Program-made: the position numbers and the translations under genes
Source of the DNA: Bacteroidaceae bacterium
Lineage (GTDB): Bacteria; Bacteroidota; Bacteroidia; Bacteroidales; Bacteroidaceae
Length of the DNA stretch: 40,248 nucleotides
Reading direction: 5' to 3'
Assembly (NCBI GenBank): GCA_017469685.1
Contig: JAFUFW010000040.1
Span: 1 to 40,248, forward strand
Shown: positions 1 to 40,248 of the stretch, piece after piece
Layout: each line of letters opens with the position of its first letter
Numbering within the stretch: the first letter of the stretch is position 1
The notes under the pieces: generated by a model
The model's database searches: none
The model's input: the letters and a program-made list of their open reading frames with translations, nothing else
Told to the model about the DNA's origin: nothing

Positions 1-273
1 CATGCCACCCATCAAGGCCATCACCTTGCAGCCTGGCTTCAAACCAGAGTCGGATGCATCGGCTATCTCGCCCACACATTCAATGCCTGGCACCACCGGA
101 GTGTTGATATAGTCGTTGTCGGCCTCATACATACGCAGGATGGCTTCCGAGTGATTCAGCCCGGCAGCATGTACCTTCACCAGAACCCATCCTGGTCGCA
201 CCTTAGGGACAGGAATCTCGCTCACCTTTAAGTCTTCGGCCTTGCAGCAGCCATTTATCACGATAGCTTTCAT
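1..273 (-). CDS. zinc-type alcohol dehydrogenase / quinone oxidoreductase, N-terminal part (runs off the window)
   Basis: The first 91 residues are visible, starting with ATG at 271-273; the rest lies beyond the left edge. The segment reads as the GroES-like N-terminal domain of the medium-chain dehydrogenase/reductase family: MKAIVI start, VLVKVHAAGLNHSE around residues 31-43 and PVVPGIECVGEI at 59-70, the usual 'P..G.E..G.V' turn. The position that holds a zinc-ligand Cys in true alcohol dehydrogenases reads Asn-His here, so a quinone-oxidoreductase-type enzyme without catalytic zinc is possible. It begins 6 bases after the stop of the ferredoxin-fusion gene, so it is the last visible member of the operon that starts with the ACGX-repeat peptide. 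The family call is secure; substrate and any role in peptide modification are unknown. Confidence 0.8.
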   Translation of the reverse strand, partial: MKAIVINGCCKAEDLKVSEIPVPKVRPGWVLVKVHAAGLNHSEAILRMYEADNDYINTPVVPGIECVGEIADASDSGLKPGCKVMALMGGM

Positions 274-279
274 CTGTTT

Positions 280-894
280 TTATTCTAATCTTATGATGGC
301 CTCCACAGGACAGTTCTCAAAACAGTTGCCGCAATGCAGACAGTGCTCTGGCTGGATGCGGTAAGGCTCACCCGCTTCAATACATCCCTGGGGACAATTG
401 GCTTCACAAGTCCCGCACTGAATGCAGGCATCCGTAATCTGGAACCCCTTCTGTTCTGGTTTGGCGTTGCCCATCGTATAATAATAGCGGTCGATAGGAC
501 GTACACCAAGATTGAAGTACTCTATTTGCGCATCACGAATGACGAAGATGATACCGATGCTGCGGGTGTCACCGGGATAGACGTTGACTAAATAAGGCTG
601 TTCCTCGAAGATGACGTTCTTCCAATGCTCCTGCTCGGCATCTGATACAGGCCGGGCGATGGCCGACAGACGGATCATCTCCTTATATTTCGTCAATGCA
701 TGAATCTGTACATGGCCGTCAGAGAGCAACTGGCGGCAGAAGTTCTTTCCACGAGCTGTATAGAAATAGATTGCGTCGGGCTCAAAGTGGACAGCCGAGA
801 TGCTACGCACCTGCGGATGACCATTTTCATCAACTGTGGCAAATGAAAGAATACCTACATAACCGAGTTTCTTGATACAAGTTTGTGCGTCCAT
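280..894 (-). CDS. pyridoxamine 5'-phosphate oxidase-like flavoprotein fused to a 2x[4Fe-4S] ferredoxin domain
   Basis: 204 residues. Residues 1-130 look like the split-barrel FMN-binding (PPOX-like) fold: GYVGILSFATVDENGHPQVR at 11-30, then AIYFYTARGKNFC at 41-53. Residues 150-204 are a bacterial ferredoxin domain with two CxxCxxCxxxC clusters (C157/160/163/167 and C185/188/191/195); C171 is extra. This architecture suggests an FMN enzyme that takes electrons from, or gives them to, its own iron-sulfur clusters. ATG at 892-894 lies 6 bases after the stop of the radical SAM gene, so the two are translated from one message. A role supplying reducing electrons to the radical SAM enzyme is plausible but is inference; similar fusions occur away from peptide clusters. 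Confidence 0.85.
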   Translation of the reverse strand: MDAQTCIKKLGYVGILSFATVDENGHPQVRSISAVHFEPDAIYFYTARGKNFCRQLLSDGHVQIHALTKYKEMIRLSAIARPVSDAEQEHWKNVIFEEQPYLVNVYPGDTRSIGIIFVIRDAQIEYFNLGVRPIDRYYYTMGNAKPEQKGFQITDACIQCGTCEANCPQGCIEAGEPYRIQPEHCLHCGNCFENCPVEAIIRLE

Positions 895-900
895 GAGCAG

Positions 901-1944
901 TTAGTTTTTATCTGTTTGTTTCCAGCACTGAGGGTCTGGAGCATAAAAATTCTTGGTATAACCATAGGCCACAGCAGGGCAGCCACGGCAGAAACGGAGC
1001 AGTTCACACTTCTGGCACTTCTCAAACTTCTCATGCTGACGATACTGCTCCATCTTACTTCCATGGAAAACGTCATACAGCTCTTCGTTCACTGTACCCA
1101 CATAGCTGTCAAAACGCCGGCAAGCCATCAGCCGCCCCTCAGCACTGATGGTGAAGTGGCAGTTGCCGCAGTTGCATCCATCATAAATGGTATCGTCATC
1201 CAGGCCTTCAGGAATCTTAAATAATCCCTTCTCGTAAAGGAAGAGCGTCCAGAGGTGATCTTTCAGGTTGAAAGTGGTGTCGGAGTCTTTATACAGCTCG
1301 AACTTCGCCCAACATTCCTCCAAGAACTGACGATAGCGCAACGGCTCCACGTGCCAAGTTTCCATGTGGGCTTTGTCTTCGCTTGTGGGGCAATAACGGC
1401 CAAAGGCGAAAATATCCACTTTGTGCTCCACGATGACATCAATCAACTGCGGAATCTCATCGATATTCGCTGCCGAAATGGTTGACATGATGGCACAGTG
1501 CATCCCGCTTTTGCGGATGGTCTCGATGGCCCGTAGCGTGGCATCGAAGCAACCGGGCTTGCGAAACTTGTCATGCGTCTCGCGAAGCCCATCAAGGCTC
1601 AACTGATACTTTCGGCATCCCAGTGACTTCATCCGCTGGCACACCTCGTCCGAGAGATGGAATGGATTGCCCATCAGCGTGAAGGGGATGCCGCGGGAGT
1701 GAACCAGCTCCAGAAAATCCCAGAAGTGCGAGTGCAGAATGGGGTCGCCACCCGTAATATAAAGATAAGGTGTGCGCTGCATCCGCTCTGCCATGCGCTC
1801 CACGTTTGCAAGCACTGCCACCAGCCTCTCCCAAGGCATCTCTATGAGTTTCGGATGACCATTGGAGAAGATGTAGCAGTGCTTGCAACGCTGGTCGCAC
1901 TCATCGGTGATATGCCATTGGAATGCGAAGCTTTCTAATTTCAC
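901..1944 (-). CDS. radical SAM/SPASM peptide-modifying enzyme (ACGX-type system)
   Basis: 347 residues. The radical SAM cluster motif CxxxCxxC is at C16, C20 and C23 (TDECDQRCKHCY), followed by the glycine-rich SAM-binding strand (ITGGDP). The C-terminal 95 residues are a Cys-rich SPASM domain with Cys at 257, 259, 262, 275, 310, 313, 319, 322 and 340, enough for two auxiliary [4Fe-4S] clusters. SPASM enzymes of this size normally crosslink or epimerise ribosomal peptides. The Cys-repeat peptide encoded 63 bases upstream is the obvious substrate. The only in-frame start upstream of the conserved motif is a GTG at 1942-1944. I recall that annotation pipelines have a family name for 'radical SAM/SPASM protein, ACGX system', which fits this pairing; exact family membership could not be searched. 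Confidence 0.85.
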   Translation of the reverse strand: MKLESFAFQWHITDECDQRCKHCYIFSNGHPKLIEMPWERLVAVLANVERMAERMQRTPYLYITGGDPILHSHFWDFLELVHSRGIPFTLMGNPFHLSDEVCQRMKSLGCRKYQLSLDGLRETHDKFRKPGCFDATLRAIETIRKSGMHCAIMSTISAANIDEIPQLIDVIVEHKVDIFAFGRYCPTSEDKAHMETWHVEPLRYRQFLEECWAKFELYKDSDTTFNLKDHLWTLFLYEKGLFKIPEGLDDDTIYDGCNCGNCHFTISAEGRLMACRRFDSYVGTVNEELYDVFHGSKMEQYRQHEKFEKCQKCELLRFCRGCPAVAYGYTKNFYAPDPQCWKQTDKN

Positions 1945-2007
1945 AATTTGACAATTTTGCGATCCGACAATTGTAAAATGGTGAAATAGTCCAATCGTCC
2001 CACAGGA

Positions 2008-2220
2008 CTATTTCTCTCCAGCACCACAAGCCGTTCCACAGGCAGCGGGCTTCTCTTCAGCGGGCTTATCACCTGCACCACATGCACTTCCGCAGGCTGC
2101 CGGCTTCTCCTCGGCGGGCTTATCGCCAGCACCACATGCAGCACCACATGCAGCAGGCTTCTCAGCGTTTAACATCATTCCTTGTGCGCTGTGCGCAAAG
2201 TTAAAATCCATTCTTTTCAT
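2008..2220 (-). CDS. ACGX-repeat peptide, probable radical SAM RiPP precursor
   Basis: 70 residues, ATG at 2218-2220. Residues 1-21 form a Cys-free leader (MKRMDFNFAHSAQGMMLNAE). After it an 18-residue unit occurs three times, each with a doublet of ACGX tetrads: Cys 25/29, 43/47 and 61/65, with X = Ala, Ser or Thr in the first tetrad and Ala in the second. Doublets are separated by a charged DKPAEEKPA linker. Every Cys is followed by Gly and spaced CxxxC. The DNA repeats are nearly identical, showing recent duplication. It is first in the operon, directly upstream of the radical SAM enzyme and behind a Bacteroidota promoter. From memory, typical ACGX peptides carry many tandem tetrads without linkers, so the doublet-linker layout is unusual. 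A metal-binding peptide is the alternative. Confidence 0.8.
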   Translation of the reverse strand: MKRMDFNFAHSAQGMMLNAEKPAACGAACGAGDKPAEEKPAACGSACGAGDKPAEEKPAACGTACGAGEK

Positions 2221-2274
2221 AGTTTTTTTTGGGTAAAGTTAGACATTGCGGTCACTTTTTGTCTGTAACCGCCC

Positions 2275-2305
2275 CAAAGGTACTACCTTTTAACCAAAGG
2301 ACAAT
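2275..2305 (-). promoter_or_regulatory. promoter of the ACGX peptide operon
   Basis: On the minus strand a TACCTTTG -7 box (2275-2282) follows a TTG -33 element (2302-2304) with a 19-base spacer, the standard Bacteroidota housekeeping promoter. Transcription would start near 2268 and give a leader of about 50 bases before the peptide start. Confidence 0.7.
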
Positions 2306-2457
2306 GAACGGACATTGGTGTTAGTTGCTCTCTTTTGGAAACTATAACTATTTTTAAGTCATTTACAGAATCCAAGTTTACGAATAATTAACGAAATCCT
2401 CCCGCCGGGTACGGAACACAACGGGAGCGATGGCGGTGGATAGCTGTGACAATGACT

Positions 2458-2601
2458 CTACCTCTTTAATTTGCCTACTGTAAGGAGTGCGACACAGAGG
2501 ATGATGGCCATAGCCATGACCAGGACTGCAAGCTTCAGGAATGTGTGGCTCCTCCGGCTTGGACGTTGCCGCTCGGCTCGAAGAGACGCTTGACCCTTCA
2601 A
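2458..2601 (-). CDS. possible small single-TM peptide, perhaps truncated by the palindromic array
   Basis: A 47-codon frame beginning with TTG at 2599-2601 and ending TAG at 2458-2460. It has a basic N-terminus (RQRPSRRSHT) followed by one clear hydrophobic helix of about 20 residues (FLKLAVLVMAMAIILCVALL) and a basic tail. That is the pattern of a real membrane anchor rather than random sequence. No ATG is available before the helix, and the frame closes upstream at the TAA in the middle of the first palindrome, so the original start may have been lost. No family recognised. Confidence 0.25.
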   Translation of the reverse strand: MKGQASLRAERQRPSRRSHTFLKLAVLVMAMAIILCVALLTVGKLKR

Positions 2602-2602
2602 G

Positions 2603-2704
2603 AACCCTTAAGGGTTTTTGCCGGAACCCTTAACCCTTTTCGCGAAAACCCTTAAGGGTTCCGGACAGAAGGCTTAAGCCTTTTTTCGGGAAGGCATAAG
2701 GCAA
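2603..2704. repeat. palindromic tandem array, copy 1 (14-bp palindromes every 22 bp)
   Basis: Five 14-bp units begin at 2603, 2625, 2647, 2669 and 2691, exactly 22 bases apart. Units 1 and 3 are the perfect palindrome AACCCTTAAGGGTT, unit 4 is the variant perfect palindrome AAGGCTTAAGCCTT, and units 2 and 5 are degenerate. The 8-base spacers differ. A sister array with the same period lies at 26416-26517. Confidence 0.85.
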
Positions 2705-3039
2705 GGGGCGCACAGCCCAGCCATGCACCCCTCGCGGAACCATCGTTATATTTAATAAGGTGTAAATCGCCGCCCCTCAGAGGTCATCCGAGTACCACCG
2801 AAGCCCCTGCCGCGTGATTGTCCCAAACCGCGACAGAGTCAGCATAACTTTTTCCGAAATTTCCCGTTCGAGCAGCCCTTGCAGAGTCCCATATTATCAA
2901 ATCGCACCAATCCAAGAGTTCTATTTCTGTGAATTTTTACCTTGAGTCGCGCGGGGCGGCTCGTACCTATAGGTTTCTTTCAGCGTTTACTTTCGGTTTG
3001 TCTTCTTCGTATCTCAAATTCTGATGACTTTCATGACGC

Positions 3040-5136
3040 TCACTGCTCATGAATAATCTCCAATGCCCGATTAAGGATGATGTCTTCAGTAGAGGAGAAG
3101 ATTTCCTCGCGGGTTAGGGGCACTTCGTAGTCGGGCAGAAGACCGCGACCGTAGGGGAAGCGGTCGGAGACGTTGGTGGCGGTGACTGCCTTGACGAGTG
3201 GCAACTGGTATTCGATGTGGGTGTTCGGGAGGAAGAAGCGGGCGAACTTCAGGGCGGTCATGTAGTGATAGGCTGTGGCTGTCTCGCGGCCAATGGTCTT
3301 TGCGCGTCCCGCACGCACGAGGTGAGCGGGGAAGTCTGTGGCAGCACTGGCGGAGTTCTCGTTGGTGAGGATATAGATGGAAAATGCCTCTCCCCCGACA
3401 GACTCTCCCCCCGCCCTCCCTATGAGGGAGGGAGCGCTATCTTTTGATGGCTGCGTAGTTTTATCCTCTAAGGTGACTGTTCCCTCACTGATAGGAAGGG
3501 CGGGGGGAGAGTCCAGGTCTTTCTTGTTGTAATATCCTTCCATCCCTTCCACCTTGACAAACCCCTCAAACGGTTTCATATCGGCTGTCCAGTTGTAGCT
3601 GTGGGCGAAACTGGGGTAGGTGCTGTTGCTCATGACCTTCTGGTAGCCGAAGTTCGACGGTTCGTCCTTGACGAAGAACCGCACCAGACGCTCCTCACAA
3701 TCGGCATCGCCGCCGGGGTTGTCACGCACGTCAATAATCAGATAAGGTACGTGCGCGTGGGCGCGCAGGCTGTCCTCGATGGCATCCATCTGCACTTCGT
3801 TGAGGTGGAAGTGCGCCAGCGTCAGCAGGGCAATGCTGTCCTCGAGCATACGGAAACTCCAGTCCTCGCGCCGGTTCTGGCGCTGGTGGTTGTAGTAGGC
3901 CGTAGGCGCTGTAGCCTGTGGGGTGTAGCGCTTCACCTGGTTGGGTTTCAGGAAAGGAGCCTCCACGCTGATGCCGTCCGTGAAGGTGAGCCGCACGGGC
4001 TTGTCCCAGTAGTTGCCGCGATACTGCATCCACCAGTTCGTCAGTGTCTGCACGTCGCGTGTCGATTCAACTTGGGCATCGAAGAGACTCGTCTTAGAGC
4101 GGACATAAGTGGCATGTTCCTTGGCGCTGACACCGTTGATGGTCGCCACCTCCTTGCCGATATGCTCCTCATAGCCAGGCTGCACCAGGCGGACAAACAT
4201 ACGTTCGCCCAGCGTACAGAGCAGCACCGTGGGGTACTGCACATCCGTGCGGTTGTTGAAGAACGGGTTGGAGGACTGCCGCCAGGCGTGGCTGTCGTGC
4301 AGGAAGTCGGCCGTGAAAGCGTCGCCGATGAGGTCATAGAGTGTGCTGAAATGCACCTCTGCGGAATCCAGCCGAGCCCGTCCCTCGCGGATGAAAGCCT
4401 CCTCCCGTTCGGGCGTGATGATGTCGCGCAGCGAGGGGTAGCATTCGCGGATGCTCTGGATGAACACGTCGAAGTCTTCGTTGGCCTGTTCGCGGGTGAG
4501 CTTGGCAGGCGGCGTGAAGGGCTCGGGTTCCTTGAAGGTAGTTTGAAGCCCGAAAGGCGACATCGGGTCCATTGACTTACCGCCTTTGTCGATACTCAAG
4601 GCGATGTGCGGCTGTCCGACTTTCTGGAAGACGTAGCTGACGGTGCCCAGTACCGTGCCCGCCTTCACGCGCTGACCCGAGCGCCACTCGGTGTCGCCGC
4701 GCAGGCCTTCGAAGTGAATGGCACGTCCGTCATCCAGTTTCAGCGTCAGCGAGCCGTTGATGAACTTCTTCGGGTCGCGTACGTCGGAGTCGGTTTCCAG
4801 TTTCTCCCGCATGGCGTCGAAGCTCTTGGCATCGTCGTAGCCATAGGTCCGGCTGGTGTAGAGGTCGGACATATAGGTGAGGAAGAGGCCACTCACCTCG
4901 CCGTCGGCAGGGGCGATGACCTCCGTGCCTTCTGGCGCACCGATGACCAGTGTGCAGAAATTCGACTCGTGGTCAAGCAGGTCCTGAGGGCGCAGCAGGA
5001 CGTTGTCGCCCGCTTGCTGTCCCTTGATGGGCCAGAGCAGTGCCTCGCCATTGGAGGAAGACTTGGTTTCTTGTGCTCCTACCCCGCCGCAGCAAGCGGC
5101 CATGGCGAGCACCATCATCATGATTGTCTTTTTCAT
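3040..5136 (-). CDS. secreted S41-family peptidase with N-terminal M23-like domain
   Basis: 698 residues from ATG 5134-5136; the longer frame begins with a TTG three codons earlier. Signal peptide at 1-22 (MKKTIMMMVLAMAACCGGVGAQ). Residues about 30-200 resemble a LytM/M23 beta-barrel (IGAPEGTEVIAPADGEVSG, then GQRVKAGTVLGTVS), but the usual catalytic HxH reads PHIAL, so this part is probably a non-catalytic binding domain. Residues 210 to the end are an S41 (tail-specific/tricorn-like) protease: LIIDVRDNPGGD, then NENSASAATDF at 592-602 with the serine nucleophile, then GRETAT. A segment at about 542-583, just before the active-site serine, is encoded by a 113-bp inverted-repeat insertion yet leaves the frame open. 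Substrate unknown; probably periplasmic or surface proteolysis. Confidence 0.85.
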   Translation of the reverse strand: MKKTIMMMVLAMAACCGGVGAQETKSSSNGEALLWPIKGQQAGDNVLLRPQDLLDHESNFCTLVIGAPEGTEVIAPADGEVSGLFLTYMSDLYTSRTYGYDDAKSFDAMREKLETDSDVRDPKKFINGSLTLKLDDGRAIHFEGLRGDTEWRSGQRVKAGTVLGTVSYVFQKVGQPHIALSIDKGGKSMDPMSPFGLQTTFKEPEPFTPPAKLTREQANEDFDVFIQSIRECYPSLRDIITPEREEAFIREGRARLDSAEVHFSTLYDLIGDAFTADFLHDSHAWRQSSNPFFNNRTDVQYPTVLLCTLGERMFVRLVQPGYEEHIGKEVATINGVSAKEHATYVRSKTSLFDAQVESTRDVQTLTNWWMQYRGNYWDKPVRLTFTDGISVEAPFLKPNQVKRYTPQATAPTAYYNHQRQNRREDWSFRMLEDSIALLTLAHFHLNEVQMDAIEDSLRAHAHVPYLIIDVRDNPGGDADCEERLVRFFVKDEPSNFGYQKVMSNSTYPSFAHSYNWTADMKPFEGFVKVEGMEGYYNKKDLDSPPALPISEGTVTLEDKTTQPSKDSAPSLIGRAGGESVGGEAFSIYILTNENSASAATDFPAHLVRAGRAKTIGRETATAYHYMTALKFARFFLPNTHIEYQLPLVKAVTATNVSDRFPYGRGLLPDYEVPLTREEIFSSTEDIILNRALEIIHEQ
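3401..3513. repeat. 113-bp inverted-repeat element inserted in frame in the S41 protease gene
   Basis: Left arm 3401-3433 and right arm 3481-3513 are inverted copies of 33 bases with about three mismatches (both begin GACTCTCCCCCCGCCCT read inward), around a 47-base core. The arms are very C/G-skewed, unlike the host gene. The element plus flanking bases keeps the reading frame and encodes a Pro/Ser/Gly-rich loop (SAPSLIGRAGGES). It looks like a MITE-type or palindromic coding-tolerated element. Confidence 0.75.
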
Positions 5137-5236
5137 ATAATTCAATGTTTTTAAAGTTCACTCATACATTAAACGCTTTTGCACGCGATTCTTTACCCAT
5201 AAAAGATGTTAAAACAGCTCTTACTGTCTCACCAGC

Positions 5237-5386
5237 TCATAGTTCGTCACGCCGTTGTCCTGCATCAGCTTCTGCGTCGTCCATATTTCCCAGCCTATAA
5301 CAGGCATATTGCAGCATCCCGCGTCGTTCGGCCGCCATCTGCCGCTCCACATCCTTTGTCCTTTGGTGAATGTTCAGCATTCTCAT
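5237..5386 (-). pseudogene. probable remnant of a sigma-70 family gene (region 2 only)
   Basis: 49 codons, ATG 5384-5386, TGA 5237-5239. The segment RGMLQYACYRLGNMDDAEA resembles the start of sigma-70 region 2, where 'YA.RL.GD.DDAED..Q' is typical. The similarity stops at the DDAE position and the frame ends soon after, with no region 4. The overlapping +1 frame carries on as a short open stretch ending at TAA, consistent with an indel. A TATTTTTG -7-like box (5414-5421) sits 28 bases upstream. Alternative: an unrelated small protein. Assignment rests on pattern resemblance only. Confidence 0.4.
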
Positions 5387-5530
5387 TTTGAAGTCTCGTT
5401 TATCTATATGACGCAAAAATAACGAAAAAGACTTAAACCGCCGTGATTTTTTGCCTTAGAATCACCAATAAACCGTTATTCTTCCTTCTTTCCTGTAACA
5501 TGACTTCATTCATTCTTAAGGACAGAAAGT

Positions 5531-6421
5531 TTATTTCGTCGTAGAGAGGATGTCCGTCTCGGTGTCCTGATGCTCCATTGTGCGCTGGATGTCGCGGTAG
5601 TGGCGGCCGTGGTCGAGGCGGATGGCGAGTTTGAGGGCGATCATGTTGCCGTTGTCGGCGTAGGCGCTGAGGGTCCATTTGCCTAAGTAGGTCTGCACGC
5701 TGGCGCCGCCGTTGAAGGCGTTGTAGGTGTGGCGGTAGTCCTCGCCGCGGTTGTAGAAGCGGTAGAGGCCGCCGTAGAGGTAGAAGGACAGCTTCTCGGG
5801 GATGGCCTGCCACTGGCTGTAGAGCTGGACGTAGAAGAGGTTGCACTGGTTGTCGGCGTTCGACGGTGTCTGATAGAAATGACCATCCACGCGGGTGTAT
5901 TGCTCCAGATTGCAGTTGGCTTACAGCGTCTCATCGCCCAGTGCGGTCGTCAGCGTGTTGGCCAGCGAGGAGCCGAGGACGTAGCCGCTGTCGGGCTTCC
6001 GCACCTTAATATTAATCACGTACGCGATGTCCTCGCCGTAACGCAAGCCCGGGTTGTCGATGAACTCCACGCGCTGCACGCTCTGCATGTTCAGCGCCAG
6101 CAAGTCTTCCCGCGTGGCGACCAAGTCGTTGATGCGCACCTGTACGATGCCGAGGTTCGAGAGCGCCGTGATGCTGTTCGCGGCCTCATCAACGCGGATG
6201 CGCGGCAGTGCGAGTTTGGCCAGCAGCGCATACCCGTCTGCGGAGTTCTCCAGCTGCTGCCTCGTTGGGTAGAGCCACATCCCGTCCTCCTTCTGCACCG
6301 TCCGTGCCGCCTTCACCGCCACTTCCTTGAGCGTGGTGCTCTTCTCGATTTTCTCTTCTTGTGCCATCGCGGCCACCGCTGCGGCAGCCACGACCATCAT
6401 TGTCAGCATCATTCTTCTCAT
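5531..6421 (-). pseudogene. decayed TonB-receptor-like outer-membrane beta-barrel protein
   Basis: The intact first part (ATG 6419-6421, signal peptide MRRMMLTMMVVAAAAVAAMA) encodes a plug-like domain: QSVQRVEFIDNPGLRYGED and YVINIKVRKPDSGYVLG. It stops at a TAA (5921-5923). The same frame then continues without another stop into barrel-type sequence (ANCNLEQYTRVDGHFYQ, then YGGLYRFYNRGEDYRHTYNA) and ends with a C-terminal strand (NMIALKLAIRLDHG) at 5531. Intact members of this two-part family usually run to 700 or more residues; here under 300 codons remain, so most of the barrel is deleted and a nonsense codon is present. An ATG 11 codons upstream (6452-6454) is unlikely because the promoter -7 box lies inside that extension. 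Confidence 0.7.
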
Positions 6422-6441
6422 ACGTCCTTCGTTTTTTGCCG

Positions 6442-6474
6442 CAAAGGTACGCACTTCTCCCCTCCCCCACCAAA
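6442..6474 (-). promoter_or_regulatory. promoter of the decayed outer-membrane protein gene
   Basis: Minus strand TTTG (6471-6474), 21-base spacer, TACCTTTG (6442-6449). Transcription would begin about 15 bases before the ATG at 6421. Just upstream, an 11-bp direct repeat (CTGACATTTG at 6483-6492 and 6494-6503) has one helical turn of spacing and could bind a regulator. Confidence 0.6.
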
Positions 6475-6658
6475 TATTCTTCCTGACATTTGTCTGACAT
6501 TTGCCTTACGCTGGCCTGTCTGCCCCACAAATTAGCCCGCATTTGCAACTTTCGTCCCTGATTCTACGTCAAACAGACAGAAAGATGTAATAATTCAGTC
6601 CTGCGCAGGTCTTGATAACAGATTAACGTATTAAACGCATTTACGCATTAACAAGATT

Positions 6659-7069
6659 ATGGAACTGATGACAATTGCTATCGCTGCCCTCATGACTACC
6701 GCCGTGAACGCAGCAACTACAGAGAACAACCCTCAGCTGAAGACTCAGCATGAGTACGACACAGCGGGTCGGCCCATGGCGCGCACCACCTACGCCTGGA
6801 ACGGCGAGGAATGGCAACCGGCATTGCGATGGGAGTATCACTATACGACCACGGGCTATACTGTAGAACTCTCCCGCTGGAACCCGCGTCGGCACTGTTT
6901 CGACGAGGCTACGCATAAGACCGTCTACATTTTCACGCCCGACGCCACAGCCGCATACGTCACCACATACGCCCGCCGCAACGCGCACTCTGCTTTCGAG
7001 CTCACTGACAGCCTCCTCGCTGCTTTTCCGCAGTCGATGGCCGCGGACTTCCTCGCCGGGCGTCCCTGA
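6659..7069 (+). CDS. small secreted protein, possibly DUF3836 family
   Basis: 136 residues. A short hydrophobic N-terminus (MELMTIAIAALMTTAVNAA) reads as a signal peptide. The mature part contains HEYDTAGRPMARTTYAWNG and a second WEYHYTTTGYTVE unit, the 'YD..GR......Y.WNG..W' pattern seen in small exported Bacteroidota proteins annotated DUF3836. No catalytic motif is visible and function is unknown. It stands alone on the plus strand between the decayed barrel gene and the menA unit, followed by a weak hairpin at 7150-7181. Base composition is similar to its neighbours. Confidence 0.65.
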   Translation: MELMTIAIAALMTTAVNAATTENNPQLKTQHEYDTAGRPMARTTYAWNGEEWQPALRWEYHYTTTGYTVELSRWNPRRHCFDEATHKTVYIFTPDATAAYVTTYARRNAHSAFELTDSLLAAFPQSMAADFLAGRP

Positions 7070-7088
7070 CAAAGCTTCTGCAACCCAT

Positions 7089-7104
7089 CCATAAATACTT
7101 TTTC
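7089..7104 (+). repeat. 16-bp sequence shared with 9938-9953
   Basis: CCATAAATACTTTTTC occurs about 20 bases after the stop of the 6659 gene and again 9 bases after the stop of the membrane-protein gene ending at 9929. Both copies are followed by a hairpin, suggesting duplicated 3'-end or terminator sequence. Confidence 0.5.
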
Positions 7105-7149
7105 AATTGAGACATTTTTACCTGTTTCATCATGCTTATAGATGAAACG

Positions 7150-7181
7150 CCGGGCGACCATCCGCGAGGACAGCCGCCCGG
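7150..7181. terminator. possible hairpin between convergent genes
   Basis: CCGGGCG (7150-7156) pairs with CGCCCGG (7175-7181) around an 18-base loop. There is no strong T-run. Its position between convergent genes suggests a weak bidirectional terminator. Confidence 0.35.
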
Positions 7182-7187
7182 ATTCGT

Positions 7188-7322
7188 TCAGTCAATCCAT
7201 CCATCTTTGTCCGGCTGGTGAGCTCCAGGAAAGTATTCTGTTTTGTGATCCTTGATGCTCAGGATGTGATGCCAGTGGATAGGTCCGGCAAAGGCTCCGA
7301 TAGACTGATCAATGACAAGCAT
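7188..7322 (-). CDS. hypothetical 44-residue protein downstream of menA
   Basis: ATG 7320-7322, stop 7188-7190, starting 14 bases after the menA stop. The sequence is rich in His, Asp and aromatic residues (GAFAGPIHWHHILSIKDHK, then QPDKDGWID at the end) and has the look of a real folded segment. The frame is open further upstream through the menA terminus, so it may be the tail of a larger lost protein rather than a complete gene. No family recognised. Confidence 0.4.
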   Translation of the reverse strand: MLVIDQSIGAFAGPIHWHHILSIKDHKTEYFPGAHQPDKDGWID

Positions 7323-7336
7323 GTAGAAATGACCGT

Positions 7337-8338
7337 CTAATGGAGTAACAGCGCCAGCGACTGCAGCACTGCGAAGAGGAAGATGTTGGCGGCGGTCTGG
7401 CCGAGCACTTGGTTGAGCTGTCGTCCGCTGTGCAGGCGTTTCATGTGCAACCACGTGCGTATGTGTGGAATAAGGTAGAGGAGAGGAATGAACGTGAATA
7501 AGGAGGGAGCGAAGGTGGAGGTTGTGAGATTTGAAAACGATGCATTGCCTTTACAGGAGGAATATAAAATGGGGAGCAAAGGAAGCACCACGGCGATGAC
7601 GCCCAGCAGCAAGTACAGCTGCTCTGCAAACCTGCCGCCAAGGAGCACGACGATGGTGCGTTTGCCAGCGGCGCGGTCCTGGTCGCGATCGCGGTAGTTG
7701 TTGACCACCAGGAGGCAGTCCGTGGCGAGTCCCATGCCTATGGAGAGCAACAGGACTGGCAGCGTCATCTTGCCTGTCTGGATGAAATAAGTGGCACAGA
7801 CGGGAACGAGGCCGAAGAACACCAGCACCAGTACGTCGCCCAGCCCGATGCCTGCTAACAGCGTGGTGTAGAGGAAACAAAAGACCACGCATGCCACTCC
7901 GATGGCTACTAACCACCATCCTCCCCACAGCACCAAAGGCAGCCCCACGAGGCACGCCAGCAGCGTGGTGATGCCTATTCCCCACTCCATCGCTCGCGGC
8001 GTGATCCATCCTTCGCTGCATGCTCGCGGTGGTCCCAGGCGTGTCTCGCGGTCATCGCGCCCTTTCTTGAAGTCGAAGAAGTCGTTGACGAAGTTCGCGT
8101 CCACCTGCATCAGCAGGGCAAAGAGCAGGGAGAGCAACGCTGGCGTCCAGCTGAATCCGGATTGCAGAAGAAGGCCCTCCTCGCCCCCTTCCGAGCCAGC
8201 AAAGTTCAAGTCCCGCCATGCCGCACTCAGCGCCACCATCACAGGCGCAGCAGCACCCGTCAGGGTCTTCGGTCGTGCAGCTGACCACCAAGCCCGTAGG
8301 CTGTTGGTGCGAATAGTTTCAGGCTTATGTTGTCTCAT
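7337..8338 (-). CDS. menA: 1,4-dihydroxy-2-naphthoate polyprenyltransferase
   Basis: 333 residues from ATG 8336-8338. Membrane UbiA-type prenyltransferase that joins a polyprenyl chain to 1,4-dihydroxy-2-naphthoate to make demethylmenaquinone, the quinone used by the fumarate reductase encoded at 35-38 kb. The first Asp-rich motif is NDFFDFKKGRDD (85-96) and the second is NNYRDRDQD near 215; about eight hydrophobic helices are visible. The ATG overlaps the stop of the upstream 47-residue gene as ATGA, which fixes this start over longer open frames. Two hydrophilic stretches (near 45-62 and 255-275) look inserted compared with the expected compact helices. Confidence 0.9.
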   Translation of the reverse strand: MRQHKPETIRTNSLRAWWSAARPKTLTGAAAPVMVALSAAWRDLNFAGSEGGEEGLLLQSGFSWTPALLSLLFALLMQVDANFVNDFFDFKKGRDDRETRLGPPRACSEGWITPRAMEWGIGITTLLACLVGLPLVLWGGWWLVAIGVACVVFCFLYTTLLAGIGLGDVLVLVFFGLVPVCATYFIQTGKMTLPVLLLSIGMGLATDCLLVVNNYRDRDQDRAAGKRTIVVLLGGRFAEQLYLLLGVIAVVLPLLPILYSSCKGNASFSNLTTSTFAPSLFTFIPLLYLIPHIRTWLHMKRLHSGRQLNQVLGQTAANIFLFAVLQSLALLLH

Positions 8339-8478
8339 GCGTGCTTGCCTCCTTGCCTTTTCTTCCACTGCTTCATTTCGTAAATCACGGATATTACGCT
8401 GATGACCACTCCAATCACGCCCACCAGAAGGGTGATGAGGTCGAAGTTTTCTTTGCAGAAAGTGATGAATGAATCCAT
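8335..8478 (-). CDS. 47-residue single-TM protein translationally coupled to menA
   Basis: ATG 8476-8478, TGA 8335-8337 overlapping the menA ATG. Layout: a short N-terminal segment (MDSFITFCKENFD), one strongly hydrophobic helix (LITLLVGVIGVVISVISVIY) and a basic tail (KQWKKRQGGKHA), so an N-out/C-in or N-in single-pass membrane peptide. It has a clean promoter -7 box just upstream and perfect coupling to menA, which supports a real gene. Function unknown; a small partner of MenA or only a translation primer are both possible. Confidence 0.6.
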   Translation of the reverse strand: MDSFITFCKENFDLITLLVGVIGVVISVISVIYEMKQWKKRQGGKHA

Positions 8479-8500
8479 ATCTTGTTGCTTTTCTTTTGTG

Positions 8501-8508
8501 CAAAGGTA
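8501..8508 (-). promoter_or_regulatory. -7 box of the small-protein/menA unit
   Basis: TACCTTTG on the minus strand, 22 bases before the ATG at 8478. No good -33 TTTG at the usual distance. Confidence 0.5.
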
Positions 8509-8727
8509 GTGGAAAAAACGCAAAGGGACGCCTTTTTGCTGGAAATGATGAGCAATGTGGCGAAAGATTAGTTCATTTCTCCTACTCTGAACCTGGTGCG
8601 TATCATTTTTGGTTCCCCTCCGGTGAGCTCTTATCGTTTCGGACACATCTTTATAGGCAAAACCTAAAACAGGTTGCGTTGCCTTCAATCTTTTTTGATT
8701 TTTTTCTGCTTCTCGTGTAGCAAATCG

Positions 8728-8735
8728 TACCTTTG
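8728..8735 (+). promoter_or_regulatory. -7 box of the first sigma-factor operon
   Basis: TACCTTTG on the plus strand, 41 bases before ATG 8777. It shows that an ATG at 8735 in the same frame is not used. The -33 region is not consensus, which would fit a regulated promoter. Confidence 0.5.
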
Positions 8736-8776
8736 TGGCGACTAAAGGACAAACGACGAACAAAACAAACGAGATA

Positions 8777-9250
8777 ATGAACCCGAAAGAACAAGAATTT
8801 GAACAGCTGGTGCGGACGCACAAGGCTACCATCTATACCGTCTGCTACCTGTTCAGCCAGGACCAGGACGAGGTGGCCGACCTCTTCCAGGAGTGCCTCA
8901 TCAACCTGTGGCGCAGCTGGCCTAACTTCGAGGGGCGCAGCGACGTGCGGACATGGATCTACCGCGTGAGCCTGAACGTCTGCGTCAGCCTCGACCGCAA
9001 GCGCCGCCGCCACCAGACCATCCCGCTGACGATGGACATCAACCCCTACAAGGAGGACAACCAGAACTCCCATCAGATGGAACTCCTGCGCCAGCGCATC
9101 AACCAACTACCTCCCTTCGACCGCGCCATCGTCCTGCTGTGGCTGGAGAATATGAGCTACGACGAGATAGGTGCCATCGTGGGCATCTCTGCCAAGAACG
9201 TCAGCGTGCGCCTGGTGCGCATCACAGAGCAGCTGAAACGAATGAAATAG
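8777..9250 (+). CDS. ECF-type RNA polymerase sigma factor (paralogue A)
   Basis: 157 residues. Region 2 spans about 5-75 (LVRTHKATIYTVCYLFSQ, DLFQECLINLWR, VRTWIYRVSLNVC). Region 4 spans about 105-155 (PFDRAIVLLWLENMSYDEIG, then ISAKNVSVRL), giving the helix-turn-helix that reads the -35-type element. The start at 8777 is chosen because the promoter box overlaps the longer frame and because the paralogue at 16385-16864 begins at the same point. A 200-residue membrane protein follows 67 bases later and is the likely regulator. Target genes unknown. Closely similar to sigma paralogue B. Confidence 0.9.
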   Translation: MNPKEQEFEQLVRTHKATIYTVCYLFSQDQDEVADLFQECLINLWRSWPNFEGRSDVRTWIYRVSLNVCVSLDRKRRRHQTIPLTMDINPYKEDNQNSHQMELLRQRINQLPPFDRAIVLLWLENMSYDEIGAIVGISAKNVSVRLVRITEQLKRMK

Positions 9251-9317
9251 AATAAACAATCGTAGATTCCGGAACTACACCCCAAAGTATTCACCTCTTT
9301 TTTAAAAGCGTATCATT

Positions 9318-9929
9318 ATGGAAACTCAGACCAATAACACTCTCAACCCCATGAACGAAGTAGACGAACTCCGCCAGCAGTTGTCACTCTTTAAGCAGCG
9401 CCTAGACCAGCAGGAAATCGTCAACGACCGGCTCTTGCGCCGCTCTATGAACGCCCGGCTGAGCATTTTCACCAGGACCAGCGTCATCATAGATGTCATT
9501 GGACTTCTCATCATGCCCATCATCCTCATTGCGCTCCATGTGATTGGCGTGCCTTGGTACCTCGGTGCCTTTCTGCTGTTGATAGTCATCGTGGAACTCG
9601 CCTATAACATCGTCGCCCATCGCCGGCTGCAACGGCTCTTCACCGGCGGCAACGACCTGCTGACCGTGCGTCGCGGACTGCTCCGCTTCAAGCGGACGGA
9701 ACGCCTGTGGACACTCATTGCCGTGCCGCTCATCATCCTCTGGCTACTTGCCCTCTACTGGCAAATGGGCATTTTCTCTGAAGAACTGACGGGTGCAGCC
9801 GCTTCAGGATTGGTCACCTCCGCCATCGGTGTCTTCTTCGGCCTGCTGTTCTGCTTCGGCTTCTATGCCTGGGAGATGCACCGCGTGAACACATCCATCC
9901 ACGAGATTGACGAACTCTCGGCAGAATAA
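9318..9929 (+). CDS. four-helix membrane protein paired with sigma factor A (possible anti-sigma)
   Basis: 203 residues. N-terminal 45 residues are hydrophilic and coiled-coil-like (ELRQQLSLFKQRLDQQEIVN), then four hydrophobic helices in two pairs (about 52-95 and 135-190), with a cytoplasmic basic loop between. It has no zinc-binding anti-sigma (HxxxCxxC) motif. The signature QEIVNDRLLRR recurs as QEVVNEQLMRR in the membrane protein of the second sigma locus, and the third helix (VPLIILWLLALYW) matches too. Position directly after the sigma gene suggests that it holds the sigma factor at the membrane; that is inference. Confidence 0.7.
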   Translation: METQTNNTLNPMNEVDELRQQLSLFKQRLDQQEIVNDRLLRRSMNARLSIFTRTSVIIDVIGLLIMPIILIALHVIGVPWYLGAFLLLIVIVELAYNIVAHRRLQRLFTGGNDLLTVRRGLLRFKRTERLWTLIAVPLIILWLLALYWQMGIFSEELTGAAASGLVTSAIGVFFGLLFCFGFYAWEMHRVNTSIHEIDELSAE

Positions 9930-9963
9930 CCCAACAACCATAAATACTTTTTCTTTGAAGCAG

Positions 9964-9990
9964 CGCTGGCCGTGAGGCTGGCGTTGTTTT
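9964..9990 (+). terminator. probable terminator after the sigma A operon
   Basis: GCGCTGGCC pairs with GGCTGGCG (allowing G-U) around a short loop, followed by TTGTTTT. It sits 35-60 bases after the stop. Confidence 0.45.
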
Positions 9991-10085
9991 AGTTCAGAGC
10001 TACTCACAAAAAACAGTTCTCAGAAGCAATAAACGAGGAAGCAGGGACGTTTATTAAACATACCACTTCTTAATCTCTAATCATT

Positions 10086-10790
10086 ATGCTAAGAATGCTA
10101 AGAAAACATTTCTGCACGGTCCTCTGTGGACTCCTCCTGCTTACCGCCTGCGACCACGGCGTGACCATTCATCCCTCCAAGGTCACGACGGATATGAAAA
10201 AGAACTATTCTGCAGCCCTGAGCGGACTGTATGATACCGAGGTACGCGTAATCTCGTCGATTGCCGGAGCGGAGCGCACGGTAAAGATAGAGAACGGCAA
10301 GCGCGTGGAATACTTCGAGAGTCAGGACTCCACGCTGCAGCAAATAGCTACCATCCTCGACTACGACAACGGCATGAAGCTCATCGTCCATAACTTCCCG
10401 ATCTCCACCCTCTCCCCTACCCTTCCCGACTCTCTTAGCGACCTGCGCACCGCCATTGCTGCCCTGCCCGACACGGAGCTGACTATCGACTACGGATTCA
10501 CCTACCCCGACCTGCTCTATATGACCTTCGCGCCGCAGGCACTCCCCTTCACCTGTCAGACTGCCGACGGCCGCCAGCACCACCTGCGCCTCGTATTCGG
10601 TCAGTCCTCCAGCTGGGTCATCGGAGAACTGGAGGACCGTGTGCTCAGCGCCAACCTAATCCTTGATAACTGCTCACTCTCCTTCTTTGCCACGACTCTC
10701 TACGAGGACAACCGCCTGCTTTTCACCTTCGACGACTGGACCAACAACGACTTCTTCGGCGTCTTCCTCCGCTTAATTGATAAGGCATAA
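10086..10790 (+). CDS. lipoprotein of unknown function (possibly DUF4840-like)
   Basis: 234 residues. Lipoprotein signal peptide with lipobox LTAC, so Cys22 is the lipidated residue (TVLCGLLLLTAC). The mature region opens GVTIHPSKVTTDMKKNYSA and has alternating hydrophobic strands (KLIVHNFPISTLSPTLPD, then LTIDYGF), consistent with a beta-rich exported domain. It vaguely resembles Bacteroidota lipoproteins annotated DUF4840, which also carry a 'F.ISTLA' segment; not confirmed. Either of two ATGs (10086 or 10095) could start it. It lies between two sigma operons on the same strand and could be under control of one of them. Confidence 0.7.
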   Translation: MLRMLRKHFCTVLCGLLLLTACDHGVTIHPSKVTTDMKKNYSAALSGLYDTEVRVISSIAGAERTVKIENGKRVEYFESQDSTLQQIATILDYDNGMKLIVHNFPISTLSPTLPDSLSDLRTAIAALPDTELTIDYGFTYPDLLYMTFAPQALPFTCQTADGRQHHLRLVFGQSSSWVIGELEDRVLSANLILDNCSLSFFATTLYEDNRLLFTFDDWTNNDFFGVFLRLIDKA

Positions 10791-10890
10791 GAGTAGCAAC
10801 TCTGGGAGAGAAACGAAAAATGTGAGGACAAAGTGTAATAATTAGCAGCGGTGAGGGTCTATAAAGCAGAAGAACGTCTAAAACCAGACA

Positions 10891-11436
10891 ATGACAGACA
10901 GAGAACTCGCCAATCAGGCCATCCAAGGCAACCACAAAGCTTTCGCTGAGATTGTTCATCGCCACTCGGGGATGGTGTTCTCCAAAGCTCTTGGTGTGAT
11001 GCACACTGAAGAGGGGGCAGCCGAAGTGGCTCAGCAGACCTTTGTTCGCGCCTACCAGAGCCTCGACACGTGGCGCGGTGCAGATCTCGCTCCGTGGCTT
11101 ACTGCCATTGCAACGCACACAGCCCTTAAGCTATTAGACAAGGAACGCCGACGGCGCACTACTTCGCTCGATGACCCTTCAGCATCCTCTGTCCTTTCGA
11201 CATCCTCTGATTATTTCTACTCTGAGGAGCGCGAAGCCCGCCTACAGCAGATGGAAGCAGCTATTGCACAACTGCCGGAGCAAGACCAGCAACTCCTACA
11301 CCTGCAATACTACGAGCAGATGAAAACGGCCGATATTGCCAGCCGCACAGGCCTCTCGCAGAGCAATGTGCTCGTCAGGTTGCACAGGATACGCGAACGA
11401 TTAAGAAAAAGCATCACCCATGAACGAAATGACTGA
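10891..11436 (+). CDS. ECF-type RNA polymerase sigma factor (third locus)
   Basis: 181 residues. Region 2 is at about 10-85 (FAEIVHRHSGMVFSKALGVM, VAQQTFVRAYQSLDTWRG, LAPWLTAIATHTALKLLDKE). A Ser-rich linker (about 95-115) is followed by region 4 at 120-178 (AQLPEQDQQLLHLQYYEQMK, TADIASRTGLSQSNVLVRLH). It is a different sub-type from the two paralogues at 8.8 and 16.4 kb, closer to RpoE/SigW-like factors. Its 3' end overlaps the next gene by 17 bases, indicating co-translation with a small membrane protein that is the likely anti-sigma. Confidence 0.9.
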   Translation: MTDRELANQAIQGNHKAFAEIVHRHSGMVFSKALGVMHTEEGAAEVAQQTFVRAYQSLDTWRGADLAPWLTAIATHTALKLLDKERRRRTTSLDDPSASSVLSTSSDYFYSEEREARLQQMEAAIAQLPEQDQQLLHLQYYEQMKTADIASRTGLSQSNVLVRLHRIRERLRKSITHERND

Positions 11437-11743
11437 CACCCCCATTGATACCCTTATCCAAGAGACGCTGGAGCGCCGCGAGCTCCTTGCCGACCTCGAT
11501 CGCCTCATCATCGCCGACGTGCGCCGTCGCGCCTGTCGCGCCTGGCTGCGCCGTTGGGCGCGAGCCGTGGTCTTCAGCTTCGGCGTACCACTGGTGCTGC
11601 TCGCTTTTGCCGCTTGCGCGTACCTTTATATAAAGCAGCACGGCGCATCGGCCTTCGCGCTCTCCGTCATGGTATGGCCTACGCTTGCTCTCATCTTCAC
11701 CACCCAGCGCGCCCTCGAAACATTTTCTCCCGAGGATGTGTAA
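11420..11743 (+). CDS. small membrane protein overlapping the sigma gene (likely anti-sigma factor)
   Basis: 107 residues. Hydrophilic, charged N-terminal helix (TLIQETLERRELLADLDRLI, about 10-30), an Arg-rich juxtamembrane stretch, then two hydrophobic helices (about 50-70 and 78-97). This is the layout of a short transmembrane anti-sigma with its sigma-binding helix in the cytoplasm, though no named domain is recognisable. Two starts are possible (ATG 11420 or 11429); both overlap the sigma stop, so translation is coupled. Confidence 0.65.
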   Translation: MNEMTDTPIDTLIQETLERRELLADLDRLIIADVRRRACRAWLRRWARAVVFSFGVPLVLLAFAACAYLYIKQHGASAFALSVMVWPTLALIFTTQRALETFSPEDV

Positions 11744-11827
11744 TAAACTCGCCACTCGCGGGTCTTATAAATGAAAGCGCTCTCAAAAACGTCAACAATA
11801 ACTATTCATTAATAAAACAAAAAACAC

Positions 11828-12226
11828 ATGGAAGCAATAGATCTTGAAAGCCTACTCGCCATCCTCCTTTCCTGCTCCATCCCCATCGTTACCATCCTGA
11901 TGGTGTTCATCACCATGATCAAGAAGAAAAGCCGCGAAACCGAGCTGCGTCTGGCCATTGTCCAGGCAGGCACAGACGCCGACACGGCCAAGGTGCTCAT
12001 TGACCAACAGCAGAAGAAGCGCGACAAATACAGCAGCTTGCGTTGGGGATGCATCCTCGCCGGCATGGGGCTCGGCGCCCTCTGCGACGCCCTCATCGGC
12101 ATCAGCCCCAAGCACGATATCTACTTCTGGTTCATCATCGCCGCCGGCATGGGCGTCGGCCTCCTCACCTCCTTCGTCATCGAGTATAAGCTCTCGAAGA
12201 ATAGTGCTGAAGCAGTCCAGGAATAG
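11828..12226 (+). CDS. DUF6249-like small membrane protein
   Basis: 132 residues. An N-terminal hydrophobic helix (LAILLSCSIPIVTILMVFIT, 9-28), a charged cytoplasmic stretch with ELRLAIVQAGTDADTAKVLI, then two more helices (about 65-85 and 95-115). The order of TM helix, basic KKKSRETELR segment, central helical part and hydrophobic pair matches small Bacteroidota proteins found after sigma/anti-sigma pairs and annotated DUF6249; from memory, not searched. It begins 84 bases after the anti-sigma candidate and probably belongs to the same transcript. Function unknown. Confidence 0.65.
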   Translation: MEAIDLESLLAILLSCSIPIVTILMVFITMIKKKSRETELRLAIVQAGTDADTAKVLIDQQQKKRDKYSSLRWGCILAGMGLGALCDALIGISPKHDIYFWFIIAAGMGVGLLTSFVIEYKLSKNSAEAVQE

Positions 12227-12401
12227 GGTGTCATTTTTTGCAATGATAGGCAAAACTCAATCATATAATCCCGATTTCATAGGTTGATCTACTCTTAAGG
12301 AAAAAAAGTTGTTAATCTTTGTAATATTCTCTCTCAGATTTGTGTATATATTAGTAGAAAGAATTATTATTGTATCACAATCTAATCAGACAATAACACA
12401 A

Positions 12402-13688
12402 ATGAGAAACAGAATGATTCTGCTGACAGCGCTCGCAGTGGCGCTGACAGCTACTCCTTTGGCAGGATGCTCAGACGACAACGATAACCAGGGCATTGAA
12501 GAACCCATGGACAACACTTTGAAGCCCATCTCCTTGACCAGGGCTCAGCAGGAACTGGTGACGGCGTCCAATGACTTTGCCTTTAACCTCTTCCGCGCAG
12601 CAACGCTGCTAGGCCAGAGCGGCCCATACTTCGGCAACTTAGAGTCCCAGAAGAGCGTTATCCTCTCACCTCTCAGCATCACTTACGCGCTTGGGATGCT
12701 CAACAACGGTGCTGCAGGCGAGACTCTGTATCAGATAAATAACGTTCTGGGCTACGGCGACACTGGCGCCGAAGGTATCAACGTCTTCTGCCGTAAGATG
12801 CTTAGTGAGGCTCCGGCCTTGGACAAACTCACGAAGGTGATGATTGCCAACAACATCTACTTGAACGAAGGCTACAAGCTTCTTCCCGATTTCGTGGCGA
12901 AAGCAAAGGAGTTCTACGGCGCAGAGCCAGAGACGCGCAATTTCCACGACGGCAAAACCTGCAGCGTCATCAACCATTGGGCCAGCGACCACACCGAGGG
13001 GATGATAGACGAAGTGTTGACTGAAGATTCATTCAATCCTTTTGCCGTGAGTTATTTGCTCAACGCAATCTACTTCAAAGGTGTCTGGCAAGAGAAATTC
13101 AGCAAGAGTCAGACGCGCGACGAGGCTTTTGAGGGTAGCCGGAAGAAGGTGCCAATGATGCATCAGGAGCATAAGTTCGACTACACCGAGAACGAGCTTT
13201 GCCAGGCCCTTCGCCTTCCCTACGGCAACGGAGCCTACTCGATGACAATCCTACTGCCACGCGTGGGCAAATCGGTCGACGAACTGCTGCTCTCGCTCAA
13301 CGCCGAGAGCTGGAAGCAGTACCAAGACATGGGTAGCGCCATTGCCGACGTGAAACTGCCGCGCTTCGAGTCGAAAACAGATTTAGGTCTGAACGACATT
13401 ATGGCCAAACTCGGTATGCCCAGGGCCTTCGACCACTATGAAGCCGAGTTCCCAGCTTTCTGCAATGTGCCTACCTATATAGGCATGATGAAGCAAGTGG
13501 CACGCATTAAACTCGACGAGGAAGGTACCGAGGCCGCAGCTGTGACGGTTATAGGTATGTTGGAAACATCGGCTTTGCCAGAGGAACCGCAGTACGTCAC
13601 GTTCCACGCCACGCGCCCCTTCCTCTACGTCATAAGTGAATGGTCCACTGGAGCTATCTTCTTCATTGGCAAATATGTAGGTGACTGA
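12402..13688 (+). CDS. secreted serpin-family protease inhibitor (lipoprotein)
   Basis: 428 residues from ATG 12402; the open frame extends upstream but the signal peptide starts here. Lipobox LAGC near residue 20 predicts surface anchoring. A full serpin fold follows (NDFAFNLFRAA, VILSPLSITYALGMLNNGA, YLLNAIYFKGVW, YSMTILLPR, VTFHATRPFLYVI). The reactive-centre hinge EEGTEAAAVT fits inhibitory serpins, which need small residues at P12-P9. Counting from Gly375 as P15 places P1-P1' at Thr389-Ser390 (MLETSALP). Bacteroidota serpins such as miropin defend against host or self proteases. A rho-independent terminator follows. Confidence 0.95.
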   Translation: MRNRMILLTALAVALTATPLAGCSDDNDNQGIEEPMDNTLKPISLTRAQQELVTASNDFAFNLFRAATLLGQSGPYFGNLESQKSVILSPLSITYALGMLNNGAAGETLYQINNVLGYGDTGAEGINVFCRKMLSEAPALDKLTKVMIANNIYLNEGYKLLPDFVAKAKEFYGAEPETRNFHDGKTCSVINHWASDHTEGMIDEVLTEDSFNPFAVSYLLNAIYFKGVWQEKFSKSQTRDEAFEGSRKKVPMMHQEHKFDYTENELCQALRLPYGNGAYSMTILLPRVGKSVDELLLSLNAESWKQYQDMGSAIADVKLPRFESKTDLGLNDIMAKLGMPRAFDHYEAEFPAFCNVPTYIGMMKQVARIKLDEEGTEAAAVTVIGMLETSALPEEPQYVTFHATRPFLYVISEWSTGAIFFIGKYVGD

Positions 13689-13712
13689 TGCACCTCGTTC
13701 TTTGTATATTCA

Positions 13713-13755
13713 TTCCCCGTCGAAGCAAATCTGTTTCTCGGCGGGGATTTTTTTA
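13713..13755 (+). terminator. terminator of the serpin gene
   Basis: CCCCGTCGA at 13715-13723 pairs with the TCGGCGGGG arm ending at 13746, followed by seven T. Strong rho-independent form. Confidence 0.8.
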
Positions 13756-13853
13756 TACCTTAAATAACGTGACATCTTCTGAATTTTGTCGTTTATCATC
13801 AGAAAAAAATGCAGTTTTTCCGTAAAAACCTTATCCTTTTGGTTAAAAGCATT

Positions 13854-13861
13854 TATCTTTG
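13854..13861 (+). promoter_or_regulatory. -7 box upstream of the double esterase gene
   Basis: TATCTTTG fits TAnnTTTG. Transcription would begin near 13868, leaving a leader of over 100 bases. The region 13756-13983 otherwise contains only A/T-rich sequence. Confidence 0.55.
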
Positions 13862-13983
13862 CAGTGGATTGTTCAAACAATAACATTCAATGATGGTGTT
13901 TTCGTTTTGGAAATTTCCTTTATTTGTTACTTTAGACTCATTTTAAAAAGGTATATCTAATGATGGTTTTACACTCCACGAAC

Positions 13984-15723
13984 ATGAAGAAAAGGAACTG
14001 GCTGAGGCCAGTTCTGTTGCTGCTGCTGGTGTGCAGCGCACTGAACGCTCAGGCTTGGGAACGCGAACTGATTTGGCCCAAGGGCAAGATGCCCGATACG
14101 CAGGGCCACCAGATTGCCGCCATGACGGACGAGGCTGGCGGCGCGAAATTCAAGGCCGACAAGCACCGCGTGGCGTACCTCGAATGGTTCGATGCGCCAG
14201 CCAAGGACGTGCCGACGCAGGGCTGCATGATCCTCATCTCCGGCGGCGGTTACTTCAACTGCTGCGACGTAGGCCTCATCAAACTGTGGCGCGAGCGCTT
14301 CACGGCGCTGGGCTTCCAGTGCGTGAACTTCGTCTATCGCACCCCCCGTCCCGTGGGACTGCCTATCTACCAGACGGCCTGGGAGGACGGGCAGCGAGCC
14401 GTGCGCATGGTGCGCAGCGAGGCGCAGAAGCGCGGCTTCGATCCGGAGAAGATTGGCGTCATCGGGATGTCGGCAGGCTCCCACCTGGCTTTGCTGCTGG
14501 CCACCAGCTCCCAGACGCCGGCGTATGCCCCTGTGGATGAGCTGGATGCCCTACCCTGCCACGTCAACTGGGCGCTGCTTAATGCGCCTGCCTACGTGAC
14601 CACCGACGGCGAGACGGGCACGCCCGCTACGCGCCAGGGCTACGGCACGGACGTCCGCCTCTCGGACATCTTCAAGTTCGATGAGAAGACGTGTCCCATC
14701 AGCCTGCAGCACGGAGGCAACGACCCCTACACGCCCAATGGCTCCACCTTGATTTATCGCGAGCTTCGCAAGCGCAAGATTCCTGCCGAGCTGCACCTCT
14801 ATCCCGGCAAGGGGCATGGCGCTTTCGGGCTGGAGCGCACCGTGGAGTTCATGCGGCAGATGGGATTCCTCGGCGCTGTTGAATCGGAGGTGGAAATCAT
14901 GCAGCGCTATGCCAGCGACGACGCCCGCCGCGAGAAGCTGACGGAGGACGTGTGGCCGGAGGGCAAGATGCCCGATACGCAGGAGCACCAGTGCAAGCCG
15001 TACATCGAATGGCACTTCCCCAAGGAACTGAAGACCAATGCCATACAAATCATCTACTCGGGCGGCAGCTATGAGGGCAATGGCCCCGACGGCTTCGAGG
15101 TTGCGCCGGCACGGCGATACCTGAACGAACGGGGCATGACGGTGGTCACGATGCGCTACCGCACTCCCCGTCCCCATGGGCTGGCCAAGCACACTACGGC
15201 CTGGCAGGACCTCCAGCGCGCTATCCGCATCGTGCGCAGCAAGGCAGCCACCTACGGTCTGGATCCCAATAAGATAGGCATCATGGGCAGCTCCGCAGGA
15301 GGCCACTTGACGCTGATGGGCGTCACCTCCTCCCTGCACCAGGCTTACAACCCCATCGACGACCTCGACAAGCTGCCGTGCAACGTGCAGTGGGGAATCG
15401 GCATCTATCCGGCCTACGCCCTGACCGACGGCTCCAACGAGCACAACACCACTGGCGGCAATGAGGACAGCGCCGTGCTGGTGCCAGAGTTCAGCTTCGA
15501 CCTGAAGACGGTGCCGATGCTATTCGTCCACGGTGACGCCGACGGCTGGGCGGCCATGAACTCCGTGAAGACGTGGGAGAAGATGCGCGCCATGGGCATC
15601 CAGAGCGAGCTCCACACTCTGGCCACCCGCAACCACTGCTTCCAGCGCACCGCCTTGCCGGGAACTGGCAGCTACACCTACCTCGACCGCATCGGTGAGT
15701 TCCTCGAATACATACTGAAGTAG
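13984..15723 (+). CDS. secreted esterase with two tandem alpha/beta-hydrolase domains
   Basis: 579 residues from ATG 13984 (an ATG at 13960 is also in frame). Signal peptide at 1-24 (LRPVLLLLLVCSALNAQA). Domain 1 (about 30-300): oxyanion motif ISGGGYF at 85-91, nucleophile elbow GMSAG with Ser163, Asp247 and His278. Domain 2 (about 322-579): SGGSY at 359-363, GSSAG with Ser437, Asp520 and His551. Both domains begin with the same phrase (WPKGKMPDTQ / WPEGKMPDTQ) and share YRTPRP, so the protein arose by internal duplication. Both triads look complete. The family resembles acetyl-xylan or feruloyl esterases acting on plant polysaccharides; substrate not shown. Confidence 0.9.
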   Translation: MKKRNWLRPVLLLLLVCSALNAQAWERELIWPKGKMPDTQGHQIAAMTDEAGGAKFKADKHRVAYLEWFDAPAKDVPTQGCMILISGGGYFNCCDVGLIKLWRERFTALGFQCVNFVYRTPRPVGLPIYQTAWEDGQRAVRMVRSEAQKRGFDPEKIGVIGMSAGSHLALLLATSSQTPAYAPVDELDALPCHVNWALLNAPAYVTTDGETGTPATRQGYGTDVRLSDIFKFDEKTCPISLQHGGNDPYTPNGSTLIYRELRKRKIPAELHLYPGKGHGAFGLERTVEFMRQMGFLGAVESEVEIMQRYASDDARREKLTEDVWPEGKMPDTQEHQCKPYIEWHFPKELKTNAIQIIYSGGSYEGNGPDGFEVAPARRYLNERGMTVVTMRYRTPRPHGLAKHTTAWQDLQRAIRIVRSKAATYGLDPNKIGIMGSSAGGHLTLMGVTSSLHQAYNPIDDLDKLPCNVQWGIGIYPAYALTDGSNEHNTTGGNEDSAVLVPEFSFDLKTVPMLFVHGDADGWAAMNSVKTWEKMRAMGIQSELHTLATRNHCFQRTALPGTGSYTYLDRIGEFLEYILK

Positions 15724-15736
15724 TCATTGTAAAGAT

Positions 15737-15784
15737 ACAGAAATGCGGGGGCACAGATTCCTTTCTGTGTCCCCGCATTTCTGT
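15737..15784. terminator. bidirectional terminator
   Basis: Two 20-base arms (15737-15756 and 15765-15784) pair with one mismatch around an 8-base loop. It sits between the convergent esterase and membrane-protein genes and probably stops both transcripts. Confidence 0.85.
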
Positions 15785-15795
15785 TTACTCATTAT

Positions 15796-16371
15796 TTATT
15801 CTACTGAAATGTCTGTGCGCAGGTAGTCGATCATACGGCGCTGTTTGCGGTAGATGATGAAGCCGAGGCAGGCACCGATGATGGTGCCGATGGCGACGCC
15901 GTAGAGAATGCTTTCTCCTTCTGCTTCTAAGTCGAAGCGGTGCTGGACGACGTAGATGAAGGTGATGAGCCAGACGATGATTAGGGGAATGCCGATGCGC
16001 AGCCAGCGAGCGCCCTGCTGCTTCAGCCGGACGGCCTTCTCGTTGATCTCATGGATGCTGTAGCGGTTGAGGTCGTCGGCACTGATGTGCTCCATGAACG
16101 CCTCGTGATACACCAGCGCCAGGGCAATCATGCCTACCGTGACGACGGCAAACCACAGGGGCAGCGCCAGCCCTCGCACCAGCAACCAGGGGATGAATAC
16201 CATGTTGGATATCATGTAGATACGCTTGAACCTGCGATTCGTGTTGAGGCGGTTGAGCTTCGACTCTATGGTGCGGCGCATCAGTTGCTCGTTGACGACT
16301 TCCTGGCGGTTGAGTTTTTCCTTAAGGAGGTCCATTTGCTGGCGCATCTCCTCGAAATCCTTATCAGTCAT
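15796..16371 (-). CDS. four-helix membrane protein paired with sigma factor B (possible anti-sigma)
   Basis: 191 residues from ATG 16369-16371; the open frame runs further back into the sigma gene, but the start used here lies 13 bases after that gene's stop and aligns with its paralogue. The N-terminus is coiled-coil-like (MRQQMDLLKEKLNRQEVVNE), then two helices (about 52-95), a charged loop (HISADDLNRYSIHEINEK), helix IGIPLIIVWLITFIYVV and a final Gly-rich helix (GVAIGTIIGACLGFIIY). QEVVNEQLMRR and the PLIIVWL helix match the protein at 9318-9929. Likely membrane tether or sensor for sigma B; no zinc anti-sigma motif. Confidence 0.7.
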   Translation of the reverse strand: MTDKDFEEMRQQMDLLKEKLNRQEVVNEQLMRRTIESKLNRLNTNRRFKRIYMISNMVFIPWLLVRGLALPLWFAVVTVGMIALALVYHEAFMEHISADDLNRYSIHEINEKAVRLKQQGARWLRIGIPLIIVWLITFIYVVQHRFDLEAEGESILYGVAIGTIIGACLGFIIYRKQRRMIDYLRTDISVE

Positions 16372-16384
16372 AGTTCCGTAGTTT

Positions 16385-16864
16385 TTAGTTGTTTGACATT
16401 CGCTTGAGTTCTTCCTTGATTCTGAACAGACGTACTGAGACATTCTTTTCCGAGATGCCGACTATTTGTCCAATCTCCTCGTAGCTCAGGTCTTCCAGCC
16501 AGAGCAGGACAATGGCCCGGTCAAAGGGGCGGAGGCGCGAGATGCGACGGTGCAGCATGCAGACCTGCTGTGTGTCGCGGTCGCTGTCCTCGAAGAGGTT
16601 GATGTCCAGCGTCAGCGAGACGTTAGGGCGGCTGCGACGCTTGTGGTCGAGGCTGATACAGGTGTTCAGGGCCACGCGGTAAACCCACGTCCGGACCTCC
16701 GAGCGTCCTTCGAAGCCGTCGAAGCCGCGCCAGAGGTTGACGAGTACCTCTTGGAAGAGGTCGTTGACATCGTCTTGGTTTTGGGAGAACATGTAGCACA
16801 CGGTGTAGATGGTGCTCTTCTGCTCTCGGATCATCTTGGAGAATGTCTGTTCTTTCTTGTTCAT
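16385..16864 (-). CDS. ECF-type RNA polymerase sigma factor (paralogue B)
   Basis: 159 residues, ATG 16862-16864. It is easily aligned with sigma A: STIYTVCYMFSQNQDDV, DLFQEVLVNLWRGF, VRTWVYRVALNTCISLDHKR and PFDRAIVLLWLEDLSYEEIG are near matches. Regions 2 and 4 are complete, including the ISEKNVSVRLFRI recognition helix. The near-identical recognition helices suggest that the two factors may read overlapping promoters. It is followed by its membrane-protein partner, in the same order as locus A but on the opposite strand. Confidence 0.9.
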   Translation of the reverse strand: MNKKEQTFSKMIREQKSTIYTVCYMFSQNQDDVNDLFQEVLVNLWRGFDGFEGRSEVRTWVYRVALNTCISLDHKRRSRPNVSLTLDINLFEDSDRDTQQVCMLHRRISRLRPFDRAIVLLWLEDLSYEEIGQIVGISEKNVSVRLFRIKEELKRMSNN

Positions 16865-16993
16865 TGTTCTGGATTTGTCGAGCCTGTGGGCCCGAACTTC
16901 TTGAATCAGGTTTTACCCATTAGACGCAAGCGATTCAGAAAAACTACACGAACAACATTTTTTCTTTATAGGCTATCAGTATCTGGTATGTAT

Positions 16994-18616
16994 TTATTTG
17001 TTTATGCGCAGAACGGGAGCAATCTTGTTAACGGGCTTTGGCAGTGTGACGACGAGGCCGTCGGCTGTCTGGCGCGCTTTCACCTTGCCATAGCCAAGGA
17101 GGGTGGCGCTGCTGATGCCGCGCTTGAGGTTCTTGTTGCCTTTGGCCAGCGACTTGATGGTCAGCTGTCCGTCATCGGGCCACCCCATTGCGGTGACGTA
17201 TAGGAACTTAGCAGTCTGGTTAAAACGGATGTCGCGGTCGTCCATGTTAGCGAATTGGCCATCGTTGAAGCCTTGGGCATTGAGCTTGATGTCGGCGTCA
17301 GCTACTGGTCCTTCGCCGAACTTCACCCACGGACGTGTGCCAAAGATGCTTTCGCCGTTGACAGTCATCCAAGCCTCCAGGTCGTCGAGGATGGCAGCTT
17401 CCTTCTCGTCGTAGGTTCCGTCGGCGCGCAGGGGGACTGAGAGCAACAGGTTTCCGTTCTTCGAGACGATGTCCACGAGTTGCTTCACCACGGTCGCGGC
17501 ACTCTTGTATCCTCCCCTCTCGTAAATGCTTGTGTTGTAATGCCATCCGCCTATGCAGTTGCACGTTTGCCACGGCTCGGGAATAATCTCGTTGGGTGCG
17601 CCGCGCTCTACATCCCATGTGATGGCCTTGCGCTGCTCGTCGTCAAGAATCTTACCGAAGACCACGGCACGCGGGTTCTTGTTGTACATGTGGGCGGCTA
17701 TCTTCAGGCCGCAGTCGCTCAGGGGGTAGAAAGGTAACGCCGTGACGTCGAAGTAGATAAGGTCAGGGTTGTAGCGGTTGATAGCATCGAGAGTGCGGTC
17801 GTAGAAGTTAGTCACGAAGTCGGATGACGGGCGGCAAGCTCCCCCACCCCAGCCCCACTGGCCGTGGATGGCGCCATTGTCCCACGAGCCTTTGCTCATA
17901 GGATGACGTTGTTGGTAGAGCATCTGTGGGTCAAGGCCTTCCCACCACTTGCCTTTGCCGTCCTCGGCAGTCAGTGTGCCGTCGTACCATACACCAGCTT
18001 TCTCGCCTTCGAGATCGTAGCGTTGGGCGGGTTCGTACCACAGCCAGGCATGGTCGGCATGGAACGAGATGCCTAACGGCAGGCCGGCTTTCTTCGCAGC
18101 CTTGGCCCACGCGTCGAGGATGTCGCGTTTAGGACCGATATTCTTTGAGTTCCAGGCTTGGTACTTGGAATCCCAGAGGTCGTAGTTGTCGTGGTGGTTG
18201 CCAAGGACGAAGAAATACTGAGCGCCGCAACGCTTGTATTTCTCTATTAGCTTCTCTGGGTCCCAATTCTCGGCCTTGAACAGCGGAAGGATATCTTTAA
18301 ATCCGAACTCTGAAGGGTGGCCGTAGTGCTCAACGTGCCATTTGTATTCACGCGAACCTTCCATATACATAGAGCGCGCCATCCAGTCGCCTGAGCCTTC
18401 GACGCACTGCGGACCCCAGTGTGCCCAGATGCCGAACTTGGCGTTGCGGAACCATTCAGGAGTTTTGTGATGCTGTAGCGACGACCATGTTGGTTCGTAC
18501 TCTCCCTTTTGCATCTTTTCATGAACTTCGCTGACGGGGATGGGGTAGGTCTGCGCAGAAATGTTAAAAGTTGTTGTCGCTGCAAAGATGGCAACCATGC
18601 AGAGCTTCTTTTTCAT
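16994..18616 (-). CDS. alpha-L-fucosidase, glycoside hydrolase family 29
   Basis: 540 residues from ATG 18614-18616, chosen because a signal peptide begins there (KKLCMVAIFAATTTFNISA). The catalytic domain opens with WFRNAKFGIWAHWGPQCVEG (55-74), the GH29 signature around the substrate-binding His, then LGNHHDNYDLWDS (138-150). Asp290 in NPDLIYFDVTA (283-293) is the expected nucleophile. The C-terminal 90 residues (from about 450) form a beta-rich accessory domain. It probably removes fucose from host or plant glycans in the periplasm. Length is normal; no polysaccharide-utilisation partners (SusC/SusD) are next to it. Confidence 0.92.
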   Translation of the reverse strand: MKKKLCMVAIFAATTTFNISAQTYPIPVSEVHEKMQKGEYEPTWSSLQHHKTPEWFRNAKFGIWAHWGPQCVEGSGDWMARSMYMEGSREYKWHVEHYGHPSEFGFKDILPLFKAENWDPEKLIEKYKRCGAQYFFVLGNHHDNYDLWDSKYQAWNSKNIGPKRDILDAWAKAAKKAGLPLGISFHADHAWLWYEPAQRYDLEGEKAGVWYDGTLTAEDGKGKWWEGLDPQMLYQQRHPMSKGSWDNGAIHGQWGWGGGACRPSSDFVTNFYDRTLDAINRYNPDLIYFDVTALPFYPLSDCGLKIAAHMYNKNPRAVVFGKILDDEQRKAITWDVERGAPNEIIPEPWQTCNCIGGWHYNTSIYERGGYKSAATVVKQLVDIVSKNGNLLLSVPLRADGTYDEKEAAILDDLEAWMTVNGESIFGTRPWVKFGEGPVADADIKLNAQGFNDGQFANMDDRDIRFNQTAKFLYVTAMGWPDDGQLTIKSLAKGNKNLKRGISSATLLGYGKVKARQTADGLVVTLPKPVNKIAPVLRINK

Positions 18617-18741
18617 ATGAAAAGGTTGTTGACGTTGTTTTTTACATTTTTTAAATCTTTGCCTCCAGATTTTCAAATCTTCTGTACAAAAAGGATTTGG
18701 CTTAATGCGTTGTTATTGATGGCGTTGCGCCTGATTTAACG

Positions 18742-18805
18742 CCTCTGAGAATCGCGCAAAATCTGCTTTTCGGTCGGGAGGACGTGAATTTTCGATTCTC
18801 AGAGG
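18742..18805. repeat. perfect 13-bp inverted repeat downstream of deoC
   Basis: CCTCTGAGAATCG (18742-18754) is repeated inverted at 18793-18805 around a 38-base loop. A T-run follows only on the plus strand. It may act as an mRNA 3'-end structure for the deoC operon or be a small palindromic element. Confidence 0.6.
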
Positions 18806-18840
18806 GGATTTTTCACTTTTCACTCTTTCACTTTTCATTT

Positions 18841-19728
18841 TCAGAAGAACTTCGTTTCTTCGCCGACGACTTCTGAGAGGAGAAGGTTGGCAAGGCGCGA
18901 TGTGCCGAGACGCAGCCACTGGTTCGTCAGCCACTGTTCGCCGAGCACTTCCTTTACGATGGTATAATACACGAGGGCGTCGTGAACCGTGTTCAATCCT
19001 CCGGCAGGCTTGAAACCGATCTGGATGCCAGTCTTCTCGTAGTACTCCTTGATGGCTTGGCACATTACGTAGGCTGCCTCGGGTGTGGCGGCCGGCTTCT
19101 CCTTGCCTGTTGATGTCTTGATGTAGTCGGCACCTGCGTACATGGCCAAGATGGAAGCGCGCTTGATGTCGGTGGGGGAGGGGAGGAGGCCCGTCTCAAG
19201 GATCACCTTCATCTTCTTGTCGCCGCAGACACACTTCAGCTCCTGTATCTCGTCGCAGACAGTTTCGTAGTCGCCGCTCAAGTATTTACCCACGCTCATG
19301 ACTATATCAATCTCAGTTGCACCATCTTTAATGGCCAGGGCTGTCTCAGCTACTTTAACCTCTAAAACGGCCTGTGAGCTCGGAAAACTACCGCTGACGC
19401 ACGCTACCTCAACGCCGTCCACTTCGAGGCTCTGAGAGACAATTTCGGCGAAACAGGGGTATACACAGATGGTTGCCACATGCGGAAGGTCGTGATAAGC
19501 GTGATAGAACTTGTTGACTTTCTCTGTTAAAGCCAGCACGCTCTCCTCGCTGTCAGTTGTCTTCAGTGTCGTCAGTTCTACGCTGCCCATGAGGAATTTC
19601 TTCACCTCGAGAGTGTCGTTTTCAGGCACCTTCTCTTCGATGATCTTCTTCACTGCGGCGGCCACTTCGGCTTCACTGATGTTCAGGTTGTACTGCGACA
19701 GAGCCTGGTCAATCTTACTTTGTTCCAT
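18841..19728 (-). CDS. deoC: deoxyribose-phosphate aldolase
   Basis: 295 residues from ATG 19726-19728. Cleaves 2-deoxyribose 5-phosphate to glyceraldehyde 3-phosphate and acetaldehyde in deoxynucleoside breakdown. The Schiff-base lysine is Lys204 in YIKTSTGK, the proton-relay Asp is Asp141 in ATEIDIVMSVG, and the second lysine is in GFKPAGG. The N-terminus is about 40 residues longer than the E. coli type, as is usual in Bacteroidales. It is the last gene of a tight minus-strand run, 4 bases after the small membrane protein gene. Confidence 0.95.
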   Translation of the reverse strand: MEQSKIDQALSQYNLNISEAEVAAAVKKIIEEKVPENDTLEVKKFLMGSVELTTLKTTDSEESVLALTEKVNKFYHAYHDLPHVATICVYPCFAEIVSQSLEVDGVEVACVSGSFPSSQAVLEVKVAETALAIKDGATEIDIVMSVGKYLSGDYETVCDEIQELKCVCGDKKMKVILETGLLPSPTDIKRASILAMYAGADYIKTSTGKEKPAATPEAAYVMCQAIKEYYEKTGIQIGFKPAGGLNTVHDALVYYTIVKEVLGEQWLTNQWLRLGTSRLANLLLSEVVGEETKFF

Positions 19729-19732
19729 TGTT

Positions 19733-19996
19733 TTATGTTTTATTGTTGATAAATAGATAGATGATGCATACAAGTGTAAGCAGTGCGTTAGGCCACAAGT
19801 CTTTGCTTGTCCAGTTTTCCTGCTTCCATTGTTTATAGATTAAGTAGGGTATTATGAACGTTATGCTTAGTATCCATAATATTATACTAACTTCCTTATA
19901 TTCAAATAGCTGTTTGATAATTAGGCTAAATGCTGCAAGTAGGACACCTGTGACATTCAGGTTATAGAGTATGTTTCGGGTTTCAACTTTCTTCAT
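19733..19996 (-). CDS. 87-residue membrane protein between dtd and deoC
   Basis: ATG 19994-19996 overlaps the dtd stop (ATGA). Three hydrophobic helices (about 10-29, 37-54 and 69-84: VTGVLLAAFSLIIKQLF, SIILWILSITFIIPYLIY, ALLTLVCIIYLFI) with charged loops between them. Its composition is Ile/Leu/Lys-rich and AT-richer than both neighbours, hinting at insertion into an older operon. No family recognised and no function can be inferred beyond membrane location. Confidence 0.75.
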   Translation of the reverse strand: MKKVETRNILYNLNVTGVLLAAFSLIIKQLFEYKEVSIILWILSITFIIPYLIYKQWKQENWTSKDLWPNALLTLVCIIYLFINNKT

Positions 19997-20469
19997 TCTT
20001 TATTATGTGTATCCATGAGGATGGTGACAGGCCCGTCATTGCAGAGGTTCACCTTCATGTCTGCTCCAAACTCCCCGTGTCCAACAGGCCTTCCTATAGC
20101 TTCGCTAAGCCGTTGAACGAAAGCTTCGTAGAGCGGGATGCTAATATCATGAGAGGCGGCGCGTAGCCAGGAGGGACGATTACCTTTCTTGTATGAGGCA
20201 AATAGTGTGAATTGGCTGACTACAATGATGTTACCGTCGGCTCCTTCGTGCTCTCCTGCGATGTCCTGGATGCTGCGGTTCATGACGCCATTCTCGTCGT
20301 CGAAGACCCGAAGGGACGCCACCTTGCGCACCAGCCACTCTACGTCTTCCATCGTGTCCGTGGCTTCAATGCCCAATAGGATGACATAGCCAAATCCTTG
20401 AAACTCAGTATTTACCTTGCCGTCAATAGTGACGCTAGCACCTTTTGCTCGTTGAATGACTATCCTCAT
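19993..20469 (-). CDS. dtd: D-aminoacyl-tRNA deacylase
   Basis: 158 residues. Hydrolyses D-amino acids (and Gly) wrongly attached to tRNA. Both family signatures are intact: SQFTLF (85-90) and the Gly-cisPro motif DGPVTILMDT (145-154) that excludes L-amino acids. Length is normal. Its ATG overlaps the uvrC stop as ATGA and its stop overlaps the next ATG the same way, so three genes are translationally coupled. Confidence 0.95.
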   Translation of the reverse strand: MRIVIQRAKGASVTIDGKVNTEFQGFGYVILLGIEATDTMEDVEWLVRKVASLRVFDDENGVMNRSIQDIAGEHEGADGNIIVVSQFTLFASYKKGNRPSWLRAASHDISIPLYEAFVQRLSEAIGRPVGHGEFGADMKVNLCNDGPVTILMDTHNKE

Positions 20470-22268
20470 AAGTTTTCTTTTATTGCTTTTGCCTTGGCTG
20501 CCCCCACCACTTCAGTCAGCTCTGCCTCTGTAGCTTCTTTAATTCGCTTCACGCTCTTAAAGGCTTTCAGCAAGGCCTCTTTCGTCTTGAGACCTATGCC
20601 TGGAATCGTGTCTAATTCTGAGCGCAGTTGGCTCTTGCTACGCTTGTCGCGATGGAAGGTGATGGCGTAGCGGTGTACCTCGTCCTGTATCTGTGTGAGC
20701 AGGCGGAATAGGGCACTGTCCTGCTTTAGGGCGATGGTCATAGGCGGATTGCCATAGAGTAGTTCGTGCGTGCGGTGGCGGTCATCTTTTGCTAAGCCGG
20801 CTATGGGAATAGTTAACCCTAATTCTCCCTCAACGACGGCACGCACAACACTCATTTGACCCGCTCCGCCGTCGGTGATGATAAGGTCGGGTAGGGGAGT
20901 GCCCTCGTCAATCATACGGCTATATCGACGACGCACAACCTCTTGCATAGAGGCGTAATCGTCGGGCCCTTCGACCGTTTTGATGTTGTATTTTCTATAA
21001 TCAGCCTTGCTCGGCTTGCATTTCTTGAATACCACACAACCCGCTACGGCGTCGCTTCCAGATATATTTGAGTTATCAAAACACTCGATTTGATAGGGTA
21101 GTGAAGGTAGTTTTAGGTGGTCTTGAATCTCCTTCATCAGGCGTACCGCTTTTTGCTCCGGATTCAGTTTATCCTGCTGCTTCAGTCGGTCGAGTTTGTA
21201 CTGCTTAACGTTCATTGCTGAAAGTTCAAGCAGATGCTTCTTATCCCCTCGTTGTGGAACTGTTATCTCTATATCTTCGAGAGGTAGTTCCACGTGGAAC
21301 GGCAATACTATTTCTTTTGCCTTGGACCCCCATCGGTCGCGCATATCCATGATGCCTCGAATGAGCAGTTCTTCGCTCGGTTCATCGAGCTTTTTCTTGT
21401 ATTCAAAGGTGAAAGCCTGGTTTATGGCGCCTTCTACTACGTGCAGGTAGTTTATGTATGCTATTCGTTCGTCTGTTTCGATGTTAAAGACATCAATGTT
21501 GTGGCTTGTTGCAGTGATAACTTGGCTCTTTTCTTGGTGCGCTGTAATGAGGTCGTAACGACGCTTGACCACCTGCGCTTGCTCGAACTTCATCTCCGCT
21601 GCCAGTTGCTGCATCTGTGCCAGCATATCCTTGCGCAAGGCTGAAGTGTCTCCTTTCAGGATGCGAACAGCAGCATTGATATACTCCATGTATTCTTCTC
21701 TACTCTGCCTTCCGGTGCAAGGCCCGAGACAGTTTTTCATGTGGTACTCCAAGCACAGCTTGTATTTCCCGCTTTCTACGCCTTCTTTTGACATCCGTTG
21801 ATGACATCGGCGGATAGGGTATAGGTTTTTGAATAGCTCGAGAAGACCGTTTATTGTTGGAATATGGCTGTATGGGCCGAAATATGTTGCGCCTTTCCGG
21901 TCGATGTGTCGAGTCTTGAATATGCGCGGCAGGTATTCTTTGGTTACTGCTATCGACGGATAGCTCTTGCCGTCCTTTAGTAGTACATTGTATCGAGGTT
22001 GGAACTGTTTGATGAGTTGGTTCTCAAGGAGCAGCGCCTCTGCCTCTGTCTTTACTACCGTGTAGTGAATGTCGTAGATTTTGGATACGAGTATAGCCGT
22101 CTTGCGTGAGTCGTGGTCGCGATTAAAGTAGCTTGAAACTCGGCGCTTCAAGTTCTTAGCCTTGCCTACATATATCACTTTCCCATGCTCATCAAAGTAT
22201 TGATAGCTTCCTGGCGATTCAGGCAGGCGTTGCAAAATGTCCTTGATATGTTCCTCGCGCGCGTTCAT
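20466..22268 (-). CDS. uvrC: excinuclease ABC subunit C
   Basis: 600 residues. Makes the two incisions in nucleotide-excision repair together with UvrA/B. Domains in order: GIY-YIG nuclease at 14-95 (SPGSYQYFDEHGKVIYVG), Cys-rich insert (CLEYHMKNCLGPC), UVR motif near 205-240 (LAAEMKFEQAQVVKRR), RNase H-like endonuclease domain (IECFDNSNISG, then LIITDGGAGQM) and C-terminal tandem helix-hairpin-helix (IPGIGLKTKEALL). Start codon lies directly after the apt stop. A 14-base CACGTG-centred palindrome at 21287-21300 inside the coding sequence resembles a parS site. Confidence 0.97.
   Translation of the reverse strand: MNAREEHIKDILQRLPESPGSYQYFDEHGKVIYVGKAKNLKRRVSSYFNRDHDSRKTAILVSKIYDIHYTVVKTEAEALLLENQLIKQFQPRYNVLLKDGKSYPSIAVTKEYLPRIFKTRHIDRKGATYFGPYSHIPTINGLLELFKNLYPIRRCHQRMSKEGVESGKYKLCLEYHMKNCLGPCTGRQSREEYMEYINAAVRILKGDTSALRKDMLAQMQQLAAEMKFEQAQVVKRRYDLITAHQEKSQVITATSHNIDVFNIETDERIAYINYLHVVEGAINQAFTFEYKKKLDEPSEELLIRGIMDMRDRWGSKAKEIVLPFHVELPLEDIEITVPQRGDKKHLLELSAMNVKQYKLDRLKQQDKLNPEQKAVRLMKEIQDHLKLPSLPYQIECFDNSNISGSDAVAGCVVFKKCKPSKADYRKYNIKTVEGPDDYASMQEVVRRRYSRMIDEGTPLPDLIITDGGAGQMSVVRAVVEGELGLTIPIAGLAKDDRHRTHELLYGNPPMTIALKQDSALFRLLTQIQDEVHRYAITFHRDKRSKSQLRSELDTIPGIGLKTKEALLKAFKSVKRIKEATEAELTEVVGAAKAKAIKENL
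21287..21300. other. parS-like palindrome inside uvrC
   Basis: GTTCCACGTGGAAC is a perfect 14-base palindrome fitting the inner parS pattern GTTYCACGTGRAAC; only the outermost bases (A and G) differ from the 16-base consensus. It lies 1.5 kb from the full site at 22845, and paired or clustered sites are the normal arrangement for ParB loading. Confidence 0.6.
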
Positions 22269-22799
22269 TTATATTTTTATGAGCGTTGTGATGTCTACGT
22301 CTTCGGGGAAAACTGCCCGTCCGTTTAGTCCTTCTATTGTCAGTTCTATAATAAAGTTGATAAATGTTTGCTTTGGGTTGAATTGTTTGACGAGTTTGTA
22401 AGCGGCAAGCATTGAGCCGCCTGTTGCGAGCAGATCGTCGTGGATCAGCACCACATCCTTCTCTGTTATCGCGTCTGTGTGGATCTCAATGGTGTCCTTG
22501 CCGTACTCTTTCATGTATGTTTCCTGCCGAGTCTCTGCTGGAAGTTTTCCCGGCTTGCGGCACATCACGAAACCTGCGCCCAGTTTGTAGGCCAATGCCG
22601 CCCCTACGACGAAGCCGCGGCTCTCTATGCCTACGACCTTCGTAATGCCTTTGTCCTTGTAGAGGTCGTAGAGCTCGTTGACCATTATTTTAAGGCAGCG
22701 CGGGTTCTTGTAGAGTGTGCTGACATCTTTGAACTGTATTCCTGGGATCGGGAAGTCAGGAACGTTGCGGAGGTGTTTGAGGAGGATCTCGTTATTCAT
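22269..22799 (-). CDS. apt: adenine phosphoribosyltransferase
   Basis: 176 residues, normal family length. Converts adenine plus PRPP to AMP (purine salvage). The PRPP-binding loop is VLIHDDLLATGGS (117-129), with the substrate-pocket segment IESRGFVVGAALA (58-70). The stop codon abuts the uvrC start with no gap. ATG 22797-22799 follows a 104-base gap after mnmG that contains a parS site, so apt may also have its own promoter there. Confidence 0.96.
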   Translation of the reverse strand: MNNEILLKHLRNVPDFPIPGIQFKDVSTLYKNPRCLKIMVNELYDLYKDKGITKVVGIESRGFVVGAALAYKLGAGFVMCRKPGKLPAETRQETYMKEYGKDTIEIHTDAITEKDVVLIHDDLLATGGSMLAAYKLVKQFNPKQTFINFIIELTIEGLNGRAVFPEDVDITTLIKI

Positions 22800-22844
22800 C
22801 TTGTTGTTGTGAGCAGGGCTCTTTGTTTATGTTGTTAGAGGTAA

Positions 22845-22860
22845 TGTTTCACGTGGAACA
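22845..22860. other. parS centromere site (ParB binding)
   Basis: TGTTTCACGTGGAACA, read on the other strand as TGTTCCACGTGAAACA, is identical to the well-known 16-base Bacillus subtilis parS sequence. It is intergenic, between apt and mnmG. parS sites cluster near the chromosomal origin, so this region may be origin-proximal. ParA and ParB genes are not in this window. Confidence 0.85.
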
Positions 22861-22903
22861 TCGAGGCGGGGCGTCATTGGATTATGACGGAAGATGGGTG
22901 TCA

Positions 22904-24913
22904 TTAGCGGCCAAGGAGGACGAGGAGCACGTTCACGTCGGAGGGCGATACTCCTGGTATGCGAGAGGCCTGCGCCAAGGACTCGGGGTCGTGGGCGGTG
23001 AGTTTCTGGCGCCCTTCTGTAGAGATTGATTGGAGCGAGTTGTAGTTGAAGCGGCCGCGAATGCGGATGTTCTCAAGGCGGTGCATCTTCTCAGCCTGCT
23101 CCACTTCGCGGGCTATGTAGCCGCTATACTTGATGCTGATCTCAGCTTCCTCAAGGATTTCTGAGCGTCGGTCGTCAATAGAATCGGTGAGAGCTCTAAG
23201 CTGGGGTAGGGCGGATGATAGGTTCTCAATCGTCACCTGAGGACGGCCAAGGAGCTCCATGAGCTTGCATCCTCGGGTGAGAGGTGCTGTGCCAAGCTTT
23301 TCGAGGATGGCGTTGACGTCGCTCATCTTGACGGAGTAGTCGTCGGCGAAGCGGATTATCCGCTCTATCTCCTCTTTCTTCTTGAGGTAATGGTTGAGGC
23401 GCTCTGTGGTGGCGAGCCCCATGCTGTGACCTATTTCGGTGAGGCGTGCGTCGGCATTGTCCTGGCGCAGCAGGATGCGATATTCTGCGCGCGAGGTGAA
23501 CATCCGGTAGGGTTCGTCCACTCCCTTGCAAACAAGGTCGTCGATGAGCACGCCTATGTAGGCTTGGTCGCGCTGTAGCACGAGCGGATCCTGACCTGTG
23601 CAGTGGCGGGCAGCGTTGATGCCAGCTATAAGCCCCTGTCCGGCAGCTTCTTCATAGCCCGTAGTGCCGTTGACCTGTCCAGCGAGGAAGAGGCCGCTGA
23701 TGACTCTCGACTCTAACGAATGATGCAGTTGGGTGGGGGCAAAGAAGTCATATTCAATGGCATAGCCCGGGCGGTATATCTCCAGATTGCGGAAGGCCGG
23801 GATGAGCTTCAAGGCTTCAATTTGCACGTCGATGGGCAAAGATGATGAGAAACCGTTGAGGTAGTATTCGTTGGTGTTCGTGCCTTCGGGCTCGAGGAAG
23901 AGCTGATGCTGATCCTTGTCGGGGAAGGTGACAAGCTTGGTCTCTATTGAAGGACAGTAGCGTGGGCCTATGCTCTGAATCTGTCCATTATAGAGAGGAG
24001 AGTCGGGGAGACCTGCGCGTAGGCGTTCGTGAACAGCTTCGTTGGTGTAGGTAATCCAGCAGGGTAGGGAGGAAAGTTGTGATTGAGGCTGCTTTGTCGA
24101 AAACCCCGAACACCCGCCAGATTCTTGTTTCTCTGTCTGTGGGGCGGGGAGAGGGCTATATGAGAACTTTCGTCCTTCTGTGTCGCCGGGTTGCTCGGTC
24201 ATCATGGAAAAGTCGACCGAGCGGGCATCGATGCGGACGGGTGTGCCTGTCTTCATTCTTGCGACGCGGACACCATGGGCGGCTATGCTCTCAGCGAGTT
24301 CCAAGGCGGGCGGTTCGGCACAGCGGCCTCCTGGAAGCTTTACGCGGCCTATGTGCATGAGGCCGTTGAGGAAAGTGCCGGCGGTGAGGATGATGCTCTT
24401 GGCATGGAAGGTCATGCCGAGGTATGTCTCTACGCCTACGGCAATGGGAGCTCCCTCCTTGTCTCCGCGAGCTGATGATATTGCATCCTCGGAATGGGAA
24501 GTTCCCCCTCGTGGGGATTCAGAGGTGGCTGTTATGAGGCGGCGCACCTGGTCCTGCCAGATATGCAGATTAGGCGTGTTCTCCAGCACTTCGCGCCAAG
24601 CCCAGATGAACTTGCCGCGATCGCACTGTGCACGGGGGCTCCACATGGCCGGACCTTTTGAGCGGTTGAGCATACGGAATTGAATGGTTGTAGCGTCTGT
24701 GACGCGTCCCATCATCCCTCCGAGTGCGTCTATCTCCCTGACAATCTGTCCTTTGGCTATGCCTCCCACGGCAGGGTTGCAGGACATCTGAGCTATTTTG
24801 TTCATGTCCATAGTAATCAAGAGCGTGTTGGCCCCGAGGCATGCTGCGGCGTGAGCGGCCTCGCACCCTGCATGGCCTGCACCAATTACTATGACATCGT
24901 AGTTGCGTTCCAA
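22904..24913 (-). CDS. mnmG: tRNA uridine-5-carboxymethylaminomethyl(34) synthesis enzyme MnmG
   Basis: 669 residues; typical MnmG is about 620-630. With MnmE it makes cmnm5U at the tRNA wobble position using FAD, NADH and methylene-tetrahydrofolate. FAD-binding GAGHAGCEAA is at 11-20, with SCNPAVGGIAKG at 44-55 and GTTGYEEAAGQG further on. Extra segments at about 129-157 and 253-278 account for the additional length. Both have repeat-like, GC-skewed DNA and keep the frame. The start is a TTG (24911-24913), fixed by the short spacing to the FAD motif. The gene follows the flippase gene by 21 bases. Confidence 0.93.
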   Translation of the reverse strand: MERNYDVIVIGAGHAGCEAAHAAACLGANTLLITMDMNKIAQMSCNPAVGGIAKGQIVREIDALGGMMGRVTDATTIQFRMLNRSKGPAMWSPRAQCDRGKFIWAWREVLENTPNLHIWQDQVRRLITATSESPRGGTSHSEDAISSARGDKEGAPIAVGVETYLGMTFHAKSIILTAGTFLNGLMHIGRVKLPGGRCAEPPALELAESIAAHGVRVARMKTGTPVRIDARSVDFSMMTEQPGDTEGRKFSYSPLPAPQTEKQESGGCSGFSTKQPQSQLSSLPCWITYTNEAVHERLRAGLPDSPLYNGQIQSIGPRYCPSIETKLVTFPDKDQHQLFLEPEGTNTNEYYLNGFSSSLPIDVQIEALKLIPAFRNLEIYRPGYAIEYDFFAPTQLHHSLESRVISGLFLAGQVNGTTGYEEAAGQGLIAGINAARHCTGQDPLVLQRDQAYIGVLIDDLVCKGVDEPYRMFTSRAEYRILLRQDNADARLTEIGHSMGLATTERLNHYLKKKEEIERIIRFADDYSVKMSDVNAILEKLGTAPLTRGCKLMELLGRPQVTIENLSSALPQLRALTDSIDDRRSEILEEAEISIKYSGYIAREVEQAEKMHRLENIRIRGRFNYNSLQSISTEGRQKLTAHDPESLAQASRIPGVSPSDVNVLLVLLGR

Positions 24914-24934
24914 TTAGAAATGATTATTAAGCGT

Positions 24935-26380
24935 TTATCTAAAGTACTTGCCTATGATGGGCAAACTCTTCAGAGGAAGGTCTTTTTTAATAATATATGT
25001 GACGAAGAAAATGATTAGAATGGTGTTTATGACGATTTGTGCCCAGACGGGTAGCGTTTCCGGCAGAGCTTTCATCGCAAAGAATAGGAGTGCTGTAAGC
25101 GCCACATAGATGGCAATTTCACCCATAGGATAGTTGATAGGGTTCTTCCTCTGTCCGACGAAATAGCTGAGGAGCATTGCTGTGCCGTAGCCGGCTACGC
25201 CACCCCATGCGCAGGCCCAGTAGCTGAACTGAGGAATGAAGATGAAGTTCACGGCCAGGAGCACTGCGCAGCCTGCGAGCGAGAACCATGCGCCGTAGAT
25301 TGTCTTGTCGATGAGCTTATACCAGAACGAGAGGTTGAAGTAAACGCCCATCATTATCTCTGCCGCCATGACGATGGGCACCACGCCGAGGCCCTCGCGG
25401 TAGTCGGGGCCAATGATATACTTAAGTACAGGCATATAGCCTATGACGCATAGGAAGGCCAGCAACGTGAATATAAGGAAATATTTCATTGCTGCGGCGT
25501 AGTATTCGTTCTTGTCGGCATCCTTGGCCTTGGCAAAAACTATGGGCTCGTAGGCGTAGCGGAAGGCTTGAGTGATCATGGCCATTATCATGGCAATCTT
25601 CACGCAGCCACCGTAGACGCCGAGCTCGACGTTTGCCTGCTCTGCGTCGGGGTACACGAGTGGGAACACGATTTTATCGGCTACTTGGTTCAGGATTCCA
25701 GCTATGCCAAGCACAAGTATAGGCCAGGAGTAGGAAAGCATACGGTGGAGCAGGGCTTTGTCGAAGCTCCAATGAATCTTTATGAGCTCTGGGATGAAGA
25801 GCAGCGAGATGAAACCTGTGCAGAGCAGATTGATGAAAAAGACGTAGAACACCGACGTCTTGCCCAGCACAGCGAAGTAGATGAGGTTGAGCGATATGTT
25901 GAGAACGATGAACAGCAGCTTGAGCGCGGCGAAACGAATTGGGCGCCGTTGGAAACGCAGGAAGCTGAAGGGCAGTGCCTGCAGGGCGTCCATGGCCACC
26001 ACGGCAGCCATCATCAGTAGATATTCGGGGTGAGAGGCATAGCCAAGGCTGCCTGCGATGGGCGTAATAAAGCCAAAGACGAGCACCAGAAACAGCGCTG
26101 TGAGGCTTCCCACAAGGGTGAAGGCGGTGGAGAACACGGTGTCGGGACGCTCGTGCTCGTCGTTGGCGAAGCGGAAGAGGGTCGTCTCCATGCCGAAAGT
26201 CAGTAGCACGAGGATGAGCGCTGTGTAGGCGTAGATGTTTGTACTCACGCCGTAGTCGCCCGACTCCTTCGGCATGTAGTGTGTGTAGAGCGGCACAAGC
26301 AGATAGTTGAGGAAGCGTCCTACTATGCTGCTCAAGCCGTAGATCACGGTATCTTTTACGAGAGAGTTAAGTTTCGCCAT
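24935..26380 (-). CDS. polysaccharide/lipid-linked oligosaccharide flippase (MOP superfamily, Wzx-like)
   Basis: 481 residues with 12-14 predicted membrane helices throughout. The N-terminal helix (LVKDTVIYGLSSIVGRFLNY) followed by PLYTHYMPKESGDYGVSTN is typical of the oligosaccharide flippase branch of the MOP superfamily (Wzx/RfbX/MurJ relatives). It likely moves a lipid-linked sugar across the inner membrane for surface glycans or lipoprotein glycosylation. No glycosyltransferases are adjacent, so a general housekeeping role fits better than a capsule-locus one. It is first in the run leading to deoC; the palindromic array copy 2 lies just upstream. Confidence 0.88.
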   Translation of the reverse strand: MAKLNSLVKDTVIYGLSSIVGRFLNYLLVPLYTHYMPKESGDYGVSTNIYAYTALILVLLTFGMETTLFRFANDEHERPDTVFSTAFTLVGSLTALFLVLVFGFITPIAGSLGYASHPEYLLMMAAVVAMDALQALPFSFLRFQRRPIRFAALKLLFIVLNISLNLIYFAVLGKTSVFYVFFINLLCTGFISLLFIPELIKIHWSFDKALLHRMLSYSWPILVLGIAGILNQVADKIVFPLVYPDAEQANVELGVYGGCVKIAMIMAMITQAFRYAYEPIVFAKAKDADKNEYYAAAMKYFLIFTLLAFLCVIGYMPVLKYIIGPDYREGLGVVPIVMAAEIMMGVYFNLSFWYKLIDKTIYGAWFSLAGCAVLLAVNFIFIPQFSYWACAWGGVAGYGTAMLLSYFVGQRKNPINYPMGEIAIYVALTALLFFAMKALPETLPVWAQIVINTILIIFFVTYIIKKDLPLKSLPIIGKYFR

Positions 26381-26415
26381 ACGAGTTTTGCGGCTTTTGC
26401 GGTCGTGCGGGAACG

Positions 26416-26517
26416 AGGCCTCAGGCCTTCGGGTCAGAACCCTTAAGCCTTTCGGCCGAAACCCTTAAGGGTTATTGGCAAAACCCTTAAGGGTTTTTGC
26501 TTGAACCCTTGGGCTTA
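26416..26517. repeat. palindromic tandem array, copy 2 (14-bp palindromes every 22 bp)
   Basis: Units begin at 26416, 26438, 26460, 26482 and 26504, again exactly 22 bases apart. Units at 26460 and 26482 are the perfect palindrome AACCCTTAAGGGTT; the others are variants such as AACCCTTAAGCCTT. It lies between glmM and the flippase gene and has the same unit, period and number of repeats as copy 1 at 2603-2704. Confidence 0.85.
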
Positions 26518-26577
26518 TTTTTTCCGCAGGCCAGCGGTGTCTTTAAAGATGGTCGACAGTTTGCTGTTATTTCGCGA

Positions 26578-26611
26578 GAAGCCTGCACGTGCCAGCGCGC
26601 GTGCAGGCTTC
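26578..26611. terminator. hairpin after glmM
   Basis: Perfect 12-base arms (26578-26589 and 26600-26611, GAAGCCTGCACG and its complement) around a 10-base loop, 22 bases past the glmM stop. The T-run is on the plus strand, so for glmM it may be an mRNA-stabilising end rather than a classic terminator. Confidence 0.65.
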
Positions 26612-26632
26612 TTCTTTTTGTGGCTTCTTGGG

Positions 26633-28021
26633 TTATTTAGTCATCGAGTAGACCACGTCCATGATGTCCTTGCCCAGTTGGTCAGCAGCCTCCATGGTGG
26701 CGGCCTCCGAGTAGACGCGTATGATGGGCTCGGTGTTCGACTTGCGCAGGTGTACCCACTTGTCGGGGAAGTCTATTTTCACGCCGTCGATGTCGTTGAC
26801 CTCTTCGTTCTTATAGAGTTCCTTTACCTTTGCCAGGATGGCGTCGACGTCGGTGTCCGGGGTGAGGTCTATGCGGTTCTTGGCGATGCAGTAGGGGGGA
26901 TAGGTTGCGCGCAGCTCGCTGGTCTTCAGTCCGCGCTTGGCCAGATAGGTGAGAATGAGTGCTATGCCAACAAGTGCGTCGCGCCCATAGTGTGCGGCAG
27001 GATAGATAACGCCGCCGTTGCCTTCGCCTCCGATGACGGCGTTTGTGGCCTTCATCTTAGTGACTACGTTCACCTCGCCCACGGCTGAAGCGTTGTAGTC
27101 GCAGCCGTATTTGCGCGTCACGTCGCGCAGTGCGCGCGTCGACGACAGGTTCGAGACGGTGTTGCCCGGTGTGTGCTGCAGGATATAGTCGGCCACGGTG
27201 ACGAGTGTGTACTCCTCGCCGTACATGGTGCCGTCTTCGCAGAAGAGCGCCAGGCGGTCCACGTCGGGGTCTACGACGAAGGCGATGTCGTGCTCACCCT
27301 TTTGCATGAGAGCCTTGATGTCGCCGAGGTTCTTCTCCAAGGGCTCGGGGTTGTGCTGGAAGTCGCCCGTGGGTTCGCCGTAGAGGCAGGTCACGGTCTC
27401 CACTCCGAGCTGCTCGAGCAGCTTGGGCAGGATGATTCCGCCGACGGAGTTCACAGTGTCGAGAGCCACTTTGAACTTGCGTGCGCGGATAGCGTCCACG
27501 TCGACGAGCTCGAGCGCCTTGACGAGGTCGATGTGGCGCTGGTCGTAAGTGTCGTCCTCGCGATAGTGTCCGAGGTGGTCCACGTCGGCATATTCGAAGT
27601 CCTCGGCAGCCGCTATGCGCAGCACCTCTGCGCCCTCCTGGGCATTGAGGAATTCGCCGTCGCTGTTCAGCAGCTTCAGTGCGTTCCACTGGCGCGGGTT
27701 GTGGCTGGCGGTGAGTATGATGCCTCCGCAGGCCTTCTCCATCGTCACTGCGATTTCAGTCGTAGGCGTGGTGGCCAGGCCTATGTTGACCACGTCGAAG
27801 CCCATGCCCATGAGCGTTCCGCAGACCACGTTCTTCACCATCTCGCCCGAGATGCGTGCGTCGCGTCCCACGACGATTTTGTTAGTGCCCACGGTCTCCG
27901 TCTTGCGAATGAGCGTAGCGTAGGCCGAGACGAACTTCACGATATCCAGCGGGTTGAGCGTGTCGCCGGCGCGGCCTCCTATGGTGCCGCGTATGCCGGA
28001 AATAGATTTGATGAGAGTCAT
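26633..28021 (-). CDS. glmM: phosphoglucosamine mutase
   Basis: 462 residues. Alpha-D-phosphohexomutase family; interconverts glucosamine 6- and 1-phosphate on the way to UDP-GlcNAc. Four-domain layout with the active phosphoserine Ser106 in LTASHNPRQWNALK (103-116), the Mg-binding loop DPDVDRLALF and the C-terminal phosphate-binding segment RKSNTEPIIRVYSEA. The TASHNP-QWNALK form is typical of the GlmM branch in Bacteroidota. Transcribed towards the flippase gene but separated from it by the hairpin and the palindromic array. Confidence 0.92.
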   Translation of the reverse strand: MTLIKSISGIRGTIGGRAGDTLNPLDIVKFVSAYATLIRKTETVGTNKIVVGRDARISGEMVKNVVCGTLMGMGFDVVNIGLATTPTTEIAVTMEKACGGIILTASHNPRQWNALKLLNSDGEFLNAQEGAEVLRIAAAEDFEYADVDHLGHYREDDTYDQRHIDLVKALELVDVDAIRARKFKVALDTVNSVGGIILPKLLEQLGVETVTCLYGEPTGDFQHNPEPLEKNLGDIKALMQKGEHDIAFVVDPDVDRLALFCEDGTMYGEEYTLVTVADYILQHTPGNTVSNLSSTRALRDVTRKYGCDYNASAVGEVNVVTKMKATNAVIGGEGNGGVIYPAAHYGRDALVGIALILTYLAKRGLKTSELRATYPPYCIAKNRIDLTPDTDVDAILAKVKELYKNEEVNDIDGVKIDFPDKWVHLRKSNTEPIIRVYSEAATMEAADQLGKDIMDVVYSMTK

Positions 28022-28221
28022 AGTGGTTAGTTTTTGTTTATGAGTTTATGTCGGTGAATTGTTTTGTCTGGTTTGTCAGAGCCTATGCTGAGTCCTGATT
28101 TCGGCCACAAAAATAGTCATTTAGCTTCGTATTCCCGCATCTTCGGGCACTTTTTTTGTGCTAAAAACATCTTTTACGAAATTAATTTGTGAAAAATGAG
28201 CTTACGTAAGCCGCTTTATCT

Positions 28222-28229
28222 TATCTTTG
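28222..28229 (+). promoter_or_regulatory. -7 box of the MG2 protein gene
   Basis: TATCTTTG on the plus strand. With a start point near 28236, the ATG at 28268 is the best initiation site, and the in-frame ATG at 28196 is upstream of the transcript. Confidence 0.6.
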
Positions 28230-28267
28230 TACCCATGAAAGCTTCTGTACTTCACGTCGTTCGCAAC

Positions 28268-31147
28268 ATGCGAGCGCAGATTTTCTATATGCTCCTGCTG
28301 CTGTCAGCCATGCCGGCAGCAGCACAGACGCCAGCCTCGCCGCCCACTACCGTTGCCGGCTGGGCTGACCGCCTCGCGCGCTTCGGCTCGGGCATCCCGC
28401 AGGAGAAAGTGTTCGTGCACATGGACAACACCTGCTACTTCCTGGGCGACACCATCTGGTTTGCAGCCTACACCCGCCGCACCGACCGCCATGCACCGTC
28501 AAACGTCAGCGGAGTGCTCTACGTGGAACTGCTCAATCAGGACGGTTACCTCGTAGAGCGTCAGCTCGTTGAGATGCATGAAGGCCGCGCCCACGGAGCT
28601 TTTGCCCTGCCCGACACCCTCTACGGCGGCTTCTACGAGCTGCGGGCTTACACCCGCTGGCAGCTCAACTGGGGCATCACCGAGAAGGAGCATACGCCCT
28701 ACGCCGAGCAGTGGTTCTACTCCGAGGCTATGGCGAAGGACTTTTATCGCGACTATGAGAAGCTCTACAGCCGCGTCTTTCCCGTCTACGACAAGCCTGA
28801 GCGCCCCGGCGAGTTCTTCCACGACATGACGTCGCGCCCCCTGCGCCGCTATTTCAGCAGCGGAGCTGAGGAACCGCAGCCGCGGCTCTCGCTCTTTCCC
28901 GAAGGCGGAAACCTCGTTGGTGGCACGCCCTGCCGCATGGCTTTTGAGGCCGCTACGGAGACTGGCGAAGCGCTCGAAGGGCGCGTAAGCCTCGCCAACA
29001 GCAGTGGCAACGTGGTTGCCGAGGCGGCCACCGTCAGTCGCGGACGCGGACTTCTGAGCTTTACCCCTCAGGCCGGCGAGAGATATACAGCCACTTTCAC
29101 TGCCGCCGAAGGGCGCAGTGCCAGCCAGAAGACCGAGCGAGTTGAGGCCGACGGCGTTGCGCTGACCGTCGCCCGTCAGGCCGACGACTATACCTTTGAG
29201 ATTGCAGCCCAAGGCGCAGCAGCCGGGCGGGAGCTCGGACTCACCGTCATGCACGAGGGTGTGGTCGTTCAGAGCCAAGTGATAGCACCTGCTTCTACGC
29301 CCTCGAGGATAAAGTTTGAGGCCGCAAAAAGCAGTGGGAGTCAGGCGGAAACCACGGCAGGTCTGCACCAAGTGACGATCTTCGACGCCGACGGCCGTGT
29401 CTGGGCCGACCGCCTCTTCTTTGTAATGCCAGCTGAAATGTCTGCTTCGGCCCTCGTCGTAGGAGGATTGAAGGACGAATACGAGCCTTTCGAGCAGGTC
29501 AGCCTCGACGTTGCCACTGCCGCCCCGGCCTCTGCATCCGACGCCTCTGCCACTGCGCTCTCCATCGCTGTTCGCGATGCGGGCTCGAGCGACTACACTT
29601 TCGACACGTCGAACATCCTCACCGAGATGCTCCTGTCGTCTGAGATACGCGGCTACGTGCCTGACCCCGCCTATTTCTTCGAGGCCGATGATGACGAACA
29701 TCGTGTTGCCCTCGACCTGCTGATGCTCACGCAGGGTTGGCGCCGCTTTGCCTGGCACGCTATGGCTACGCCCGGCGCCTTCGAACTCTCGCAGCCCGCC
29801 GAGACCCGCACTCAGATTCTCCGAGGCGAGGTGCTCAACTATACAACCCGCACCCCGCAGGACGACGTGAGAGGCTTAGGCGAGGTGCCCCTGCCTTATA
29901 ATCTGGAAGAACGCATCGCCCGTCTGCACCCCGGCGAGGAGCGCGACTTCCTGGACAGCCTCCGAGACAGCGGCGAAATCTCCACCGAGGATGAATACGA
30001 GAACCTCGGTCAGGGCGAAATCTTCCAGACCATCGTGGCCGAGATCTATGCCAAGGAACGCCATTTCCCCTCGGGCAGCTACCAGATGAACGCTCCCATC
30101 GCCACCAGCCGCTTCTTCCAGAAGGAGGCGTCGCTGGGCAACGAGGTGCGCGTCCACGCCGAGTTCACGCAGCCCGGCAGCGAATCCGTCATCGGTGATA
30201 TGGATACTCGCAATGGAATGTTCAATATTCCGGCTCCGCGCTTCAACGGGTACTGCGTTTTCTTCCTTGCTGCCAGCGACACCACAAAGTGGCAGTCGGC
30301 CCGCCACACGTGGATAGACATGGACGAGACAAAGAACCCTGAGTTCTATCTGCGCATAGCCTGGCCCTACCCACGCTTCACAAAAGCCTACAACCACTAC
30401 CAGACCTCATACCGCGAAGCGCCTTCTGACTCTCCGCAGGCCGCACAGACTTCGCTCTTCAACCCAAAGACTTTCGAGACGCAGATGAGCGGTTTGACCG
30501 TCAGGGCCCGTCGTGGCGGCCTGCGACGCTTCGACCCCTCGGCACCAGCCCTCGTCGTCGATGCCTACGAAGCGTTCAACGAGGTCTGCGACGCTGGCTT
30601 CGCAGCTGGATTCTACGGCGGTCGCACATCATTCATTAATAGTATAGCACGCGCGTACGTAGGCGATATGAACACGTCTCACGCCTATCTGCTCGAACCG
30701 CGCTACGATGGCACCAACATTTCGCGGCAGCGTTCGGCTCAGGCCATGAACCGCTTCAACATGCTGGCCAACCTCGACAGCGTGCGCATCTACACTGATT
30801 TCAACCCGCGCTACGGCGCCGACCCACGCGCCACAGAGGATAATGTAGACCGCGTGAGCGTGGACCTGCGCCAGCTGCCCGATGATGGCAGCCGCGTCAC
30901 CTACCGCGACCGCCGCTACATCCTCCAAGGCTTCTCTGAGGCTGAGGAGTTCTACAACCCCGACTACAGCCGCCACGCACTCCCAGAAGGGCAGGCCGAC
31001 TACCGCCGCACCATATATTGGAACCCCGAGCTGCAGCTCGATGCCCAGGGACGTGCGCGCATCAGCTTCTACACAGGCAGCCGTCCGGCAACGCTCGCCG
31101 TGAGCGCCAACGGACAGACGGCAGGCGGAAAACTCCTTACTAACTGA
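28268..31147 (+). CDS. large secreted protein with macroglobulin-like MG2 domain
   Basis: 959 residues from ATG 28268 (28235 also possible). Signal peptide QIFYMLLLLSAMPAAAQ. After it comes an MG2-like beta-sandwich: IPQEKVFVHMDNTCYFLGDT, TIWFAAYTRR, then GGFYELRAYTRW. The middle holds further beta domains (LSLFPEGGNLVGGTPCRMAF) and a segment LMLTQGWRRFAW. The C-terminus (YWNPELQLDAQGRARISFYT) matches the closing beta domain of Bacteroidota MG2/TonB-plug-like proteins. These are thought to be envelope proteins, perhaps acting with TonB receptors; function unproven. A monocistronic gene bounded by a promoter and an inverted-repeat element. Confidence 0.85.
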   Translation: MRAQIFYMLLLLSAMPAAAQTPASPPTTVAGWADRLARFGSGIPQEKVFVHMDNTCYFLGDTIWFAAYTRRTDRHAPSNVSGVLYVELLNQDGYLVERQLVEMHEGRAHGAFALPDTLYGGFYELRAYTRWQLNWGITEKEHTPYAEQWFYSEAMAKDFYRDYEKLYSRVFPVYDKPERPGEFFHDMTSRPLRRYFSSGAEEPQPRLSLFPEGGNLVGGTPCRMAFEAATETGEALEGRVSLANSSGNVVAEAATVSRGRGLLSFTPQAGERYTATFTAAEGRSASQKTERVEADGVALTVARQADDYTFEIAAQGAAAGRELGLTVMHEGVVVQSQVIAPASTPSRIKFEAAKSSGSQAETTAGLHQVTIFDADGRVWADRLFFVMPAEMSASALVVGGLKDEYEPFEQVSLDVATAAPASASDASATALSIAVRDAGSSDYTFDTSNILTEMLLSSEIRGYVPDPAYFFEADDDEHRVALDLLMLTQGWRRFAWHAMATPGAFELSQPAETRTQILRGEVLNYTTRTPQDDVRGLGEVPLPYNLEERIARLHPGEERDFLDSLRDSGEISTEDEYENLGQGEIFQTIVAEIYAKERHFPSGSYQMNAPIATSRFFQKEASLGNEVRVHAEFTQPGSESVIGDMDTRNGMFNIPAPRFNGYCVFFLAASDTTKWQSARHTWIDMDETKNPEFYLRIAWPYPRFTKAYNHYQTSYREAPSDSPQAAQTSLFNPKTFETQMSGLTVRARRGGLRRFDPSAPALVVDAYEAFNEVCDAGFAAGFYGGRTSFINSIARAYVGDMNTSHAYLLEPRYDGTNISRQRSAQAMNRFNMLANLDSVRIYTDFNPRYGADPRATEDNVDRVSVDLRQLPDDGSRVTYRDRRYILQGFSEAEEFYNPDYSRHALPEGQADYRRTIYWNPELQLDAQGRARISFYTGSRPATLAVSANGQTAGGKLLTN

Positions 31148-31180
31148 GGACCCACCCCCGACCATCGCAAGTTTATTGCA

Positions 31181-31400
31181 CCACAGATTACACAGATTAT
31201 ACAGATTATTTGTCCTATGGTTATGAAAAATCTGTCTTATATTTCACAGATTTCTGAGCAGCACGCTACGCGAGTGCTGAATGTATGTCGTCGTCACTTC
31301 ACCCGAAAGAGGCGAAGCCTTTCGCTCTAAAATCTGTGAAATACAGATATAATCTGATAATCAAAGGCAATGAAATATGATTAATCTGTGTAATCTGTGG
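31181..31400. repeat. 220-bp inverted-repeat (MITE-like) element
   Basis: Perfect 19-base terminal inverted repeats (CCACAGATTACACAGATTA at 31181-31199, complement at 31382-31400) plus an inner inverted pair (ATTTCACAGATTT and AAATCTGTGAAAT). Multiple AATCTGTG/CACAGATT copies occur throughout. No coding capacity. It fills the whole gap between the MG2 gene and the kinase gene; the transcript would fold into a long hairpin. Confidence 0.75.
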
Positions 31401-31445
31401 TAAAAAAGTATATGCTAAATTAGAATAATAACTAATCCTTCTATT

Positions 31446-32534
31446 ATGAACGAAAAACTGTTTTCCATCGTCGACCAGTTCGCCATTTGCGGCACGGTCG
31501 CAGAGATCAAGCCCCTCGGCGAGGGACTTATCAACGACACCCTCCTCGTGCGCACCGCACAGACTGAGGCTCCCGACTACGTACTTCAACGTGTAAACAC
31601 AAACGTCTTCCCCGATGTGGACATGCTCATGGGCAACATCCGCGCCGTGACAGGCCACATCCGCCAGAAACTCGAGGCTCGCGGCGAGGCCGACATCGAC
31701 CGCAAGGTGCTCACCTTCGTGCCGCTGAAGGAGGACTCCACGAAGCTCTACACCACTGTCGAGGGTGAACCATGGCGACTGATGGTGTTCATCAACGATG
31801 CTGTAACGAAGCAGGCCGTCAACCCCGAGTCCAGCGAAGCCGCAGGCGAGGCCTTTGGCGACTTCCAGGCCATGCTGGCCGACATCCCCGTAGAGCTCGG
31901 CGAGACCATAAAGGACTTCCACAATATGGAGTTCCGCCTCGAGCAGCTCAAGGAAGTCATAGCCAAGGACCCCGCAGGGCGCGTCCAGAGCGTGCAGTCC
32001 ATCATCGACGAGCTGCTGTCTTACGCCGACGAGATGACCGCCGCCGAGCGTCTCGGCCGCGAGGGCAAGCTGCCAAAACGCATCTGCCACTGCGACACGA
32101 AGGTCAACAACATGATGTTCGACAAGCAGGATCGCGTGCTCTGCGTCATCGACCTCGACACCGTAATGCCCAACTTCATCTTCTCTGACTACGGCGACTT
32201 CCTGCGCACAGCAGCCAACTTCACAGCCGAGGACGACCCCGACCTCTCAAAGGTTGGCTTCAACATGGAGATTTTCAAGGCTTTCACCCGCGGCTACCTG
32301 CGTTCGGCCAAAAGCTTCCTCACGCCGCTGGAGAAGGATATGCTGCCCTATGCTGCAACCCTCTTCCCCTACATGCAGGCCGTGCGCTTCCTCTGGGACT
32401 ATATCTCGGGCGACAAATACTGGAAGTGCAAATACCCCGAACACAACCTCGACCGCGTGCGCAATCAGCTCGCCCTCTTCCGCAGCGCCTACGCCCTGAA
32501 GCCAAAAATGGCCCATTTCATCGAACAGCAGTAG
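31446..32534 (+). CDS. aminoglycoside-phosphotransferase-fold sugar kinase, probably N-acetylhexosamine 1-kinase-like
   Basis: 362 residues. Protein-kinase-like APH fold: N-lobe Gly-rich turn (PLGEGLINDTLLV, 23-35), VFINDAV hinge near 114, catalytic loop HCDTKVNN with His215, Asp217 and Asn222, and metal-binding DLDT at 236-239. This arrangement and length match NahK-type kinases, which phosphorylate GlcNAc or GalNAc at C1 for glycan salvage. Choline or homoserine kinase-like roles are alternatives. The gene stands alone and ends in a strong terminator. Confidence 0.8.
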   Translation: MNEKLFSIVDQFAICGTVAEIKPLGEGLINDTLLVRTAQTEAPDYVLQRVNTNVFPDVDMLMGNIRAVTGHIRQKLEARGEADIDRKVLTFVPLKEDSTKLYTTVEGEPWRLMVFINDAVTKQAVNPESSEAAGEAFGDFQAMLADIPVELGETIKDFHNMEFRLEQLKEVIAKDPAGRVQSVQSIIDELLSYADEMTAAERLGREGKLPKRICHCDTKVNNMMFDKQDRVLCVIDLDTVMPNFIFSDYGDFLRTAANFTAEDDPDLSKVGFNMEIFKAFTRGYLRSAKSFLTPLEKDMLPYAATLFPYMQAVRFLWDYISGDKYWKCKYPEHNLDRVRNQLALFRSAYALKPKMAHFIEQQ

Positions 32535-32568
32535 GCTTCTTGGCATAGTTGACAAGGACATGATAAAA

Positions 32569-32606
32569 ACACGGCCGGTTGCATCCGAGGATACAACCGG
32601 CCGTGT
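32569..32606. terminator. bidirectional terminator
   Basis: Perfect 13-base arms ACACGGCCGGTTG (32569-32581) and its complement (32594-32606), preceded by AAAA and followed by a T-rich stretch. It separates the convergent kinase and tcdA genes. Confidence 0.85.
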
Positions 32607-32694
32607 TGTCTTATTCAAGCGTCTGGATTGGCATGTTCAGACAGCTGAATTATGAGCTCCACTGGTGAGACCCTGAAATTAGAGCGGACCAGAT

Positions 32695-33450
32695 TCAGTT
32701 GACTCTTTCGTCGCTCTCAGTCCTGCGGGCAATGTCCTGCAGCACCAAACCTGCAAGCGTGCAGCCGAAGATGGAGGTGATGTGCATGAGGCTGCCGTTG
32801 ATGTTCGAGCGTTTGTTCGCCGTCGCCTCGTGCTCGGGGAGGGCTGCAGAGCGGTTGTGCATAAGCTCGTCGGAGTAGACGCACTGGAACTTGCGGCGCG
32901 GCCGTCGGCCCTGCCGCTTGAAGAGGTTGCGCAGGGCGCGGGCAAGAGGGTCGCCCTGCACCTTCCAGAACTCGGCAATGCGGATGCGCGAAGGATCCAT
33001 CTTCAGCGCTGCGCCCATCGACGAGAACAGGCGCGTGCGGCTTTGGCAGGCGCGCTCTATGAGCAGGGCCTTGTCGTGGAGAGAGTCTATGGCGTCGATG
33101 ACGTAGTCGAAGGCGTCGAGGTCGAAGTCGTCGGCCGTCGAGGCGGTGTAGGTCTGCTCTCTCACGGCCACGTCGGCGTCGGGATTTATCTCTAAAAGCC
33201 GCTCGCGCAGGGCGAGCACTTTAGGCCGACCGACGGTGCGCGTCGTTGCCATCAGCTGGCGGTTGATGTTTGAGGAGCATACCACGTCGTTGTCGACGAT
33301 TGTCAGGTGCCCCAACCCTGTGCGGATGAGGCTCTCGGCGCACCAGGAGCCTACGCCTCCGATGCCGAAGATTATGACGCGCGACTCCGCAAGACGTTGC
33401 ATGACGTCGGCGCCTAAGAGTAGCGTAGCTCTGTTGAAAATGGGATCCAT
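32695..33450 (-). CDS. tcdA: tRNA threonylcarbamoyladenosine dehydratase
   Basis: 251 residues. ThiF/MoeB/E1-like ATP-dependent enzyme that cyclises t6A37 of tRNA to ct6A. Nucleotide-binding GIGGVGSWCAESL (29-41), VDNDVVCSSNINRQ, DYVIDAIDSLHDKALLI and the C-terminal TSIFGCTLAGLVLQDIA fit TcdA (CsdL/YgdL) rather than ThiF or MoeB; there is no zinc CxxC pair. ATG 33448-33450 lies 57 bases after the phosphoesterase gene, so the two may share a transcript without functional link. Confidence 0.93.
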   Translation of the reverse strand: MDPIFNRATLLLGADVMQRLAESRVIIFGIGGVGSWCAESLIRTGLGHLTIVDNDVVCSSNINRQLMATTRTVGRPKVLALRERLLEINPDADVAVREQTYTASTADDFDLDAFDYVIDAIDSLHDKALLIERACQSRTRLFSSMGAALKMDPSRIRIAEFWKVQGDPLARALRNLFKRQGRRPRRKFQCVYSDELMHNRSAALPEHEATANKRSNINGSLMHITSIFGCTLAGLVLQDIARRTESDERVN

Positions 33451-33507
33451 GCGATGTGGTGAGAATGTTTAAGCCAGTGCTTGTGGTGGCGCTGGCGCTA
33501 ATGTGTT

Positions 33508-34914
33508 TCAGCCCTTCACCTTCTTCCCTTTGCGAGGCTTGAAGTCGAAAGTCTGCTGAACCTTGCCCGAGAGCAGGTTGTGAATGGTGATGTGTAGCTG
33601 CCGCTCGCGCACCTCGCCCTCGATTACGGTGGGGAACTTCTCTGGCCGCTTCTTGCCATTGTACTCGCCCATCTCGGGGCCTCCGCCCACGATCTGCGCC
33701 CATGAGCGGTCTGCGGTCGGCTCGTCGTAGCGGTAGCAGTGCTGGTGAGCGGTAATAATCAGCTGAGCCCCGGCTTTCTCAAGCAGGGGGCACCACATCT
33801 TGGCGCAGGTTCGTTGCCACATGGCGAAGTCCTGACTGTAGCGCGGGTCGTGGTCGTCGGGCGCCACATCGCCGGGGTTTCGCTTGGGATTGCTGTCGAA
33901 AAGTGGTATGTGGCAGAAGGCGACAATGAATGGCGCGCTGGCTATTTCAGGCCGCTTGAGAGCGTCGCGCAGCCATTCTGTCTGAGCCTCGCGGTACTTT
34001 TTCATCTTGAAGATGCCGGCGAATTTTGGGTTCGTGTCGAGCTTGTCCTCGCCTGTGTCGAGGCCTATCATGGCAACATCGCCCATGCGAACTGCGAAGT
34101 TGCGCCCGAGGTCCCAGTCGCGTGTGTTGCGCTCTTCGGGCTGACGGAACATCCAGACGCGTTCCAGGTGGCGGTTTGCCAGGCCCCGGAAGTCGTGGTT
34201 GCCGGTGCAGAAGAGATAGGGTGTGCGGGCGGCATAGTCCTTGCGGTCTATCTCCGGCTTGAGGTAGATGCGGGTCTGCGCCTCAATGGTCTCTTCAACG
34301 TTGCTTGCATCACCGTTCCAGACGACGCATGAGGGCGACAACTGGGCTATCTTCTCTATGGCCAACCCGAAAGGAACCCACTGAACGTGGGTGTCGTTGA
34401 TGACGCAGAAGTGGGCACGGGCCGCAGTGCCGGCGGTGGTGAAACTGTAGATCGTGGGGTCGTCCTCGGTGCCCAAGTTCTTCATTGAGTAGCCTCCTTT
34501 GTAGTCGATGCGGTCGGCGCCAATACGATAATAATATGTAGTGGCCGGTTCGAGGCCGGTGATGCGCACCTGTACGATGCGGTCAGAGATGTCAGCTGTG
34601 CGGTAGCCGCCGCTCATCACCTTGCGACCGTCGCTAAGGTCGGACTTCCTTCCGATTATTACGAAGCCACTGGCCATGGCCGTGACGGCGAAGACAATGC
34701 CGATGCTCGTCTCTGCATAGTTCTGGAGCATCGGGGGTGATGCGATGAGACGGTCTGTGGCCTCCGTGGCAGAAGGCTCGTCGGCTGGCTCTGATGGGGT
34801 GGTGGAGGCTTCGGTCGAAGCCGTATCAAGCCACGTGGCTGCCTTGGCGACATCGGCTGTGCCTACGGCTGCCGATGCCAGCATGGTTTTCTTTATGAAA
34901 TCTCTTCTATTCAT
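33508..34914 (-). CDS. Tat-exported metallophosphoesterase (purple-acid-phosphatase-like)
   Basis: 468 residues from ATG 34912-34914; the longer frame begins before the promoter-proximal leader. Twin-arginine signal (MNRRDFIKKTMLASAAVG), a Thr/Ser/Pro/Glu-rich linker at 30-57, a fibronectin-like domain at about 65-160 (VRITGLEPATTYYYRIGAD) and a calcineurin-like phosphoesterase domain from 168. Metal ligands: NDTH (173-176), GD (201-202), GNHD (238-241), CHIP and AHQHCY. The Tat route suggests that the dimetal site is filled in the cytoplasm. Substrate unknown. Confidence 0.88.
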   Translation of the reverse strand: MNRRDFIKKTMLASAAVGTADVAKAATWLDTASTEASTTPSEPADEPSATEATDRLIASPPMLQNYAETSIGIVFAVTAMASGFVIIGRKSDLSDGRKVMSGGYRTADISDRIVQVRITGLEPATTYYYRIGADRIDYKGGYSMKNLGTEDDPTIYSFTTAGTAARAHFCVINDTHVQWVPFGLAIEKIAQLSPSCVVWNGDASNVEETIEAQTRIYLKPEIDRKDYAARTPYLFCTGNHDFRGLANRHLERVWMFRQPEERNTRDWDLGRNFAVRMGDVAMIGLDTGEDKLDTNPKFAGIFKMKKYREAQTEWLRDALKRPEIASAPFIVAFCHIPLFDSNPKRNPGDVAPDDHDPRYSQDFAMWQRTCAKMWCPLLEKAGAQLIITAHQHCYRYDEPTADRSWAQIVGGGPEMGEYNGKKRPEKFPTVIEGEVRERQLHITIHNLLSGKVQQTFDFKPRKGKKVKG

Positions 34915-34937
34915 CTTTTTTGGAATTAGATTCAGTG

Positions 34938-34945
34938 CAAAGGTA
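34938..34945 (-). promoter_or_regulatory. -7 box of the phosphoesterase gene
   Basis: TACCTTTG on the minus strand, 23 bases before the ATG at 34914. It supports this start. Confidence 0.55.
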
Positions 34946-34996
34946 AACAAAAGTTCACAGTTTGAGCCCCGAGTGTGAAAGTTTTTTCACTTTTCT

Positions 34997-35027
34997 TTTG
35001 TCTTATCGCCAAAAACACCTATTTTTG
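34997..35027 (+). promoter_or_regulatory. canonical promoter of the frdCAB operon
   Basis: TTTG (34997-35000), 19-base spacer, TATTTTTG (35020-35027): a textbook Bacteroidota promoter. The start near 35034 gives a leader of about 79 bases. Confidence 0.8.
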
Positions 35028-35112
35028 CGCCATGAAAGGCCTTTATGTCCTTTGCAAACCGTATTTCAAACTGTAAATTATTCCAATTTCAAATCTTTAT
35101 TCCTATCTTTTT

Positions 35113-35817
35113 ATGTGGTTAATTAACTCATCTATCGGAAGGAAAGTGGTCATGTCCGTAACTGGTCTGGCACTCATTCTCTTCCTGACGTTTCATGCGA
35201 GCATGAACGTAGTGGCTCTGTTCAGCGCAGAAGGCTACAACATGATCTGCGAATTCCTTGGGGCCAACTGGTACGCCGTAGTCGCAACTGCTGGCTTGGC
35301 TGCATTGATGGCCCTGCACTTTGTCTTCGCCATCATCCTCACCATCCAGAACAAGCGGGCACGCGGCACCGATTCGTATGCCGTCACCGTCAAGCCCGAG
35401 AAGGTTGAATGGTACAGCCAGAACATGTTCCTGCTCGGATGCATCATCTTCCTTGGCCTCTGCCTGCACCTCTGGGACTTCTGGTACAATATGATGTTTG
35501 CCGAACTCAAGGACCCCCTGGCTGCCGTGACATCCATTCCCTCGCCTACGGACGGCTACACTTGGATTGTCTACAACTTCTACGAGCGCCCGGGACACAT
35601 CGTCTTCGCAATCATCTACCTCGTATGGTTCTGTGCTATCTGGCTTCACATGAACCATGGCTTCTGGAGTGCTATCCAGACGCTCGGATGGAGCGGCAAG
35701 ATATGGCACAACCGCTGGCAGTGCATAGGCTTCATCTGGTCGACCATCGTCATCCTGATGTTTGCCGTCGTAGTCATTAAGTTCGCCATTTGGGGCGATG
35801 CGCCTATCTGTGGATAA
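35113..35817 (+). CDS. frdC: fumarate reductase/succinate dehydrogenase, cytochrome b subunit
   Basis: 234 residues, five membrane helices. Membrane anchor that carries two b hemes and the quinone site in the single-subunit (type B) class. Candidate heme-ligand histidines lie in helices (LTFHASMN, ALHFVFAI, CLHLWDFW, PGHIVFAI, WLHMNHGFW). It delivers electrons from menaquinol to FrdB for fumarate reduction, a major energy-conserving and succinate-forming step in these anaerobes. First gene of a three-gene operon with the family's usual C-A-B order. Confidence 0.94.
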   Translation: MWLINSSIGRKVVMSVTGLALILFLTFHASMNVVALFSAEGYNMICEFLGANWYAVVATAGLAALMALHFVFAIILTIQNKRARGTDSYAVTVKPEKVEWYSQNMFLLGCIIFLGLCLHLWDFWYNMMFAELKDPLAAVTSIPSPTDGYTWIVYNFYERPGHIVFAIIYLVWFCAIWLHMNHGFWSAIQTLGWSGKIWHNRWQCIGFIWSTIVILMFAVVVIKFAIWGDAPICG

Positions 35818-35851
35818 CCTTTAATGCTTGAACCTATAAAACCTTACAATT

Positions 35852-37840
35852 ATGTCTGAACAAGTTAAGAAGATTGACAGTAAAATACCTGAGGGACCCG
35901 TTGCTGAGAAATGGACTAACTATAAGGCACATCAGCGTCTGGTCAACCCGAAGAACAAACTGAAGCTCGATGTCATCGTCGTTGGAACCGGTCTGGCTGG
36001 CGCCAGCGCCGCTGTTTCCCTCGGCGAGATGGGCTTCAATGTCCTCAACTTCTGCATCCAAGACAGCCCCCGCCGCGCACACTCCATCGCCGCACAGGGC
36101 GGTATCAATGCAGCCAAGAACTATCAGAACGACGGCGACAGCGTTTATCGTCTGTTCTACGACACCGTCAAGGGTGGCGACTACCGCGCCCGTGAGGCCA
36201 ATGTCTACCGCCTTGCCGAGGTCAGCAATAATATCATCGACCAGTGCGTGGCCCAGGGGGTGCCCTTCGCTCGCGAATATGGCGGCATGTTGGCCAACCG
36301 CTCTTTCGGTGGAGCGCAGGTCAGCCGTACATTCTATGCCAAGGGTCAGACCGGTCAGCAGCTGCTGCTCGGCGCCTATAGCTCGCTTAGCGCACAGGTG
36401 CAGGCCGGCAAGGTGAAGCTCTTCACACGCTATGAGATGGAGGACGTAGTCATCGTCGATGGCCGTGCACGCGGCATCATCGCCAAGAACCTCGTGACAG
36501 GTAAGCTCGAGCGCTTCGGCGCCAACGCCGTTGTCATCGCCACCGGCGGCTACGGCAACGCATACTTCCTCTCCACCAACGCCATGGGCTGCAACTGCAC
36601 GGCTGCCGTACAGTGCTACCGCAAGGGTGCCTACATGGCCAACCCCTCCTACGTACAGATTCACCCCACCTGCATCCCCGTGCATGGCGACAAGCAGTCC
36701 AAGCTGACACTGATGTCCGAATCGCTGCGTAACGACGGCCGCATCTGGGTGCCCAAGAAGCTCGAAGATGCCAAGAAGCTGCAGGAAGGCACGCTGCAAG
36801 GCTGGGAGATTCCCGAAGAGGACCGCGACTACTATCTGGAGCGCCGCTATCCCGCCTTCGGTAACCTCGTGCCTCGCGACGTGGCCAGCCGTGCCGCCAA
36901 GGAGCGTTGCGACAAGGGCTTCGGCGTGAACAACACCGGCCTCGCTGTCTTCCTCGACTTCTCCGAGAGCATCAACCGCCTCGGCCTCGACGCCATGAAG
37001 CAGCGCTATGGCAACCTCTTCGACATGTACGAGGAAATCACCGACGTATATCCCGGCGACCTCGCCAACGAGATCAACGGCGTGAAGTATTACAAGCCCA
37101 TGATGATCTACCCCGCCATCCACTACACCATGGGCGGCGTCTGGGTTGATTATGAGCTGCAGACTTCCATCCCCGGCCTGTTCGCAATCGGCGAGTGCAA
37201 CTTCTCCGACCACGGAGCCAACCGCCTTGGTGCTTCAGCTCTCATGCAGGGCTTGGCCGACGGCTACTTCGTCCTTCCCTACACCATCCAGAACTATCTC
37301 TCCGACCAGGCTATCTGGCCGCGCATCAGCACCGACCTGCCCGAGTTCGCAGCCACTGAGAAGGCCGTTGACGACGAACTCACCCGTCTGCTCAATATCA
37401 AGGGCAAGCGCTCTGTAGACAGCATACACAAGGAACTCGGCCACATCATGTGGGAGTACGTCGGCATGGGTCGCACCGCCGAGGGTCTGCAGGAAGGCAT
37501 CAAGAAGATGAAGGAACTGCAGAAAGAGTTCGATACGAACCTCTTCGTTCCCGGCTCCAAGGAAGGTCTCAACGTGGAGCTCGACAAGGCTATCCACCTC
37601 CGCGACTTCTTCACCATGGGTGAGCTCGTGGCTCACGACGCCCTCAGCCGCAACGAGAGCTGCGGCGGTCACTTCCGCGAGGAATACCAGACCGAGGAAG
37701 GCGAAGCCAAGCGCGACGATGAGAACTACTTCTACGTCGGCTGCTGGGAGTATCAGGGTGAAGGAAAGGATCCCGAACTCATCAAGGAGCCTCTGGAGTA
37801 CGAAGCAATCAAGGTACAAACCCGTAACTACAAGAACTAA
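35852..37840 (+). CDS. frdA: fumarate reductase/succinate dehydrogenase flavoprotein subunit
   Basis: 662 residues. FAD-binding [12 protein letters not shown] (43-54); His77 in [11 protein letters not shown] (75-84) is the expected covalent-FAD ligand. Catalytic region [15 protein letters not shown] and the end motif [17 protein letters not shown] are present. The long C-terminal helical domain with [17 protein letters not shown] is typical of the Bacteroidota type-B enzyme. It is separated from frdC by 34 bases and from frdB by 6. Codon use is strongly biased, as for a highly expressed gene. Confidence 0.96.
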
Positions 37841-37846
37841 AAGACC

Positions 37847-38605
37847 ATGGCAAAGAATATATCCGTAACTATCAAGTTCTGGAAACAGAACGGCCCGAAG
37901 GAGAAGGGCCACTTCGACACCCATGAGTTGAAGAATATTCCCGACGACACCTCCTTCCTCGAGGCCCTCGACATCATGAACGAGGAGCTCATCGAGGCCA
38001 GTAAGGAGCCTTTCGTCTTCGACCACGACTGCCGCGAAGGCATCTGCGGCATGTGCTCGCTCTACATCAACGGCACACCTCATGGCAAGACCGAGCGCGG
38101 CGCCACCACCTGCCAGCTCTACATGCGCCGCTTCAAGGACGGCGAGACCATCACCGTGGAGCCCTGGCGCTCTGCCGGCTTCCCCGTCATCAAGGACTGC
38201 ATGGTCGATCGCGGTGCCTTCGACAAGATTATCCAGGCTGGTGGCTACACCACCATCCGCACAGGCCAGGCTCAGGACGCCAACGCCATCCTCATCCCCA
38301 AGCAGGATGCCGACGAGGCCATGGACTGCGCTTCCTGCATCGGCTGCGGTGCTTGCGTAGCCGCTTGTAAGAACGGTTCCGCCATGCTCTTCGTCTCTTC
38401 GAAGGTTTCCCAGCTTGCCCTCCTGCCCCAGGGCCGTCCCGAGGCAGCCAAGCGCGCCAAGGCCATGGTCGCCAAGATGGACGAGCTCGGCTTCGGCAAC
38501 TGCACCAACACCCGCGCTTGCGAGGCCGTTTGCCCGAAGAACGAGACTATTGCCAACATCGCACGACTCAATCGCGAGTTCATCAAGGCTAAGCTGGCCG
38601 ACTAA
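37847..38605 (+). CDS. frdB: fumarate reductase/succinate dehydrogenase iron-sulfur subunit
   Basis: 252 residues. [2Fe-2S] ligands C62, C67, C70 and C89 ([11 protein letters not shown]); [4Fe-4S] and [3Fe-4S] ligands in [14 protein letters not shown] (161-174) and [12 protein letters not shown] (219-230). Passes electrons between the heme subunit and the flavin subunit. ATG 37847 lies 6 bases after the frdA stop, and a strong terminator follows the gene. Confidence 0.96.
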
Positions 38606-38633
38606 CCCACGAGGCTACACCTTATTATATATA

Positions 38634-38670
38634 AAGGGGTGGGCAGCACACCGCTGTCCACCCCTTTTTT
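38634..38670 (+). terminator. terminator of the frdCAB operon
   Basis: AAGGGGTGGGCAGC (38634-38647) pairs with GCTGTCCACCCCTT (38653-38666), one mismatch, 5-base loop, then six T. The next gene starts 16 bases later. Confidence 0.9.
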
Positions 38671-38685
38671 CTTAAGCCCATACGA

Positions 38686-40011
38686 ATGCAAGAAGAGGAA
38701 GAGAAACATTATAGCAACTATGGAGCCGTTCGCGGTGAGACGAAGCCTAACGAGCATCGGCGAGCGTTTGCTCACGACTATCAGGATGCAGGAACATATA
38801 TGGTGACGATAGTCACTGAGGGTTGGGTGCCAGTGTTTGGACATATTGAAGGTAATGCTCTTGCAACGAAGAAGCAGGACTGGATTGCGTGGATGCACGA
38901 CAGGGAGGCGCCGCACATCGTGTTGTCAGAGCTCGGACGGCGGATACTTGAGGAGGAAGTACCGAAAATCGGCCACTTCTTTCCGCAGGTGGAGGTATGG
39001 CGGGTGGCTATGATGCCCGACCATATCCACCTGCTCATCTGCGTGAAAGAGCAATTGCCGGAGGGGAAGCACTTGGGGCAGGTCGTTCGGGGATTTAAGA
39101 CAGGCTGCACACGAGCATGGTGGGCGCTGCAGGATGCTGGCAAGCTGCCCGGCGAAAAAGTGCCGGGCACAATTGGCGTGCAGACGGCGTCGGTACAGAC
39201 TGCCACTACAGCAACAGCGGCAGTGCAGACCACTATAACAGAAGATGAAGGCAGCAGGCAGTCTGTTGTCTCCGAGGCTTTATATTCGGACAGTGGTAGT
39301 ATAGCAAACGTGGCAAATAGTCGCCCCCTCCTCTTTGCACCTGGCTACTCCGACCGCATCATCTGCCGTCCAGGCATGCTTGACAGCATCAAACGCTATA
39401 TGCTCGAGAACCCTCTCCGTGCCCGCATCCGCCAAGAATGTCCTCGTCTTATGGAACGGCGGTTGCACCTATGGGTCAACGGGCGCGAATATGCAGCCTT
39501 CGGTAACCTTTTCTTGCTGAAATACCCTTTAAAGGAACAGGTATTCTTTCATCGTTACACAGAGGTGGGCGCTTCTGAGCGCAAAACAATATTGGCTTCA
39601 AGCCAACTCACAGAAAAGGAACAGCAACACATCAATGCTGACCCACAGCGGATGCCGACCCATCTCACTGCCTTCTATACTGAAGAGCGTGCCCGCCTGC
39701 TTAAGGCTGCCGATGAGGGCGTGGTGCTGGTGACGCCTGGCATTTCTAAGGGCGAGAGCCTCGTTGTGCAGGAGGCTTTAGACGACGAATATCCCCTGAT
39801 CCTTTTGCAGGCCCGACCCATTGGCCCTTATTGGAGGCCCGACCATCAACGATTCTTTGCCTGTTCCACGGGCAGCCTGCTTATCCTTTCGCCTTGGGAG
39901 CTTGAAGGTTTCTCCGACTACGAACACTTCCATCGCCTCAACGATTTGGCACGAGAGATATGTGAAACGACAGAAGTCCGCATTATGGAATATAGCAAAC
40001 TTATGGGCTAA
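38686..40011 (+). CDS. Y1/RAYT-type transposase-like domain fused to a SLOG/DprA-like C-terminal domain
   Basis: 441 residues. Residues 33-250 are an IS200/RAYT-like HUH domain: AGTYMVTIVT opening strand, HIH metal motif at 113-115 (MMPDHIHLLICV) and candidate catalytic Tyr238 in KRYMLENPLRA. A low-complexity Thr/Val/Gln/Ala linker (about 160-215, with VQTASVQTATTATAAVQT) interrupts the domain before the tyrosine helix. Residues 335-405 (VVLVTPGISKGESLVVQEAL, YPLILLQ, FFACSTGSLLILSPW) resemble the Rossmann-like SLOG/DprA fold, which binds nucleotides or DNA. No IS ends are seen around the gene, so it is likely a domesticated single-copy gene. The SLOG assignment is pattern-based. Confidence 0.75.
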   Translation: MQEEEEKHYSNYGAVRGETKPNEHRRAFAHDYQDAGTYMVTIVTEGWVPVFGHIEGNALATKKQDWIAWMHDREAPHIVLSELGRRILEEEVPKIGHFFPQVEVWRVAMMPDHIHLLICVKEQLPEGKHLGQVVRGFKTGCTRAWWALQDAGKLPGEKVPGTIGVQTASVQTATTATAAVQTTITEDEGSRQSVVSEALYSDSGSIANVANSRPLLFAPGYSDRIICRPGMLDSIKRYMLENPLRARIRQECPRLMERRLHLWVNGREYAAFGNLFLLKYPLKEQVFFHRYTEVGASERKTILASSQLTEKEQQHINADPQRMPTHLTAFYTEERARLLKAADEGVVLVTPGISKGESLVVQEALDDEYPLILLQARPIGPYWRPDHQRFFACSTGSLLILSPWELEGFSDYEHFHRLNDLAREICETTEVRIMEYSKLMG

Positions 40012-40054
40012 ACAGCATCTTAAGTTGTGGCCTTGGCAAAAAAAAACGTTGTTC

Positions 40055-40088
40055 TTTGTTACTCATTGTTCATTATTTTGTAACTTTG
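40055..40088 (+). promoter_or_regulatory. promoter-like sequence after the RAYT gene
   Basis: TTTG (40055-40058), 22-base spacer, TAACTTTG (40081-40088). It directs transcription to the right, towards the gene at the window edge. Confidence 0.45.
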
Positions 40089-40204
40089 CAACGATTTTAG
40101 ATTTTAATTCACTACTGTCCCGTTAAAGTGGACTAATCGTTCTTTGAAATCTCTGAAATAAAGTCTTTTACGAGCAGTTTTAAGTGCGCGACGATTTGAA
40201 TTTG

Positions 40205-40212
40205 TAATTTTG
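40205..40212 (+). promoter_or_regulatory. -7 box before the edge gene
   Basis: TAATTTTG, 23 bases before the ATG at 40236. The -33 region is weak. Confidence 0.5.
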
Positions 40213-40235
40213 CAGCCTTTTAATAAGGATTGCAG

Positions 40236-40248
40236 ATGAACAAAGACA
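40236..40248 (+). CDS. first codons of a gene cut by the window edge (possibly an IS transposase)
   Basis: ATG at 40236 followed by Asn-Lys-Asp. The upstream ACTGTCCCGTTAAAGTGGAC (40114-40133) has the look of an insertion-sequence terminal repeat, and short leaders like this are common in Bacteroidota IS4-type elements. Too little coding sequence is visible to be sure. Confidence 0.35.

Follow-up and report, generated by a model that had tools for sequence, protein, structure and literature searches.

The ACGX-repeat peptides and the radical SAM/SPASM enzymes encoded beside them are already known as a pair, described by the curated families TIGR04341 (target_ACGX) and TIGR04340 (rSAM_ACGX). 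The labels of these families cover the peptide and the maturase only, TIGR04340 is classed as a 'hypoth_equivalog', and we found neither a name nor a function for the pair in the open papers searched. SbtM (TIGR04082) is, in the accessible text of its report, an enzyme that takes four hydrogens off Cys peptides and leaves a thiooxazole (PMC11002830). A Microbulbifer copper-binding peptide, as far as the available portion of its description goes, carries six thiooxazoles in three cassettes, with the ring in Lys-Cys-Gly, has no protease gene nearby and is proposed to have an intracellular place (PMC12538549). The HxlR/DUF24 regulators HypR, YodB and CatR are said, in the available part of a further source, to sense HOCl, quinones and diamide near an N-terminal Cys (PMC6943732). 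Finally, SirTM/Zn-macrodomain pairs occur in an operon with lipoyl-GcvH-L, and the accessible text of PMC11490716 states as an open question what these pairs target where GcvH-L is absent.

In this study, we have explored a locus at the start of a 40,248-nucleotide stretch of DNA from a gut-type bacterium (the window), in which positions 1-2305 hold four reading frames, all on the minus strand. The first encodes the precursor peptide (2008..2220, minus strand), which is exactly as the initial annotation had claimed: 70 aa read from 2220 to 2008, with three ACGXACGX units and cysteines at 25/29, 43/47 and 61/65. It scores 66.9 bits against TIGR04341 (cut-off 28), and its DNA is a tandem array with a period of 54 bp and 2.7 copies (Tandem Repeats Finder). 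The maturase gene (901..1944, minus strand, 347 aa; Pfam Radical_SAM and SPASM) starts 63 nt past the precursor stop, and its product reaches 546 bits against TIGR04340 (cut-off 400); in an alignment of 18 sequences, CxxxCxxC and eight more C-terminal (SPASM) cysteines are invariant. A SPASM enzyme with a dedicated Cys-repeat precursor had been proposed, and both proteins indeed fall into the known ACGX families, at scores too high for a chance resemblance. Since the window pair passes the curated cut-offs of existing families, the pair itself is not new; what is new here is its genomic context, namely an HxlR regulator, an interchangeable reductase, a PNPOx-ferredoxin, SirTM/Zn-macro genes and an upstream element.

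The third frame (280..894, minus strand, 204 aa), announced as a PPOX-like/ferredoxin fusion, is an FMN split-barrel (PNPOx-type) domain fused to a 2[4Fe-4S] ferredoxin (PF01243 and Fer4 families). The eight cysteines of the ferredoxin part are invariant in 14 aligned sequences; the AlphaFold2 model is good in the barrel and poor in the ferredoxin, and its Foldseek matches are 2hhz and the NimC/NimA family structure 2ig6. The fourth frame (1..273, minus strand, PF08240) codes for just the first 91 aa of a medium-chain, quinone-oxidoreductase-like reductase (MDR), as the contig ends at base 1, and a query of the window's own assembly (G000) with a full-length relative matched this piece alone. 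An alcohol-dehydrogenase-family enzyme had been predicted, which stands for the frame; its closer identity lies with the PIG3/quinone-oxidoreductase model, to which a full-length relative (L034) gives its best NCBIfam match (quinone_pig3, 163.5 bits, below the cut-off of 296.8), and the N-terminus of the window reductase is without the GHE-type sequence of zinc alcohol dehydrogenases. In relatives an HxlR regulator is the usual fifth gene downstream; in the window its place would lie beyond the contig end, and a search of G000 at E<=1e-10 found no HxlR.

To place the locus, we compared the best 80 of 498 relatives, 35 distinct Lachnospiraceae loci (38 places) out of an evenly drawn set of genomes, and 20 loci read of 35 places in methanogens, presumably Methanobacteriales; the counts that follow are of related loci, and those over 119 loci exclude the window as well as three Lachnospiraceae loci with the same DNA as relatives' loci. 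Gene families were called with profiles iterated from our own seeds (E 1e-6; archaea 1e-5) rather than by curated cut-offs, and such profiles told nitroreductase and PNPOx-ferredoxin apart, which had formed one cluster in the initial clustering. The maturase has an ACGX peptide next to it in 74 of the 80 relatives' loci (in three of the other six the contig is cut within 47 bp of the maturase gene), in 33 of the 38 Lachnospiraceae places (29, to which one fused, one degenerate, one fragmentary and one long-frame peptide are added) and in 17 of the 20 archaeal loci. Stop-to-stop re-reading of loci that seemed to lack a precursor revealed those of L172, L173 (the fusion), L183 (degenerate) and L196 (a fragment), and left L192, L193, L194, L195 and L197 without one. 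Across genomes, TIGR04341 is passed in 28 of 299, all of them inside the 37 that carry the maturase; within the class, 16 of 371 genomes exceed its cut-off. The maturase thus does not regularly occur without a Cys-repeat peptide, the situation that would have spoken against a dedicated pair.

The number and pairing of the repeats are less constant. ACGX doublets are found in 96 of 101 distinct precursors, the other five being single repeats. All 16 archaeal precursors whose repeat core could be read carry ACGX singly, as do a few bacterial precursors, and their partners are the same. The proposal that linker-separated doublets and redox partners define a sub-type is unsupported because the archaeal members are singlets, and the partners are swapped often; doublets were therefore discarded as a defining trait. 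A fixed four-gene operon was likewise rejected: the gene set recurs, and 13 loci keep the window's order (L104 has other genes in between), but the partners are exchanged. In 18 of 20 archaeal loci PNPOx-ferredoxin and MDR occur together, mostly in swapped order.

That redox partners belong to the system, as had been suggested, is borne out by the 86 loci with a precursor and 1.5 kb or more of sequence downstream, of which 85 have a gene from one or more of four redox families. In this same set a nitroreductase is present in 38, an MDR in 42 and neither in six, and the two never occur together in 119 loci. Mapped on a quick maturase tree (31 of 108 inner branches starred; eight rows omitted, with no motif match or short), at least 17 switches separate nitroreductase from MDR loci. 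The MDR-type enzyme and the nitroreductase therefore substitute for each other across cassettes, and an NAD(P)H/flavin reductase recurs with the pair in bacterial and methanogen loci alike. In a single case (L173), a flavin reductase itself carries an ACGX tail and sits in the precursor's place; among five other genomes of its genus, two have homologue matches that end before the tail, and at E<=1e-30 no homologue was found in the other three.

HxlR regulators lie within 4 kb in 65 of the best 80 relatives' loci and in 28 of the 35 distinct Lachnospiraceae loci (two of these 93 bacterial matches are fragments of <95 aa); the archaeal count is 17 of 20. An N-terminal Cys-Pro, close to the site at which HypR, YodB and CatR sense their stressors, is present in 92 of 96 cassette HxlR proteins, the exceptions being the two fragments and two more, and in seven of the 12 ACGX genomes searched the cassette HxlR is the sole one at E<=1e-10. 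Family, N-terminal Cys, palindromic element and nitroreductase partner are likenesses to the HxlR/DUF24 regulons of YodB, HypR and CatR as portrayed in the available parts of PMC6943732 and PMC8063818, whereas the ACGX cassette has, on top of these, a ribosomally made Cys-repeat peptide with a maturase.

The palindromic element is seen in the window as GGTTACAGACAAAAAGTGACC (2250..2270, minus-strand reading), an imperfect palindrome of the GTTAY N5-9 GTRAC pattern that, lying 30 nt ahead of the start of the precursor, is a candidate operator. Next to it lies a candidate Bacteroidales-type promoter (2275..2304, minus strand), TACCTTTG at 2275-2282 with a TTG 19 nt upstream (in 2294-2304), read against the Bacteroidales -7/-33 consensus; the -7 box was checked in 10 chosen Bacteroidales regions, omitting L007 (maturase identical to L056) as well as L035 and L043, where element and start are about 100 nt apart. 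With patterns composed after viewing the very regions counted, GTTAY N5-9 GTRAC precedes 31 of 99 precursors, the window's included, and none of 373 control upstream regions. It is present in 13 of 54 Bacteroidales regions (absent from 41; shuffled mean 0.35) and 18 of 45 others (absent from 27; shuffled mean 0.32), as well as in 7 of 15 archaeal upstream regions. The form GTGCGTACTT occurs in 38 of the 45 non-Bacteroidales regions, in 0 of 54 Bacteroidales regions and in 0 of 373 controls. The counts over the 99 regions leave out five upstream regions of <150 bp, the window's duplicate and three duplicate loci. The element as the mark of a genome-wide regulon was rejected: in G000 the sole exact match is the cassette, with one other carrying a mismatch, and in two of nine genomes searched there was no match at all.

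As to the chemistry, the peptide is very probably modified by its maturase. The runner-up profile for the window maturase is SbtM, which aligns to residues 4-340 of 347 at 180 bits, far under the cut-off of 350; only profile positions 197-515 are matched, so the window enzyme is without the SbtM N-terminal part. SbtM is the runner-up in all eight members scanned (168-205 bits), and no CXXX-repeat model is among the best 25 of 66 family matches of the window maturase. Given that SbtM, in the accessible text on it, modifies Cys peptides (PMC11002830), we tentatively suggest a thiooxazole-type modification, slightly favoured over a thioether, which we consider improbable. Two loci (L193 and L008) score lower against TIGR04340 (492 and 486 bits) and higher against SbtM (201 and 205), the iterated profiles found no HxlR or reductase at either, and they look like a neighbouring subfamily.

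Based on these results, we propose, with a probability of roughly 0.5, that the ACGX cassette is an inducible intracellular redox/electrophile-stress module built around an enzyme-modified Cys peptide; taken by itself, a role in the redox or electrophile response has even odds or slightly better. The HxlR/DUF24-type regulator would hold the promoter through GTTAY...GTRAC and let go under thiol-reactive or redox stress, upon which the precursor would be made and the SPASM enzyme would oxidatively modify the cysteines of the ACGX repeats. The PNPOx-ferredoxin would most likely feed low-potential electrons to the iron-sulfur clusters of the maturase, or might link flavin to the peptide, and the one NAD(P)H-dependent reductase of each cassette (MDR here, nitroreductase elsewhere) may act with or on the modified peptide; each of these electron paths is one that we infer. 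Repeat number would then set capacity rather than a fixed structure. Nitroreductase, MDR and HxlR families serve other functions too. A pair embedded among redox genes and under a switch of its own, in bacteria as in methanogens, points to an intracellular role and not a secreted antibiotic. What had only family names now has a testable candidate function, intracellular redox/electrophile defence under HxlR in gut and rumen bacteria and methanogens.

An intracellular peptide could instead bind a metal such as Cu(I), the maturase turning each CG Cys into a thiooxazole-type ligand as in MNIO copper peptides. We regard this as unlikely, although Gly follows 608 of 621 cysteines in the 101 distinct precursors, the neighbouring profile SbtM belongs to a thiooxazole-forming enzyme (PMC11002830, accessible text) and the tandem paired CG motifs resemble the Microbulbifer peptide as the available portion of PMC12538549 depicts it. 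The regulator is an HxlR and the partners are reductases, the pairing is lost in the single-ACGX archaeal forms, and the recurring neighbour families, of which nearly all were annotated (one relatives' cluster and two archaeal clusters, one tRNA-synthetase-like, were left out), included nothing recognisable as a metal transporter, metal regulator or metallochaperone; a gene resembling ArsC recurs only in archaea, at 5 of 20 loci.

The exchange of reductases raises a further alternative, a peptide-derived redox cofactor following the logic of mycofactocin, in which the modified repeats would be the electron or hydride acceptor or donor for the MDR or nitroreductase. This reading is favoured by the use of a single reductase per cassette, taken from either of two unrelated families with 17 or more exchanges between them, and by the flavin reductase with an ACGX tail. 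However, MDR and nitroreductase enzymes already come with nicotinamide or flavin cofactors, the recurring neighbours included no recognisable processing peptidase, and a defined cofactor would not usually vary in its number of repeats, which together make it quite unlikely. Least probable is a secreted sacti- or ranthipeptide-type thioether product with an antimicrobial or signalling role: SPASM enzymes with Cys-rich peptides often yield thioethers, the window maturase shows profile similarity to PapB and SkfB (57.7 and 51.6 bits, under cut-offs of 340 and 300) and ABC-transporter genes lie in 7 of 84 locus windows (0.2-5.3 kb off) and 10 of 38 Lachnospiraceae windows (median 3.9 kb), but no exporter, peptidase or immunity gene has a fixed cassette place among the recurring neighbours of bacterial and archaeal loci, Gly-Gly precedes the core in just 7 of 101 precursors, and the core, mainly Ala, Gly, Cys, Lys, Pro, Ser, Glu and Asp, is nearly without hydrophobic or aromatic residues.

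The proposed stress module may have an additional layer. A SirTM-like gene is present in 43 of 119 loci and a macrodomain gene in 21 of 119; SirTM is found in about half of the Lachnospiraceae loci and in a few Bacteroidales, and its representatives match the solved SirTM 5a3a (244 bits) and NF003163 (363 bits, cut-off 272). As in the lipoyl-GcvH-L operon, flavin reductases stand alongside; unlike that operon, the ACGX cassette has a Cys-repeat peptide, no GcvH-like family was recognised among its recurring neighbours, and SirTM/Zn-macro is not seen in the window contig, which ends at base 1. SirTM, at times with the Zn-macrodomain, could thus add ADP-ribosylation in many Lachnospiraceae and a few Bacteroidales. 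Going beyond this, ACGX peptides might conceivably be an encoded, repeat-scalable redox/electrophile carrier that a radical SAM enzyme makes in bacteria and methanogens, the counterpart of lipoyl-GcvH-L in SirTM operons and what SirTM, alone or paired with Zn-macro, ADP-ribosylates outside the GcvH-L operon, the fusion then being a flavin reductase with a built-in carrier; speculative as this is, it would make the ACGX peptide a candidate answer to what SirTM/Zn-macro pairs modify without GcvH-L. For nitroreductase as a predictor of SirTM, the sign test gave a median p of 1 over the five pairs that were independent and lay on supported branches.

Among the remaining neighbours, two archaeal families of 110 aa had no Pfam match. 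AraC regulators, HAD hydrolases, a hexapeptide transferase and ketopantoate hydroxymethyltransferase also recur near the cassettes, as do DUF1848, MatE and ThuA-like proteins and housekeeping genes.

The four frames of the initial annotation lie where it had placed them, all on the minus strand: an ACGX precursor (2008-2220), a radical SAM/SPASM maturase (901-1944), a PNPOx-ferredoxin fusion (PNPOx-Fd, 280-894) and a medium-chain reductase (MDR, 1-273), which stops after 91 residues because the start of the window is the contig end. No further piece of this reductase was found in its own assembly (87% complete). We also confirmed the proposed cysteines 25/29, 43/47 and 61/65 of the precursor, in three ACGXACGX units that are at the same time a 54-bp tandem array at the DNA level. 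By computed family membership, the precursor is over the cut-off of TIGR04341 and the maturase over that of TIGR04340; these are existing NCBIfam models, and the pair as such was therefore already known. Searches confined to the open PMC literature returned no paper under either family name and none combining any three of the terms HxlR, radical SAM, nitroreductase and Cys-rich peptide; the open SirTM/macrodomain papers examined do not mention radical SAM, and no word in the main text of a Bacteroidales RiPP survey begins with ACG or TIGR04 (PMC10352776). The ACGX peptide-maturase pair is real and known, without an explained role, and is set here in a redox-type cassette. Elsewhere in the window, a 983-aa frame (28196-31147) has no Pfam match at E 1e-5.

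This redox-type cassette is common to two bacterial phyla and one archaeal order. In the window's order the maturase cut-off was passed by 5 of 393 genomes, one of them the window's own; the figures are 36 of 299 for Lachnospiraceae and 31 of 149 for the order of a Methanobacteriaceae genome. TIGR04341 was passed in 28 of the 299 evenly drawn Lachnospiraceae genomes, all 28 being among the 37 with the maturase. By computed gene association, the peptide adjoins the maturase at 74 of 80 loci (the best 80 of 498 relatives), three of the six peptide-less ones being cut at a contig end, at 33 of 38 Lachnospiraceae places and, among the archaea, at 17 of 20 loci.

Within 4 kb of the maturase, in the best 80 of 498 relatives and 35 distinct Lachnospiraceae loci respectively, we counted HxlR (65 and 28), PNPOx-Fd (34 and 19), MDR (44 and 7), nitroreductase (29 and 17), SirTM (24 and 19), Zn-macro (9 and 12) and ABM (13 and 0); the 20 archaeal loci hold HxlR in 17, PNPOx-Fd in 19, MDR in 18 and nitroreductase in one. 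Nitroreductase and MDR never occur together (0 of 119 loci), and of the 86 loci that have a precursor and 1.5 kb or more of downstream sequence, 38 carry nitroreductase, 42 MDR and six neither. A quick tree of the maturases gives at least 17 exchanges between the two, including within the window's own clade (MDR in locus L034, nitroreductase in L035 and L036). Because the two families are, as computed, exclusive yet exchanged, one reductase activity of either family seems to be needed per cassette.

Locus L173, with HxlR and maturase, has no nitroreductase, MDR or PNPOx-Fd by profile search and no free precursor. In the precursor's place stands a 249-aa protein (L173:7420-8169, minus strand) that combines a Flavin_Reduct domain (PF01613) with an ACGX tail at its C-terminus, the tail being over the TIGR04341 cut-off. 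It is a single case: two of five other genomes of the genus have homologues whose matches stop short of the tail, and the other three have none at E<=1e-30. If real, this fusion links the ACGX peptide to a reductase within the cell.

When recurring neighbours were clustered in all three samples, nearly all clusters could be annotated; among them we recognised no peptidase or GcvH-like family and no exporter in a fixed place. An exporter may nevertheless belong to the system, since ABC-transporter genes occur nearby at 7 of 84 loci (0.2 to 5.3 kb off) and in 10 of 38 Lachnospiraceae windows (median 3.9 kb), as do MatE genes in four of these 38.

At locus L091 a SIR2-like neighbour matches a SirTM of known structure (5a3a, E 2e-71), and a macrodomain neighbour at L097 is over the NF003163 cut-off. 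SirTM lies at most 4 kb away in 22 of 38 Lachnospiraceae places; anywhere in the genome, it is found in 32 of 37 ACGX genomes of that sample versus 109 of 262 others (Fisher p 2e-7, kinship ignored). We regard SirTM as an add-on to the cassette, since profile search found it at none of the 20 archaeal loci and at just five Bacteroidales loci (L048, L050, L053, L065, L097). The one established ADP-ribosylation target of a SirTM is reported to be GcvH-L, any further targets being unknown (PMC11490716).

Among 101 distinct precursors (those of the bacterial loci and of archaeal L101), 608 of 621 cysteines are followed by glycine, mostly as ACG[AST]. Cysteine spacing is most commonly 4, then 13-14, and 96 precursors hold a CGxxCG pair. 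The CG count runs from 3 to 11 and varies (6 or 8) even among the window's nearest relatives; in the archaeal precursors, single ACGS/ACGD-type units follow one another behind a different leader. Pairing and unit number both vary, which fits a capacity better than one defined ligand. At archaeal locus L248 (2448-2711), a second precursor-like peptide joins the archaeal ACGX leader to a core of TSCC/TSCS repeats; members of its cluster are also close to HxlR in L244 and L245.

The peptide is presumably modified. In the maturase, CxxxCxxC and eight more cysteines in the C-terminal part are invariant in an alignment of 18 sequences, and these eight would suffice as ligands of two auxiliary clusters. 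For each of the eight maturases scanned, SbtM (TIGR04082) ranked directly behind the family's own profile, with scores of 168 to 205 bits (cut-off 350); SbtM is reported to take four hydrogens off Cys peptides, giving thiooxazole (PMC11002830). This likeness is the sole homology hint to the maturase chemistry, and a weak one. Downstream of a divergent maturase, a 69-aa frame (L193:5000-5209, minus strand) ends in a different Cys-rich run, CDCGSSSCSGSSSCGASCSSC; it may serve as substrate in a neighbouring subfamily that lies between ACGX and SbtM. At L195, a distant maturase relative is preceded by an open stretch of 332 residues, its tail rich in Ser, Gly and Cys, and followed by a small ferredoxin-like frame.

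Regarding regulation, HxlR genes are scarce (21 at E<=1e-10 over 12 ACGX genomes), and at that threshold the cassette copy is the genome's only one in seven of the 12. The DUF24/HxlR regulators HypR, YodB and CatR are described as sensing HOCl, quinones and diamide through an N-terminal Cys, the nitroreductase YodC being one of the genes induced (PMC6943732). The ACGX cassette may itself have a stress role. An N-terminal Cys-Pro is present in 92 of 96 cassette HxlR proteins and may be a trait of the entire HxlR family. The imperfect palindrome GTTAY...GTRAC, a candidate operator, precedes the precursor in 13 of 54 Bacteroidales regions (shuffled mean 0.35), 18 of 45 other regions (shuffled mean 0.32) and none of 373 controls, and GTGCGTACTT occurs in 38 of the 45 others, 0 of the 54 and 0 of the 373, both computed with patterns drawn up after inspecting these same upstream regions. 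GTTAY...GTRAC was also found in 7 of 15 archaeal upstream regions; the palindrome reported as preferred by YodB is TACT-N7-AGTA (PMC8063818). In the window the element lies at 2250-2270, the only exact match genome-wide to the pattern searched, and in ten Bacteroidales regions checked, the window among them, a TAnnTTTG box ends five bases 5' of GTTAY. At 2599-2701, in the stretch that separates the candidate ACGX promoter from the next gene, overlapping palindromes based on AACCCTTAAGGGTT form a cluster, with arms of up to 43 nt.
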